Below, one piece after another: positions 1 to 64,000 of a stretch of 64,000 nucleotides of DNA. A program made the translations under genes and the position numbers. The first letter of the stretch is position 1; each line of letters opens with the position of its first letter. Source of the stretch: Sphingobacteriales bacterium (GTDB lineage: Bacteria; Bacteroidota; Bacteroidia; Chitinophagales; CAIOSU01); NCBI GenBank assembly GCA_027486795.1, contig JAIXOI010000023.1, positions 62,001 through 126,000 of the forward strand. Direction: 5' to 3'. Under the pieces are notes generated by a model. The model worked only from the letters and a program-made list of their open reading frames with translations, was not told the DNA's origin and searched no databases.

Positions 1-227
1 GATTCCCTAAAAATACTAAAAACTTACTACACACAACACATTAGCGCCAATCCTGCACATTTTAATTTACGCTTGTTTGATAAAACATGGCAAAGAACGC
101 TTGCATTAAAATGTAACATAGCTAACGGTTGCCTTGAAAAAAGATACACCTCGATTGAAAAAAAATTTAACTGACCTGTTTAACTAACGTAACGTAAAAC
201 ATTAATGCATCATTGCCACTTAGTGGT

Positions 228-2246
228 TCAAGCAAAAAAATCGCTTACTTTCTCTACGGGCTTTTGGCAAGCATAGTTTTCGCACTTATAAATCAAGGTT
301 TTGCCGCTTACCGCGTGGTTTTGCAGCAATGGCCAAACGGGGCTTTCCGTTTTAGCGGCCATAACTACGCGCTGTGGATTGAAACGCTTAGCAATATCAT
401 GGCAAAATGTAACATACGCTGGCCCAACTACAGCCACCTCCTGCACCGTTCCGCCAAACTCAAGCAACACACTGGCCCAATTGGCTACGCTACTACCATA
501 GGCACCAATAGCTGGCATCATTACAGCCATCATAGCTTCGGCCTTTGTTTGATGGGCTTGGTTGCCAGTATATATGCCCAAACGGTACAGGTTGCGGGCC
601 ATTACACTGTTGCCCGACGGGGTAACGTTGTCATAAGTTTCACGTTTGCGCACTATTATATCTTTTTGGCTTGCGTGCGTATAGTAATATAGCGCCCCAT
701 TGTTATCCGTAAAACGCTCTTGCACTTTTTGGTTGAGCTCAATAGCTACCTGCAGGTAGCGCTCATCGAATACGGTTTGATAAACATCCAACAACGCCTC
801 TATCAAACAAGCATAATCGTCTAAAAATGCAGGGTACTTGGCTTCACTTTTCCAAGTATGGAACAACGCTCCGTTTATATACAGGTGCTTGAGCAGAAAG
901 TTTAGGCTTCGTTCTGCTGTTTCGGCATACTCCGCTATGCCAAAGGCTTGGGCTGCTGTTGCATAAGCGCTTACCATTAGGGCATTCCAGCTCAGTATTA
1001 TTTTATCGTCAAGCCCAGGGCGAATGCGGGTGCCGCGCACGGCCAAGAGCTTTTGTTGGGCCAGTTGTAGTTTTTGCTCAAAAGTCTCCAACTCCCAGCC
1101 TTTGGTTTGGGCAAAAGCTTCAGCAGGTTTGGGCGTGTTCAATATATTCACATGCTCCCAATTGCCAGCCTCCGTTACATCATAATATTGCATAAACCAA
1201 TCGGCATCGCTGCCCAATATTTCTTGTATCTCTCCGGCATGCCAGGTATAAAACTTACCCTCCTCGCCCTCGCTATCGGCATCTAATGCAGCATAAAATC
1301 CGCCCAGCGGATGGGTAAGCTCCCTTGCAACAAAGGCCAAGGTTTCTTTGGCTTTTTGTTTAAAGTAATTGTTTTGGGTTACCTGATACGCCTCGGCCAA
1401 GTTGCTCACCAGTAGCGCATTATCATACAGCATTTTCTCAAAGTGCGGGGCCAGCCAATACTCATCGACACTATAGCGGGCAAAACCGCCACCCAGATGG
1501 TCGTATATGCCGCCGCTGCCCATTTTTTGCAAGGTAAGGGTAGCATGGTCCAAAGCTTCGGTATTGCTAGTTACGAAATGATACCGCAACAAAAACTTCA
1601 AATTAAACGGATTCGGAAACTTAGGTGCACCGCCAAAGCCCCCATGCCTGCTATCAAACCGCGGCCTTAGCTGCACCATCACTTTATCCGCTGTTTGCAA
1701 ATAGTTGGACGCCATTGGGCCTTTCGGACCCTTTATGGCTGCTCCGTCAAGGTGAATAATCTGCTCGGTAATTTTTTGGGCTTGTTCCTCCACAAGGTGC
1801 CGCTTGGTAGCAAAGGTTTGCTGCACCCAATGCAATGCCTGTGGCCACGATGGCCGGCCATGCACTGGCCGCGGCGGAAAATAGGTGCCGCCATAAAACG
1901 GCTTGGCATCGGGTGTGAGGAACATATTGAGCGGCCAGCCGCCTTGCCCCGTGAGCACCTGCACGGCATCCATATATATTTGGTCAATATCGGGGCGCTC
2001 TTCCCTATCTATTTTAATATTGATAAAGTGCTCATTCATGATAGCGGCTACATCGTCATGCTCAAACGATTCACGCTCCATTACATGGCACCAATGGCAA
2101 GCCGAGTAACCAATACTTACCAAAATGGGTTTATCCTCGCGTTTGGCACGTTCCAGCGCCTCGGGCCCCCATGGGTACCAATCAACCGGGTTGTTGGCAT
2201 GCTGCAATAAATATGGGCTGGTTTCGTGGGCTAAGCGGTTGGACAT
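228..2246 (-). CDS. Thioredoxin domain-containing protein, DUF255/YyaL (spermatogenesis-associated protein 20-like)
   Basis: [31 protein letters not shown]...[16 protein letters not shown] is the family N-terminus; ORF extends to 2321 but start at Met 2246 preferred. Confidence 0.93.
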
Positions 2247-2513
2247 GGAAATTGAGTTGCGGGTTACGGGTTGCGAGTTACGGGTTCTGGGTTGAAATAA
2301 TATACAAAGTACGGTGTACAAGGTACAATGGCAAAATGGGTTGAAATAATTCCCACATTATGATTTACTGTTTTTTGGTGAGCAATAACGAATGAAATCG
2401 CCATAATCTTAAACCCAACCCCTACTACCACGAAAGGAATGGTTAACTTTGCGTTTTTTAAGGCCGTAGGCAGAACTAAGTGCGGTGAAACCTTGTTGCT
2501 AGCTTGTTGATTT

Positions 2514-5366
2514 ATGCAGAACGAAATCCTACCTCCCATTATCGATACTGAAATTGAACGCCTACAGGTTTATGGCGCCCGCGTGCACAACCTCCGGAAT
2601 ATTGATGTGGCATTGCCCCGAAACCAGTTTGTAGTAATTACAGGCATTAGTGGTAGTGGTAAATCGTCGTTGGCATTTGATACCATATATGCCGAAGGCC
2701 AGCGTCGCTATATTGAGAGCTTTAGCAGCTATGCCCGCCAATTTTTGGGCAGCATGGAGCGCCCCGACGTGGATAAAATTACCGGCCTGAGCCCTGTTAT
2801 AAGCATCGAGCAAAAAACCACCAATAAAAACCCACGAAGTACGGTAGGCACCGTAACCGAGATATACGATTTTATACGCCTATTGTATGCGCGCATTGGC
2901 GTGGCATACTCATACGAAACGGGCAAACAGATGGTTCGCTTTACCGAGAACCAGATAATGGACTACATTCTTGACAACTACACGGGTAAAAAGATAGTAG
3001 TATTAGCGCCTTTGGTGCGCGGCCGCAAAGGGCATTACCGCGAACTATTCGAGAAAGTGCGCAAACAAGGTTACCTGAAAGTGCGTGTGGATGGAGAGAC
3101 TTTGGAGTTGAAGGACAAAATGCAGGTGGACCGATATAAAATTCATGACATTGAGTTGATTATTGACCGCTTGGAGGTAAGTGAGGATATAAAAGACCGT
3201 CTAAAGCCATCTATTGATGCCGCCATTAAGTTGGGTAATGGTTTGTTGATGATAATGGACCATGAAACGGAGAAGGTAAACCAGTTTAGCAAGCAACTGA
3301 TGTGCCCCGAAAGCGGTTTGGCCTACGAAGACCCTTCGCCAAACACCTTTTCGTTCAACTCACCTTATGGGGCTTGCACCCATTGCCGTGGCTTGGGCGT
3401 GGTACACGATATTGACCTTGGCTGCGTAATACCTGACAATAGCCTATCGCTAAACACTGGTGGCATAGTGGCACTCGGCGAGTGGCGCGATAACTATGCC
3501 TTCCGTGCATTGCGCGACATGAGCAAAAAATACAAGTTCAATCTCTCTACTCCGATAAAGGAGCTGCCCGAGAATGTAATGAACCTGATACTGTATGGCA
3601 ACGAAGAGGGCGTGCTACCCGAACTGGAAGAGATAGAAGCATACAGTGCCGTATTTGAGGGCGTGTATAACATGATACGCCGCTGCTACTATGAAACCAG
3701 CAGTGATAACCTGCGCAAGTGGGCCGAAGAGTTTATGGAGGAAGTGCCTTGCCCAGAGTGCAATGGCACCAGATTAAAAAAGGAAAGCCTTTACTTTAAA
3801 GTAGCCGACCGCAACATTGCCGAAATATCGGCACTGGATATAAGCGACTTAATGGCTTGGTTTGAGGGTATTGAAGAAAAACTGGATGCCCGTAGCCTTG
3901 CCATTGCCACCGATTTGTTAAAGGAAATACGCTCACGCATCGGCTTTTTGCTAGATGTAGGCTTGGAGTACCTAACCCTTTACCGCCCAACCCGCAGTTT
4001 GTCGGGTGGAGAGAGCCAGCGCATACGCTTGGCCACGCAAATCGGCTCGCAGCTGGTGGGCGTAACGTATATATTAGATGAGCCGAGTATTGGCCTACAC
4101 CAACGCGACAACACCCGATTGATAAAAGCATTGCGCGAATTGACCGAAGTGGGCAATACCGTATTGGTAGTAGAGCACGACAAGGACATCATGATGGCCT
4201 GCGATTATATCGTGGACCTTGGCCCAGGAGCGGGCAAATTAGGTGGTGAAATAGTTGGTGAAGGTGTGCCTGAAGAATTTATAAAACTGAACACGCTTAC
4301 CGCAAAATACCTTCGCGAAGAAAAGGTAATAGCCATACCCACCAAGCGCCGCCAAGCCTTTGAGGGGCAATACTTGGTTATTCGTGGCGCCAAAGGCCAC
4401 AACCTAAAAGATGTGGACGTGAGCATACCGCTCGGGGTATTTGTGTGCGTTACCGGGGTATCGGGCAGCGGCAAATCGAGCTTAGTGAATGGCACACTAT
4501 ACCCTATACTAAAACACCACGTGTACAACAGCCGCCAAAAGCCTTTAAAATACGAAATGGTGGATGGCCTACAACATATCGATAAGGTAATTGAGATTGA
4601 CCAATCGCCTATTGGGCGTACCCCCCGCAGCAACCCTGCAACCTACATTGGTGTATTTGGCGACATCCGCAACTTGTTTGCCCTATTGCCCGAAGCAAAG
4701 ATAAGGGGTTACAAGCCTGGCCGTTTCTCGTTCAACGTGAAAGGTGGCCGATGCGAAGATTGCCAAGGTGGCGGTATGAAGGTGATAGAAATGAACTTTC
4801 TGCCCGATGTGCATGTGCTATGTGAAACCTGTATGGGCAAGCGCTACAACCGCGAGACCTTAGAGGTGCGCTACAAAGGTAAATCGATAAGTGATGTGCT
4901 GGAAATGCCCGTGCGCGATGCAGTCGATTTTTTTGAACCAGTGCCTGCTATACACCGCAAACTGAAAACCTTAATGAGCGTAGGACTTGGCTATGTAACC
5001 TTGGGCCAAGCCGCCACTACCCTATCGGGTGGCGAGGCGCAACGCGTAAAACTGGCGTCGGAGTTGAGTAAAAAAGATACGGGCCGCACCTTCTATATAT
5101 TAGATGAGCCTACCACCGGCTTGCACTTCGAAGATATTAATCTATTGCTTAAAGTATTGCAAAAACTGGTTGATAAAGGAAACAGCATACTGGTAATTGA
5201 GCACAACTTGGATGTAGTAAAAGTAGCCGACCATGTAATTGACCTTGGCCCAGAAGGCGGTAACCGCGGGGGCCAAATTGTTGCTACCGGCACCCCCGAA
5301 GAGGTAGTTATGGTAAAGGCTAGCTACACTGGCCAATATTTAAGGCCCGAGTTAAAGCTCAATTAA
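2514..5366 (+). CDS. uvrA: Excinuclease ABC subunit UvrA
   Basis: Two ABC cassettes (GISGSGKSSLAFDT, GVSGSGKSSLVNGT), zinc-finger CxxC pairs, LSGGE signatures. Confidence 0.98.
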   Translation: MQNEILPPIIDTEIERLQVYGARVHNLRNIDVALPRNQFVVITGISGSGKSSLAFDTIYAEGQRRYIESFSSYARQFLGSMERPDVDKITGLSPVISIEQKTTNKNPRSTVGTVTEIYDFIRLLYARIGVAYSYETGKQMVRFTENQIMDYILDNYTGKKIVVLAPLVRGRKGHYRELFEKVRKQGYLKVRVDGETLELKDKMQVDRYKIHDIELIIDRLEVSEDIKDRLKPSIDAAIKLGNGLLMIMDHETEKVNQFSKQLMCPESGLAYEDPSPNTFSFNSPYGACTHCRGLGVVHDIDLGCVIPDNSLSLNTGGIVALGEWRDNYAFRALRDMSKKYKFNLSTPIKELPENVMNLILYGNEEGVLPELEEIEAYSAVFEGVYNMIRRCYYETSSDNLRKWAEEFMEEVPCPECNGTRLKKESLYFKVADRNIAEISALDISDLMAWFEGIEEKLDARSLAIATDLLKEIRSRIGFLLDVGLEYLTLYRPTRSLSGGESQRIRLATQIGSQLVGVTYILDEPSIGLHQRDNTRLIKALRELTEVGNTVLVVEHDKDIMMACDYIVDLGPGAGKLGGEIVGEGVPEEFIKLNTLTAKYLREEKVIAIPTKRRQAFEGQYLVIRGAKGHNLKDVDVSIPLGVFVCVTGVSGSGKSSLVNGTLYPILKHHVYNSRQKPLKYEMVDGLQHIDKVIEIDQSPIGRTPRSNPATYIGVFGDIRNLFALLPEAKIRGYKPGRFSFNVKGGRCEDCQGGGMKVIEMNFLPDVHVLCETCMGKRYNRETLEVRYKGKSISDVLEMPVRDAVDFFEPVPAIHRKLKTLMSVGLGYVTLGQAATTLSGGEAQRVKLASELSKKDTGRTFYILDEPTTGLHFEDINLLLKVLQKLVDKGNSILVIEHNLDVVKVADHVIDLGPEGGNRGGQIVATGTPEEVVMVKASYTGQYLRPELKLN

Positions 5367-5431
5367 ACGGTCGTTGGGCAATTTAAATAATTACAAATCG
5401 TACCTTGTACATCGTAAATCGTACTTAAAAA

Positions 5432-6634
5432 ATGACCCGCACGCACCGGCAACTTTTTTTAGAACATGTAGCCCAAACCTCGCCAGCACCGTTGCTGCTA
5501 GAAATTGAGCGGGCTAGCGGTGTATATTTATATGGCCCAGCGGCAAGTGGCGGCAAAGAATATATTGATTTGATAGCCGGTATAAGTGTAAGTAGCTTGG
5601 GCCACTGCCACCCTGCAGTAGTGCAGGCGGTGCAGCACCAGGCCGAAACCTTTATGCACCTTATGGTTTATGGTGAGTTTGTGCATAGCCCACAGGTAAA
5701 ATTGGCCGAGGCTTTAACGGCCCAATTGCCTGACTCATTAAACAGTGTGTATTTGGTAAATAGTGGCGCCGAGGCCGCCGAAGGAGCCCTAAAACTAGCC
5801 AAAAGATATACCGGCAGGCCCGATGTGGTGCACTTTGCCAACAGCTACCACGGCAGCACCCAAGGCGCCTTGAGCGTTATGGGCAGCGAGTATTTTCGCA
5901 ATGCCTATCGCCCATTGATACCAGGTAGCCGAATGTTGCAATACAACGATACTAGCGAGCTACACGAGATAAACGAACGCACTGCTGCGGTAATAGTAGA
6001 ACCTATACAAGCCGAATCGGGCGTAACGGTGCCGAGCTTAGATTTTTTGAAAAAGCTACGCGACCGCTGCACGGCCACGGGAACATTATTGATATTAGAC
6101 GAAATACAAACAGGCTTCGGGCGCACAGGCACCTTGTTTGCTTTTCAACAATTGGGCATAGTGCCCGATGTGTTGCTATGTGCCAAAGGCATGGGCGGCG
6201 GTATGCCCATTGGGGCATTTATTGCCAGCAAAGAAATGATGGCCGTGTTTCAGCAAGGGCCGATACTAGGGCACATCACTACATTTGGCGGCCACCCGGT
6301 TTGTTGTGCCGCATCGTTGGCCACGCTGAAAACCTTGCTTGCCGAAAACTATATTGCCGCTGTGGCTGCCAAAGAACAGCTATTCAAAGAGTTGCTGGTG
6401 CACCCTGCCATCCGCTCGTTTCGCAGCAAGGGGCTCTTGATAGCATTGGAGTTTGATAGTTTCGAAACCAACAAGAAAATTATTGATACCTGCATTGAAA
6501 ATGGGGTAATTACCGATTGGTTCCTATTTGCACCCAACTGCCTTCGCATTGCACCACCACTCATTATCACCCCCGAAGAGATTGGCAAAGCTTGCAAAGT
6601 GGTATTGGCTGCTATTGCACAACACACATCTTAA
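5432..6634 (+). CDS. Class III (PLP) aminotransferase, acetylornithine/4-aminobutyrate type
   Basis: Motifs YLVNSGAEAAEGALKLAKRYTGR, LILDEIQTGFGRTGTLFAF, LCAKGMGGGMPIGAF. Confidence 0.92.
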   Translation: MTRTHRQLFLEHVAQTSPAPLLLEIERASGVYLYGPAASGGKEYIDLIAGISVSSLGHCHPAVVQAVQHQAETFMHLMVYGEFVHSPQVKLAEALTAQLPDSLNSVYLVNSGAEAAEGALKLAKRYTGRPDVVHFANSYHGSTQGALSVMGSEYFRNAYRPLIPGSRMLQYNDTSELHEINERTAAVIVEPIQAESGVTVPSLDFLKKLRDRCTATGTLLILDEIQTGFGRTGTLFAFQQLGIVPDVLLCAKGMGGGMPIGAFIASKEMMAVFQQGPILGHITTFGGHPVCCAASLATLKTLLAENYIAAVAAKEQLFKELLVHPAIRSFRSKGLLIALEFDSFETNKKIIDTCIENGVITDWFLFAPNCLRIAPPLIITPEEIGKACKVVLAAIAQHTS

Positions 6635-6652
6635 AACTATCTTTAGTACCGA

Positions 6653-7243
6653 ATGAAAAAGAAACCCTCTTTAGGAAGACGCATATTTGGGTACCTACTC
6701 AAAGGCATGCTAGTTTTGGCTCCTGGAGTGCTTACCATATTCATCGTTGTTAAGCTATTCGCGTTTATCGACGATACCATGAACGATGCCATAGAAACCC
6801 TTTTCGATGTGCGTTTTAGGGGTTTGGGCATAGTAGTGGGCACGGTGCTTATTGTTCTTATCGGTATGCTCAGTGGTAGCCTTTTCAAGCAGTTTATCAG
6901 CTACATTGAGGATGCCATTGCACATGTTCCGCTAGTAAAAATCGTATATTCATCCATCAAAGATTTCTTTTCGGCCTTTGTAAGCGAAGACCCAAAATTC
7001 AATAAGCCAGCTCTGATTAAAATGGGTGGCAACGAAAGCCTCCAGCGGTTGGGCTTTATTACCGAAACCGACCTAACGCACTTCGGGCTAGAGGGCATGG
7101 TATCGGTTTACATACCGCACTCCTACAACTTCTCAGGCAATCTGTTCATCGTAAAGATGGAAGATGTGACCCCCATAAACGCCAACACCACGGAAGTAAT
7201 GAAATTTATCGTTTCGGGTGGGGTTACCAAGTTTGAGCATTAG
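6653..7243 (+). CDS. DUF502 family membrane protein
   Basis: Two N-terminal TM segments; VPLVKIVYSSIKDFFSAF motif. Confidence 0.85.
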   Translation: MKKKPSLGRRIFGYLLKGMLVLAPGVLTIFIVVKLFAFIDDTMNDAIETLFDVRFRGLGIVVGTVLIVLIGMLSGSLFKQFISYIEDAIAHVPLVKIVYSSIKDFFSAFVSEDPKFNKPALIKMGGNESLQRLGFITETDLTHFGLEGMVSVYIPHSYNFSGNLFIVKMEDVTPINANTTEVMKFIVSGGVTKFEH

Positions 7244-7293
7244 GCGCCAATAACGGGAAGATGGCTGATAAGCAGCAACTAACGGAATACTGG

Positions 7294-8499
7294 TTATTTC
7301 AATAAACTGAAACTAAACTTAGAGCCCTTTCCAAGCTCCGATTCAAGTGTAACCTCCCCTCCAAGGCGTTCTACTAGTTTTTTCACGGTACTCAGTCCTA
7401 TGCCGTGCCCTTTGGCATTGTCGTTATTCGGGGTTTGAATGCGCTCGAACAAGTTAAAAATTTTCTCTTGGTTTTTGGGTGCAATGCCCAATCCATTGTC
7501 AGTAACTGAAAAATGGTAATGATGCGCTGTTTCACTAAAAGCTATATCAATTTTTTTCTGTGGGCTGCTATTATAAGTTATACCATTTGTAATAAGATTG
7601 AGCAGTACTTGCTTAAGTGCTGCCTTATTTGCCTTAATGGTTCTCGATTCTAAGGGGTACGTAAGTTTGCACAATACATTTTGGCATAGCAGCCTTTCTA
7701 TAAGCACAAAAAAGTCAGGTAGCACTATCTCGCCATTTCGCTCTAGCAACAAGGCATCCGCACGCGTGTACTCCAATATACCATCTATCAAATCGCGCAA
7801 TTGCTGCGACGACTCATCCAATAAATCCACAAGCTCCTTCCCTTGATGGTTCAAATCGTTTGAGTGATCAAATTTCAATAAATTGATAATGCTAGAAATA
7901 TTCCCTAGCGGCGATTTTAAATCGTGGGCTGCCATGCTCGCAAAGTGCTCCAGTTCTATATTTCTTTGCTCCAACACCACTTGTGCACTTTCTAATTCAA
8001 GTTTGCTTTTGTGCAACTCAAATAGCTTAACCACATTGTTAGACAACACTTTCAGCGCCTGCAACTGCTCATCGGTAAGTTGTTTATGCGGTTTAAGGTC
8101 GATAACACACAAAGTGCCCAATGGAAAACCTTTTTGAGTAACCAATGGCACGCCAGCGTAAAATACCAAATTAGGCTCGCCAACAACAATTGGGTTATCA
8201 AAAAAGCGTTCATCCGTTCTAGAGTCGGCAACTATCATTGCCTCCTTGGGCTTATTGATGGCATGGGCACAAAAAGAGTAATCTTTAGGGGTTTCTTTTA
8301 AACTTAGGCCCTTTGCCGACTTAAACCACTGACGATTAGTGTCAACTAGCGAAATTAGCGCGATAGGAGTATCGCAAATTTGTGAAGCGAGGTAGGTAAT
8401 ATTATCATAATCTTCCTCGGGCAGTGTATCAAGCAACGAGTATTCGTTCAGTTCATTCAGTCGGTCGGTTTCATTTGCAGGTATATCAGGTGTCTTCAT
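7294..8499 (-). CDS. GAF domain-containing sensor histidine kinase
   Basis: GAF N-terminus, HDLKSPLGNISSII H-box, GHGIGLSTVKKLVERLGGEV ATPase motifs. Confidence 0.93.
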   Translation of the reverse strand: MKTPDIPANETDRLNELNEYSLLDTLPEEDYDNITYLASQICDTPIALISLVDTNRQWFKSAKGLSLKETPKDYSFCAHAINKPKEAMIVADSRTDERFFDNPIVVGEPNLVFYAGVPLVTQKGFPLGTLCVIDLKPHKQLTDEQLQALKVLSNNVVKLFELHKSKLELESAQVVLEQRNIELEHFASMAAHDLKSPLGNISSIINLLKFDHSNDLNHQGKELVDLLDESSQQLRDLIDGILEYTRADALLLERNGEIVLPDFFVLIERLLCQNVLCKLTYPLESRTIKANKAALKQVLLNLITNGITYNSSPQKKIDIAFSETAHHYHFSVTDNGLGIAPKNQEKIFNLFERIQTPNNDNAKGHGIGLSTVKKLVERLGGEVTLESELGKGSKFSFSLLK

Positions 8500-8735
8500 A
8501 TCTATCTCATCACATTTGCTGCCAAAAGATACCCAATTTTCAACTTACAGTACTAATATTTAAGTTAATAAGTTGCAAAAAAAATTATGTGATGCCTAAT
8601 TTAATGGTATTGCAAATAGAAACGATAAGGTATTTGCAATGTAATGGACTAGAAAATTTATAGCTTTACCATACATTTCGAATTGCCTGAAACCCATTTT
8701 GAGATAGTTTTATTAAACCCGCTGAAACGATTTTT

Positions 8736-9797
8736 ATGAAACATAATTTTACCGCTGGCCCGGCTATACTGCCTACTACCGTTATAGAGAAAGCCGTGCA
8801 AGCCATCCAAAATTTTAATGGTTCGGGCCTATCGTTGCTAGAGGTGAGCCACCGTGGCGACGATTTTGATGCTGTAATAGAAGAAGCACGGAAAACCGCT
8901 TTGGAGCTTTACGGCTTGGGCGATGAGTATGAGGCGCTATTTATGACTGGAGGCGCCAGCACCCAGTTTGCACTAGTGCCCTATAACTTTTTAAATGCCA
9001 AAGCTGCATATTTAGATACTGGTACTTGGGCCAATAAAGCACTGAAAGAAGCTAAATTTTTCGGCCAGGTTGATGTGGTAGCCTCATCAAAAGATAGCAA
9101 CTACAGCTACATACCCAAAGGCTATAACGTGCCTGCCGATGCCGATTATTTCCATATAACCACCAATAATACCATCTTCGGCACCCAAATACACCACATG
9201 CCGGAGGTAAGCGTACCACTGGTGGCCGACATGTCATCGGATATTTATAGCCGCGAGATAGATGCCAGTAAGTTTCACTTGATTTATGCTGGGGCACAAA
9301 AAAACCTTGGGCCATCGGGCGTAACGTTGGTATTGATTCGCAAAAGCTGGTTGGAGCAGGTAAAACGCGCCATACCTACCATGTTTGCTTACAAAACCTT
9401 TGTCGACAATTTAAGCCTTTATAACACTCCTCCCGTTTTCCCAATATATGTAGCGATGGAAAACTTGCGCTGGATAAAAGAGCAAGGTGGCTTGAAAGCA
9501 GTAGAGAAACACAACCAAGAGAAAGCCCAACTGCTTTATAAGGCTATTGATGAACTCCCGTTGTTCAAAGGCGTAGCCGCTATCGAAGACCGCTCTTTGA
9601 TGAACATTACCTTTACCTTGAGCAACCCTGACTTAGATAAAGCTTTCCTTGCCGAGGCCGAAGCCGCTGGTTGTGTTGGTTTGGCTGGGCACCGCTCGGT
9701 TGGTGGTTTCCGCGCTAGCACCTACAATGCCCTTGCTACCGAAAGCGTGCAGGTATTGGTTGATGTAATGACCCAGTTTTCAAAGAAACACGGATAG
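8736..9797 (+). CDS. serC: Phosphoserine aminotransferase
   Basis: MKHNFTAGPAILP, SLLEVSHRG, AGAQKNLGPSGVTLV. Confidence 0.96.
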   Translation: MKHNFTAGPAILPTTVIEKAVQAIQNFNGSGLSLLEVSHRGDDFDAVIEEARKTALELYGLGDEYEALFMTGGASTQFALVPYNFLNAKAAYLDTGTWANKALKEAKFFGQVDVVASSKDSNYSYIPKGYNVPADADYFHITTNNTIFGTQIHHMPEVSVPLVADMSSDIYSREIDASKFHLIYAGAQKNLGPSGVTLVLIRKSWLEQVKRAIPTMFAYKTFVDNLSLYNTPPVFPIYVAMENLRWIKEQGGLKAVEKHNQEKAQLLYKAIDELPLFKGVAAIEDRSLMNITFTLSNPDLDKAFLAEAEAAGCVGLAGHRSVGGFRASTYNALATESVQVLVDVMTQFSKKHG

Positions 9798-9851
9798 TTT
9801 CTTGTTTGAATGGCGTGATTTGAAGATAATTTTTCATTTTGAAATTAGCAC

Positions 9852-9891
9852 ACCCGCCGGCCGGCGGGTTTTCATCTCGCCTAAGGCGAGA
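9852..9891. repeat. Palindrome pair in serC-serA spacer: ACCCGCCGGCCGGCGGGT and TCTCGCCTAAGGCGAGA
   Basis: Self-complementary 18-mer at 9852..9869 and 7+3+7 palindrome at 9875..9891, read directly. Confidence 0.85.
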
Positions 9892-9905
9892 CAAATTAGA
9901 ATCTC

Positions 9906-10868
9906 ATGATTAAGATACTCGCCAACGATGGGATAGATGCCATCGCTATAGAAATGCTTGAAAAAGCAGGATACCAAGTGGATACCGCCACTATACCCCA
10001 AGACGAACTATCTGCTCGACTAAACGAATATGATGCCCTAGTGGTGCGCAGCGCTACCAAGGTGCGCCAGCCACTTATTGATGCCTGCCCCAACCTTAAA
10101 GTAATAGTGCGTGCCGGTGTGGGTATGGACAATATAGATGTGGAGTATGCCCGCTCGGTAGGCAAAACGGTATTGAATACCCCATTGGCATCGTCGCAAT
10201 CAGTAGCCGAGCTGGTGTTTGCGCATATGTTTAGCCTAGCGCGCTTTCTGCACCAAAGCAACCGCCATATGCCCGCAAAAGGCGATACGGATTTTAATAA
10301 ACTAAAAAAGAACTATGCCGCAGGGGTAGAGTTGCGTGGCAAAACCTTGGGCATTATTGGGTTTGGCGCTATTGGCCAATCTGTTGCACGCATGGCCTTA
10401 GGCTTAGGTATGAACGTAATGCCCTTTAAACTGCACCATGCCGAAGTGAAGATATACATTGACTACTTTAAGATTAAAGATGCTGAGGTAGCAATTAAAA
10501 TGCGCACCGACGACTTTGACGACTTGCTGGCACAGAGCGACTTTATAACACTGCACGTTCCCTTTAAAGAAGGTGACCCAGCCATATTGTACAAAGAGCG
10601 CTTTGAAAAGATGAAAGACGGTGTTTTTGTTATTAATACCGCCCGGGGTGGCGCCATTGTTGAAAACGACCTGTTGGATGCTCTTGATAGTGGCAAAGTA
10701 GCCGGCGCTGCGCTAGATGTATTTGAAAACGAACCGTTGCCGGGCAAAGCCATATTAGAGCACCCCAAAATATCGCTCAGCCCGCATATTGGCGCTAGCA
10801 CCAATGAGGCACAAGAGCGTGTTGGCGAAGAGGTGGCCGATAAGCTAATTGCTTTCTTCGGGAGGTAA
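9906..10868 (+). CDS. serA: D-3-phosphoglycerate dehydrogenase-like NAD-dependent dehydrogenase
   Basis: NAD-binding GIIGFGAIGQSVARMA, NTARGGAIVE, LSPHIGASTNEAQ; directly downstream of serC. Confidence 0.9.
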   Translation: MIKILANDGIDAIAIEMLEKAGYQVDTATIPQDELSARLNEYDALVVRSATKVRQPLIDACPNLKVIVRAGVGMDNIDVEYARSVGKTVLNTPLASSQSVAELVFAHMFSLARFLHQSNRHMPAKGDTDFNKLKKNYAAGVELRGKTLGIIGFGAIGQSVARMALGLGMNVMPFKLHHAEVKIYIDYFKIKDAEVAIKMRTDDFDDLLAQSDFITLHVPFKEGDPAILYKERFEKMKDGVFVINTARGGAIVENDLLDALDSGKVAGAALDVFENEPLPGKAILEHPKISLSPHIGASTNEAQERVGEEVADKLIAFFGR

Positions 10869-10913
10869 CCTAGTTTGTTTGAAGATTTGAATGATACGTA
10901 GTAACTTTAGTTT

Positions 10914-11126
10914 ATGAAAGAAGTATTTTTTATCATTGAAGAAGCCGCAGAGGGTGGGTACATAGCAAAAGCTCTTGGACACGACATTTTCACAGAGGCT
11001 GATGATTTAGCTGAATTGAAAGTACAGGTTCGTGAGGCCGTTCTTTGCCATTTTGAGGAAAAAGATTTGCCACAAATGATTCGTTTGCACTTTGTTCGTG
11101 AAGAGATTCTTCCGATAGCTGTATGA
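10914..11126 (+). CDS. HicB-like antitoxin
   Basis: Small partial-RNase-H-like HicB fold sequence (GGYIAKALGHDIFTEADDLAELKVQVREAV), overlaps downstream hicA. Confidence 0.7.
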   Translation: MKEVFFIIEEAAEGGYIAKALGHDIFTEADDLAELKVQVREAVLCHFEEKDLPQMIRLHFVREEILPIAV

Positions 11127-11371
11127 AGCTACCACGCAATATTTCTGGTGCAGACCTAATAAAAGCCCTAAAGAAACTAGGCTACGAATCAGTTCGTCAA
11201 AAAGGTAGCCACATAAGACTGAAAACTATTGTCAACGGCGAACACAATATTACCATTCCCAACCATAATCCTATCAAATCTTGCACTTTATCGGCAATTC
11301 TCTTGGCAATAGCAATACATAATAGCCTTTCCAAAGATGAACTTATCGAGAAATTGTTTAGTGAGAAATAA
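11123..11371 (+). CDS. HicA-like mRNA interferase toxin
   Basis: ISGADLIKALKKLGYESVRQKGSHIRLKT...ITIPNHNPIKSCTL; G-S-H-x-x-x motif. Confidence 0.85.
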   Translation: MKLPRNISGADLIKALKKLGYESVRQKGSHIRLKTIVNGEHNITIPNHNPIKSCTLSAILLAIAIHNSLSKDELIEKLFSEK

Positions 11372-11375
11372 TTTC

Positions 11376-12125
11376 CTACACCTTCAATAAAGCCATAAAC
11401 TCATCCTTCCGTCGGGCCGAAACATCAACACTACTTCCATCGTCCATTACCACATAACCGCCACGGCCACGCACATATTTCTGAACGCGGTTAATGTTGA
11501 TGATATGCGAATGGTGCGTTCGAAAAAAGCCGTTTTCCTCCAATATCTCTTCAAACTCGCCAAGACTTTTGGTTACCAGAATATTTTTATTGCCACTGGT
11601 ATAGAAAACAGTATAACTCCCATCTGATTGAAGGCGGATAATATCCTTGATATTCAAGAATATCAAGCCATCGGCAGCAGGTAAGGCTATTCGCTCAAGA
11701 TTCTTTTGAGCAATGTTTACTTTCAACGATTGGTAGCGCTCCTTATCGGGTAGGATGCCTTTCTTTTTATGCACTTTGTTTATAGCCGTAATCAATTCCT
11801 CCAAATCAATGGGCTTGAGTAAGTAATCAAGCGCCGAGTATTTAATCGCTTTAAGGGCAAATTGGTCGTAAGCAGTTGCAAATATTACTTCAAAAGGAAT
11901 ACTATCCATTTGCTCCAATAAATCAAACCCATCGCCACCTGGCATATCAATATCTAAAAACACTAAATCCGGTTTGTGCTCGGCAATAGCAATGCGGGCA
12001 TTGGCCACCGAATCGGCCATATCGGCTACTACAATATGCTCACAATAGTTGTCAATCAACTTTTTCAGACCATTGCGGGCTCTTAGTTCATCATCTACTA
12101 TTATGCATTTTATAATATCGGCCAT
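11376..12125 (-). CDS. LytTR-family response regulator (orphan, no adjacent LytS-type kinase)
   Basis: REC domain (VDDELRAR, VFLDIDMPGGDG) plus LytTR (FFRTHHSHIININRVQKYVRGRGGYVVMDDGSSVDVSARRK). Confidence 0.95.
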   Translation of the reverse strand: MADIIKCIIVDDELRARNGLKKLIDNYCEHIVVADMADSVANARIAIAEHKPDLVFLDIDMPGGDGFDLLEQMDSIPFEVIFATAYDQFALKAIKYSALDYLLKPIDLEELITAINKVHKKKGILPDKERYQSLKVNIAQKNLERIALPAADGLIFLNIKDIIRLQSDGSYTVFYTSGNKNILVTKSLGEFEEILEENGFFRTHHSHIININRVQKYVRGRGGYVVMDDGSSVDVSARRKDEFMALLKV

Positions 12126-12583
12126 AGTTCAAAGTTGTATTACAGGCATCAAAATAACAACATGGATACCTGCCGTTTTTCCATAATTATTATAAAGGTC
12201 GATAATTTCTACGCCCCCTTTTAAGTCCTCTGCATATGGGTTGGCCAATCTACAAAATCAAAAAAGCTTTATCAAAACGAAATCGAAGGTTGTATTGCTG
12301 TGCCGTTGCCGAAAATGACACCAATACGAACAAAAAACGGCTTAAAAAACCCTGTTAATTTCACATAACCGCTTATAAATACCGAACAACTAAGTTAACT
12401 GATATTGGGCAGAGTGTATTGGTCGTTCCGTTTAATTGCTTCGTCGGAAAACACTTAATCTTAATTTAATCTGAGGCAACTTAGGTTATGTTATTAGCGT
12501 TTAGTGTGCGAAAAAACCTCTTTGGTAGAAACTCGAACTTAGCTATACGCAATATATCTATTTTTGTACAAATTTCAACAACA

Positions 12584-14914
12584 ATGCCCAAGCACTCCCT
12601 TCTACTGCTACTCTTTACCTGTGTTTCATTATTAGCATATGGCCAAACCAAGCACACTATTAGCGGCCACATAAAAGACGGGGCCAACGGTGAAGAGCTA
12701 ATTGGTGCAACTATATTTGTTGATGAGCTAAAAACAGGCACGGCCACCAACGTGTATGGCTTTTACTCGTTGACCCTGCCCGAAGGCACCCATGCCATAA
12801 CGATACAGTATATTGGTTTCGATACCCGCCGCGATACCATTACCCTCACCAAGGATATGACCCTAAACGTGGAGATGAAAGGCGAATCAAAAAAAATAGA
12901 TGTGGTGCAAGTAACCGGTGAGCGCCTAAACAAAAACGTGGAAGACGTAAATATGGGTGTGGTGAAACTGGACGTGAAAGTGGTTAAAAAAATTCCGGCC
13001 GTGTTTGGTGAGGTAGATATCATTAAATCGTTGCAATTGTTGCCTGGCATAGTGGGTGCCGGCGAGGGCGTAGGGGGCTTTTTTGTACGAGGTGGCGGGG
13101 TCGACCAAAACCTGATATTGTTGGATGAGGCAGTAGTTTATAATGCATCGCATTTGTTGGGCTTTTTCTCGGTATTCAACGCTGATGCCATTAAAGATAT
13201 GGAGATATACAAGGGCGGCATACCGGCTGCCTATGGCGGTAGGCTTTCGTCGTTGCTCGATATCCGCATGAAAGATGGTAACATGAAAAAGCTAAGTATG
13301 AGCGGCGGCATTGGCCTTATCAGCAGCCGCTTAACCATTGAGGCGCCAATTATAAAAGATAAAATGTCGTTTTTGGTGAGTGGCCGCCGCACCTATGCCG
13401 ATTTGTTTTTAAAACTTTCGCCCAACGAGGAAATCAATAAAAACAAGCTTTATTTCTATGATTTGAATGCCAAGTATAACTGGAAGATAAACGACAAGAA
13501 CAGGATTTTTGCTTCGGGTTATTTTGGCAGGGACGTGTTTGCCTTCGGTCGCGACTTTGCTACTGATTGGGGTAATGCCACAGCAACCATGCGCTGGAAT
13601 ACCATAATAAGCAGCAAGATGTTCGCCAATTTCACGTTTGTGTACAGCGATTTCAACTACTCGCTGGGCGTGCCCGAAGGCGATTTTGCATTCGATTGGC
13701 AAGCCCGCATCCGCGACTTTAGCTTAAAGGGCGATTTTACCAATTACCTTAACCCAAACAATACCTTAAAGTGGGGCGTAATAGCTACACACCACAACTT
13801 TAAGCCAGGAAGTGTTACACCAGCATCTAGCTCATCGCTATTCAACGGACTAACGATACCAGACAAGAATGCCATGGAATATGCTGCCTATGTAAGCAAT
13901 GAGCAGAAAATAGGTGAGAAAATAACCTTGCAATATGGCCTGCGCTACTCTGCATTCTCGCAAATTGGCGCTGGCAGGGTATTCGGTTACGATGCCGATG
14001 GTAATATAACCGATACCACCACTTACAGTGCCTTTCAACACATCAAAACCTACCATGGCCCTGAGCCTCGCATTGCCCTGCGCTATGGCTGGAACAAAGA
14101 GAATGCCGTTAAAGCCAACTATACCCGCACCCGCCAATACCTGCACCTTATTAGCAATGCCACTGTTTCATCGCCATTCGATTTATGGGTGCCCGCCGAC
14201 AACTATATACAGCCTATGAAAGCAGACCAAGTGTCAGTTGGCTATTTTCGCAACCTGAAGGATAACATGTTTGAAATAAGTGTAGAGGCTTACTATAAAT
14301 ACATGCACGATGTAGTTGATTATGTTGACAATGCCGAACTATTGCTTACCGAAAACATAGAAACCCAACTATTGCGTGGCGACGGATACTCTTACGGCTT
14401 GGAAACGATGGTAAGAAAGCAATTGGGCCGATTGACCGGCTGGGTAAGCTATACTTATAGCCGCACCCGAAGGGTAGTGGATGGTATTAACAGCGGCAAT
14501 GCATACCCGGTATCGTATGACCGCAACCACAACTTGGCGGTAGTGCTCAACTACCAGATTACGGAGCGTTTCGATATTTCGGCAAACTTTGTTTACTACA
14601 CGGGCCTTGCGGTAACCTTCCCGGTGGGTAAATTTGAGTATGGCGGCGCCAATGTGCCCATTTATAGCGATAGAAACGGTTACCGCTTGCCAGGCTACCA
14701 CCGCCTCGATTTGGCAGCCAATATACAGTTTAAGCATAAAGAAAACCGCAGTTGGAGGCATGGCCTAAACATATCAGTATACAATGCCTATTACAACAAA
14801 AACGTATTCTCCATCCAGTTTCAGGAAGATGATGACAACCCGGGCAAAACTGCGGCTTACAAAACGTACTTGTTCCCAATTGTTCCTTCGGTTACTTATA
14901 ACTTTTCATTCTAA
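12584..14914 (+). CDS. TonB-dependent receptor with N-terminal carboxypeptidase-like domain
   Basis: Signal peptide from Met 12584 (MPKHSLLLLLFTCVSLLAYGQ), CarboxypepD_reg-like domain, plug GGFFVRGGGVDQNLILLDEAVVYN. Confidence 0.92.
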   Translation: MPKHSLLLLLFTCVSLLAYGQTKHTISGHIKDGANGEELIGATIFVDELKTGTATNVYGFYSLTLPEGTHAITIQYIGFDTRRDTITLTKDMTLNVEMKGESKKIDVVQVTGERLNKNVEDVNMGVVKLDVKVVKKIPAVFGEVDIIKSLQLLPGIVGAGEGVGGFFVRGGGVDQNLILLDEAVVYNASHLLGFFSVFNADAIKDMEIYKGGIPAAYGGRLSSLLDIRMKDGNMKKLSMSGGIGLISSRLTIEAPIIKDKMSFLVSGRRTYADLFLKLSPNEEINKNKLYFYDLNAKYNWKINDKNRIFASGYFGRDVFAFGRDFATDWGNATATMRWNTIISSKMFANFTFVYSDFNYSLGVPEGDFAFDWQARIRDFSLKGDFTNYLNPNNTLKWGVIATHHNFKPGSVTPASSSSLFNGLTIPDKNAMEYAAYVSNEQKIGEKITLQYGLRYSAFSQIGAGRVFGYDADGNITDTTTYSAFQHIKTYHGPEPRIALRYGWNKENAVKANYTRTRQYLHLISNATVSSPFDLWVPADNYIQPMKADQVSVGYFRNLKDNMFEISVEAYYKYMHDVVDYVDNAELLLTENIETQLLRGDGYSYGLETMVRKQLGRLTGWVSYTYSRTRRVVDGINSGNAYPVSYDRNHNLAVVLNYQITERFDISANFVYYTGLAVTFPVGKFEYGGANVPIYSDRNGYRLPGYHRLDLAANIQFKHKENRSWRHGLNISVYNAYYNKNVFSIQFQEDDDNPGKTAAYKTYLFPIVPSVTYNFSF

Positions 14915-14919
14915 GCATC

Positions 14920-15726
14920 ATGAAATTACTACATAAATATATTGCAGTTGCATTGTTGCTTGCCTTTACAGGCTGCACCGAAAAAATCGACTTGGACTTG
15001 GATTCTATCCCACCAGCTATCGTTATAGAGGGGCGCATATCTAATGGCACCATACTTAACTATGTGCGCATTTCGGAAAGCTCGCCATACCTTAGCGATG
15101 CCGATAACCAACCGGTTTTGGGAGCCACGGTAACACTTACCGAAGATGGCACCACTACCGAAACGCTCACCGAAGACCCTCAGCTTCCAGGATATTACTA
15201 TTGCCCATTGCTGTGGGCAGGCAAGCTCAATTCAGTATATACGCTAACAGTAACCTATGGCGGCGAAACTTATGTTGCCTTTGATACCATCAGGCCTGTT
15301 ACGGCGCTAGATTCGCTGGGATATGACTATGAAGACAAAACAGGTACTGACAATGACGGATACTATGTATCATTGTACGCTCAAGAACCTGCAGGCTTCG
15401 GCAACTACTATCAGTGGTCTTATTTTTCGAACGGAGCAGAGAAAGCAGGTTTGGAATGGAATGCCAGCGACGAATTCGTAGATGGCAACTATATAAATTT
15501 CCAATTTGAGTTTGACGACCAGCAAGAATTAGGCGACACCGTGGCAGTAGAAATGTCTTCCATTTCGTTGCAATATTTCAAGTTTGTCAATCAGTTGCTC
15601 AATCAAGAATCATCGGGCAACTTGTTTGATACACCGCCAGCCAATGTGTTGGGCAACTTTACTAACGGCGCCTATGGCTACTTTCATGCAGATGGCGTGG
15701 CCGCCGATACCATTATCTTGAGGTAA
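14920..15726 (+). CDS. DUF4249 lipoprotein
   Basis: Lipobox LLLAFTGCTEKIDLDL; IVIEGRISNGTILNYVRIS; paired with TonB receptor. Confidence 0.88.
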   Translation: MKLLHKYIAVALLLAFTGCTEKIDLDLDSIPPAIVIEGRISNGTILNYVRISESSPYLSDADNQPVLGATVTLTEDGTTTETLTEDPQLPGYYYCPLLWAGKLNSVYTLTVTYGGETYVAFDTIRPVTALDSLGYDYEDKTGTDNDGYYVSLYAQEPAGFGNYYQWSYFSNGAEKAGLEWNASDEFVDGNYINFQFEFDDQQELGDTVAVEMSSISLQYFKFVNQLLNQESSGNLFDTPPANVLGNFTNGAYGYFHADGVAADTIILR

Positions 15727-15731
15727 AGGGC

Positions 15732-16076
15732 CTATGAGGCAAAAGATGTTCCGCAACCGCAGGTTTCGGTAGCATTGGGGTTATTAAAAACAAACCCACG
15801 GGCATCCAAACCGTTGTGATAATCTATTTCTATACCTTGCAAATACATGGCGTGGGCACGGTTAACCAAAACGTTTATGCCGCCCAAGTCAAAACGTTCG
15901 TCTTGGTCAGTAGGGTTATCAAAGCCTAATATATATGAGAATCCGGCACAGCCGCCACCCTTTACGCCAACGCGCAAACCATTGCCAGCAGGTACTTGTG
16001 TATCAGTCATTAGGCGCCTAAATTCTGCTAATGCAGCTTCGGTAATGTTTACTATGGAGGCAGTTTGTGTACTCAT
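15732..16076 (-). CDS. HesB/IscA-family iron-sulfur assembly accessory protein
   Basis: GLRVGVKGGGCAGFSY...FNNPNATETCGCGTSF with conserved cysteines; start may be 16085 or 16076. Confidence 0.92.
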   Translation of the reverse strand: MSTQTASIVNITEAALAEFRRLMTDTQVPAGNGLRVGVKGGGCAGFSYILGFDNPTDQDERFDLGGINVLVNRAHAMYLQGIEIDYHNGLDARGFVFNNPNATETCGCGTSFAS

Positions 16077-16189
16077 AACATTCAATTTCTCAGTGTAAGT
16101 TGCAAAAATAGTAACAGAAAAACCAATAAAAGGGTTTCATGCCCGTTAATTATAGGATTTGTGTAGTTTTGAACTCCCAATTGAACCCC

Positions 16190-16711
16190 ATGGAAACCAC
16201 CCTAGAAATACTGAAATATACGCTGCCAGCTATTGTTGTGCTGCTTACTGCCTATTTGCTGGTAAATGCGGCTCTTAACCACATTACCACCAAACTAGAA
16301 TTGGAGCGCCGCTTGATTTTACAAAAAGACACTTTGCCCCTTCGCCTGCAAGCTTATGAGCGCCTAGCCATATTTTTAGAACGCAACCAGATAAGCAATC
16401 TTGCCTTGCGCCTGGCCCATAGCGATTATAGTTTAATTGAGTTCCAGAACTTACTGATTGAAACGGTTCGTACCGAGTACGAGCACAACCTAAGCCAGCA
16501 GTTGTATGTATCTACAAAAACATGGATGGCTGTTCGGTTTGTAAAAGACGATGCCATACGCATGGTAAACATAATAGCTGGCAGCATGCCACCTGATGCA
16601 TCTAGCCTAGCCCTTGCCAAAAAACTAATTGAAATAACCGGGCAAGGCGAAGGCCCAGGCGACAAAGCCTTAGAACTGTTGCACCAAGAGGTGCAGGCTA
16701 TTTTGAAGTAA
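16190..16711 (+). CDS. Hypothetical protein with N-terminal TM helix, Bacteroidota-type
   Basis: ORF with TM helix TLPAIVVLLTAYLLVNAAL; start inferred at METTLEIL. Confidence 0.75.
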   Translation: METTLEILKYTLPAIVVLLTAYLLVNAALNHITTKLELERRLILQKDTLPLRLQAYERLAIFLERNQISNLALRLAHSDYSLIEFQNLLIETVRTEYEHNLSQQLYVSTKTWMAVRFVKDDAIRMVNIIAGSMPPDASSLALAKKLIEITGQGEGPGDKALELLHQEVQAILK

Positions 16712-16787
16712 GGTAGGCGAGCTGCTAACCTTTCGATATTCAATTTTAGTCTTGTGTTTTGTGTCCTTTCTCGTTTTGAACGAGACT

Positions 16788-17891
16788 CTAGATGGCATTT
16801 CTTATGTCTTGTTTCTCATTATTTCGCATCACCTCAGTCTGCTTCCGTATCGACTCTTGGTGAATGAGCTGGAAGATGCGCAGCACCAAGTCTTCGCTTA
16901 GGTTGTGCTTCTTAGCCCAATCGGTTCGCGTATTAAATATCTCGTTCCAGCGCTCAGGTTGTAGAATGGTAATGTTCTGCTCTTGTTTAATGTGGCCAAT
17001 CTGCTCCACCACTGTCATACGCTCTCGTAATATGCGCACTAGCTCTTCATCTTGTTGGTCGATGAGCGCCCGCATCTGCTCCAAGGTGGTATTAAACTGT
17101 TCATCATCGGTGTTGCGGCGGCGCACAATCAGCTTGCCCATTAGCAGGGCAAGGTTGGTGGGCGTAATCTGCTGCTCGTTATCGCTGAGTGCCTTGTCGG
17201 GGTTACAATGGCTTTCCAGCATCAGCCCATCAAAATCGAGGTCATATGCTTTTTGAGCCACCTCTTGCAAATACTCGCGTTTGCCAGTTATGTGGCTTGG
17301 GTCGCAAAACACGGGCAGGTTAGGGAAAATGCGGCGCAACTCAATTGGTATTTCCCACATGGGCCGGTTGCGGTACTTTATCTTTTCGTACGATGAGAAA
17401 CCCCGGTGAATAGCCGCCAATTTGGTAATGCCCGCATTGTGTATCCGCTCAATGGCCCCAATCCAAAGGTTCAGGTCGGGGTTCACAGGGTTTTTTACCA
17501 TTACAGGTATATCCACGCCTTTAACGGCATCAGCAATTTCTTGCACCGTGAAAGGGTTAACCGTGCTGCGGGCTCCTACCCAAAGCACGTCGATACCTGC
17601 TTCCAAACATAATTCTACGTGATGCGCATTAGCCACCTCCACACAAGCTTTTAGGCCTGTCTCTTGTTTCATAGTTTGTAGCCACCTCAATCCAACTTCA
17701 CCGATACCCTCAAAGGCACCAGGACGTGTGCGGGGTTTCCAGATACCAGCGCGGTATAAATTAATGCCCAATGGCAACAACTCGCGGGCTATTTGCAGCA
17801 CCTGCTCTTCCGACTCGGCACTGCAAGGCCCCGAAATAAGCACTGGCCTGCGGCTTCCTGGTATCCAACTATCTAAGGGTGCTATATCCAC
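16788..17891 (-). CDS. Bifunctional DAHP synthase / chorismate mutase (type II)
   Basis: N-terminal DAHP synthase (RRPVLISGPCSAESEEQ, YRAGIWKPRTRPGAFEG), C-terminal chorismate mutase helix region. Confidence 0.95.
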   Translation of the reverse strand: MDIAPLDSWIPGSRRPVLISGPCSAESEEQVLQIARELLPLGINLYRAGIWKPRTRPGAFEGIGEVGLRWLQTMKQETGLKACVEVANAHHVELCLEAGIDVLWVGARSTVNPFTVQEIADAVKGVDIPVMVKNPVNPDLNLWIGAIERIHNAGITKLAAIHRGFSSYEKIKYRNRPMWEIPIELRRIFPNLPVFCDPSHITGKREYLQEVAQKAYDLDFDGLMLESHCNPDKALSDNEQQITPTNLALLMGKLIVRRRNTDDEQFNTTLEQMRALIDQQDEELVRILRERMTVVEQIGHIKQEQNITILQPERWNEIFNTRTDWAKKHNLSEDLVLRIFQLIHQESIRKQTEVMRNNEKQDIRNAI

Positions 17892-18160
17892 TTTGCTTGG
17901 TTATTGGTGTATTGGTTATTTGTTATTGGTTCATTAGCTAGCTTCGCCTTTGGCGAGAGTTAATGGGTAACTGCCATTGCGATTTACAATTACTTGTCAA
18001 CTGCTAACTTAAACCATTGTAAATTTACATCGAATTTGATTGCTTGGCTAGGTAATTGATGTTTATTACCCAAATGATGAACATGATTAGGGTTTAATTG
18101 GTTTAATAACCGACTCACCAATCAAACAGTTAGCCAATAACCAGTAACTTACTCCATACC

Positions 18161-19330
18161 ATGCTCAACTTTGAGGATACCGAAATAGCCTTTACGAATG
18201 TTAGCAACGCCAAACTGCGCAAGTCGTATTACATTTTCCAATTTTTCCAGTTCAATAGCTTGGTCAATTTGGGCGGTCGCTTGGCACAATGGGGCTTGAA
18301 GTGGCACTTACCAGTTGGCCTATTTGCCAAACCTACCATTTTTGGTCAGTTTGTAGGCGGTGTTACGCTTCGCGAAACGGAAAACACGGTAAACCAGTTG
18401 GGCAAATCGGGCGTGTTTGGCATTCTGGATTATGCCATTGAGGGCAAAACCACCGAGCGCGCCTTTGACGATACCTTGGCCCACAAACTTGAAATGTTGC
18501 GGTATGTAAAAAACAACCCCAACGTGAAAATGATAAGTGCCAAAGTAACAGGTTTGGGCAAATTCTCACTGCTAGAGCGCGTGCACCGCGGCGACGTGTT
18601 GCTGCAAAGCGAACAAAAAGAGTATGAGCGGTTGAAGGACCGACTGCACAAACTTTGCGCAGCGGCAGAAGATGCTAGCACGGGCATTTTGTTTGATGCC
18701 GAAGAAACATGGATACAAGACCCGTTGGATAGCTTGATTGAGGAAATGATGGCCCATTACAACAAAGAGAAAGCAATAGTTTACAACACTTACCAACTAT
18801 ATGCCACCAGCCGCTTGGGTAAATTGAAAGAGGACTACGAAAAAGCACAAAAACAAGGTTATGTATTGGGTGCCAAATTGGTTCGCGGTGCGTACATGGA
18901 GAAAGAGCGCGAACGTGCTGCCGAATTGGGATACCCTTCGCCGATACATATAGATAAAGATGCGGTAGATAAGGACTTTAATGCTGGGTTGGATTATTGC
19001 CTTGATAGATTTAGCAAAGGAATAGCCTTTTGCGCAGCTACTCACAACGAGGATAGCTGCAAATATTTAGCCGAGCAGATTGTGACCCGTGGTTTGCCCA
19101 AAAACGACAAATACATGTTCTTTGCGCAGCTTTACGGCATGGGCGAGCACATTACCTTCAACCTAGCCAAAGAGGGCTACACCACCGCCAAATTGATTCC
19201 TTTTGGGCCAGTAAAAGAAGTAATCCCCTACTTGGTGCGCCGCGCACAAGAAAACAGCAGTGTAGAGGGCCAAACCAGCCGCGAGCTGAGCATCCTTACC
19301 AAGGAAATGAAGCGCAGGAGGCTACTTTAA
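18161..19330 (+). CDS. Proline dehydrogenase family protein
   Basis: KLVRGAYMEKERERAAELGYPSPIH, FCAATHNEDS, YGMGEHIT. Confidence 0.95.
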   Translation: MLNFEDTEIAFTNVSNAKLRKSYYIFQFFQFNSLVNLGGRLAQWGLKWHLPVGLFAKPTIFGQFVGGVTLRETENTVNQLGKSGVFGILDYAIEGKTTERAFDDTLAHKLEMLRYVKNNPNVKMISAKVTGLGKFSLLERVHRGDVLLQSEQKEYERLKDRLHKLCAAAEDASTGILFDAEETWIQDPLDSLIEEMMAHYNKEKAIVYNTYQLYATSRLGKLKEDYEKAQKQGYVLGAKLVRGAYMEKERERAAELGYPSPIHIDKDAVDKDFNAGLDYCLDRFSKGIAFCAATHNEDSCKYLAEQIVTRGLPKNDKYMFFAQLYGMGEHITFNLAKEGYTTAKLIPFGPVKEVIPYLVRRAQENSSVEGQTSRELSILTKEMKRRRLL

Positions 19331-19333
19331 TTA

Positions 19334-20029
19334 TTGCCGCTGAGTAATATCTTTGGTGTATATCTTTGCAGTTCAACTTACGCCACCTTGACCAACGAAG
19401 ATACCCTACCCTACGAGCAAATTGCCATTGAGGTGGCCGAGAAAGGTTTTGCCATTCTCGACGAATTTTTATCGAAAACCGAAGTTGCCGAGATACTGGA
19501 GGTGCTGAACTCGCGTCGCGAGGAAGGTGAGTTTCAGAAAGCGGGCGTGGGCAGTGGCTCCGACTACAAACAGCTACACGACATTCGTGGTGACTACATC
19601 CGTTGGATTGAACCTAAAGAGGCTCCACCGCCTACCCAAGTATTTCTGAGCCGGGTGGGCCAACTGATGCAAACTCTTAACCGTGTTTGCTTTTTAGGCT
19701 TAAAAGATTTTGAAACGCACTTTACCTACTATCCTGCTGGCAGCCGCTATGCGCGCCACCTAGACCAATTCAAATCTAGAGACCACCGCCGCATATCGTT
19801 TGTGTGCTACCTCAATATAGATTGGGTGCCCGGTAACGGCGGCGAGTTGCGTTTCTTTATCCCTAATGAAGTTGGAACCGAGACTAACTTGGATGTTGAG
19901 CCCCTAGCTGGTCGATTGGCTTGTTTCCGTGCCGATGTAATGGAGCATGAAGTGCTTCTGGCACACAAAACCCGGTATAGCCTTACCGGCTGGATGTTGG
20001 ATCAATACCATGAGTTGCCGTTTTTGTAA
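19334..20029 (+). CDS. 2OG-Fe(II) oxygenase / prolyl 4-hydroxylase-like
   Basis: RYARHLDQFKSRDHRRISFVCYLN...NGGELRFF...HEVLLAHKTRYSLTGW (HxD...H...R); ORF start is non-ATG so true start uncertain. Confidence 0.85.
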   Translation: MPLSNIFGVYLCSSTYATLTNEDTLPYEQIAIEVAEKGFAILDEFLSKTEVAEILEVLNSRREEGEFQKAGVGSGSDYKQLHDIRGDYIRWIEPKEAPPPTQVFLSRVGQLMQTLNRVCFLGLKDFETHFTYYPAGSRYARHLDQFKSRDHRRISFVCYLNIDWVPGNGGELRFFIPNEVGTETNLDVEPLAGRLACFRADVMEHEVLLAHKTRYSLTGWMLDQYHELPFL

Positions 20030-20130
20030 ATTTTAGTATCAAGTACAGGGTATCAAGTATTAAGACTTTAACTAAATACCTTACCTCTACAAATGTTTTA
20101 CAAAACGTCTCTTTAACACTGGCATAAAAA

Positions 20131-20158
20131 AACGCAGCACTTGAAAGGGTGCTGCGTT
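20131..20158. terminator. Intrinsic terminator-like hairpin between convergent oxygenase gene and infB
   Basis: AACGCAGCAC..TTGAAAGG..GTGCTGCGTT flanked by A and T tracts. Confidence 0.8.
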
Positions 20159-20204
20159 TATATTTACTAATTAACCAGTTAACAAATCAACCAATCAACT
20201 AAAC

Positions 20205-23132
20205 TTACAATTTACGTTTAACTTCCGTTTCGGTGTAGGCCTCAATGAAGTCACCTTTGTGTATATCGCTATAGTTTTTGATACTGATACCACACTCTTG
20301 TCCACTATACACCTCTTTCGCATCGTCTTTGAAACGCTTTAGCGATGACAAACTACCTGAGTGCACCACAATACCATCGCGTATTACTCGTATTTTGCTG
20401 GTGCGGTAAACTTTACCCTCTATAACCGTACTACCGGCAACCGTACCCACTTTCGTGATTTTGAATACCTCGCCAACTTCAGCCATACCAGTAATAGTCT
20501 CCTCAATCTTAGGTTCCAACATACCTTCCATGGCCGTTTTAACCTCTTCAATGGCATCGTAGATGATGGAGTACAAGCGCAAATCGATGTTTTCACGCTC
20601 AGCAAGTTTGCGGGCGCTCAACGATGGACGAACCTGGAAGCCGATGATAATGGCATCAGATGCAGAAGCCAACATAATATCGGTTTCGGTAATGGCACCT
20701 ACACCACTGAATATTACGTTTACCTGTATCTCTTCGGTACTTAGTTTCAATAAGCTATCTTTCAAGGCCTCAACCGAACCATCCACGTCGCCACGGATAA
20801 TGATGTTAAGCTCTTTAAAGGTACCCAATGCCAAACGACGGCCAATCTCGGCAAGGGTAATGTGTTTCTTGGTACGTAATCCTTGCTCGCGAATAATCTG
20901 CTGGCGTTTGGTCGTTACCGCTTTCGCTTCGCTTTCTTCTTCGTAAACCTTTATTTTATCGCCAGCGGTAGGCGCACCATTCAAGCCCAATATCTGCACG
21001 GCAGTTGATGGGCCCGATGCTTTCACACGGGCACCTTCGCCATTAAACATGGCTTTTACTTTACCATAGTTGTTACCCGCCACCAGCATATCACCTACTT
21101 TCAAAGTACCGTTGCTTATAAGTACAGTGGTAACATAACCGCGACCTTTATCTAAAGATGCCTCAATAACAGTACCCACAGCAGGGCGTTCTGGGTTGGC
21201 TTTCAATTCCAACAAATCCGACTCTAAAAGGATTTTCTCTAACAGCTTGTCGATGTTCAATCCTTTCTTCGCCGAAATTTCTTGGCTCTGGTACTTACCA
21301 CCCCAATCTTCAACCAACAAGTTCATGCTGGCCAATTGTTCCTTAATTTTTTCTGGCAATGAGCCATCTTTATCAATCTTATTGATGGCAAATACCATAG
21401 GAACGCCAGCCGCTTGTGCGTGGCTAATAGCCTCCTTGGTTTGTGGCATCACTTGGTCGTCCGCAGCAATTACAATTACAGCTACGTCGGTTACTTTGGC
21501 ACCACGGGCACGCATCGCAGTAAAGGCTTCGTGACCCGGTGTATCTAAGAACACAACTTCTTTTCCGCTGTCGGTGGTTACGTTGTAGGCACCTATGTGC
21601 TGAGTAATACCGCCGGCCTCACTATCAACCTGCTTAGCTTTACGGATAAAATCGAGCAATGATGTTTTACCATGATCCACGTGACCCATAACCGTAACGA
21701 TTGGCGCGCGATCTACTGCTTGGTCCTCATCGTCAAATTCTTCTTCCTCATCGTCTTCATCGCCATCCGTTAGATCGGTAAATTTCACTTCAAGGCCAAA
21801 CTCACTGGCTACCAATTCTATCACTTCCGCATCCAAACGTTGGTTGATGGAAACGATAACACCCAACTGCATACACTTACTGATAACCTCCGTAGGTGTA
21901 ACGTCCATTAGGCTGGCCAACTCACTTACTGAGATAAACTCTGTTACCTCTAGTATGTTGTCCATTGAGCCATCATCCTCAACCTCGTTGGCTTCACGCT
22001 TAGCGCGTTTCAGCTTGGCACGGGCCTTGCCCTTAGAGCCGCTTGCGCCGCCCAATTTAGCAAGTGTTGATTTGATTTTTTCTTGTATCTCTTTTTCTGA
22101 AACCTCTTTTGGTCCGTCTTGTGCTGCAGAAATAGAAGGACGCCCAGTTCCGCCACCAGCACCAGGCCTGCGGTCGTTTGGCCGTCCAGCACCCGACCTA
22201 TTTTGTGGCAACGGCCTACCAACACCGCCACCGCCATCGCGGCGAGGGCCAGCAGGTGCAGCTGCACCACCACCTGCGCCACCAGCACCGCTGGTTTGCT
22301 CAGGTTTAATAAGGCGCTTACGCTTGCGTTTTTTATTATCGCTATTGGCATTATTATCCGACGAAGCAGCAGGGCGCTCTTGCTTAGTGGGCAACTCAAT
22401 CTTACCTAAAATTTTAGGACCCGTAAGGGTTATCCTTTGCGTCGTGCGGAAAAACTCTTCCGTTGGTGCTACAGAATCTTCCTTAGCAACTACTGGTGCG
22501 GCCTCTGCAGGCTTAGCAACAGGCGCTTCAGGCTTGCTTTCAAGCACTGGTGCTTTTTCTACTGGCTTTTCATCAGTTACAGCGGCTGGCTTAATTGCTT
22601 CTTTCTCCGCTGGCTTGTCTGCTGGTTTTTTACCAACCTGACTAAGATCTATTTTGCCCATTATCTTAGGGCCGTCAAGCTTGGAAGTAGTTTTTGCAGG
22701 CTCCTCCGCAACTGGTTCCTTAGGCTTTTCGGGCTCTTGGGCAACTACTGGTGGCGCAGGTGGTATTACCTTTTTGGGCTCTTCAGCAACTGGTGCTTTC
22801 GGCTTTTCAGGAATAGCCTTGCTTTGGAAACCTTTGATAATGATATCCTCTTGTTCATCGTCGCGGCGGTTTTGCCCCACGGCATGCAGAGGCTTCTCAA
22901 TCACCACATCCTCACGGTTACCTTTGCCCAGGTTTATCTGCTCCGCTTTTTCGCGCAGGGCAGCATCTTTACTAAAAGCCTGTTGCAACGAGGCATACAT
23001 TTCCTCCGTTACCTTGGTAGCGGGGTTCACACTAAAGCCTTTGTTCTTGAGGTGGTCAATAATAGTACTCACCCCAACGTTAAATTCATTGGCAACAGCA
23101 GGCAACCTTTTCAACTTTGTTTCTTCAGCCAT
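20205..23132 (-). CDS. infB: Translation initiation factor IF-2
   Basis: GTPase motifs [26 protein letters not shown]2 N-terminus. Confidence 0.98.
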
Positions 23133-23155
23133 CTAAGCGATAGTCATTTTTTGCA

Positions 23156-24400
23156 TTAGTCTTCAAATTCCGAGCGTAGGATTCGGAGCACCTCGTTAAT
23201 GGTCTCTTCTTCCAAGTCGGCACGGCGTATAAGCTCGTCTTTATCGAGCCCCAGCACGCTGCGGGCTGTATCACATCCTATGGCCTTCAACTGGTCAATG
23301 ATCCAGCCGTCGATTTCATCAGAGAATTCTTCCAAGTCAATATCGTAGTCTCCGGTCTCTTCTTCGCTATCACGGTATACGTCGATGTCATATTCGGTCA
23401 ATCGGCTGGCCAATTTAATGTTCATACCGCCACGGCCGATAGCCAACGAAACCTGATCTGGCTTCAAAAATACGGAAACCCTTTTAGTTGCTTCATTTAT
23501 TTCTACAGAAGTTATTTTAGCCGGAGCCAAAGAACGCTGTATAAGCAACTGCATATTGTTAGTGTAATTGATAATATCGATGTTCTCGTTTTTCAACTCA
23601 CGAACGATACCATGAATACGGCTACCCTTCATACCTACGCAAGCTCCAACTGGGTCGATACGGTCATCATAGCTTTCAACGGCTACTTTGGCTTTCTCGC
23701 CTGGTTCGCGAACGATTTTCTTGATAACGATTAGGCCATCAAAAATTTCTGGTACTTCAAGCTCCAACAATTTCGCCAAGAAAGCAGTATCAGTGCGCGA
23801 AAGGATAACAACAGGGTTGTTGTTTTTCATTTCAACACGTTTTACTACGGCACGCACGGTGTCGCCTTTCTTGTAAAAGTCGCTCTTAATCTGCTCGGTT
23901 TTTGGCAGCAACAATTCGTTACCATCATCATCAAGCAAAAGCACTTCTTTCTTCCATACTTGGTATACTTCGGCAGTAAGAATATCGCCAACGCGGTCTT
24001 TATACTTCTTGTAAACCTCGTCTTTCTCCAGCTCCATGATACGACTGATAAGCGTTTGGCGGGCAGCCAATACGCTACGGCGACCAAAATCATCAATCTC
24101 AATTTGCTGGTAAGCCTCTTCACCAACTTGGTAATCAGGCTCTATCTTCTGTGCATCCGTAATGGATATTTCGGCTACAGCATCTTCTACTTCGCCATCT
24201 TCAACTATGCTTCTGCGGTGCCATATTTCCAAGTCACCTTTATCAGTGTTCACAATTACGTCGAAGTTATCATCCGAGCCATATTTTTTACGCAACAGGG
24301 TACGGAAAACGTCTTCCAATACGCGCATAACGGTCGGGCGGTCGATGTTTTTGAAGTCCTTAAACTCCGAAAACGATTCAACTAGTTCGATACTGTTCAT
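23156..24400 (-). CDS. nusA: Transcription termination/antitermination factor NusA
   Basis: S1/KH arrangement, GACVGMKGSRIHGIVREL, SLAIGRGGMNIKLASRLT. Confidence 0.97.
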   Translation of the reverse strand: MNSIELVESFSEFKDFKNIDRPTVMRVLEDVFRTLLRKKYGSDDNFDVIVNTDKGDLEIWHRRSIVEDGEVEDAVAEISITDAQKIEPDYQVGEEAYQQIEIDDFGRRSVLAARQTLISRIMELEKDEVYKKYKDRVGDILTAEVYQVWKKEVLLLDDDGNELLLPKTEQIKSDFYKKGDTVRAVVKRVEMKNNNPVVILSRTDTAFLAKLLELEVPEIFDGLIVIKKIVREPGEKAKVAVESYDDRIDPVGACVGMKGSRIHGIVRELKNENIDIINYTNNMQLLIQRSLAPAKITSVEINEATKRVSVFLKPDQVSLAIGRGGMNIKLASRLTEYDIDVYRDSEEETGDYDIDLEEFSDEIDGWIIDQLKAIGCDTARSVLGLDKDELIRRADLEEETINEVLRILRSEFED

Positions 24401-24420
24401 GGTTCAATTCTGTTCATAGG

Positions 24421-24885
24421 TTAAAAATTGAATTTCAGTTTAGCATTTTTTATATCTGCAAATGGTATTTGGTACAAATTAGTTTCAATTACTTTTCCTT
24501 TCACCATTTTCACGGCTTCCAGTTCAAGCTCAACATCATCAAAGCGTTTCAGCACACCTTCTATCTTCACCCCGTCAAGCTTTACCACGCTTAGCTCTTG
24601 GCCAATGCGGCGCTGGTATTGGCGGGCTACTTTTAGCGGCGTATCCATGCCTGGGCTCGATACTTCGAGTATGTATTTCTCGCCCAACCAACCGTTCTCG
24701 TCAATGTGCTTCTCTAGGTATCGGCTCACCTCCACACAGGTTTCTATTTTAATGCCCTTTTCGGCATCCAAAAACACCTGCACCTTGTTACCGGTAAGCA
24801 ATTTTACCTCAACCAAAAAATGGTCGGGCTTATCTTGCAGCCATTCGTTTACAAGGGTTTCTAGCTTTTCAATTACAGCTTCCAT
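24421..24885 (-). CDS. rimP: Ribosome maturation factor RimP
   Basis: Position upstream of nusA, YILEVSSPGMDTPLKVARQYQRRIGQ; start at Met 24885 rather than ORF start 25095. Confidence 0.93.
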   Translation of the reverse strand: MEAVIEKLETLVNEWLQDKPDHFLVEVKLLTGNKVQVFLDAEKGIKIETCVEVSRYLEKHIDENGWLGEKYILEVSSPGMDTPLKVARQYQRRIGQELSVVKLDGVKIEGVLKRFDDVELELEAVKMVKGKVIETNLYQIPFADIKNAKLKFNF

Positions 24886-25057
24886 AGTTGCTGGGGTTAT
24901 AGAATGAAAAGAGGGGACATTTTCGTGTCCCCTCAATCCAAAGCTGGTGCAAATATAGGTCGATTTTTTCGAGATTGCAAATGTTTTTGGTCCATGGTCG
25001 ATAGACGACGGTCGACGGGGAGTTTTGGGGGGTAAGGTTTGGCGAATAGTAGATAAA

Positions 25058-25216
25058 TTATCCCCTAACCTGCTTTTGATAATCCAAGCCGTCAATATCC
25101 CGTTTCACCTTTCCGAAATGTTTGGCGGCATTGAAGGGCTTCTTGCCTATTTTGAATTTTGAGAATGCCTTGCGTATCTCTTCCGCGCTGCTGTTAGCTT
25201 TTATTTCGATTACCAT
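25058..25216 (-). CDS. Small 52-aa antitoxin-like protein (not in supplied ORF track)
   Basis: Hand translation: MVIEIKANSSAEEIRKAFSKFKIGKKPFNAAKHFGKVKRDIDGLDYQKQVRG*; resembles small Bacteroidota proteins ending YQKKxRxEW but without that terminus. Confidence 0.5.
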   Translation of the reverse strand: MVIEIKANSSAEEIRKAFSKFKIGKKPFNAAKHFGKVKRDIDGLDYQKQVRG

Positions 25217-25225
25217 AGTTGTTTT

Positions 25226-25657
25226 TTATCGTTTTCCAATTACGTCTGTATAGCGGAAATCTTTGTTTTTCAGTCTGGTTTTCCCCAACAAATCTTTCCG
25301 CATTTCAAGAATGATATTACCAATTAATCTTTGACCCTCAACAAAATTTGGACTCTTTCCTTCCTGTGCTATAATATAGGATATAAGTTCATTGATAGCC
25401 AAAACCACATTGTCCGAGCTATATAGCCAGGACTTGTACTGTTCTTCGAAAAATTTCAATTTATTTTGACTATTTGCTGTTAAACCAACAAACCCTTGAA
25501 GTGCAATAATTAGATTAGAATACTTTTCCTCTTTAAACTTAATCATTGCCTCTGTCTTCTTAGCTTTGATTGCAAGCAAATATGTTAAAGAACTACCGAT
25601 TAGCGCACTAGCAACGGGTAGTATTAATAGCAAAGCAGTCTTTGTATCCATGCGCAC
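25226..25657 (-). CDS. Hypothetical membrane-anchored protein
   Basis: ORF with N-terminal TM helix LLLILPVASALIGSSLTYLLAI. Confidence 0.6.
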   Translation of the reverse strand: MRMDTKTALLLILPVASALIGSSLTYLLAIKAKKTEAMIKFKEEKYSNLIIALQGFVGLTANSQNKLKFFEEQYKSWLYSSDNVVLAINELISYIIAQEGKSPNFVEGQRLIGNIILEMRKDLLGKTRLKNKDFRYTDVIGKR

Positions 25658-25821
25658 AAAAATAACATTTATATTATAATAGACTGTCCAGTGTTTAATA
25701 TATGACTAGTATGGAAACTTTACCCCCTCCAAAAAAAATCACATCCCCACGGCAATTCAACCTTCTGCCCTATCGGATTTTAAATCGCTATTCTACAGAG
25801 CATCGGTTTTTACCCGTAACG

Positions 25822-25902
25822 AGTGGTCTGACGAGTATGCCGAATCGGAAACAAATCTCATAACGTGGCATCAATCATACTCGCGGGCCTCGTCCGACCA
25901 CT
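25822..25902 (-). repeat. Stem element copy 1 (inverted orientation)
   Basis: + strand AGTGGTCTGACGAG...CTCGTCCGACCACT; reverse complement reads AGTGGTCGGACGAG...CTCGTCAGACCACT; also nested CGAGTATG/CATACTCG. Confidence 0.85.
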
Positions 25903-25952
25903 AAACGCAGTAAATAAATAAGAGTTAACGACATTTGGAGCAGCACCGCAGT

Positions 25953-26035
25953 AGTGGTCGGACGGCTGGATTGCACTAGCCATAATACTGGCATACAACA
26001 TATCCACCCAAAGGAACAATAGCCGTCAGACCACT
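25953..26035 (+). repeat. Stem element copy 2 (83 bp)
   Basis: AGTGGTCGGACGGCT...AGCCGTCAGACCACT, 15-bp arms with one G/A mismatch. Confidence 0.88.
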
Positions 26036-26131
26036 TAGTAACATCGATGTTTTATATTTTGTACAATAGTAATTGTAAATCTAACAATCATAGTTAGCCA
26101 ATACCCATAGGTTCTTCCCTAGGATTACGTC

Positions 26132-26175
26132 CCAGTCGCAGACTGGTTGTAATATGGCTACAAGACGCAGTCTTG
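26132..26175. repeat. Palindrome pair CCAGTC-GCA-GACTGG and CAAGAC-GCA-GTCTTG
   Basis: Perfect 6+3+6 palindromes at 26132..26146 and 26161..26175, both with GCA centre, 14 nt apart. Confidence 0.85.
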
Positions 26176-26228
26176 CAGCAGCAAAACGACAAAACCAATC
26201 AACCAATAACCAATTAACTAATAACCAA

Positions 26229-27461
26229 TCAACTAATCCCACCAATCATATCCCCCGCAGCAATCCAACCTTCCGTCCAGGCGGCTTGGAAGTTGAAACC
26301 GCCTGTTACGCCATCAATGTCCAACACTTCGCCAGCGAAGTAGAGACCGGGCACTAGGCGGCTTTGCATGGTGTTAAAGTCTACCTCATCGAGCTTGATG
26401 CCGCCGCAGGTAACAAACTCCTCTTTAAAGGTGGTTTTGCCATGGGCGGGGTACTCGTCGCGGGTAAGAATGGCGGCCAGTAGGTTCTGCTCCTTTCGGG
26501 GCAAATCGGCCCAGCGCACTTCGGGGTTAATGCCCGCCTTGGCGCACAAAAATTCCCACAAACGCCGCGGCAACTCATACGGGCAATGGCCTACCACCTT
26601 TTTGGTAGCATGGGTGTGGCGTTGTTTCTGCAGGTCTTCGCGAACGGCATCTTGGTGTTGGCCGGGCATCCAATTAACGAGCACGGTATAGCGGTAATCC
26701 ATATCGTGCAACTGCCGCGCCCCCCAAGCCGATAGCTTGAGAATGGCCGGGCCGCTCATGCCCCAGTGGGTAATCATCAATGGGCCACTTTCTTTCAGTT
26801 TAGTTTGGTATATGCTTACCTCGGCCTCGGTGGCCACGCCCATCAGTTCGGTAATGGGGTTATCGGGCAGGTTGAAGGTAAACAGCGACGGCACGGGCAA
26901 CTCAATGCTATGCCCCAGCGCCACCAACCAATCGTAATGTTCGGCCTTGGTGGCGCCGCCCGTGGCAACCAACACATGGCTGGCAGTAAGCGTTTCGCCG
27001 GTATTTAGGGGTATGTTGAAGCCCGGGTGGGTCGGCTCAATGCGCTCGGCCCACGTTTTGGTACGGATGTTTACTTTGCCGCGGTCGGCGGTTTCGAGCA
27101 GACACCGCACGATGGTATCGGAGCTATCCGTAACGGGGAACATGCGCCCGTCCTCTTCGGTTTTCAGCTTTACACCCTTATTGCTAAACCACTCAATGGT
27201 ATTGCGGGTACTGAATTTGTAAAAAGCCGGAATCAAATGCTTGCCGCCACGCGGGTAGCGCAAGCTGAGGGCTTTTACATTAAACACCGCATGGCACACA
27301 TTGCACCGCCCACCGCCGCTCACGCGCACCTTGCTCAACAGCTTCGGCGACTGCTCTAGCAACGTAACGGGTATATGCGGTGCCTCATCGGCCAAGCGCG
27401 CCGCGGCAAAAAAGCCCGCCGCGCCACCGCCAATAATTACCACATGTGGAGTTTGGGACAT
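26229..27461 (-). CDS. NAD(P)/FAD-dependent oxidoreductase, HI0933/YhiN family
   Basis: [64 protein letters not shown]-type C-terminus. Confidence 0.95.
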   Translation of the reverse strand: [410 protein letters not shown]

Positions 27462-27514
27462 GACTATTTTTACCTACTAGAAGAAACTACCAGAATAGTC
27501 CAAACAATTCCTCA

Positions 27515-27997
27515 TTACTTTATAACTATAAATTGCAATGGATCTTGTTTAAGTCTAGGGCAATCCAGTGTTATAGGAGTAAAAAGCTTGTTGTACCTGT
27601 TGGAATAAAAAATCTGCAAAGTATTCAAATTTCTTATTGCCTTAGCGAAATGTTTATCAGAAGTAAAGCTGGCTCGCGTATCGTCTGAACCTATAACATC
27701 GCATAGATAACGAGATCTCCTTGATAAGTTTTGAATTTGCTGATAAGCCCCATAAGCATCTGGACTAATAGCAGAAGGATTTACTGGAACATAAGGATTT
27801 AATGCCTTTCCCACTTCGGCATGAGTACGATAATGTTGATTAATTACATGAGCAATATGAGCATTGGATAAATGAATAACGCAATAATATGCTATTGTCA
27901 ATTGCCAATCCCAGCTATCAGGCGTATTCCTGTTTACCGATTCTAGAACACGCAGATTTTTACATGCCTGCTCCCAATGGTCATCAAAACTTGCCAA
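27515..27997 (-). CDS. HEPN-like domain protein (putative)
   Basis: Helical protein, DSWDWQLTIAYYCVIHLSNAHIAHVINQHYRTH resembles HEPN N-terminus; immediately follows the 28000..28473 gene. Confidence 0.5.
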   Translation of the reverse strand: MASFDDHWEQACKNLRVLESVNRNTPDSWDWQLTIAYYCVIHLSNAHIAHVINQHYRTHAEVGKALNPYVPVNPSAISPDAYGAYQQIQNLSRRSRYLCDVIGSDDTRASFTSDKHFAKAIRNLNTLQIFYSNRYNKLFTPITLDCPRLKQDPLQFIVIK

Positions 27998-27999
27998 TT

Positions 28000-28473
28000 T
28001 TATATTTTTTGAACAGTTTGATAGTGGGGAGGCACTTCTAGCCCATCGCTTTTTTCCAATATTGTAGAACTAATACTGAAACCATATTGGTAATTCTTGG
28101 CATTAGCTTTTGCCTCTGCTTCAAACAATGCTAACTCTGTCCGATCGTCGTCATCTTCAATTTCGGCCCAAACAAACAATTGGGCATCATTATGATCTAA
28201 AAACAATTTCAGTGGATTAACATTCGCTTCCTTAAGTTCTTGAAAATAATCAATCACTAACTTCCTAATAAACGACCTAGAAGTAAGCTCTCTGAACTGT
28301 AGATGAAGTTTGGTTTGATCACCAAATATTAAACTGTCGTAAAACTGTTTCGTTTCGGCAGAAGCTATGCCCATATTTATAAAATCCCTATCACTTGATA
28401 AATGGTGCAACATATCCCCAAACCATTCATCTCGAATAGAGTTCTCCTGGGAGATATTTTTTGTAGCGTTCAT
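28000..28473 (-). CDS. Hypothetical protein, partner of HEPN-like gene
   Basis: ORF ends 2 bp before the HEPN-like ORF starts; acidic central region WAEIEDDDDRTELALFEAEAKAN. Confidence 0.6.
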   Translation of the reverse strand: MNATKNISQENSIRDEWFGDMLHHLSSDRDFINMGIASAETKQFYDSLIFGDQTKLHLQFRELTSRSFIRKLVIDYFQELKEANVNPLKLFLDHNDAQLFVWAEIEDDDDRTELALFEAEAKANAKNYQYGFSISSTILEKSDGLEVPPHYQTVQKI

Positions 28474-28708
28474 GTAATTCTATTAACGGTGGCTTTTGAA
28501 ATTAATTGTACGTAGTAAATCGAAAAAAGATTCAAACGCAACTTTAGCTGCAAATCTCATGCCCAAACAACGCAATTTCTTTACTGCGCGCAAAGATACA
28601 AAGTTGTAATAAGAATGCAAAATTTACACGTTATACCAATATAGCCTTTAATTTTTATTCCACCAAATAAAACAACACATTTTTAGGGGCGGATTCAATA
28701 AGCATGCC

Positions 28709-29974
28709 TTACTCGTAGCTCCTTGCGCTAAACTGGTGCACAATCAAGCCGCTGCGTAGCTTTGGCTCAAACCAAGTGCTCTTAGGCGGCATAACATTAC
28801 CACTATCGGCAATTCGAATCAACTGATTGATAGTAACCGGATACAAGGCAAATGCCACGGCCATTTCGCCGCTATCCACACGCTTGCTAAGCTCGCCTAA
28901 GCCACGAATACCACCCACAAAATCTACGCGGTTATCGGTGCGTGGGTCTTTAATGCCAAGAATAGGGTCCAACAGGTTGTTCTGCATGATAGAGACATCC
29001 AAACCATTTACAGGGTCGTTCTCTGGGTATGTGCCCGGCTTCGCCGTCAACTGAAACCACTGTCCCTCAAAGTACATACCAAACTCACGCATCTGCGTTG
29101 GCTTAAAAGGCGAGGTGCCTTGTAGCTGCAAATCGAATTTCTCCTCAATCTTGGCAAAGAACTCTTGCTCGGTTAAGCCGTTAAGGTCAGTTACTACGCG
29201 GTTATAATCAATAATCTGCAACTGGCTTGCCGGGAACAACACGCTCAAAAAGAAATTAAATGGCTCCTCACCCGTAAAATCTGGGTTGGCCTCTTGTAAT
29301 TCGCGACCCACTTTGCTGCTGCTGGCGGCACGGTGGTGGCCATCGGCAATGTATGTAGCTGGCACCTTTTCATGAAAAAGGTTTACCAATCGCTCAATCA
29401 ACTGCCTGTCGCGTAACACCCAAACCGTGTGACGCACACCATCGGGCGTGGTAAAATTGGTATCAGGTTCTTCTTCGGTTATAATTACAGAAACTATATT
29501 GTCAATCTCTGTTACATCTGGGTAAGTCAAAAACACTGGTCCGGCATGTATGCCTGTGGCCTTCATGTGCTTCATGCGGTCTTGCTCTTTTACAGGGCGG
29601 GTAAACTCGTGCTTCTTCACCACATCGGCCCAATAATCGTTAACGCTGCTAGCAGCCACTAGGCCCGTTTGCACATGGCCGTTCATTTCTTGCTGGTATA
29701 TGTATAGGTAAGGGTGCGGGTCTTGCTCTATCACGTCTTGGACTACCAACGCACGAAATTTCTCCGCCGCTTTTTCATAAACTTCTGGCGCATAGGCATC
29801 ATAGCCTGGCGGGTAGGCAATTTCCGACTTCACTATATGCAGGAAAGATAGCGGCTTATCCTTGGCCTCTTCGCGGGCCTCTTCGGTATTCATTACATCG
29901 TAAGGCAATGATGCTACTTGTGAAGCCAGCTCGGGCTTGGGCCTAATGCCCGGGAAAGGTCGTATAACAGCCAT
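28709..29974 (-). CDS. DUF1015 family protein
   Basis: MAVIRPFPGIRPKPELASQVASLPYDVMN...YIADGHHRAASS. Confidence 0.95.
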   Translation of the reverse strand: MAVIRPFPGIRPKPELASQVASLPYDVMNTEEAREEAKDKPLSFLHIVKSEIAYPPGYDAYAPEVYEKAAEKFRALVVQDVIEQDPHPYLYIYQQEMNGHVQTGLVAASSVNDYWADVVKKHEFTRPVKEQDRMKHMKATGIHAGPVFLTYPDVTEIDNIVSVIITEEEPDTNFTTPDGVRHTVWVLRDRQLIERLVNLFHEKVPATYIADGHHRAASSSKVGRELQEANPDFTGEEPFNFFLSVLFPASQLQIIDYNRVVTDLNGLTEQEFFAKIEEKFDLQLQGTSPFKPTQMREFGMYFEGQWFQLTAKPGTYPENDPVNGLDVSIMQNNLLDPILGIKDPRTDNRVDFVGGIRGLGELSKRVDSGEMAVAFALYPVTINQLIRIADSGNVMPPKSTWFEPKLRSGLIVHQFSARSYE

Positions 29975-30022
29975 AATTCAGCTAGGTTTTATTTTTGCCG
30001 AAGATAGGGAGTTTGGGGGAGA
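29938..30022. repeat. 85-bp direct repeat, copy 1 (5' end and upstream region of DUF1015 gene)
   Basis: Identical to 32813..32897 (constant offset 2875). Confidence 0.97.
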
Positions 30023-30172
30023 TGGATGGATTTGAATGGAATCCATTTAGGCTAAAACGACAAGCTAACCTTTACAAACCGTTGTTTATCTATTGTTTAA
30101 GTCGTTTATGCTGAAACGGTAGGAATTTTAAAATAAAATGCTTATACTTGAATCATTGAAAATCAATTCGGC

Positions 30173-30721
30173 ATGAAAGCGAGGTTGGTATCTCTTAATG
30201 CGTCAATGAAATGGGCAATGGCCATACTGATATTGCTAAGTATGCAAGTAGCCAAAGCAGGCCCAACCGATAGCGCCCCCTATACCGTATACGTATTCTT
30301 ACTTGAAACCTGCCCTATATGCCAAAGCGCCACGCCAGAGCTTATAAAATTATACCAAGATTATAGTAAGCAGGGAGTGGAGTTCGTTGGGCTTTTTCCT
30401 AACGGTAAAATGTCGAACGAAGGCACCATTGAACAATTCAACGCCAAGTACAAACTTCCGTTTGAATTGCGATTGGATACCGACCAAGAAATAGCTCAGT
30501 CACTTGGGGCCACCATTACCCCCCAAGTATATGTGGTGCGCAATAGCGATAAGCAAATATTATACAGCGGGCGTATAGATAACAGCTTTGAAAGCCTTGG
30601 TAAACGAAGGCGTGTGGTTACTGAGCACAACCTAGCACAAGCATTGGAAAATATTATACAAAGTAAACCTGCAGTACCTGCACAAACTGATGCTGTGGGC
30701 TGCTTTATCTCAAAACTATAA
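30173..30721 (+). CDS. Secreted thioredoxin-fold redoxin
   Basis: Signal peptide; YVFLLETCPICQSATPELIKLYQDYSKQGVEFVGLFPN with CPIC motif. Confidence 0.82.
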   Translation: MKARLVSLNASMKWAMAILILLSMQVAKAGPTDSAPYTVYVFLLETCPICQSATPELIKLYQDYSKQGVEFVGLFPNGKMSNEGTIEQFNAKYKLPFELRLDTDQEIAQSLGATITPQVYVVRNSDKQILYSGRIDNSFESLGKRRRVVTEHNLAQALENIIQSKPAVPAQTDAVGCFISKL

Positions 30722-30732
30722 CCAACGATAAC

Positions 30733-32316
30733 ATGAAAAGCCTGTTGCTCATTCTATTACTACCCTGCTGCATGATGCAATTAGTTTCAGCGCAGAATGT
30801 AACGTATAGCGAAGATATCGCCCCAATCATCTATAAAAACTGTACTAGCTGCCACCGTGCTGGCGAGATAGCCCCTTTCCCGCTTACCAACTATGCCGAA
30901 GTAAGTGCTTGGGCGGGCATGATAAAATACGTAACCGAGATTAGGTACATGCCACCTTGGAAACCGGAGATTGGATACCAAGAGTACCAAAAGGAAAATT
31001 ACCTTACTGATGCCCAAATACAGTTGATTGCCGATTGGGTGGCAGATGGCAGCCCGCAAGGCGATCCTAACCTGGAGCCGCCCGTGCCAATATTCCCTAG
31101 CGGTTCGCAAGTTGGCACCCCCGATTTGGTGCTCTCGTTTGCCGAATCATATACCCACCAAGGTAACAATGCTGATGAGTACCGCTACTTTGTGTTGCCT
31201 ACCGGCCTCACTCAAGATAAGGACCTGGTGGCGCTGGAATTACGGCCTGGCAACAAGAAGATTGTACATCATACCCTTATATGGGAAGACACTACCGGGG
31301 CCGCCGCCGCCGATGATGCGGCAACACCCCTGTATGGCTATAGTGGCAACAGTGGCACCAGCGCCAGCATCAATAGTGCGCAGTTGCCTGGATACGTACC
31401 CGGCCAAAAAACCAACGTATACACCAATGGAATGGCCATGAAACTGCACGCCGGAAGTGATCTTAAGCTGCAAATGCACTATGCTCCTACCCCCACCGAC
31501 GAAACGGACAGCACTACCATTAACCTGTTTTTTGCAGATGCGCCGGCTACTAGGTTCGTGCAGTCGTATGTAATGCTGCCCACTAACAACATCCTTACCA
31601 ATGGACCTTTCATTATGCCCCCCAACCAAGTGAAAAAATTCCATGGAGAGTTTACCGTACCTTTTAAGGTGAGTTTATTGGGTATTGCGCCGCATAGCCA
31701 CTTGCTTTCGAAAAGCTGGGAGGTATATGCAGTTACCCCCGCTAACGATACTATTAACCTGATAAAAATTAACGACTGGGACTTTAACTGGCAGGGTGCT
31801 TATATGTTTGAGCGGTTAATAGTGCTGCCCGTTGGCTCGGTAATACATGCTTATGCGGAGTATGACAACACGGTTAATAACCCGCTTAACCCAAATAGCC
31901 CTCCCATACAAGTTTCTTGGGGCGAAGGCACCTCAGATGAAATGTATTACCTGCCCGTGATGTTTTTGCCATACCAGCAGGGCGATGAAAACATTGTATT
32001 TGAGGACAGCACCACCACCGCCATTAACGATAATAGGTTCTTTACCGTAAAAGATGAACTTTACCCGGTAGCGCCAAACCCCGCTAACGATAAGGTGAAA
32101 ATTGGCTTTACCCTGGCCACGGGCAACAACATTAACCTTAAGCTATATGATATGACTGGCAAGGAAGTGCTTGTTGTGGCCAACAAACAATTTCACCTAC
32201 CGGGGCTGCATAGCAAAGATGTTGACTTGAGCAATCTACCTTCAGGCGTATACAACATATTGCTAGAAGTACAAGGTGCCGAGCGCCAGGTGCAGCAGCT
32301 AGTAATTACCCATTAA
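30733..32316 (+). CDS. Secreted protein with c-type haem motif, Cu type II monooxygenase-like region and T9SS type A sorting domain
   Basis: NCTSCHRAGEIAPFPL (CxxCH), KIVHHTLIW and APHSHLLSKSW, C-terminal LYPVAPNPANDKVKI...NLPSGVYNILLEVQG. Confidence 0.85.
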   Translation: MKSLLLILLLPCCMMQLVSAQNVTYSEDIAPIIYKNCTSCHRAGEIAPFPLTNYAEVSAWAGMIKYVTEIRYMPPWKPEIGYQEYQKENYLTDAQIQLIADWVADGSPQGDPNLEPPVPIFPSGSQVGTPDLVLSFAESYTHQGNNADEYRYFVLPTGLTQDKDLVALELRPGNKKIVHHTLIWEDTTGAAAADDAATPLYGYSGNSGTSASINSAQLPGYVPGQKTNVYTNGMAMKLHAGSDLKLQMHYAPTPTDETDSTTINLFFADAPATRFVQSYVMLPTNNILTNGPFIMPPNQVKKFHGEFTVPFKVSLLGIAPHSHLLSKSWEVYAVTPANDTINLIKINDWDFNWQGAYMFERLIVLPVGSVIHAYAEYDNTVNNPLNPNSPPIQVSWGEGTSDEMYYLPVMFLPYQQGDENIVFEDSTTTAINDNRFFTVKDELYPVAPNPANDKVKIGFTLATGNNINLKLYDMTGKEVLVVANKQFHLPGLHSKDVDLSNLPSGVYNILLEVQGAERQVQQLVITH

Positions 32317-32340
32317 GTAGCAAAAATATGTGCCACTACA

Positions 32341-32372
32341 GAAAAGGCAGCCTACACATGGGCTGCCTTTTC
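32341..32372 (+). terminator. Intrinsic terminator-like hairpin
   Basis: GAAAAGGCAGCC TACACATG GGCTGCCTTTTC then T-rich. Confidence 0.8.
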
Positions 32373-32454
32373 TGCTTTTACAAAATGTCTGAGAGTTAGT
32401 AAATGTCACTCCGCCTCAATACACAATCACCGTATCCTGGTTTTTCCTACCCAT

Positions 32455-32812
32455 CTAGTTGCGGATGATGCGGTGGGCATCAGGGGTATCGGGCTTTCAG
32501 CCCACGGCGGCTTTGATGGATTCGATGTAGTTTTCAATGTACTCTGGCTCAAAGTAGCCACAGCCCATAAAACGGTAGTTTTCTATCCAAACTACACTCT
32601 GCTCGTGGTGAGAGCGGCCCGTGTGCAGGCGTTTGCCAGCATCGCCGATTTTGTTAGTGAGCATTTGCTCTATCTGCGAATGGATGTCTTCCACATGGTC
32701 TTCCATAACGAAAGTACCAGCCTCGATGCTGGTTAGTATTTCTTGCAACCCAGCTTTAATAGCTTGAAACTCCTCCGCGGTAATGATGCCCACCTGCTCT
32801 AGCATTTCGGCA
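32455..32812 (-). pseudogene. Mosaic remnant: argH N-terminal-region fragment fused to fragment resembling the C-terminus of a Bacteroidota exonuclease/GIY-YIG protein
   Basis: AHAEMLEQVGIITAEEFQAIKAGLQEIL...GTFVMEDHVEDIHSQIEQMLTNKIGDAGKRLHTGRS is argininosuccinate lyase-like; switches to HHEQSVVWIENYRFMGCGYFEPEYIENYIESIKAAVG*KPDTPDAHRIIRN*. Confidence 0.75.
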
Positions 32813-32897
32813 TGGGCCTAATGCCCGGGAAAGGTCGTATAACAGCCATAATTCAGCTAGGTTTTATTTTTGCCGAAGATAGGGAGTTTGGGGGAGA
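32813..32897. repeat. 85-bp direct repeat, copy 2
   Basis: Exact copy of 29938..30022 abutting the argH fragment. Confidence 0.97.
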
Positions 32898-32948
32898 ATT
32901 GGAGAGGGCAGGCAGCACCTGTTCATAGGGTAGGTTGAGATTTCAAGA

Positions 32949-33227
32949 TTAGCGCATACGCGTATCTCTAATGTTTAACACTATTAACCGGTCATTTTTA
33001 ATAGTATAAATCAGATAATTGTGCTTGGTGACTAAATGCTTCCGCACTACTGGCTTGGCTTCTGATTGGATGCCCATTTGAGGAAAGACAAGCAATAGCT
33101 CTAAATCCGTTTCCAAAACATCCAAAAAGTTCTCGGCTACCCGTTCACCCCAATGCTCGGAAAGAAATTCATAGATATTTTGAAGCCGTTTTCTAGCTCT
33201 TTTCCGCCAAATTATTTTTTCTTCCAT
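32949..33227 (-). CDS. ParE/RelE-family toxin
   Basis: IIWRKRARKRLQNIYEFLSEHWGERVAENFLDVLETDLELL...VRKHLVTKHNYLIYTIKNDRLIVLNIRDTRM. Confidence 0.85.
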   Translation of the reverse strand: MEEKIIWRKRARKRLQNIYEFLSEHWGERVAENFLDVLETDLELLLVFPQMGIQSEAKPVVRKHLVTKHNYLIYTIKNDRLIVLNIRDTRMR

Positions 33228-33463
33228 TTGCGGGCCTCTTCCATTACTTTGGAATGATTGATAAGATTGGCTTCGTCATCAATTTCCATTAGCCCCTGCT
33301 CAATATCCTGTTGCTCGGCAGTTGTTAAATCGTGCCAAAAATCTTTGTTGTAGTGCACGTTTTGGAAAGCAAGTTTCAGCTTTTCAAGCAACATTTCGTC
33401 TTCCGACTTATCAATAAACTGATGCAGTTCTGTTTTTAATTGTTCCAATTTCATACTCCGCAA
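33212..33463 (-). CDS. Cognate antitoxin
   Basis: Overlaps toxin start by 16 bp; small acidic/helical protein DLTTAEQQDIEQGL. Confidence 0.8.
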   Translation of the reverse strand: MRSMKLEQLKTELHQFIDKSEDEMLLEKLKLAFQNVHYNKDFWHDLTTAEQQDIEQGLMEIDDEANLINHSKVMEEARKWKKK

Positions 33464-33550
33464 TTATGATATACTAAGATAACCATAAACTCTTAAACTT
33501 CATTCCTTAGTCTATTTTCATCTCAATCAATACCTCCCTACCTTTGCCCC

Positions 33551-34066
33551 ATGCATACCCACCGCATCAAGCTCATCAACTGCACTCCAGAAATCTTGCA
33601 AAAGGCGTTGGAGGGTGATAGGGCTTTAGCGGAATATTTGGGCGTAACCGTGCCCGATATTTGGACGGAGTCTGGCCGAGGGATGTTTGAATTTGTGCTA
33701 AACCAAATTGCCGATACACCCGAAGATGCTGCTTGGTGGACGTACCTGCCCATATACCTTTCCGAAAACGTGTTGGTGGGCACCTGCGGCTACAAAGGCC
33801 CACCCAATGCAGAAGGTATGGTGGAAATAGGCTACGAAGTAGCCGAAGACTACCGAGGCAACCACCTAGCCAGCGAAATGGCAAAGTTACTCATCGGCAA
33901 TGCCCTAGCGCACCCCGAGGTGAAGGTAATATATGCTCATACCCTTAGCGAGCACAACGCATCGACCAAGATATTGGAGAAGTGCGGGTTTAAGTTTGTA
34001 AAAGAAATAATGGACCCCACCGACGGCCCCATTTGGCTATGGCAAATTGATAGGGCTAAGCCGTAA
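33551..34066 (+). CDS. GNAT family N-acetyltransferase (RimJ-like)
   Basis: VGTCGYKGPPNAEGMVEIGYEVAEDYRGNHLASEMAKLLI, EHNASTKILEKCGFKFV. Confidence 0.92.
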   Translation: MHTHRIKLINCTPEILQKALEGDRALAEYLGVTVPDIWTESGRGMFEFVLNQIADTPEDAAWWTYLPIYLSENVLVGTCGYKGPPNAEGMVEIGYEVAEDYRGNHLASEMAKLLIGNALAHPEVKVIYAHTLSEHNASTKILEKCGFKFVKEIMDPTDGPIWLWQIDRAKP

Positions 34067-34078
34067 CTTGCCAAATGC

Positions 34079-34360
34079 TTAATGCAATTGAGCCAGCACC
34101 TTGTGCATCGCCTCTGCAATCTCTTTAGTGCAAAGGTTATTGATGCTGCCCTCGTGGGTGTGGTTAAGTTCGCGAGCAGGGTTGAAGGTGCCCTCGTTCA
34201 AGCTATTGCCCACTATTTTGTATGCGTCGCGGAAAGGGATGCCGCCTGCTACCAGCTTGTTTATTTCTTCCAAACTAAATAACGGGTCTAAGGTTTTATC
34301 GGCCAAAAGGTTGGGGCGCACTTGTATCTCCTCCAACGAGAACAATAGCATCGTAAGCAA
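34079..34360 (-). pseudogene. argH C-terminal fragment (argininosuccinate lyase)
   Basis: LLFSLEEIQVRPNLLADKTLDPLFSLEEINKLVAGGIPFRDAYKIVGNSLNEGTFNPARELNHTHEGSINNLCTKEI matches ArgH C-terminal tail; lacks catalytic core. Confidence 0.8.
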
Positions 34361-34571
34361 ACCGCGACGAGGTGGCCGCTATGGCGTGCTTACAAGCTAA
34401 AACTACTTATTCGTGTAAGAATATTTTCTTCATTTCTAATTTAACCTAAATTGGTATTCCTGAATAAGGTTGGCACCGGTATGGATTTATTTAAAAGGAA
34501 TCAATAGCCACAAGGGTTTCAAGCTAAAAATTTACAGCAAAATTGAATTGACTACAAAAAGGCGGCAATAT

Positions 34572-35360
34572 TTACTTCTTATTGGTCTTCAACAAGAACA
34601 GCTCCAAAGCCCTTACAATGGATGGCGCCTCGAGTGAAGGTGCCTGAAAACTAACCGTAAGGCCCGCTTCGCGTATGGCCTCGGCAGTTACGGGCCCCAT
34701 AGCAGCTATGTGCTTGTCGCGTTGCACAAAGGTAGGGTAGTTCTCAAACAACGACTTAATACCCAATGGGGTGAAGAAGATAATCAAATCATAATCAAGT
34801 TCGGCCAAGTCGCTCAAGTCAGAACAAACGGTTTTGTACATCACTGCCTTATCCCACTTAAAGCCACCTTTGTCTAAAAAATCAGGAATATCCTCTTGGT
34901 GCACGTCTGTGCAAGGCCAAAGAAAACGCTCATTGTTTTTATGCTTACTAAGCAACTCAAATAAACCCTTCTCGCGGGTGGCGCTAAAAAACACTTTGCG
35001 CTTACGGTATTGGGTATATTTCTGCAAGTAAAGCGCTACAGCCTCAGAGATGCAAAAGAACTTGGTATCCTGCGATAATTTGATTCGCAACTCTTCGCAA
35101 ACACGAAACAAGTGGTCAATAGCATTGCGGCTATTGAGTATAATGGCCGAATAATCAGAGATGACAATCTTATCCTTACGGAAGTCTTTTCCTGCAACCG
35201 GTTCAACTTGTATAAACTGACGAAAATCGACCTGCAAACCATATTTTTTTTCCAACTCAAGGTATGGCGACTTCTCGGCATCTGGCTTGGGTTGCGAAAT
35301 TAGGATGGTTTTAATTTTACGAAGGGCAGTGGATGAAGAGTCGGAAGGTTGAGTTGCCAT
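34572..35360 (-). CDS. hemD: Uroporphyrinogen-III synthase
   Basis: HemD4-like layout; IKTILISQPKPDAEKSPYLELEKKYGL, DLIIFFTPLGIKSLFENYP, AAMGPVTAEAIREAGLTVSFQAP. Confidence 0.88.
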   Translation of the reverse strand: MATQPSDSSSTALRKIKTILISQPKPDAEKSPYLELEKKYGLQVDFRQFIQVEPVAGKDFRKDKIVISDYSAIILNSRNAIDHLFRVCEELRIKLSQDTKFFCISEAVALYLQKYTQYRKRKVFFSATREKGLFELLSKHKNNERFLWPCTDVHQEDIPDFLDKGGFKWDKAVMYKTVCSDLSDLAELDYDLIIFFTPLGIKSLFENYPTFVQRDKHIAAMGPVTAEAIREAGLTVSFQAPSLEAPSIVRALELFLLKTNKK

Positions 35361-35400
35361 AGGTATTTGTACCATTTGTTACCAGGAAAGGGCCTCGAAA

Positions 35401-36435
35401 TCACCTTGCGGCGTTCATCACCAGCTTCACCAATAGCAACACCGGGGCAATTTCAAGACTGCAAAAATAGACAATAAAATGGAATTTATGATAGGCCAAG
35501 TAATTTTTTGCAATTGCTAACCCCTTGACTGCCAATCCGAGATAAGCGATAGCTATAAGCCCAAGCGTGATTAATATTACTCCTTCGGTTAAGCTAGGTG
35601 GCGCATAGGCAATAACAAAATTGATTGGCAACAAAACAGTCCCTAAAATCTTGATATTGAGGAAAAAATTGAAGTTGTAAAAGTTGACATCTTCTTTGAA
35701 AGGAAACACCACGCCTGTAAACCACATAAGCAAGTATTTAAGAGCCGCAATGCCGAATATAATGGCCAAACTAGCCAAAAATAGGGTGCCGCTGGTAAGC
35801 CAAGTTATAATGCTAAAATGACTCAAACCAAGGTACAATAGCACGGCATAAGAGAGAATGCCATTGATGGTGAGTAACAGTGCCGGGAACGGTATACTCA
35901 ACTCTTGCTCTCTAAACACTTGCTGACTAATATTGAGGTTAAAAAACGAACGGTATTGCTCTTCGGCGTACCTAATAAATGCCACTCGCAAATACACAAT
36001 CAATATAAATTGTATAGTAAGTATTGTAAATAGCCAACCAGCGCGACGCGATCGGTTAAGAGGTATCACGTCCGTCTCGCTTACCACTTGCCTCATGTGC
36101 ACAACGGGCAGGGGCATTTCTTTATACTCGGCAGTATATACCTTGGTTACAATAGGAACGAAGGTACCTAGAATACTATCGTTGAAAATAAAATATGCCC
36201 GAAGCGGTATCACACTATCCAATTGGGCCGTATCGGCAACTGCGGCAAGGCCTAGCGAGTCGTCGGTGCAAACAACCCATGCCGCAGTATCGTTTTCGGA
36301 GGGCATGGCCCAAGGTATGTTTACGGCAACTACCGTATCGGCCCGGTACTCCGATGCGGGCAATGGGCCGTATACCTGCGCAGGGGCTAACCCTGCCAGT
36401 ATCATCAACCCTAATATGTATGCCAGTTTACGCAA
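35401..36435 (-). CDS. DUF4271 domain-containing membrane protein
   Basis: Multi-TM C-terminal half; next to hemD as commonly seen in Bacteroidota. Confidence 0.8.
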   Translation of the reverse strand: MRKLAYILGLMILAGLAPAQVYGPLPASEYRADTVVAVNIPWAMPSENDTAAWVVCTDDSLGLAAVADTAQLDSVIPLRAYFIFNDSILGTFVPIVTKVYTAEYKEMPLPVVHMRQVVSETDVIPLNRSRRAGWLFTILTIQFILIVYLRVAFIRYAEEQYRSFFNLNISQQVFREQELSIPFPALLLTINGILSYAVLLYLGLSHFSIITWLTSGTLFLASLAIIFGIAALKYLLMWFTGVVFPFKEDVNFYNFNFFLNIKILGTVLLPINFVIAYAPPSLTEGVILITLGLIAIAYLGLAVKGLAIAKNYLAYHKFHFIVYFCSLEIAPVLLLVKLVMNAAR

Positions 36436-36552
36436 GCCAATTTTATTTTTTACTCCTTCCCTTTTTCAGGGGGAGGTTGGGAGGGGGTAATGGGCGAGCA
36501 TTACCTTTCGCCAACCACTAATTACACTGAGTGCCTATTCGTACCCAAACGC

Positions 36553-38334
36553 TCAAAACAAATTATAATAACCAAAATGCAATTTCGCCGAGCGGAAGTT
36601 TATCGGGTTTCCCTGTTGGCTGCCAAGCGCATAGCTGATGGCAAACATTCCGGCTTTGGTCTCGAAGGTCATGCCTGCGCCAAAACCGTAAGGAAAATCC
36701 TTAGTATACTTACCCAGCGTCCTATCTTCGACATATGCCGCATCCATAAACACCTGAAAAAAGGAGTTTTTGGACAGCAGAAAACGGAATTCGGCGGTAA
36801 CTACATTAAAAGTTGATGCAAAGATACTTTCTTCGTCGAACCCTCGAAGCAGTTTATTGCCCCCTATACGATATAATTCGTTTAAAAATACCGGATTGCT
36901 GATAAACGACCCGCCGCGCATGCTGGTTTTGATGGTGCTGCGCCGCCCAATAGGCCAATACTGCTCTATTTGCCAACTGAATTTGTATTGCACGGTGCTG
37001 GTACTCACGGTGTCGTATAGGAAGGCAAACGTTTGGTCAGGGTTTTCCGGGTCGGTAAGGGTTTCGATGGTATTGCTGGGCCTAATGCGCCGAGTGCCTG
37101 CCCCCGCCGAAATGCGCAGCAGTTGGCCCTTGCGCGGGTTGAACCGATAATCTAACCGCTCCAGATAATACTCCAAGCCAAACAGGCTGTTGCGCACATC
37201 GTTATACTGCGGCAGCGAGCGGTTGCGGATGATAAAAGCCGTATCAACGTTGATCACATTGGTAAGCTTATTGTGAAAAAACGCCCTGATATAGTGCCTA
37301 CCGGCGAACAAGTATTGCAGGCCAAACTCATAATCGATATCTAGAAACAACGTATCGCGCTTATACAACGAGAAACTGCCATCAATGCCAATGGGTAACG
37401 AGAATAAATACGGGTACTTGAGGGCAATATCCAGGTTTTGGGTACCCGTTTGCATTTTGCGCCAGTTCAGCTTTATCTCTTCGGCAGCGCCAAAGGCGTT
37501 CTGCAATTCTAGGTTGGCCTCGCCCGTAAACAGCACCCGGCCGCTTATCTCGTTATTGGGCAGTATGCCAATGAGCAAATCGAACCGGCTGGTTCTGCGG
37601 TTTTGGAGGAATAGCCTAATCTTAGCTTTATCGGCCTCAAATATCACTTCGGGAGCTCGCAACTCAGTCAAAAAAGCCACATCGGCTAGTCGCTGGCTGA
37701 TGCGCTTTACCTCGCTCTCGTTGTACAACGCCCCTGGCCGAATGCCAAGGTAGTTGTAAATATAGGCCCGGGTAATGCGCGGGTCGCCGTCAAGCGTTAT
37801 GGTATCATAAACTATCAGTTGGTTCTTTTGCAAATACAGGCTCGCCGATAAGGTGGTATCGGTCATCTCCAAGCTATCCAACCGCACTTGCGCAAATGGG
37901 TAGCCATTGTTTTCGGCATGGGCGAGCAAATCGTCCATCAAGCCCTTGAGCTGCCTGTAGTTGACTGGTTTGCCGGTAAAAAAACGGTCTTTGTACTGGG
38001 CTTGGCTCAATATGGGCACCTCAACATTGCCGGGCCGAAGTTGCACCCACTCTATTTGTGGCCCCGCAAACACCCAAGCCGTGGCGGTATCACCTTTCAA
38101 CTCTAAACTATCCACCGAGGCGCCTAAGTAGCCCAAGTCGTATAGCTTAATTAACATAGCACCCAGCTCTTTGCGAATCTGCATATCGCTGTTGTAGCGG
38201 TCTTTTATTTTGAGGTGCTTCGTAAAAAAGGCCACCTCTTGGTCTTGCGCCCGCAGCTGCAAATGCCAATTCCCCTGCGCCCATAGGCCCACTGGCAACA
38301 GCAACAACATAAACAGCAGCAAGCGCATCGGCAA
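36553..38334 (-). CDS. BamA/TamA-like outer-membrane protein
   Basis: Signal peptide, POTRA-like repeats, C-terminal beta-barrel with GGNKLLRGFDEESIFAS and terminal F. Confidence 0.88.
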   Translation of the reverse strand: MPMRLLLFMLLLLPVGLWAQGNWHLQLRAQDQEVAFFTKHLKIKDRYNSDMQIRKELGAMLIKLYDLGYLGASVDSLELKGDTATAWVFAGPQIEWVQLRPGNVEVPILSQAQYKDRFFTGKPVNYRQLKGLMDDLLAHAENNGYPFAQVRLDSLEMTDTTLSASLYLQKNQLIVYDTITLDGDPRITRAYIYNYLGIRPGALYNESEVKRISQRLADVAFLTELRAPEVIFEADKAKIRLFLQNRRTSRFDLLIGILPNNEISGRVLFTGEANLELQNAFGAAEEIKLNWRKMQTGTQNLDIALKYPYLFSLPIGIDGSFSLYKRDTLFLDIDYEFGLQYLFAGRHYIRAFFHNKLTNVINVDTAFIIRNRSLPQYNDVRNSLFGLEYYLERLDYRFNPRKGQLLRISAGAGTRRIRPSNTIETLTDPENPDQTFAFLYDTVSTSTVQYKFSWQIEQYWPIGRRSTIKTSMRGGSFISNPVFLNELYRIGGNKLLRGFDEESIFASTFNVVTAEFRFLLSKNSFFQVFMDAAYVEDRTLGKYTKDFPYGFGAGMTFETKAGMFAISYALGSQQGNPINFRSAKLHFGYYNLF

Positions 38335-38466
38335 ACGGAGGGTTTGGTGCTAAATTAGGGATTTTTGTGAGGTGTATGCTTGCAGCTATAGGTTAGTGCT
38401 TTGTTTCGAAATAGGCTTTGCCGATTTAATAAGAAACCATTAGTTTTATAAAAACGTTTTCAGTGT

Positions 38467-38697
38467 ATGAATATGAAATCTGAAAAGGAGAAGCTGATTG
38501 ACTGGATTCGGATGGTAGATGACGAAACCATCATTGAGAAACTTAAACTGGTTAAGGATTCTAATGCTGAAAATGGCTGGTGGGAAGAATTGTCGGATGC
38601 TGAAATAGCTTCAATAGAAAGAGGATTGGCCGATGCCAAAGCAGGCAGAATCATTCCTCACGAAGAAGTGAAGAAGCGCTATGAGAAATGGCTATAG
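38467..38697 (+). CDS. Orphan antitoxin-like protein
   Basis: WWEELSDAEIASIERGLADAKAGRIIPHEEVKKRYEKWL; no toxin ORF follows. Confidence 0.65.
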   Translation: MNMKSEKEKLIDWIRMVDDETIIEKLKLVKDSNAENGWWEELSDAEIASIERGLADAKAGRIIPHEEVKKRYEKWL

Positions 38698-38765
38698 ACC
38701 AAGAATGTTACTATGCATAATGAGGAGAAAATATAGGTTAGCCAAAATTTGATATGCGCTACACT

Positions 38766-38848
38766 AGTGGTCGGACGGCTCGAGTGCATTAGCAAATCTC
38801 TATGAGTTCAAGGCCATTTTACATCCCAAGGTTAGCCGTCAGACCACT
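38766..38848 (+). repeat. Stem element copy 3 (83 bp)
   Basis: AGTGGTCGGACGGCT...AGCCGTCAGACCACT, arms identical to copy 2. Confidence 0.88.
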
Positions 38849-38934
38849 TCCAAGGATTAACATGCTCCTGCCCATTTCCAAATCCCCGTCCATTTCATTA
38901 AATTGAGGTCGGTTTATTACCGAGTGCCTTCATC

Positions 38935-40176
38935 ATGAAACAACTACTGCACAAATTTTGGAACAGCGAGTTCGGCGAAGTAAAGCCAACTTATCTGGGT
39001 TTGATTGGCGGTGCCATTCTTTTGATAGCACTGGTCTACGTTTCAGGAGAAGTATTGTTTGGTCTTCACCCCGATTCGGCACCGTTTAACCTTACCCATG
39101 TCTGGACTTTATTCACCAAGGGCGGCGATTTGCCTTCGGGTAGCACCAGCTTAAAACCGTGGTTTCCGCAATTGTGGGTAGGCTTGGCTTTGCTGTGTGT
39201 TATCATTCGCATTACGGTTATTGTAGCCAGCTACATCCAATCCAAAAAAGTGCTCGGCGAGCAGGCGTTTGCGCACTATTTTGTTACCTATTTTTCATCA
39301 TTTGTAATTGCTACCATCGCTAGTTTTGCGCTGCTGTTTGGCATAGCGGGTATATTTCATGCCGCTGGCTATACGCTAACTGATAGCAACATAGCCCGCA
39401 ATGCCTTTTTGGCCATCGAAGCCTGGACCAATGAACACATTCCCTCCTTGTTCAATGTCCACTCCTACTGGTTGGCCTTGGCAATTACCTTTAGCGTAGC
39501 TGCCTTGCCCAACTATGCGGTACACTGGCTGTGCCATCAGTCACGGTTTGTATGGTACGTGTTCCACCGTTGCCATCATGCGCCTGAGTTTTTACACCCG
39601 TTGGCAGCGCCGCCCGCCTACGCATTTGATTTTTTATTGGCGTTGCCATTCGGTTTGGTGGCACTTATCGTTTCTAAACTAGTATATACCGAGCCGCTGG
39701 TAATGGAGCTGAGCCTATACTATCTATTGGGCTATTGGCTCGAGATTTTCAACCACTCCATAGTGCATTATCAATTTGCCCGCACCAACTTCCTGGTGCG
39801 TCAATTGAGCCACTTTTACGGCGACCGTGGCGTGTACCACCTCATGCACCACTCTGCCAAAGATGGCGACCAAGTGATTAATGTAGGCGCCGGGCCCTTT
39901 ATGATGTGGGACCGCCTTTTCGGCACCTACCGTGCGCCCTACGCTGAAGCGCCGCCGCTTGGCCTAACCAACACACCGACCATATCGCACAACCCCATGC
40001 GCATTATCTTTAGCGGTATTGTGCAAATTGCCTACGAGCTACGCATGAACAAAAGCTGGCGCATCCGTTTCAAAATCATCTTCGGCTCCATTTATTACAA
40101 ACCGCCCATTACCAAGGAATTTTTGATATTGGATGAAGGCGAACCCATACTCAAACCTGTATTTGATGGACGGTAA
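38935..40176 (+). CDS. Sterol desaturase / fatty-acid hydroxylase superfamily protein
   Basis: Histidine boxes HRCHHAPEF, NHSIVHYQF, HLMHHSAKD; multiple TM helices. Confidence 0.92.
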   Translation: MKQLLHKFWNSEFGEVKPTYLGLIGGAILLIALVYVSGEVLFGLHPDSAPFNLTHVWTLFTKGGDLPSGSTSLKPWFPQLWVGLALLCVIIRITVIVASYIQSKKVLGEQAFAHYFVTYFSSFVIATIASFALLFGIAGIFHAAGYTLTDSNIARNAFLAIEAWTNEHIPSLFNVHSYWLALAITFSVAALPNYAVHWLCHQSRFVWYVFHRCHHAPEFLHPLAAPPAYAFDFLLALPFGLVALIVSKLVYTEPLVMELSLYYLLGYWLEIFNHSIVHYQFARTNFLVRQLSHFYGDRGVYHLMHHSAKDGDQVINVGAGPFMMWDRLFGTYRAPYAEAPPLGLTNTPTISHNPMRIIFSGIVQIAYELRMNKSWRIRFKIIFGSIYYKPPITKEFLILDEGEPILKPVFDGR

Positions 40177-40465
40177 GGAGCACGCCCAAGCCAGCCTAAA
40201 GCGGGCATTGCAAGGCAATGCCACCCCAAACATACGCGCGGTGTTGCTGGGGCTAAAACCCGATGGCCTATTTATAAGGTTTGTGCTGCACCGAGCCCCT
40301 GATGGTGAGGATACCGATAGCATTGGCATCATAACCACCGAAGTAATGGCCGATTACGACCACAGCATTATTGAGCACGACACATTAGTAGATTCAAATT
40401 CGCCAGCACCAGTGCTTATAGAAAGTATGCAGGGGTTGGATTTGGTGGTGGTATATGGGGGCTAG
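40169..40465 (+). CDS. Hypothetical small protein, overlapping the desaturase stop
   Basis: MDGKEHAQASLKRALQGNATPNIRAVLLGLKPDGLFIRFVLHRAPDGEDTDSIGIITTEVMADY; Met 40169 overlaps upstream CDS by 8 bp. Confidence 0.65.
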   Translation, partial: DGKEHAQASLKRALQGNATPNIRAVLLGLKPDGLFIRFVLHRAPDGEDTDSIGIITTEVMADYDHSIIEHDTLVDSNSPAPVLIESMQGLDLVVVYGG

Positions 40466-40480
40466 TAGTAAAGCCCCCAT
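40455..40480 (+). terminator. Hairpin overlapping stop codon
   Basis: ATGGGGGCT AGTAGTAA AGCCCCCAT. Confidence 0.55.
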
Positions 40481-40562
40481 TCTGCTCATAGGCTATTTAA
40501 GCCCTATGTGCAGCAGGCGAGCAAATGCTTATACCATAAATAGGCACAAGTGAGAAATATAG

Positions 40563-40904
40563 TTGCACCTGATGGGGAAGGATTTTCTCGTTACGCTTAT
40601 TTATCTTTGTTTAATGGCAAGCTGTAATGGCATAATCACTTCGCTTCATGCGTTAAAAAGAATGTTGGAACGAAGCATATCGGATACCGATATTGAAAAG
40701 GTGATTGCCAACGGTGAAATTATTAAAGAGTATGCTGACGATAAACCTTATCCGAGCTGTCTTATCTTTAAGATGATAGGTACTATACCAGTGCATGTGG
40801 TGATGGCAAAAAACGAATTAGGTGAATGTATTGTTATAACCGTGTACGTGCCAGATAACGATATCTGGTATGAGGATTTTAAAACCAAAAAAGTAAAACC
40901 ATGA
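40563..40904 (+). CDS. DUF4258 domain-containing putative toxin
   Basis: SLHALKRMLERSISDTDIEKVIANGEIIKEYADDKPYPSCLIF; true start probably an internal Met. Confidence 0.8.
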   Translation: MHLMGKDFLVTLIYLCLMASCNGIITSLHALKRMLERSISDTDIEKVIANGEIIKEYADDKPYPSCLIFKMIGTIPVHVVMAKNELGECIVITVYVPDNDIWYEDFKTKKVKP

Positions 40905-41134
40905 CCTGCGTTATCTGTAAAACAGGCATTACGGAACAGAGCCACAAGAGTTTCATGCTTGAAAAGGGTAGTTCCATCCTTATCGTAAAAGATGTTCCTG
41001 CGCAGGTTTGCAACCAATGCGGTGAAGCCTATTTTGATGCCCCCGTTACGAAGGCATTGTATACGCTTGCTGAAAATTCTTTTAAAAGTGGTGCTGAACT
41101 GGAAATAATCAAGTTAGGCCCACTGGCGGCTTAG
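40901..41134 (+). CDS. YgiT-type zinc-finger (MqsA-like) antitoxin
   Basis: CVICKTGITEQ...VKDVPAQVCNQCGEAYFDAPVTKALYTL with two CxxC; overlaps DUF4258 gene by 4 bp. Confidence 0.88.
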   Translation: MTCVICKTGITEQSHKSFMLEKGSSILIVKDVPAQVCNQCGEAYFDAPVTKALYTLAENSFKSGAELEIIKLGPLAA

Positions 41135-41233
41135 GTGTTCAAGTTTCCCCATTGTGGCTTAGGCTGTTTCAGGCCTGCTTGCAGCTAGTGCTAGTGCGGC
41201 ATCTAAAGTTGGCATATAGTTTACGCGCCCTTT

Positions 41234-42244
41234 TCAATCATTATCCCCAGGGCCATAGAAGTCCAAAGTACCAGTGCTGCCCAATTTTTTAATGGGTTGG
41301 CTGTGCAGCGCGCTGGAATCTCCTTCCATGTATTTTATAAAGCTTTTCGTGAATAACGCTACGGCACTGTTATCTTCGGTAAGATTGTTCTGTAACTCAT
41401 CCGCAAAAGCATGGTAAAACAAGCTATCGTTTCCAAGATTCGTAAAGCAATCAATCTGTTCATCGGATAGGCCCGACTCATAATGTGCGGGCACATATGT
41501 GTTGCTGGTAGTGTCATACAAATAATCGACTCCTTTAGAGTCCTTTATAAGCGCTATTTCTTCATGCGACTCCCACGATAAATCTCTTTCGAAAATGGGT
41601 CCGGCAAAGAAGCTATAGTTATAGGTAACGAATAATTCGTCATCAGAAGCGCTTGAAAAGGTAAACTTGGAATACATCTCTTGGTTGAGCGGTGTGCCCC
41701 AACCAAACAAATGCGACCGGTTAGGTATTTCCAAAACCAACAACACCTTACTATCCACTAACTTATAAAACCTATACGTATCCAAATAAATACCTGTGCC
41801 GCGGGTATACATTTGCCGAATAAAGAAGGTTTTGTTGGCACTTTGTATATTGGCCACGTTTAAATCAGGGTCGGAATAAAAGGTCTCGAAGTCTTCGGTA
41901 TACAGTATTTCCCAACGCTGAGCCTTTTGCTTAGCTACTACCAAAGTAGCCGACCCTGAAACATGCGTAGCCAGTATTAAAGCTTCCGAACCGGCGTCGC
42001 TGTCTAGGTTTACCAACAAAGTTCTTAAAGCCCCAGCGGCTATCTTATTCGAATCAGGATTTATGGCATCAAACAATTGCTTAACAAGGCTGTCGTTTTC
42101 GGGAGTGGAATTAGCTGCGGCATGCTTTATGGCCTTTTCCATCCAATCGTTGGTTAAATACTGGTGCTGGCTCACCTCTTTTGGCGGATTGCTACAAGCA
42201 GTAAAAAGCAGTAAAAGAAGTAAGGCATAGAGACCATTTTTCAT
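41234..42244 (-). CDS. Hypothetical lipoprotein
   Basis: Lipobox from Met 42244 (MKNGLYALLLLLLFTACSNPP). Confidence 0.7.
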   Translation of the reverse strand: MKNGLYALLLLLLFTACSNPPKEVSQHQYLTNDWMEKAIKHAAANSTPENDSLVKQLFDAINPDSNKIAAGALRTLLVNLDSDAGSEALILATHVSGSATLVVAKQKAQRWEILYTEDFETFYSDPDLNVANIQSANKTFFIRQMYTRGTGIYLDTYRFYKLVDSKVLLVLEIPNRSHLFGWGTPLNQEMYSKFTFSSASDDELFVTYNYSFFAGPIFERDLSWESHEEIALIKDSKGVDYLYDTTSNTYVPAHYESGLSDEQIDCFTNLGNDSLFYHAFADELQNNLTEDNSAVALFTKSFIKYMEGDSSALHSQPIKKLGSTGTLDFYGPGDND

Positions 42245-42481
42245 AAGTTGGGATGTATGGACAAGGAACGATATTTCGATGCAAAATAGTACGCATTCGT
42301 AAACTAAAACCAAGTAATCAGCACAACAGTTTGTGCAGTATCGCATGGTCATTACCGAAACCTAACCAATATCGGTTATCATTAGGTTAAGTTTCGCACC
42401 AACTGACTTTTATCAGCAAACCAACGCCAACCTTCCCGTACTTTTGGCACTTTGCACTATTACCTAATACCTTTATCGGCC

Positions 42482-43444
42482 ATGGAAATTGACATTTTAA
42501 AAGTGGTGCTTACTTTGGCTGCCGGGCTCGTGGTGTTTTTGTATGCGCTCAATTTACTATCGGATAGCATGAAGGCCGTGGCCGGCGAAAAGCTGAAAAA
42601 CTTTTTGGGCCGATTCACGCGCAATTTGTTTACCGCCATTATTTCGAGCACCATCGTTACTATTCTGCTCGACTCGTCGTCCGCCGTTATTATCATGACC
42701 ATTGCTTTTGTGGGTGCGGGCGTGCTCACCTTCCGCCAATCAATGGGTATAGTAATGGGGGCCAACATCGGCACCACCATCTCGTCGCAAATAATTGCTT
42801 TCGATATTGGCGAGTGGAGCGCCCTGCCCATGCTGGTGGGTTTTGTTATCCTGTTTGTATCTAAAAAAGCCCGCCCCCAAGCCATGGGCAAAATAGTGTT
42901 CAGCACCGGCTTGTTGTTTTTTGGGCTATATGTAATGGGCGAAGCGGTGTCGCCGTTGAAAAACAGCGATGCCTTCGAGCGCTGGATGACCCAAATGGAA
43001 ACCCCTTGGAAAGGCGTTTTTGCAGGTTTGGTAACCACGCTGGTCATCCAATCATCGTCGGCAACGGTGGGCATGGTAGTAAAACTGTCGCACGAGGGGC
43101 TCATAAGCCTGGCCGCGGGCATAGCCATTATGATGGGTGCCGAGTTGGGTACCTGCTCTGATACGCTCTTTGCCACCCTAGGGCAAAGCCGCTCAGCCAT
43201 CAAAACAGGAATATTTCACCTCTTTTTCAATATAACCTCCATATTTATTGGCGTACTGTTTATCGGTGCGTTTACCAAACTGGTGCTCTGGCTTACGCCA
43301 TCAGATGCTATTGCCCATCAAATAGCCCAAGCCCATATGCTGTTCAATATCATGGGGGTATTGCTGTTTTTGCCGCTCGTGGGTACCATCAACCGCCTGC
43401 TCGATGCGTGGCTGCCCGACAAAGTGCCCGTGCCGCAAACGTAG
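42482..43444 (+). CDS. Na/Pi cotransporter family protein
   Basis: Repeated GANIGTTISSQ / QSSSATVGM motifs; multi-TM. Confidence 0.92.
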   Translation: MEIDILKVVLTLAAGLVVFLYALNLLSDSMKAVAGEKLKNFLGRFTRNLFTAIISSTIVTILLDSSSAVIIMTIAFVGAGVLTFRQSMGIVMGANIGTTISSQIIAFDIGEWSALPMLVGFVILFVSKKARPQAMGKIVFSTGLLFFGLYVMGEAVSPLKNSDAFERWMTQMETPWKGVFAGLVTTLVIQSSSATVGMVVKLSHEGLISLAAGIAIMMGAELGTCSDTLFATLGQSRSAIKTGIFHLFFNITSIFIGVLFIGAFTKLVLWLTPSDAIAHQIAQAHMLFNIMGVLLFLPLVGTINRLLDAWLPDKVPVPQT

Positions 43445-43484
43445 GTTTTTTGATGTTGGATGGTGGGCAGTGTAGGGACTGTAT

Positions 43485-43530
43485 CGGATTGCAAATCCAT
43501 GGCTCGTGGCGTTCGGATTATAAATCCGAA
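43485..43530. repeat. Palindrome pair GGATT-GCA-AATCC and TTCGGATT-ATA-AATCCGAA
   Basis: Read directly; second is a perfect 8+3+8 palindrome at 43512..43530. Confidence 0.85.
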
Positions 43531-43543
43531 TGGGCGGGGGGGG

Positions 43544-43753
43544 TTATGCATCCAGCTCTACCCGCTCTATTTCGGCAGCATTTACTGGTTGACCTTCTAC
43601 AACTAAAATGGAGGAGTTGAGCACCTTAAGCTTCCGCAGTACAATGCCTCCTTTTAAGAATACTTTTACCAGCTGATAGCCCATGCCTGTTTCAGGAAGT
43701 GAAACTAGTTTATTGACAATACTGTCTGGAAGGTTGATTTTTGTGGTGCTCAT
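43544..43753 (-). CDS. Small protein with PETGMGYQ motif
   Basis: MSTTKINLPDSIVNKLVSLPETGMGYQLVKVFLKGGIVLRKLKVLNSSIL; start overlaps stop of 43753..44424. Confidence 0.7.
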   Translation of the reverse strand: MSTTKINLPDSIVNKLVSLPETGMGYQLVKVFLKGGIVLRKLKVLNSSILVVEGQPVNAAEIERVELDA

Positions 43754-44424
43754 TACTGTCCGTATTGTCTAGTAAACAAATGAGTGTTTTTGGAAGTTCC
43801 TTTTTCAAAATATACCTCCTCGCCACCACCACGCTGTTCGTTGGCAGTTTGCACTGTGCCGCGTTGCAGCATATCGTTATTAGTTGGCTGTATATAAAAT
43901 GTCCACTTTACTATTTCTGTATTGGGTAATGCATAGCGGGCAATAGGGTTTATGCGATTGTTTACGGTGTGCAAATAATCTTCTAACGTGGTAGCAAAGC
44001 TGCCCGAACGCAAACATTTATTCACAGTATCGATTCTTTTATCATCATGATATGCTGAGATACGCACAAATACTTCTTGTCCATCTGCCTTTTCCTTAGG
44101 ACTATCTATCGCACCCCTGCTCGTATCGGAGAAAGCACGTTCCATGACCATGCCTGTTGAGCTTGGAGGATGACGAAACACTTTCAATATACTCACATCG
44201 GCCATGGAAGCCTCTGAAAACATTTTAGAATAACCCTCAGTAGCCATTCGCCTTTCGTAGATACTGTAATCGCCTGCATCGAAAGCCAACTCAGAATTTA
44301 ATACTATCATTATTTGCTTTGAATAGTAATTCCTTTTTTGAACTTCCACAATTTGATAACCCATTCCCGTCTCGGGCTGGTCAAGAAGCAGTTGGGTGTT
44401 GCTATTGTATAGACGGTAAAACAT
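43753..44424 (-). CDS. Uncharacterised protein with PETGMGYQ, Y/F-ALPN and GGGxEVYF motifs
   Basis: LLDQPETGMGYQIVEVQ...LRSGSFATTLEDYLHTVNNRINPIARYALPN...ANEQRGGGEEVYFEKGTS. Confidence 0.75.
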   Translation of the reverse strand: MFYRLYNSNTQLLLDQPETGMGYQIVEVQKRNYYSKQIMIVLNSELAFDAGDYSIYERRMATEGYSKMFSEASMADVSILKVFRHPPSSTGMVMERAFSDTSRGAIDSPKEKADGQEVFVRISAYHDDKRIDTVNKCLRSGSFATTLEDYLHTVNNRINPIARYALPNTEIVKWTFYIQPTNNDMLQRGTVQTANEQRGGGEEVYFEKGTSKNTHLFTRQYGQ

Positions 44425-44599
44425 TAGACGAACTCTCTATTTTTTTTAGAACAATGGCAACAAAGTTGGCATAGTGTAAAATTTCATTCCTATCGAACCA
44501 ACAGCAGACTATAGTTTGGTCGCTATTGATTGCACTGACCGTCAATTTAGGACCTCCACTTTTTAAAACAACAACCTCCCCAATCTTAAAATTTTCCAT
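44402..44599 (-). CDS. DUF2158 (YodC-like) small protein
   Basis: MENFKIGEVVVLKSGGPKLTVSAINSDQTIVCCWFD; overlaps downstream ORF by 23 bp. Confidence 0.85.
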   Translation of the reverse strand: MENFKIGEVVVLKSGGPKLTVSAINSDQTIVCCWFDRNEILHYANFVAIVLKKIESSSNVLPSIQ

Positions 44600-44740
44600 G
44601 AATAATACTTTTACTTTCATGGCAAATATAGCCACAAAATGGCTTTGCATGAAGCAACAACTAACTTTTGTAGCCAGTATTTACCAACATTATTTGCGCA
44701 AAATTACCCCGCACTTCCCTCCAATATCCTTATCCCCCCC

Positions 44741-44818
44741 TTCTGCTCGTAGGCTATTTCAGGCCTACGTGCAACTGATAGTGGTAGGCTATGCCTACTT
44801 TTCCGCCTTAGCGGAAAC
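44741..44818 (+). repeat. 78-bp triple-hairpin repeat, copy A
   Basis: TTCTGCTCGTAGGCTATTTCAGGCCTACGTGCAACTGATAGTGGTAGGCTATGCCTACTTTTCCGCCTTAGCGGAAAC. Confidence 0.92.
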
Positions 44819-44944
44819 GAGGCAAGCAACGACGAACTACCAACATCTCACTTTCAGCCCCCGCAAGCACTAATGTAAAACCATTTATAAAATAAGTAAA
44901 TATTGTTTTGCGGCACACCAATGATACAATAACTACTCTCCCCA

Positions 44945-45022
44945 TTCTGCTCGTAGGCTATTTCAGGCCTACGTGCAATTGATAGCGGTAGGCTGCGCCT
45001 ACTTTTCCGCCTTAGCGGAAAC
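44945..45022 (+). repeat. 78-bp triple-hairpin repeat, copy B
   Basis: Same length and order as copy A with a few substitutions (AATTGATAGCGGTAGGCTGCGCCTAC). Confidence 0.92.
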
Positions 45023-45155
45023 TGGTATGGGCAGCAGGGGCACCCTCCCTCGTCTCCAAACGCCATGGCAAATGCCACCGATAAAAAAGGGCCGCGCCTT
45101 GCGGCACAGCCCCTGCTATTATTTCCCTAAATTTGCAATCGCAACTGTTTGTCAC

Positions 45156-45204
45156 CTGTCATCTGTCATCTGTCATCTGTCATCTGTCATTTCTCATCTG
45201 TCAT
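45156..45204 (+). repeat. 7-bp tandem repeat (CTGTCAT)n, seven units, one degenerate
   Basis: CTGTCATx5 + TTCTCAT + CTGTCAT read directly, 14 bp upstream of the TTG start of hemW-like gene. Confidence 0.95.
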
Positions 45205-45218
45205 CTCACCTCTAACCC

Positions 45219-46346
45219 TTGTCTGGCATATACCTCCATATTCCGTTTTGTAAGCAAGCTTGCCACTACTGCAACTTCCATTTCAGCACCAGCCTGCAAT
45301 TGAAGGATGCCCTGGTGGATGCCATGCTGTTGGAGCTAGCCCAGCGCAAAGGCGAACTGGCCGGGCAAACCGTGGAGACCATTTACTTTGGTGGCGGCAC
45401 CCCATCAATGCTCAATGAACAAGATTTGGGACGGATATTTGAGACCCTACACCAGCACTACACCGTTGCCGAAAACCCCGAAACAACCCTAGAGGCCAAC
45501 CCCGACGACCTTACGCCAACGTACCTGAGCGCGTTGCGGCAAACGCCCGTAAACAGGCTTAGCATCGGTATACAATCGTTTAGGGATGCCGACTTGAAGT
45601 ACATGAACCGTGCACACAATGCCCAAGAAGCATCAACTTGCGTGCAATTGGCACAGGATAAGGGTTTCGAGGCGCTGTCTATTGATTTGATGTATGGCAT
45701 GCCCACCGCTACGGACAGCGATTGGGAAACGAACCTAAAAACGGCACTAGGGCTTAGGCCGCAGCACCTTTCGGCGTATTGCCTAACGGTGGAGCCGGGC
45801 ACGGCGCTTAACCACATGGTAAAAAAAGGCACCGCCCCCGCCGTAGACGATGATGCGGCAGCAAGGCAGTTTATGATGCTTACCGAAATGAGCCAAGCAG
45901 CAGGCTATGAGCATTACGAGATAAGCAACCTGGCCCGCGATGGCCACTATGCCCGCCACAATAGTAGCTATTGGAAAGGCAGTCCGTTTTTGGGTGTTGG
46001 CCCGGCCGCGCACTCCTACAACGGGCAGCACCGCCGCTGGAACGTAGCGAACAACGCCAAATATGTGAAAGCAATTAATGCTGGCACAACATACCACGAA
46101 ACGGAAACGCTAACCCGCAACGACCAGTACAACGAATACCTCATGACGCGCCTGCGCACCATGTGGGGCGTGCCTTTGACAGCCGTTGGCGCCCAGTTTG
46201 GGCAAGCCGCCCAAAAGCAACTATTAGCCGATGTGCAGCCGTTTATAAACGCCGGTAAAGTGGCCCTTGTGAACAACCACCTAGTGCTCACCGCCCCCGG
46301 CCGCCTAGTTGCCGATTCGTTGATTAGTGATTTGTTTTGGGTGTAG
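45219..46346 (+). CDS. hemW: Radical SAM HemW-like (coproporphyrinogen III oxidase family) protein
   Basis: SGIYLHIPFCKQACHYCNFHF (CxxxCxxC), VETIYFGGGTPSML; TTG start, in-frame stop TAA at 45213..45215. Confidence 0.92.
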   Translation: MSGIYLHIPFCKQACHYCNFHFSTSLQLKDALVDAMLLELAQRKGELAGQTVETIYFGGGTPSMLNEQDLGRIFETLHQHYTVAENPETTLEANPDDLTPTYLSALRQTPVNRLSIGIQSFRDADLKYMNRAHNAQEASTCVQLAQDKGFEALSIDLMYGMPTATDSDWETNLKTALGLRPQHLSAYCLTVEPGTALNHMVKKGTAPAVDDDAAARQFMMLTEMSQAAGYEHYEISNLARDGHYARHNSSYWKGSPFLGVGPAAHSYNGQHRRWNVANNAKYVKAINAGTTYHETETLTRNDQYNEYLMTRLRTMWGVPLTAVGAQFGQAAQKQLLADVQPFINAGKVALVNNHLVLTAPGRLVADSLISDLFWV

Positions 46347-47469
46347 GGCGATATGCCAGTGTATCGGCAATTACATCTTCGGCCAATGCAAAAGAGAGGG
46401 TCATGCCGCTGCCACCCAGCGCATTTACAATGGTGGTAGTAGGGTTTACGGAGGAAACCAAGGCCGATTTACCGGGAATTTTAGCGTACACCCCTTGCCA
46501 AGTTTCGGCAATCTGCAGGTCTGGAATTTGCAGCAACCCACCCAGATAATCCAATATTAACTTACGGATGAGCACTTCGTCGAAGGGGTCGAGCTCTTGC
46601 GCGTATTGGTGCGAATCGCCGATGGTGATGCTGCCATCGTGGTGCTGGGCAGCCATAACGTGTATGCCATGTTGAAAATACGCTGGGTATTTCACTTCCA
46701 TTTGTTGGCGCAGCGGTTGCCAGCTCTTGCAGGTTGCAAAAGCATCGTAAAATGCCAACGACAACGGCCCCACCACGGGCAAGCCCAGGTGCTGTTTTAC
46801 AGGCGCAGTGCGCATCATTTGCAATTTGCAAATTTGGATGCCGCTGGCGCGGTGCTGTTCTGGAAACAGCCATTCAAAATCGGCACCACTGCAAACAAAA
46901 ACGTGATCGAAATGATGGGTGGTACCTGATGCGGTAACGAGCTGGTTGGCAGCCACGCTTACCACGGGCGTGCTGAAATGAAAGTTGACTTGATGTGCGC
47001 GCGCAAGCCAATTTTGCACTTGGGGTATGGCCTCCCTAGGGTTTAGCAGCATTTCGGTTTGCGAATGCAAAGCCCCGCGCAAGCCATTTGCCTGCAACAT
47101 GGGCGAAAGGGCTAAAGCTTCTTCGGCACTAAGCCATTGCAATTGGTAACCTTCAGCCGGGTTTAGGGTTTCGATAAATTCGTGCATCAACTCTTGCTCG
47201 CTTATTTCGTAGGCAGGCAACAAAGCCCCATGCTGCTGCAGCCACAGGCCAGTTTCAGAAGCAATTTGCTTCCAAGCACCTGCTGAACGCAAGGCCAACT
47301 GAAAATTGGCACCCGATTGACCCAGCGGCCAAAACATACCAAAGTTGCGCACCGAAGCCCCCACTGCCCTCGACGAACGCTCAAACACCGTTACTTGATG
47401 CCCTGCCATAGCCGCGGCTCTGGCCGTAGCCAAACCCACTATACCCGCACCTATAACTGCAATGTTCAT
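46324..47469 (-). CDS. FAD-dependent oxidoreductase, TIGR03364/DAO-like
   Basis: MNIAVIGAGIVGLATARAAAMAGHQVTVFERS...ASVRNFGMFWPLGQ. Confidence 0.88.
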   Translation of the reverse strand: MNIAVIGAGIVGLATARAAAMAGHQVTVFERSSRAVGASVRNFGMFWPLGQSGANFQLALRSAGAWKQIASETGLWLQQHGALLPAYEISEQELMHEFIETLNPAEGYQLQWLSAEEALALSPMLQANGLRGALHSQTEMLLNPREAIPQVQNWLARAHQVNFHFSTPVVSVAANQLVTASGTTHHFDHVFVCSGADFEWLFPEQHRASGIQICKLQMMRTAPVKQHLGLPVVGPLSLAFYDAFATCKSWQPLRQQMEVKYPAYFQHGIHVMAAQHHDGSITIGDSHQYAQELDPFDEVLIRKLILDYLGGLLQIPDLQIAETWQGVYAKIPGKSALVSSVNPTTTIVNALGGSGMTLSFALAEDVIADTLAYRPTPKTNH

Positions 47470-47530
47470 TGTATCCTTAATTGGTCAAAACAATGGGTAA
47501 CCACTCCCGTTTATGGTATTGGTGGCTGTT

Positions 47531-48538
47531 TTACTCTAATTCCAAATCCCTTTTTTCTATTTCCTTTTTTACTTCTGCTATTAATTGCTGTTCGGTAGGC
47601 AAATACAACTTATACTCACTAGCAATAATGGTCTGGTTGTCTTCAGGCAATGAAATTTTTACTACCGCATTGTTTTTATCGGCACAAAGCAAGATGCCGA
47701 TAGTCTTATTCTCAAAGTCTCTCTTTTCGAACCGGTCGTAATAATTTACATACATCTGCAATTGACCAATATCCTGATGGGTAAGCTTGGTCGTTTTGAT
47801 TTCGACAATCACAAAACATTGCATTAAGCGATTGTAAAATACCAAGTCGATAAAAAACTCATCGCCGTCAATATGCAAACGCTTTTGCCTAGCCACAAAA
47901 GCAAAACCATTTCCCAATTCAAGCAAAAAATCGTGTAAGTGGGTAATAATAGCTTGTTCAAGATCTTTCTCATAATAAGACGCCTCACGATGCAGTCCTA
48001 AAAACTCAAGATACATGGGGTCTTTAATGATTTCTTTAGCTGCAATAGGTTCCTTTTCGTTGCGCGCCACTGCAAGCACATTTTCTCTCTCGTTACTCAT
48101 CAATAAGCGCTCCCAAAGGTTGCTGTATATTTGGCGTTCTAGCTGTCGTGTCGTCCAATTGTTTTTAATAGCCTCCGCAATATAAAACGCTCTTTTGTCG
48201 TCACTCTCAATCCGCATAAGCATTTTGTAGTGTGTCCATCCCAATTGCGAACGCAGTGCGTTCGCAATTGGGAATGTGCGGTAAAACTGTCGAAACAGCT
48301 CGATTTGTCGTTTCGAAAACCCGCTTCCGTACTCGGGCTCAAGTTGCTCAGCTATAAATTGGATAAGATACTGTCCATAATCGGCACGGTCTTTACCTGC
48401 TTGCTCTTCTTCAAAAATACGCTGCCCTATGTGCCAGTACATTATAGTGCGCTCATGGTCAACCAATCTAATAGCCTTATCTCTAGCACCATGGATTAGT
48501 ACTTTTATGTCGGATACTATAGATTGACTGATAATCAT
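47531..48538 (-). CDS. DUF1016 (YhcG) PDDEXK nuclease family protein, paralog 1
   Basis: N-terminal IMYWHIGQRIFEEEQAGKDRADYG, QLGWTHYKMLMRI; C-terminal DGDEFFIDLVFYNRLMQCFVIVEIKTTKLTHQDIGQLQMYVNYYD. Confidence 0.95.
   Translation of the reverse strand: MIISQSIVSDIKVLIHGARDKAIRLVDHERTIMYWHIGQRIFEEEQAGKDRADYGQYLIQFIAEQLEPEYGSGFSKRQIELFRQFYRTFPIANALRSQLGWTHYKMLMRIESDDKRAFYIAEAIKNNWTTRQLERQIYSNLWERLLMSNERENVLAVARNEKEPIAAKEIIKDPMYLEFLGLHREASYYEKDLEQAIITHLHDFLLELGNGFAFVARQKRLHIDGDEFFIDLVFYNRLMQCFVIVEIKTTKLTHQDIGQLQMYVNYYDRFEKRDFENKTIGILLCADKNNAVVKISLPEDNQTIIASEYKLYLPTEQQLIAEVKKEIEKRDLELE
48240..48272. repeat. 33-nt perfect inverted repeat inside DUF1016 paralog 1 coding sequence
   Basis: CCCAATTGCGAACGCA-G-TGCGTTCGCAATTGGG, 16-bp arms, 1-nt centre. 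Confidence 0.97.
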
Positions 48539-48568
48539 GCTTTCGAAAGTTTATCTATAAAAGCTAAA

Positions 48569-50902
48569 TCACTCCGCCCCGCCACTCACTATCCTCACCT
48601 TGGCATACTTCAGCATAATGCGCTTTTGGCCAATGCCGGCAAAAAACAGCGTGGCAATGCGGTTGTTGCCGTCGCCCTCTAAGCTCACTACTTTACCGAT
48701 GCCAAACTTTTCGTGCTCCACTTCCATGCCCGGTTGTATGGTCTTCGGGTCGTCGGCTTTAAAGTCGGCCGATGGCGTGTGGGCCGCTGGGGTAAAGTTG
48801 GGCGTAGCTTGACGCTGTGCCGCGCCCGGGCGCTCGTACAACGATTTGCCCGGTGTCTCTTTGGTGGTGCGGGTTCCGCTGCGCTCCCAAGGGGTATCGG
48901 GGCCGCTGGTAGGCTCAGCACGGCGCACTTTGTGGCCAATAAACTCCAAATTCTTTTCGTCCAACTCTTCAATAAAACGGCTTGGCTCGCTATATATCAA
49001 ATTGCCGAAACGGTAGCGCTGCAGCGCATAGGTTAAGAAAAGGTGACTCTTGGCCCTCGTAACAGCCACATAGTACAAGCGGCGTTCTTCTTCCAACTCT
49101 TCTCGGCTATTCACGCTCATTTGGTTCGGGAAAAGACCTTCCTCCAAACCTACCGCAAACACGCACTCGAACTCCAAACCCTTCGCTGAGTGAATACTCA
49201 TTAGCAATACGCGGTTGGTATCGTCCTTGTCGCTTTCAGTGTCGGTAAGCAGCATAATGTCTTGCAGGTAGGTGCCCAAACTGCGGTCGCTCACGGTTTC
49301 GCCCTCGGCTATTTCGTCGCTTTCGCTAAACTCCTTTATACCGTTCAATAGCTCCTGTATGTTCTCGTAGCGACTAATGCCCTCCACGGTTTTGTCGGTA
49401 TACAGCTCCTTCATAATGCCCGTATGCTTGGCTATATGGCTGGCCAAGTCGTAGGCATTCATGGTTTGCAGCATGGTCGCAAAACTCTTAATCATCATTA
49501 CAAACTCCTCAATCAAGTTCTTGGCCCTGGCATTAAAATCGGGCTGAAACTGTATGGTGCTCAATATGCTCCATAAGTTGGTACCGCGCTCCGAGGCCAG
49601 CACCGTGGCCCTATCCAGCGTGGTATCGCCAATGCCGCGCGTGGGGTAATTAATGATGCGGCGCAACGCCTCTTCATCATTGTGGTTTACCGTTAGTTTT
49701 AGGTACGCCAAAAGGTCCTTAATCTCTTTGCGCTGGTAAAACGACAATCCGCCAAACACCTTGTAAGGGATGTTTTGCCGGCGCAGGGCTTCCTCAAACG
49801 AGCGGCTCTGGGCATTGGTGCGGTACAGTATCGCAAAGTCGTCGCTACGCAAGTGCAGGCGCATTTGGTACTCAAATATGGTATCGGCCACTATGCGGCC
49901 TTCCTCGTTATCGCTCACCGCCTTTACCACCTTAATCTTGTCGCCGCCTTGGCGGTTGGTCCAGATGGTTTTGGGCAACTGGTTTTTGTTGAGGGCAATA
50001 ATCTGGTTGGCAGCCTCTACAATATGCGTGGTGCTGCGGTAGTTTTGCTCCAACTTAAACGTCCGCATATCCGGGTAATCCTTCTCAAAATTGAGGATAT
50101 TCTGAATATCGGCACCGCGGAACGAGTAGATGCTCTGCGCATCGTCGCCCACCACGGTTATGTTCTCGTGCACAGCAGCCAATAGCTTGGTAATCAAGTA
50201 CTGGGACAAGTTGGTATCTTGATACTCATCCACGAGTATATAGTTGAATTTGTGCTGGTACTTGTGCAGCACCTCGGGGTGCGTGGCCAGCAATTCGTAC
50301 ATCTTAAACAGCAGGTCGTCAAAATCCATAGCACCGCTCTGGAAACACTTTTTGGCGTACAGGGCGTATATCTCGGCTATCTTCGGGCGGCCCGATTGGC
50401 TGTCGTCGCTCACCAAATACTTATCCTCCCGGTATTTCTGCGGGCCAATCAGGTTGTTCTTTGCCGCCGAAATACGATTGAAAACCGTTGAGGGTTTATA
50501 CAACTTATCGTTCAGCTCCAGCTCTTTTACAATCTGCTTTACCACGTTTTTGCTATCGCTGCTATCGTAAATGGTAAAGTTGCTGGGGTAGCCAATTTTG
50601 GTGGCTTCCTGCCTCAATATGCGCGCAAAAATGCTGTGAAACGTGCCCATCCACACATTACGCGCCTCGCCGCCAATTACGTGCTCAATGCGCTCACGCA
50701 TTTCTTTGGCCGCCTTGTTGGTAAACGTAAGCGACAGGATGCGGAACGGGTCCACCCCTTTTTCGATCAAATGGGCAATGCGGTAAGTAAGCACCCTGGT
50801 TTTGCCAGAGCCCGGCCCGGCTATTACCATTACAGGGCCACTGGTATTGGTTACAGCCTGCCGCTGTATGTCGTTCAACTCATCCAAATAATTACTGCGC
50901 AT
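48569..50902 (-). CDS. UvrD/PcrA-type superfamily 1 helicase
   Basis: IAGPGSGKTRVLTYRIAHLI, LVDEYQDTNLSQY, VGDDAQSIYSFRGAD, VTRAKSHLFLTYA. Confidence 0.96.
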   Translation of the reverse strand: MRSNYLDELNDIQRQAVTNTSGPVMVIAGPGSGKTRVLTYRIAHLIEKGVDPFRILSLTFTNKAAKEMRERIEHVIGGEARNVWMGTFHSIFARILRQEATKIGYPSNFTIYDSSDSKNVVKQIVKELELNDKLYKPSTVFNRISAAKNNLIGPQKYREDKYLVSDDSQSGRPKIAEIYALYAKKCFQSGAMDFDDLLFKMYELLATHPEVLHKYQHKFNYILVDEYQDTNLSQYLITKLLAAVHENITVVGDDAQSIYSFRGADIQNILNFEKDYPDMRTFKLEQNYRSTTHIVEAANQIIALNKNQLPKTIWTNRQGGDKIKVVKAVSDNEEGRIVADTIFEYQMRLHLRSDDFAILYRTNAQSRSFEEALRRQNIPYKVFGGLSFYQRKEIKDLLAYLKLTVNHNDEEALRRIINYPTRGIGDTTLDRATVLASERGTNLWSILSTIQFQPDFNARAKNLIEEFVMMIKSFATMLQTMNAYDLASHIAKHTGIMKELYTDKTVEGISRYENIQELLNGIKEFSESDEIAEGETVSDRSLGTYLQDIMLLTDTESDKDDTNRVLLMSIHSAKGLEFECVFAVGLEEGLFPNQMSVNSREELEEERRLYYVAVTRAKSHLFLTYALQRYRFGNLIYSEPSRFIEELDEKNLEFIGHKVRRAEPTSGPDTPWERSGTRTTKETPGKSLYERPGAAQRQATPNFTPAAHTPSADFKADDPKTIQPGMEVEHEKFGIGKVVSLEGDGNNRIATLFFAGIGQKRIMLKYAKVRIVSGGAE

Positions 50903-50934
50903 AGGCGTAAAGATAGGGAAAAGTCGATAGCTTG

Positions 50935-51104
50935 CCTCGTTTTAAACGAGGGTCCATGCATGCCTCGCCTCAGGCGATGGGTCGATAGTCCACGGAAAAA
51001 TTGCTACCGATTGCTGTAAAAAACAACTGCTTGCTATCCGTTGTAAATGCTACGGATAGCCCTTGGTTTGAACCTCTGGTTCACCGCTCGGGGCATGGCG
51101 CCCC
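50935..51104. repeat. Cluster of five short palindromes
   Basis: CCTCGTTTTAAACGAGG (50935..50951), imperfect CCTCGCCTCAGGCGATG, GCTATCCGT..ACGGATAGC (51033..51060), TGAACCTCTGGTTCA (51069..51083), GGGGCATGGCGCCCC (51090..51104). Confidence 0.8.
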
Positions 51105-51255
51105 CACGTAGGCCATCATGAATACAAACAGCACCTCGGCAACTATTTATACTAATTTACTACCCGATTTTATTTCTCGCAAATATAAACTCCATTTATT
51201 TTTATGTAAAAATGCAAGTGATTGAGCGTGAGGGAGATTGTTTTTTTGGGGGGGA

Positions 51256-51534
51256 TTACGACTGAATTAATTGCCAATCGCGTTCTTCCAGCCGTTGGCG
51301 GATGGCATCGGGGTTTACGCCTTTGTTGCAGTAGCCGCGTTTTATCAAGTTGCCTTCGGTATCGCATTCGCGCAACTCGAATAGCAGGTTTTCCCAAGTA
51401 TCGGTAATGATGAGGTGTACTAAATCGTTTTCCATGGTATAGGCATCAAAACGCTGGCCTACCCTGAAACCGAACTTCGGTATCGGGCTAGCTTCCGGGA
51501 AGCGCTTTAGGGCGGCGTATTCGGCGGCGGTCAT
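51256..51534 (-). CDS. Hypothetical small protein
   Basis: 92-aa ORF with ATG, codon usage plausible, sole ORF in this stretch. Confidence 0.55.
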   Translation of the reverse strand: MTAAEYAALKRFPEASPIPKFGFRVGQRFDAYTMENDLVHLIITDTWENLLFELRECDTEGNLIKRGYCNKGVNPDAIRQRLEERDWQLIQS

Positions 51535-51600
51535 TTGTTAGTAAAAATACTAAAAAATCTAGTTTCCGTATTGTTTTAGTGTTTTCTTGTTGCGGGTGTT

Positions 51601-52653
51601 TTACTCATCAGCTATTTGTTTGCTTTTGGCTATTTCAATAGCCTTATGCAGTTTTTCTTCCAAAAGCTTCATGCTAGGCAATTGCGTAAGGTATTCGGCT
51701 ACTTTTATGTTGCTCTGGTTTAGCTGCAAAAGCTCTATATGTTCTTCGTTTTTCGATGCACATAGGATTAAACCAATAGGTTTGTTTTCACCTTCTATCG
51801 TTTCATACTTTTCTAGCCACCTCAGGTACAGTTCCATTTGCCCTTTGTAGCCTGCCTCAAATTTTCCAAGTTTCAAATCAATGGCTACCAAACATTTCAA
51901 CCTGCGGTGATAAAAGAGCAGGTCAATATAGTAATCATCATGGCCAATAGTGATTCTTTTCTGCCGGGCCATAAAGGCAAAGTCGGAGCCCAACTCTATA
52001 ATGAACCGCTGTAGCTCTACCAATATGGCACTTTCTAAGTCTTTTTCGCTGTAGGTATCGCTTAAGCCTAAAAAATCAAGTAGGTATGGGTCTTTAAATA
52101 CTAAATCGGGACTTAGCTGTTTTTCTTTCTGCAGTTGGTTTAAATCGTTTTGGATAGTGAGTTCTGGCTTTTTGCTGATGGCGGTACGCTCGTACAGCAT
52201 GGAGTTGATGCGCTCCCTAAACGTGCGAACGCTCCATCTTTCGTGTGCACACATTTCTATATAAAATGCCCGCTTTATAGAGTCTTCTATCGGGATAATG
52301 GCGATAATATGTGTCCAGCTCAATTGTCGTATCACTGATACGACAATCTCTTGGTCAGGGAAAACCTTGGCGAACTGCATCATTCTACGTAGGTTCTTCT
52401 CCGAAAAAGCCGCTCCGTAATCTACACTCAACTGTCTCCACAGTGTAGAGACTATTTCCTTGCCATATAGTTCGGTCCTGTCTTTTCCCGCAACTTCGTC
52501 ATTAATGCGTTTCCCTATTTGCCAGTAAAGCATACTCATGGCTGAGTTTACAGCTACGGCTACTTGTTGCCGGCTTTGCTCAATCAGCTCCTTTACTTCG
52601 TTGTATAGGGGTTTGATTGGTTGGGGGGCTGGATAAAAGTCTTTTGCACTCAT
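51601..52653 (-). CDS. DUF1016 (YhcG) PDDEXK nuclease family protein, paralog 2
   Basis: AMSMLYWQIGKRINDEVAGKDRTELYGKEIV, RQLSWTHIIAIIPIED, DDYYIDLLFYHRRLKCLVAIDLKLGKFEAGYKGQMELYLRWL. Confidence 0.96.
   Translation of the reverse strand: MSAKDFYPAPQPIKPLYNEVKELIEQSRQQVAVAVNSAMSMLYWQIGKRINDEVAGKDRTELYGKEIVSTLWRQLSVDYGAAFSEKNLRRMMQFAKVFPDQEIVVSVIRQLSWTHIIAIIPIEDSIKRAFYIEMCAHERWSVRTFRERINSMLYERTAISKKPELTIQNDLNQLQKEKQLSPDLVFKDPYLLDFLGLSDTYSEKDLESAILVELQRFIIELGSDFAFMARQKRITIGHDDYYIDLLFYHRRLKCLVAIDLKLGKFEAGYKGQMELYLRWLEKYETIEGENKPIGLILCASKNEEHIELLQLNQSNIKVAEYLTQLPSMKLLEEKLHKAIEIAKSKQIADE
52323..52347. repeat. 25-nt perfect inverted repeat inside DUF1016 paralog 2 coding sequence
   Basis: ATTGTCGTATCA-C-TGATACGACAAT, 12-bp arms, 1-nt centre. 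Confidence 0.93.
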
Positions 52654-52704
52654 GGCTTTTCCGTTTCAAACAAATGCATTGGGCGTACCACACTTTCCAT
52701 TACA

Positions 52705-55700
52705 TTATTTAATTTTCTCCATTTCCCCCACAATTTCCTGCGTCTTTACACTCACCGTAGTTACCCGCTTTAGCAAATCGATTACTTGCGCTTTGTAATC
52801 GGCGAAGCGGTAGGTGTTAAATTTTTCGGCTATGGTGGGGTCTTTGGGTGTTTTTTCCTTGTATTGGTCCAGTATCCATTCTAGCGCGCTGCGGTTGCCC
52901 AGCTTGTACTGCCAAGCGGTGGCGGGTATGCCAAGTAGGCTTGTGGCTTCATCTAAAATGATTATGCCCGAATCCTTGTCAGCTTTTAGTTTGGCTTTGG
53001 GCTTTTTGATGTCTTTGTCGGTGGCTTCTTTTAGCGCAAACGGCTCTACGGTTTCGTAGTTAATGTGCAGGTCCATTAGGGTTTTGCCCCAATCGCGCCA
53101 CTTCGCAAAGTCATCATAGAACGGTATCCGCGGAAACTCACGCTTTAGGTTCTGCTCGTACTTAGTGCGGTAGGCGGGGTTGTGCAGCACGGCATAAACG
53201 TAGTGGAAGATGTCTTCTTTGCTTATTACCAGTCCGTAGGTTGCCGCTGGCTCGTGGAATTGTTGAGCTTCATTGCTAGTAAGGTGCGGCTGCTCAAAAC
53301 CTTCATCTGGCAAAAAGCCTGTACTAGCCACGGCTGCTATTTCCGTTTCCTTTACCGCTGGTTGGGCTTTGTAGTATTTGCAGAATTGTTGTAATCCCCA
53401 GTCGGTGATGTTTTCAATGCGGTTGCCCTTTGCATCGAAACGATGCAAAGGAAGGCATTGGCTATCACCTGTAAAATGTAGGTCTATAATGCCATCGGAA
53501 CCTAAGCAATGAAATCCCTTAAGATTGCCTGGTGAATTAATTGCAATGTATTTATTGCGGTTTTGAAAGGAATGAATATCAAACCATTGGTAAGTTCTAC
53601 CATTAAAATGCCTGTCTAAATAAAGGATTTGGTTAAAGTATGGCCTATATGCAGCCTTAATCATTTGTTTGTTATCAAACTCTTTCTTTATTCCCCTTTT
53701 AAGATAGGTCTCCAGATCTTCATCCCACTTAATTAATTGCTTCTCTTTGTAGTCAGCATTCTTTAATGTTTGTTGATACTTCTCAACAAAGAATTTTATT
53801 TTTTTCTCTAATCCGTTTTTCTTTAAATCATATACCCATTCATCTTTTTGAGTAGCAACTCCGCGGGAAAAATTCTCAAATATTGCCTTGCCCGCCTTCC
53901 CCGCTTTCACGTCTTTATCCATCAAAGGCAGCAACGTTTCAAAGTCATTATCCGATTGGTTAATCCAGTTGTTCTTTTTATCGGGGATAATATTGTCAAA
54001 AGGTATATCCTGTAGTTTATGCTCAAATATCCAAGTCAGTTTATCTTCCTTCAGCATATAGTCGTCCAAGGCATGATAGCTTATCCTGCATCTGCCTGTT
54101 CGGTTTTCGTCTTTGCGCACCAGTAGCATAATGGCTACGCCAGTCTGTATGCCAAATACGTTGTGGCTGGTGCCCGCTATTTTCGGGTTGGCCCGCACAT
54201 CGCTTTTGGTATCGAGTATATAGGCAAAGTCAAACTCATCTTGTATACATTTCCTAAACCCGTCAAACGCCCTACTATCAATAAATGAGCGGTTGGTAAT
54301 AAAGGCAATGATGCCGTTGTTGTCCAACCTATCCATCGCCCAGCGGTAAAAGCGGGTATACATATCATACACTACAATTTGGTTTTGGGCAGTGCCATCT
54401 TTTATGTAGCTATCCTTTATCCGCTGGTCAATAATCTTATAGGCTCGGTTCGCATTCTGGAAGTTGTAGTTCTCTTGTTTAGCATTATAAGGCGGGTTGC
54501 CAATAATTACCGAAATCTTGCGGGCATTTTGGTCTTTAATCCGTTCCGCATTTTCAGCCGTTACGGCAAACATGTCGGTTTGCTTACCCTTGTAGCCAAA
54601 GCCCATATTATCCAGCGTATCTACAAAGCACAACCGCTTGTACTCACGGTATTCCTTCATGCGCTGCTTGTAGGTAAACTCAATATTGAGGTTAGCAATA
54701 TAGTAGGGCAATATGGCTATCTCGTTGGCATGTAGCTCATTGGTGTATTTATACTCCAGCTTATCCTTGGGCAGGTAATCAATAATATCGCAAATAAAGG
54801 TACCGGTGCCTGTGGCAGGGTCCATTATCTCCACGCCCTTATCGCCTAGCATTTTGCCAAAGTGCTTGTGCAACAGGTAGTCGGTGCTCTCTATCATAAA
54901 GCGCACTATCTGGTTGGGTGTGTACACCACACCTAGGCGGTCGGCAGCTTTGGGGTTGTAGCTTTTGTAAAAGGTTTCATACACCACTTTCAGGAAAAAC
55001 TGCTTCTCATGGTGGTCGGCAATGGCAGCGGCCCGTGCATTTATTACTTGATAATAGTGTTGGATGGCAGCTAAAACGGTACGGCGGGTAGTACCTGTAA
55101 AAAAGGTATCGAGCACCTTCTCTAATTCCCGGGCAATGTTATTCTCGCGGTGGAAGTGCGATTCATCGAACACGGTATTGAAAATATCCGCCGTAAGAAT
55201 GTGCTGAATCATCATTTCGCGCACATCATCTAGCGTTACCTCTGGGTTAATGCTCTGCTTGCACAGCTCCCAAAAAGCGTTGCGGGCACTTATATACTTT
55301 GGGTTGCCTTTTTCTTGCGCCATGATGTTCTCGCGCAGGGCAGAAGTAACCTTAGGCACATCTTCTTTAAAGCGCTCAATAGCTACATAAAAATCCTTTA
55401 TCTCCTGCCGAACGAAATTGACGAAGGCCAGCAACAGGCGGTCAAGCTTCTCGGCATCTTTCATATTTATGCGCATCACCTCATGCCCTTCTTGATAAAG
55501 AACGGCAGTGCGGCTATCCTCAAATAAGATGTTATCCTTCGGGTAGTTTTTGGCGAATTTCTTGGCTATCTCCTCGTCAATATCGTCGGCCTCGTCCTTC
55601 GCTTCCCAGTAGCCCCAATCCAGTTGCAACGAATCGCGAACAGTGCCGTCGGGTGTAATGGTCTTTTTGCCCACCTTCAGCGAAACCTCGGCTACCAGTA

Positions 55701-55836
55701 TATGCCCCTTTTGCTTGGCGTATTTGTTGAGCAAATTGAAGAACGCTGAGCGTATGGCGGTTTCTTTGCTGGTGCCGCCATAATGGATGTTGTCTTCAAT
55801 CTCTTTGTAATACTGCTGTATGGTAAATACGCTCAT
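52705..55836 (-). CDS. Restriction-modification fusion: N-terminal PDDEXK-like nuclease plus N6-adenine methyltransferase (annotated type ISP/IIG-like)
   Basis: DWGYWEAKDEAD (ExK-like), DPATGTGTFICDIIDYL (motif I), NPPYNAKQ (motif IV); no Walker A/DEAD helicase segment seen. Confidence 0.88.
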   Translation of the reverse strand: MSVFTIQQYYKEIEDNIHYGGTSKETAIRSAFFNLLNKYAKQKGHILVAEVSLKVGKKTITPDGTVRDSLQLDWGYWEAKDEADDIDEEIAKKFAKNYPKDNILFEDSRTAVLYQEGHEVMRINMKDAEKLDRLLLAFVNFVRQEIKDFYVAIERFKEDVPKVTSALRENIMAQEKGNPKYISARNAFWELCKQSINPEVTLDDVREMMIQHILTADIFNTVFDESHFHRENNIARELEKVLDTFFTGTTRRTVLAAIQHYYQVINARAAAIADHHEKQFFLKVVYETFYKSYNPKAADRLGVVYTPNQIVRFMIESTDYLLHKHFGKMLGDKGVEIMDPATGTGTFICDIIDYLPKDKLEYKYTNELHANEIAILPYYIANLNIEFTYKQRMKEYREYKRLCFVDTLDNMGFGYKGKQTDMFAVTAENAERIKDQNARKISVIIGNPPYNAKQENYNFQNANRAYKIIDQRIKDSYIKDGTAQNQIVVYDMYTRFYRWAMDRLDNNGIIAFITNRSFIDSRAFDGFRKCIQDEFDFAYILDTKSDVRANPKIAGTSHNVFGIQTGVAIMLLVRKDENRTGRCRISYHALDDYMLKEDKLTWIFEHKLQDIPFDNIIPDKKNNWINQSDNDFETLLPLMDKDVKAGKAGKAIFENFSRGVATQKDEWVYDLKKNGLEKKIKFFVEKYQQTLKNADYKEKQLIKWDEDLETYLKRGIKKEFDNKQMIKAAYRPYFNQILYLDRHFNGRTYQWFDIHSFQNRNKYIAINSPGNLKGFHCLGSDGIIDLHFTGDSQCLPLHRFDAKGNRIENITDWGLQQFCKYYKAQPAVKETEIAAVASTGFLPDEGFEQPHLTSNEAQQFHEPAATYGLVISKEDIFHYVYAVLHNPAYRTKYEQNLKREFPRIPFYDDFAKWRDWGKTLMDLHINYETVEPFALKEATDKDIKKPKAKLKADKDSGIIILDEATSLLGIPATAWQYKLGNRSALEWILDQYKEKTPKDPTIAEKFNTYRFADYKAQVIDLLKRVTTVSVKTQEIVGEMEKIK

Positions 55837-56083
55837 GCCCTAGGTGGTAATAATGGTGCGCCATGAAATTAAGCAAAAAATACATAAAGATACTTGGCGC
55901 GTGGGGCTAATGAATGTACCAAAAGATGTTTGCGTTTTCGACGGCAAAGAGGGCTGGCAAAGTAAGGTTTGGGGGTGGTGAGCGCACAACACGGGCAGCC
56001 CAGCGATAAACTTAAACCACTACCCAACTTGAGCACAGCGGTAAGTATAGTTTAGCACATCGTCGCAAGAAGATTCCTCGCGA

Positions 56084-56340
56084 TCTCGCCCAAGGCGAGA
56101 CGGAATGACAGACGGGGTAAAAAACATAACTCGCTCCCCTCCCTGCCTGCGGCAGGCAGGATTCGCACGGCCAGTGCAGCGCGGGCAAAAGAGCCCGTCC
56201 TGAGTCTCGTTTCAAACGAGATCGAAGGAAGGGGGTAGGGGGTGGTTAGCACGCAAGACGAGCAGGCCCACGCGCGCACCCTTCGTCAGGCTCAGGATGA
56301 CATGCCCTTCGTCTCGTTTCAAACGAGACAGGATGACATG
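56084..56340. repeat. Repeat-rich spacer with palindromes TCTCGCC-CAA-GGCGAGA, CCTGCCTGC-G-GCAGGCAGG, TCTCGTT-TCA-AACGAGA (two copies)
   Basis: Palindromes at 56084..56100, 56142..56160, 56205..56221, 56312..56328. Confidence 0.88.
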
Positions 56341-56372
56341 CTGGCTAAAGCCAAAGAAGTGACCGCAACCGC

Positions 56373-59012
56373 CTACTCAAACGCCTTATAGCGTTTTTTC
56401 ACCGATTCGCTTTTTTCTTCGCGCTTAATGGTTTCCAGTGCTTTGGTTAGTGTTTCTAGCACGGCCGTGTATTCGGCGCGCTCGTTGGGCGTGAGAATTA
56501 CGCCGCTGCGGTCGGCATCTTTGGCGGCTGCATCTTCGGGGGCCAAAATCAATCGGTAGGCCTCTATTACGTTGTAAATGCTTTGTGCGGCGGCATAACG
56601 CTCATACCAGGCCTCGGCATATTTGGCAAAGGCTTGCAAGGTAGGCAGGGCGGTTTTCATGGCCGCGGGCTTTTGCAGCACCAAAAAGTCGCCATAGTCG
56701 TTTAGCAAAGCGTAGCGGTTGTAACCCGCCGCCAGTGGCAATTGTGTTTCGTAAAAGTTTTGGTCTTCGGCATTGCCTTTAACGGCAAATATATACGATA
56801 TGGTGGTCATCAAATCGCCATTGCGCTCGTTGCGCAAGCCAGCGGCCAACTTGTAGGCCAGCTCATCGTCCACTATCATTAAAGCCTCTAAGGCACGGGC
56901 GGTGGTGGCATAAAAACGTTGGCTCACCACTATGTCGTTAAAAAACCCAACTAAGCTTTTGTCCTCCAGCTTATCCAGTTTTTGTATGGCCTCGGCAGCC
57001 ACATCGCTCTTAGGGTCGTTTTGGGCAATTCCTTTAAGCATTTCCACCACTTTGGCATAGTCGGCTTGGCCGCTTTCAATGGTCATTTTATTTATGGCCA
57101 CTTTACGTATGTTCCAAAAAGGGTTGGCAAGGGCGTCATAAAATACCTCTTTGGCACCGGGCTCGTCATACTTTTTGCTTAGGGCAATCAATGCGTCGTA
57201 TTGGTCGCGGTAAGTTTTGCCGTTTTTGTATTGGTAGGCATACTCCGCCACCGATAGCTCGTCTTTAATAACGGCAGGCAAGGTGTGTGTGGCATCAAAC
57301 ACCACCAGCAGCGGCATTTGCTTGGTGCGTACCTCTAGGTTTTGTTCGGCATCTTCAATTACAAAGCTTAAGCGGTCTACCCGGTCGGCATAGTGCACAT
57401 CCACTTTCACGGGTATGCGGTAAATAGGGCGCTCTTCGTTTTGCTGGGTCTGTTTCACGGCAATTTTATAAAGGCCCCTTTCGGCATCAAAGCTACGGTT
57501 GAGCTCTAGCACCGGGTGGCCAGGCTTCGTAAACCACTGATTGAAAAACCAGTTCAAATCTTGGCCCGTGACCTGCTCAAAAGCCAAGCGCAAGTCGTTT
57601 ATCTCTACTGCGGTATATTGGTGGGCATTTAGGTACAGTTTTATGGATGCAAAAAAGGCCTCGTCGCCTATATAATCGCGCAGCAGGTTTAGGGTAAGGC
57701 CCCCTTTGTTGTAGCTGTGCGCATCAAACATATCCTCCCTACTGTCGTAGTAGAAACGTATCAGCGGCACCTGTTTCGTTTTCGATTCGCCCAAGTAGCC
57801 CAACCACTCGGTGTAGCGGTGCGCTTCGGCCTCTAGCTTGCCATATTTATGCTCTATCCAAAGGTATTCGCCGTAGTTGGCAAACGATTCGTTCAACGGC
57901 AAATTAGACCACGACTCGCAGGTAAGTAAATCGCCGAACCATTGGTGAAACAACTCGTGTGCAATTATCGATTCGTAGTTAAGGTCTTCCAACTCTTTTC
58001 GGGTGCGTTGCAAGCCATCAAAATATACGTTGGCAGTAGTGTTTTCCATAGCACCCGACACATAGTCGCGCACCACAATTTGCGAGTATTTTTCCCAAGG
58101 GTAGTTAAAGCCCAACTTGGTACTGAAAAACTCCAGCATTTCGGGCGTATTGCCAAATATATCGCGGGCATACTCTTCGTAGGCTTTTTCTACATAGTAG
58201 CTTACTTCCATACCGCGCCACTTGTCGGTTACCTTGGCAAAGTCGCCAATGGTCATCATAACCAAGTATGGGGCATGGGGCAATTTTTGACGCCAGTGGT
58301 CGGTGCGGGTGCCGTTGCCGTTGTTTTTTGAGGAAATTAATAAACCATTCGAAAGGGTAATATACCCGCTATCGGCGGTTATGAATAGGTCCTGCGTCAT
58401 GTTTTGGTTCGGCCTATCAATAGTAGGAAACCAGCAAGAGCTGCTCTGGGTTTCGCCTTGAGTCCATATCTGGCGGGGTTTGCCGGGTTCGTTGCCAGTA
58501 GGGTTTATAAAATATAAGCCTTTGTCGCTAGAAATGGCCGCACTGCCGCCAGCCTCTAGTTCATTGGGCTTGGCGGTATAGTCTACAAATACCTTTACGG
58601 TATCTTTGGCGGTAAACAACCTAGGCAGGCGAATGTGTATTTGGGTGCTATCGTAGGTGTATTTGAGGGCCTCTTTTTTGCCTTTTTCAAGCAAGCTCAC
58701 CTCTTTTATGTCAAAGCCCCTTGCATCGAGCACCAAGCTATCGGTAGCATAAAACCAAGGCAACAGGGTTATTTCGGCTTTGCCAAACAAATATTGCTTC
58801 TCGTAATCGAAACTAACCTCTAGGGTAGTATGTATCAAATCGAACGCTTTGGTTTCGGTTTCTTGATAGCCCAAGTGCGCCGGCTTTACCAATATCTCGT
58901 CAAGTGCCACGCGGCGTGGGTCGTTGGCATCGGCAGCGGTGTCTTTGGCAGTTTTACAAGAGCCAATCAATAGCCAAACGGCTAGCCCTAAAATTAAATG
59001 AAACTTATTCAT
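56373..59012 (-). CDS. M1 family metallopeptidase (aminopeptidase N-like)
   Basis: HELFHQWFGDLLTCESWSNLPLNESFANY, GAMENTTANVYF; lipobox LLIGSCKTAK. Confidence 0.96.
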   Translation of the reverse strand: MNKFHLILGLAVWLLIGSCKTAKDTAADANDPRRVALDEILVKPAHLGYQETETKAFDLIHTTLEVSFDYEKQYLFGKAEITLLPWFYATDSLVLDARGFDIKEVSLLEKGKKEALKYTYDSTQIHIRLPRLFTAKDTVKVFVDYTAKPNELEAGGSAAISSDKGLYFINPTGNEPGKPRQIWTQGETQSSSCWFPTIDRPNQNMTQDLFITADSGYITLSNGLLISSKNNGNGTRTDHWRQKLPHAPYLVMMTIGDFAKVTDKWRGMEVSYYVEKAYEEYARDIFGNTPEMLEFFSTKLGFNYPWEKYSQIVVRDYVSGAMENTTANVYFDGLQRTRKELEDLNYESIIAHELFHQWFGDLLTCESWSNLPLNESFANYGEYLWIEHKYGKLEAEAHRYTEWLGYLGESKTKQVPLIRFYYDSREDMFDAHSYNKGGLTLNLLRDYIGDEAFFASIKLYLNAHQYTAVEINDLRLAFEQVTGQDLNWFFNQWFTKPGHPVLELNRSFDAERGLYKIAVKQTQQNEERPIYRIPVKVDVHYADRVDRLSFVIEDAEQNLEVRTKQMPLLVVFDATHTLPAVIKDELSVAEYAYQYKNGKTYRDQYDALIALSKKYDEPGAKEVFYDALANPFWNIRKVAINKMTIESGQADYAKVVEMLKGIAQNDPKSDVAAEAIQKLDKLEDKSLVGFFNDIVVSQRFYATTARALEALMIVDDELAYKLAAGLRNERNGDLMTTISYIFAVKGNAEDQNFYETQLPLAAGYNRYALLNDYGDFLVLQKPAAMKTALPTLQAFAKYAEAWYERYAAAQSIYNVIEAYRLILAPEDAAAKDADRSGVILTPNERAEYTAVLETLTKALETIKREEKSESVKKRYKAFE

Positions 59013-59190
59013 AGTGAGGAATGAAGCATAATAAACACCCTAAAGGAACATACCATAGGGCAAGCGACAAAAATAACCATAATTTTGTGGAGATTAATGT
59101 ACCAATGTGCTGATGTACCGATGTACCGATTGAAATTGTACAATTTATTGAAGCAGTCTTGTGTCGTGTGTCTAAAATCTTGTGTCTAGT

Positions 59191-59691
59191 ATGTATAAAG
59201 TAAAAGTAAACGGAGCCGCTGAATACGCCATTAACCGCGATAAGGAAACCTTTGAGCTGGATGGTAAAAGCGTTGAGTTGGATATTGTAAGCACTGGCAA
59301 CGATGCTTACCATATATTGCACGATAATAAATCGTACCGCATTAGGGTAATTGAGGTAAATACCGCCGAAAAAAAACTGACCATACGCGTAAATGGCAAT
59401 GATTACAACCTAGAGGTTAAAGACCGCTTTGATGTATTGCTAAACCAACTGGGTATGAGCAACTTGGCGGCGAGCAAAATAAACGACATAAAAGCCCCTA
59501 TGCCGGGCCTAGTACTTAAAATAAACGTAACCGAAGGCCAACACATAACCAAAGGTGAACCCGTATTGGTGCTTGAGGCCATGAAAATGGAAAACGTGCT
59601 CAAAGCTCCCGCCGATGCGGTGGTAAAGGCTATTAAAGTAAACATTGGCAACCCCGTTGAAAAAGGCCAAGTGTTAGTGGTGTTAGAATAA
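59191..59691 (+). CDS. Biotin/lipoyl attachment (BCCP-like) protein
   Basis: VLVLEAMKMENVLKAPADAVVKAIKVNIGNPVEKGQVLVVLE. Confidence 0.95.
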   Translation: MYKVKVNGAAEYAINRDKETFELDGKSVELDIVSTGNDAYHILHDNKSYRIRVIEVNTAEKKLTIRVNGNDYNLEVKDRFDVLLNQLGMSNLAASKINDIKAPMPGLVLKINVTEGQHITKGEPVLVLEAMKMENVLKAPADAVVKAIKVNIGNPVEKGQVLVVLE

Positions 59692-59713
59692 GAGATATTC
59701 GCTTTGAAAAAAA

Positions 59714-59740
59714 GGCCCGCGCATCAATGATGCGCGGGCC
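59714..59740. terminator. Bidirectional intrinsic terminator between BCCP-like gene and porV
   Basis: AAAAA-GGCCCGCGCATCA-A-TGATGCGCGGGCC-TTTT, 13-bp stem. Confidence 0.95.
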
Positions 59741-59771
59741 TTTTATATTTTGCGGGGATTTGTTTCGGGTA

Positions 59772-61022
59772 TTACAACCTGCTAGTGCCGCCTGCGCCTT
59801 CTTCAACTGGAGCGTCCTCGCCTTGTTTCACTTGTTTAAAGTTGAACACTAAGGTAAAGCGTAAGGTATTATCCAACGGGTTGCGTTGCGCCGAGGTTGG
59901 TATTAAGTAAGAGAAATCTAGGCCAAATACGCTGTAGCGCAAACCCAAACCAGCCGAAAGGTAACGACGATTGCCTTTGGTTGGGGCTTCGTGGAAATAA
60001 CCAACACGCACAGCAAACTGCTTATCGTACCAGTATTCGGCACCTACGCCAATGGTAAACTCTCTAAATTCTTCTTTAGCGCCACCTGGGGCATCGCTAA
60101 ACGAGCCAAAAATAGCACCTGGCACCGACTTGTCTCTCCATGCTTGGGTAGAATCTGATGGGTCAGGAGTTGGCACTAGCAATTTGTTCACGTCGGCGGC
60201 AAGGGTAAAAGAGTTGTGCTTATCAATATCAATAGAGTAAGCCAAACCAAGGCCCATATTCATGGGTATAAAATCTTTACGAGCCGAGTTGGTGTACGAT
60301 ATTTTGCTGCCCAAGTTTGAGAACACCAAGCCCACCGCCAAATTTGATTTACGGTCTTTTATCTTAATATCGGTATTGTAGTAGAAACCTATATCGGCAG
60401 AGGCTGCTATACCTGGGTTAATGCTGGTGCCGCCTACACTTTGGCCGCTAGCCAAGTTTGAGTAAATAAAGCGCAAAGTAATACCGGTTGAGAAGCCTTT
60501 GGCAAGGATACGCGAATAGGTGCCGTCAATGGCAAACTCGTTGGGGCGGAACTGTTGTAGGTTGTTGCCGCTGGCATCGGTAAACTGTATTTGGCCCAAC
60601 GAAAAATAACGGATGCTCATGGCCACGGCCTGCATCTTGTTTATCTTGTAGTATCCTGTTAGGTGGGCAAGGTAAATGTCGTTTACCAAAGAGCGCAACC
60701 AAGGAGTGTAGCTCATGCTTACTCCAAAAGTTTTACCATCGTATTCCTTATCGCTCTTAGTATCGAAGGTTTTGATAAAGGCCAACTTGGCTGGGTTGTG
60801 AAACGTGGAGTTCGGGTCGGGGCTGGTAGCTATACCTACATCGCCCATACCGCCTGCGCGGGCATCGGGTGCAATACGCAAAAACGGAACAGCGGTAGTA
60901 AGCGCATTTACAATGTCGCACTGTGAACTATTGAGGCCAGAACAGTTATTTTGAGCCGATGCTACCAGCGAACCAGTAAGCATAAGGCAGACAAAAAGTA
61001 ATTTCTTCAGGGTGATTTTCAT
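59772..61022 (-). CDS. porV: Type IX secretion system outer-membrane protein PorV
   Basis: AVPFLRIAPDARAGGMGDVGIATSPDPNSTFHNPAKLAF; adjacent to porU. Confidence 0.95.
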   Translation of the reverse strand: MKITLKKLLFVCLMLTGSLVASAQNNCSGLNSSQCDIVNALTTAVPFLRIAPDARAGGMGDVGIATSPDPNSTFHNPAKLAFIKTFDTKSDKEYDGKTFGVSMSYTPWLRSLVNDIYLAHLTGYYKINKMQAVAMSIRYFSLGQIQFTDASGNNLQQFRPNEFAIDGTYSRILAKGFSTGITLRFIYSNLASGQSVGGTSINPGIAASADIGFYYNTDIKIKDRKSNLAVGLVFSNLGSKISYTNSARKDFIPMNMGLGLAYSIDIDKHNSFTLAADVNKLLVPTPDPSDSTQAWRDKSVPGAIFGSFSDAPGGAKEEFREFTIGVGAEYWYDKQFAVRVGYFHEAPTKGNRRYLSAGLGLRYSVFGLDFSYLIPTSAQRNPLDNTLRFTLVFNFKQVKQGEDAPVEEGAGGTSRL

Positions 61023-61038
61023 TGAGCTTGGTTCAAGA

Positions 61039-64000
61039 TTAACGCAAAATTACCAATTTTTCGGTTTGATGCACAGGTGAACATTCTTCAGTACGCACTT
61101 CGAGCCTGTATACGTAAGTTCCATTGCTGAGGTTCATGCCATTTTCAGTTTGTCCGTCCCACTCCAAATCATCTATTCTAAAGCCTGGGCTATCAATTGT
61201 TTTTGTCAATTGCTTTACCAAGCGACCGGAATAATCGAAAATTTTCAAGTCTACAAACAGTAATTCTCCGGGTTTATTGTGCTGAAATTGAAATTTAGTT
61301 GAGTAATTAAACGGATTAGGGTAATTAAATACATCCTCCAAAGCTAAGCAAGGATTGGATGCAACTACAAATTCGGTATAGTCTTCAGCCGAATTGTTAT
61401 GCACATCCCAAGCCTTAGCAACTACTTTGTAGCGCCCGTCGGGTAAATTAAACAACGGATAACGGGCATATCCGCTCCTAAAATCATCCGTATTAGATTC
61501 GTAGTAATCATTGAGCACGTAGGTGTTGCGCGTATCCTCGTTCATTACAGCCACCAAATCGTGGCCAATGCCGTTGCCTACGGTATTAATGCCGCTTACA
61601 TCATACAGTTTCACCAAAATTTCAGGGTTGGCATCGGTTATACCGCCCATCCTGAATTTCTCGTCGTTCATAAACACCTCAATATCCGGGCCTTTGGTAT
61701 CGGCTACAATATCGGTAGCGGTGCCGCCAACATATATATCGGCTTGGTAGCCATGAGCATCTATTTCTCCGTTCTCGGCATAGTAGCTTATTTTGCCGTT
61801 ACCATAATTATAGGCAATGTCTTTAGGCACTATAAACGTGAAGGTAAATTTTCCTTCTTTAACACTGGCCTTGCCCCTAAATATAATATTGTTCTGTACA
61901 TCAAAATCGGTTTTGTTGCTACCGTTTGAGTTAGCAAGCGTAACGTAAGTAACGGGCTTATCGAAAATAGTTGGGTATACCACACCGTTGAAACTGGTCA
62001 TTAAAGCACCGCTGGCTTCGCGCACCTCCCCACTAATGGTTACCATTTGCAAGGCCTTCAAAGTGTCGGTTTGCGTAGACACTGAGTGCGAATCTATTTC
62101 GGTAGTAACAACTTCATATTTAGGGTAGGCCAATGTTAACGAAGGGTCGCCGTAAAGGCCAAACTTGCGGTCGTTTGTTACATCGCTGCTGGTGGCGGCG
62201 GTAGCGTTTTTGGTAAGCATTACCACTTCGCCAATGGTAGGAAAACGACCATTGTATTGGGCAAACAAATTGTTGAGAAAATTTCGGTTGGTGCGCTCAT
62301 TGGCACTGGAGTACACCAAGCGAGAAGTGCTTACCGCCGCTATGGCTCCACCTTTCGGGTTCAGTACAATTTCTTCTCCGGCTGAAAGCCTAGCGGGGTC
62401 ATCATAGCGCGTAAACTCACAAGTAGCCGTTACAAACAGCGGCATGGCATCATAGTTATCCCACGAGCGAATGTCATCGATAGTTAAAACCCTTTCTTTT
62501 GCCCACCCAATAGGCCCGCCATGGCCGGTGTAGTTCATCATCAGGCAGCCATTAAACATTTTTGCGTTTATGGCATCATTTACGCCTGGGTAGCGCAATC
62601 CAGCCGGGGTTGATTCCTTTTGGTATGCGTCTAGGTATATTTTATCAACGTTGTATACTGGCACGCGTGTAGCAACATTGCGCGTGTGCCCTTCCGAGTC
62701 GTTAAGGTGTATATTAGAGTCTTCGTCATCGCCTATAAAAGCTAAGTTGTTGCGCCAGCTGCCAAAGGTTACCAAGCTCTCGTAGTGTATTACCTTGTCA
62801 ACCATGGCATTGGCTTGTTCCGAATTCCTAACTGGAAAACGGCCCACCGCAATATCCAAGGTATGGTTTGCTGCTGTAATTGATCCTTCATTATCGCCCA
62901 ACAAGGCAAAATAGTCATCGGTTGCAAAGTTGTTCACTTGGTTTAACGATTCTCTTGATTGATAAGTGGGTATAACCGTTTCGGTACTGAACTCCTTGCC
63001 TTTGTAATCGAAGCTCGCGTTGCCAAACAACAGCAAATATTGGGGTAGCTCGGTAGCATTGCCATTGGCGTTTAGGTATAGCATGCGCATAAAATCGCGA
63101 ATGGCAGACATATCAGGCCTACCACTCGAAAACTCATTATACACTTCCTCTAACGATACTACTTGAACATACAGGCCACTCTTGGCAGAGCGATACTGGG
63201 CAAAACGCTCAGCCTCGGCGCGCAGCGCTGGGGTTACCACCACAATCATATCGGGCTGGCTTAGGCCATGCAGGTTTTGGTTGGCAACAGAACCAACTGG
63301 GTTTGGCGCAGGAAATGAGCCCGTGGTGCTAAACACAACGTACTCGCGTAGCTGGTCGCTGTTGGCTGCAAATTTCAATTGGCCCGAAGTATTGGTATAC
63401 GGCTGGTTTAGGGCATTGGTTGGGTCTGTTACATCCCAAATTAAAGTATTGCCCGTTCCCCCCTGAAGCGTAAACTCAGCCACATTGCCAGCTCCTACCA
63501 CCCTACTATCGCGGAAATTGAATGCCGTGCCCGCAAACACCAGATTACGGCGTGCCTGCACCTTAATGTAATTTAAATAGCCTTCTGCCGACGACGAAGT
63601 ATTGCCAAACAACACCTCAACATTCAATGCTGGGCTGCTTAGGTTTATTGTACCATCGCCCAAGCCCTTATTGCCATAATTCGGATAGCTTCCATTACCA
63701 ACATTGCCAATATTAAAGCTTGAAATGTTTTGACCATTAGCTTTTACATTTACGGTGCTGGCATTGTTTGCAGAGTTTGCGGCAAACTCGGTTGATATTT
63801 TTACCGGCTCGGTAGTTACCACATTCGGTATATTAAAACTAAAGTTTCGGCTAGTAATGCTAAAGTTGAAAAACTCACCGAACCACTCCCTGCCAGCAGA
63901 GCCAAGGTTTTTCTCTTCCAACTCATATTGCTGCAATTCGTCGAAAGTACTTGTGGTAATATTAGCCGTGCCCGATGATGCGACATTGGTGTTGCGCTTG
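61039..64000 (-). CDS. porU: Type IX secretion system sortase PorU (5' end outside window)
   Basis: C25 peptidase-like NYTGHGGPIGWAKERVL, VTATCEFTRYDDP; frame stays open to 64000 (KRNTNVASSGTANITTSTFDELQQYE). Confidence 0.94.
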   Translation of the reverse strand, partial: KRNTNVASSGTANITTSTFDELQQYELEEKNLGSAGREWFGEFFNFSITSRNFSFNIPNVVTTEPVKISTEFAANSANNASTVNVKANGQNISSFNIGNVGNGSYPNYGNKGLGDGTINLSSPALNVEVLFGNTSSSAEGYLNYIKVQARRNLVFAGTAFNFRDSRVVGAGNVAEFTLQGGTGNTLIWDVTDPTNALNQPYTNTSGQLKFAANSDQLREYVVFSTTGSFPAPNPVGSVANQNLHGLSQPDMIVVVTPALRAEAERFAQYRSAKSGLYVQVVSLEEVYNEFSSGRPDMSAIRDFMRMLYLNANGNATELPQYLLLFGNASFDYKGKEFSTETVIPTYQSRESLNQVNNFATDDYFALLGDNEGSITAANHTLDIAVGRFPVRNSEQANAMVDKVIHYESLVTFGSWRNNLAFIGDDEDSNIHLNDSEGHTRNVATRVPVYNVDKIYLDAYQKESTPAGLRYPGVNDAINAKMFNGCLMMNYTGHGGPIGWAKERVLTIDDIRSWDNYDAMPLFVTATCEFTRYDDPARLSAGEEIVLNPKGGAIAAVSTSRLVYSSANERTNRNFLNNLFAQYNGRFPTIGEVVMLTKNATAATSSDVTNDRKFGLYGDPSLTLAYPKYEVVTTEIDSHSVSTQTDTLKALQMVTISGEVREASGALMTSFNGVVYPTIFDKPVTYVTLANSNGSNKTDFDVQNNIIFRGKASVKEGKFTFTFIVPKDIAYNYGNGKISYYAENGEIDAHGYQADIYVGGTATDIVADTKGPDIEVFMNDEKFRMGGITDANPEILVKLYDVSGINTVGNGIGHDLVAVMNEDTRNTYVLNDYYESNTDDFRSGYARYPLFNLPDGRYKVVAKAWDVHNNSAEDYTEFVVASNPCLALEDVFNYPNPFNYSTKFQFQHNKPGELLFVDLKIFDYSGRLVKQLTKTIDSPGFRIDDLEWDGQTENGMNLSNGTYVYRLEVRTEECSPVHQTEKLVILR

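Follow-up and report, generated by a model that had tools for sequence, protein, structure and literature searches.

Genes of the YhcG/DUF1016 nuclease family contain a 27-bp palindromic DNA element within their own coding sequence. Computation shows that the element is conserved at the nucleotide level, that its symmetry is a symmetry of DNA, that it hardly occurs outside DUF1016 loci and that its variable bases are coupled to residues of the DNA-binding domain. The palindrome is very probably the cognate DNA-binding site of the product of the same gene, a prediction made from these sequence patterns. No description of the element in open-access papers, and no established function for YhcG/DUF1016, was found in the open-access literature searched.

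The window, the whole 64-kb stretch of DNA that was analysed, contains two genes of this family (Table 1). In each product the Pfam domain DUF1016_N, a putative ParB/Noc-like helix-turn-helix (HTH) domain, is followed by YhcG_C, a PD-(D/E)XK nuclease domain with the D...(E/D)xK motif (E 1e-40 to 8e-57), and this arrangement places both genes in the YhcG/DUF1016 family. They account for both DUF1016_N matches in the window's own genome. At 51256-55836, a Type ISP restriction-modification gene and then gene 2 lie on one strand with a 51-nt gap, and the homologue L111 adjoins hsdM; restriction-modification operons may include DUF1016 genes.

In gene 1, perfect symmetry reaches from 48239 to 48273, with arms of 17 nt around a 1-nt centre; in gene 2 it covers 52323-52347, with arms of 12 nt around a 1-nt centre. 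Both centres fall on the first base of one shared codon, and the W of the Q-L-(G/S)-W-T-H motif follows 18 nt later. The preliminary description had reported that, at the same codons before QL(G/S)WTH, both paralogues have perfect palindromes centred on a single nucleotide. This is confirmed, and the coordinates for gene 2 stand as described; the palindrome of gene 1 runs 1 bp further on each side than had been claimed. The imperfect copy at 52430-52456 in gene 2, which sits at the 'IVxxLxxQL..YG' position, was absent from that description.

Among near-perfect palindromes of the 64-kb window, those of genes 1 and 2 rank second and third in length. The other long palindrome (59710-59744) has perfect 17-bp arms, AAAAGGCCCGCGCATCA-A-TGATGCGCGGGCCTTTT, lies just past the end of an ORF and looks like a bidirectional terminator. 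A perfect 11-bp inverted repeat with a 3-nt loop, CCTTTGCATCG-AAA-CGATGCAAAGG, is located at 53427-53451 in the Type ISP restriction-modification gene beside gene 2, and its format differs from that of the 27-bp element.

Table 1. Coordinates, within the window, of the two DUF1016/YhcG genes, their palindromic elements and the codons of predicted DNA-contacting residues.
Feature	Position	Strand	Sequence or basis
DUF1016/YhcG nuclease gene 1	47531..48538	(-)	335 aa; Pfam DUF1016_N + YhcG_C
27-bp element of gene 1	48243..48269, centre 48256	(-)	AATT-GCGAACG-CACTG-CGTTCGC-AATT
Predicted DNA-recognition helix codons, gene 1	48275..48313	(-)	alignment to HMM columns 78/81/82
Key residue codons, gene 1 helix	R77 48308-48310, E80 48299-48301, L81 48296-48298	(-)	residue-base covariation
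DUF1016/YhcG nuclease gene 2	51601..52653	(-)	350 aa; Pfam DUF1016_N + YhcG_C; AF2 models
T114 (WTH) codon, gene 2	52312..52314	(-)	aligned with ParB G201 of 'GHAR'; column covaries with offset 3
27-bp element of gene 2	52322..52348, centre 52335	(-)	GATT-GTCGTAT-CAGTG-ATACGAC-AATT
Predicted recognition helix codons, gene 2, residues 85-97	52363..52401	(-)	AF2 helix
Key residue codons, gene 2 helix	K86 52396-52398, R89 52387-52389, R90 52384-52386	(-)	residue-base covariation
Second, imperfect element of gene 2	52430..52456, centre 52443	(-)	AATA-GTCTCTA-CACTG-TGGAGAC-AGTT, 10/13 pairs, same codon phase

The family sample drew DUF1016 genes from related genomes, from viral contigs and from a species-level genome collection that spans Bacteroidota, Proteobacteria, Planctomycetota, Clostridia, Methanosarcina and others. 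The site was scored between the FY and W motifs, with a threshold of at least 10 of 13 pairs. This threshold was reached in 89% of 158 DUF1016 genes, as compared to 1.3% of equal control windows from the same genes. Across these 158 genes the mean best score was 11.2 of 13 pairs at the site, 7.6 in synonymous-codon shuffles drawn with the codon usage of each gene, and 7.2 elsewhere. An independent sample of 98 genes, unused in defining the element, was 94% palindromic, and a clear element is missing from approximately 6–11% of DUF1016 genes. The selection for palindromic DNA proposed in the preliminary description therefore withstands the comparison with codon-shuffled controls, and the feature extends well beyond the two genes in which it was noticed. 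These results confirm that the palindrome is real and general; because it recurs across the family, a chance origin of the window palindromes is excluded. A pure by-product of coding was also considered, and is ruled out by the synonymous shuffles together with the frozen third codon positions described below.

Alignment of 183 distinct elements at their centres gave the consensus 5'-RATT-N7-CASTG-N7'-AATY. The unit has sharp borders: pairing was observed at 75–97% for offsets 1–13 and dropped to chance level at offset 14. Offsets 1–2 and 10–13 are conserved in sequence; offsets 3–9 are variable yet paired, with mutual information of 0.9–1.4 bits. The centre is the first base of a codon in 183/183 elements, and in 111/114 of a new sample. 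The element encodes a short helix that follows the recognition helix and precedes the (L)(G/S)WTH motif; this in gene 1 is the helix preceding QLGWTH and in gene 2 corresponds to helix 101–110 (EIVVSVIRQL) predicted in the AlphaFold2 (AF2) model.

Additional copies occur both within and around the genes. About 10% of genes, gene 2 of the window among them, have a palindrome at the second position, 'IVxxLxxQL..YG', and longer loops carry two to four elements at 36–39-nt spacing. Copies directly 5' of the gene were found at three loci (L005, L082 and L093), with arms identical to those of the internal copy, and in E. coli yhcG, among others, copies follow the stop codon by 12–28 nt. A Mucilaginibacter DUF1016 gene is followed by an intergenic array of approximately six palindromes of the 27-bp type (L099:2991-3532), which have the offset-7 G in common and differ in other arm bases. 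Short DUF1016 genes consisting of the N-domain only, with elements near their 3' ends, were seen at L111:1540-1977 (two elements) and L031:1468-1785 (one element); these could be nuclease-less DNA-binding regulators, or remnants.

The element is essentially restricted to DUF1016 loci. A pattern search allowing up to 3 mismatches found no second copy of the gene 1 palindrome in its own 3.9-Mb genome. In four genomes, every match within two mismatches lay at a DUF1016 locus; another genome set was also searched. The seven exact matches across 250 Bacteroidota-side genomes all belong to DUF1016 genes or fragments, or adjoin them: recognised DUF1016 ORFs contain five, the sixth is in a fragmentary ORF whose translation reads as DUF1016_N, and the seventh directly precedes a DUF1016 gene on its 5' side. 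All seven also had complementary outer arms, a feature outside the search pattern. In viral contigs, a minority of matches were located away from any recognised DUF1016 gene. On a mobile contig with no DUF1016 gene nearby, two tandem elements with one common AATT closely precede a large serine recombinase gene (L327:9938-9985), and on a viral contig an AAA ATPase-like ORF has a solitary Burkholderia-type element, ATTTTCCAGACACTGTCTGGAAAAT, at its 3' end (L330:3207-3231).

The N-terminal domain was compared with known DNA-binding domains. Its AF2 model had a pLDDT of 91.6, and the 13 best Foldseek matches in the PDB were all ParB or Noc, at a weak E of ~0.1. Pfam HTH_ParB matched 33/66 members, with a best E of 3.9e-6 and most individual matches below the Pfam curated cut-off. 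Using hhalign against ParB of related genomes, an E of 5e-5 was obtained, with DUF1016 'LSWTH' aligned on ParB 'xxMGH'. A PDB sequence search for DUF1016 found no relative, and the families listed for DUF1016 proteins include no match to the ParB_N/CTPase domain. Binding of ParB and Noc to their palindromic sites is two-fold symmetric, and their specificity residues lie in the HTH region and an adjacent helix, notably at positions 173 (recognition helix) and 201 (PMC7383237); the residue before the His of GHAR is G201 in ParB and R186 in Noc (PMC7383237). Judged by modest scores and a matching specificity position, DUF1016_N is a ParB/Noc-like HTH.

Covariation between residues and element bases was computed across 209 genes, using predictor residues that are not encoded by the element. 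At HMM column 78, Arg was accompanied by G at offset 7 in 88/89 genes, Lys, Gln, Ala or Asp mostly by C, and Ser or Thr by T or C. At column 81, Glu occurred with C at offset 8 (24/24) and Trp, Tyr or Phe with T. At column 82, both Gln (15/15) and Tyr (56/58) occurred with A at offset 5, and Arg took C or T. The pre-His position, column 106, which aligns with ParB 201, was coupled to offset 3, which was C for Gly (15/15), mostly A for Ser and mostly G for Thr. Columns 134, 135 and 109 couple to offsets 2–4. For offsets 1–9 the top column lies in the DNA-binding domain, above every nuclease-domain column. The couplings match the classical Arg-G, Glu-C and Gln-A preferences, and they match the helix periodicity i, i+3, i+4.

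Kinship was controlled for by using 103 disjoint pairs of relatives with 38–80% identity outside the domain. A switch between G and non-G was seen in 27/31 pairs with an R/non-R switch, as compared to 7/72 pairs without one (p=2.4e-14), and every tested column ranked first against 169 nuclease-domain columns. Because the coupling persists in disjoint relative pairs, shared ancestry does not explain it. Hold-out prediction exceeded the baseline in every split for columns 78, 82 and 106, and fell below it in one of three splits for column 81. Both genes of the window fit the code. Gene 1 has G at offset 7 with R77, C at offset 8 with E80, A at offset 5 with L81 and G at offset 3 with T102; gene 2 has C at offset 7 with K86, T at offset 8 with R89 (T/G in the family) and T at offset 5 with R90 (C/T in the family). 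The arms of the two paralogues differ because their recognition residues differ.

Explanations in which no protein reads the element were weighed against these data. Among unpaired positions at offsets 3–8, G.T and A.C mismatches were equally common (20 and 22, and 6 and 6 in the new sample), so that the excess of G.U over A.C on the sense strand that marks a structured RNA is not seen. The symmetry therefore belongs to the DNA, with neither strand's RNA favoured. An mRNA hairpin had been offered in the preliminary description, and selection on it for translation control, RNA cleavage or frameshifting would fit the strongly conserved pairing and arms that could give a 12-bp stem with a 3-nt loop. 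However, an RNA stem would tolerate the G.T mismatches that are here no commoner than A.C, an RNA loop would not be expected to keep its innermost pair and the CASTG centre, copies exist outside the coding part of the transcript, and the arm bases follow the HTH residues; the hairpin is disfavoured, and we regard it as highly improbable. In 15 close orthologues of the Burkholderia group, variable third codon positions numbered 0/9 in the first element, 17/28 upstream and 32/47 downstream. This element is AT-rich inside visibly GC-rich coding sequence, and older relatives of these genes show compensatory changes in both arms. Selection acts on the nucleotides themselves. Template switching at a quasi-palindrome seeded by the conserved I-x-x-x-L-x-x-Q-L, as a neutral route to symmetry, would sit poorly with these third positions, frozen in the element where neighbours vary, and with the same element in non-coding flanks. 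Template switching does perfect palindromes, and the conserved amino acids favour ATT...AAT ends, but residues outside the element predict its arm bases. The probability left to this process is next to nothing, and as a sole cause it is refuted by the residue-base code.

In-frame insertion of mobile palindromes into a tolerant loop, in the manner of the Rickettsia palindromic elements invoked in the preliminary description or of REP sequences, is very unlikely. It would accommodate the loops with several spaced elements, the intergenic arrays and the few solitary copies in viral or mobile contigs, but the main element holds a homologous position and one phase from archaea to proteobacteria, is nucleotide-invariant within a clade at its length of 27 bp, has no further copies in the window's own genome, is found at DUF1016 genes or fragments in all seven exact matches, and has bases coupled to protein residues. 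Copy multiplication inside the locus is more likely local duplication. Selection for a cruciform, or for structure only, was favoured at first, as copies at one locus differ yet are symmetric; it is unneeded, since the arm bases follow the HTH residues, and the cruciform recognition suggested earlier gives way to a protein-base code that accounts for the variable arms.

The reading that we prefer is that the element is the binding site of its own gene's product, and the self-recognition or autoregulatory site suggested in the preliminary description is strongly supported in silico by the family-wide symmetry and the residue-base covariation. We infer that the N-terminal HTH would bind the two-fold symmetric RATT-N7-CASTG-N7'-AATY as a dimer. 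Offsets 5–9 would be read from the recognition helix, by R77, E80 and L81 in gene 1 and by K86, R89 and R90 in gene 2; offsets 2–4 would be read by the ParB-specificity-homologous residue before the 'H' of GHAR together with a residue in the next helix. Binding in or beside the gene would repress its transcription, as a roadblock or at an operator, and so would keep a dangerous nuclease low. As the site is inside its own coding sequence, it travels with the gene. Given binding, the chances of autoregulation are about even. It is favoured because the sites are essentially limited to their own locus, because some closely precede the start codon and because an unregulated nuclease is dangerous; against simple autorepression stand the 3' copies and the Mucilaginibacter array, which it does not explain.

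The catalytic D and E/D-x-K residues are invariant in 209/209 site-bearing DUF1016 genes, and a role as a cleavage or tethering target of the nuclease, not as an operator, is therefore a live rival. By way of the N-domain, the PD-(D/E)XK domain might be brought to the enzyme's own gene and cut there, for self-limitation, recombination or gene conversion, or the nuclease might be kept inactive, with loss or displacement of the gene setting it free. To these two variants jointly we give a minor but appreciable share of the probability. Consistent with them, nuclease and site are retained together, the sites are essentially restricted to the own locus, truncations, deletions and IS insertions in E. 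coli yhcG cluster at the elements, and N-domain matches elsewhere often stop at elements. Cutting its own gene would, however, be self-destructive unless restrained, palindromes are deletion-prone even without a nuclease, and the element DNA of the Burkholderia group is nearly invariant, not scarred. A self-anchored nuclease, whose only site is its own gene and whose activity is controlled by occupancy beyond repression, is a distinctly doubtful proposal; such an enzyme would either sit inactive on its gene and be released on gene loss, displacement or invasion, or drive recombination of its own gene. If true, it would constitute a one-gene addiction, defence or gene-conversion device with its site written into its own DNA-binding domain.

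A yhcG match was present in 4449 E. coli genomes, of which 1115 carry no full-length copy. Among the alleles examined (L190:5828-6996, L192-L199), deletions, truncations and some IS insertions fall at the second and third internal elements, and these lesions could result from nuclease action or from ordinary palindrome instability. In K-12 yhcG, column 78 is Lys and the first element fits (offset 7 C). The other three K-12 copies carry G at offset 7, suited to an Arg helix as in strain EC2257, and may be relics of an earlier specificity. Between EC2257 (L195) and K-12 the stretch of recognition helix and element differs and the flanks are near-identical, as expected if reader and site were exchanged together.

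YhcG/DUF1016 is a widespread nuclease family that includes E. coli yhcG, and most of its sequenced members now gain a specific predicted DNA ligand. Well over 100 natural protein-site pairs make a ParB-type recognition code readable, which could be of use in DNA labelling. Site and reader lie within ~100 bp of each other and are partly the same DNA, a setting for the evolution of specificity. In both bacteria and archaea, one coding sequence appears to be under simultaneous selection for its operator-like site and for the DNA-binding helix that it encodes.

Several known systems share features with this arrangement. DUF1016 resembles ParB-parS and Noc-NBS in its homologous ParB-type HTH and in its palindromic site, whose two-fold binding is predicted. 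In both cases the recognition helix and the residue before the H of 'GHAR' (201/186, aligned with DUF1016 column 106) set specificity, as the covariation indicates for DUF1016. Read against the base order of parS and NBS, the recognition helix goes with the outer bases and the 201-like residue with the inner bases. In contrast to parS/NBS-type sites of 16 bp, the DUF1016 site has 27 bp with an odd centre and lies inside the binder's own coding sequence. Specificity in DUF1016 is highly diversified, and the protein has a nuclease fusion, no ParB_N/CTPase and no known segregation role. Because ParB_N/CTPase is absent, DUF1016 would act like, but is not classed as, a ParB/Noc protein.

The Rickettsia palindromic elements of Ogata et al. 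are ~100–150 nt long, dispersed in many genes and selfish (PMC4316617). They are alike in being palindromic DNA read in frame in ORFs, whereas the DUF1016 element is 27 bp long, belongs to one family, keeps a homologous position and is nucleotide-conserved, and so falls outside that class. REP classes carry a GTAG/CGTC tag (PMC3733652). As in REP/RAYT systems, short palindromes are here tied to one DNA-acting gene family; however, no GTAG/CGTC tag was noticed in the DUF1016 element, there is no RAYT, copies stay at the DUF1016 locus, and the partner is a PD-(D/E)XK nuclease with a ParB-like HTH, not a Y1 HUH transposase, which sets the element apart from REPs. NucS/EndoMS and Holliday-junction-resolvase-like PD-(D/E)XK nucleases share their nuclease domain with YhcG (PMC1189080; Foldseek 2vld, 5gke). 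This likeness identifies the C-terminal domain of YhcG and leaves the presence of the site unexplained. Intragenic operators are known inside lacZ and galE, and the DUF1016 element is alike in being a predicted repressor-type site inside coding sequence. Unlike those operators, it lies in the binder's own gene, overlaps the codons of the binder's DNA-binding domain and is a feature of a whole nuclease family.
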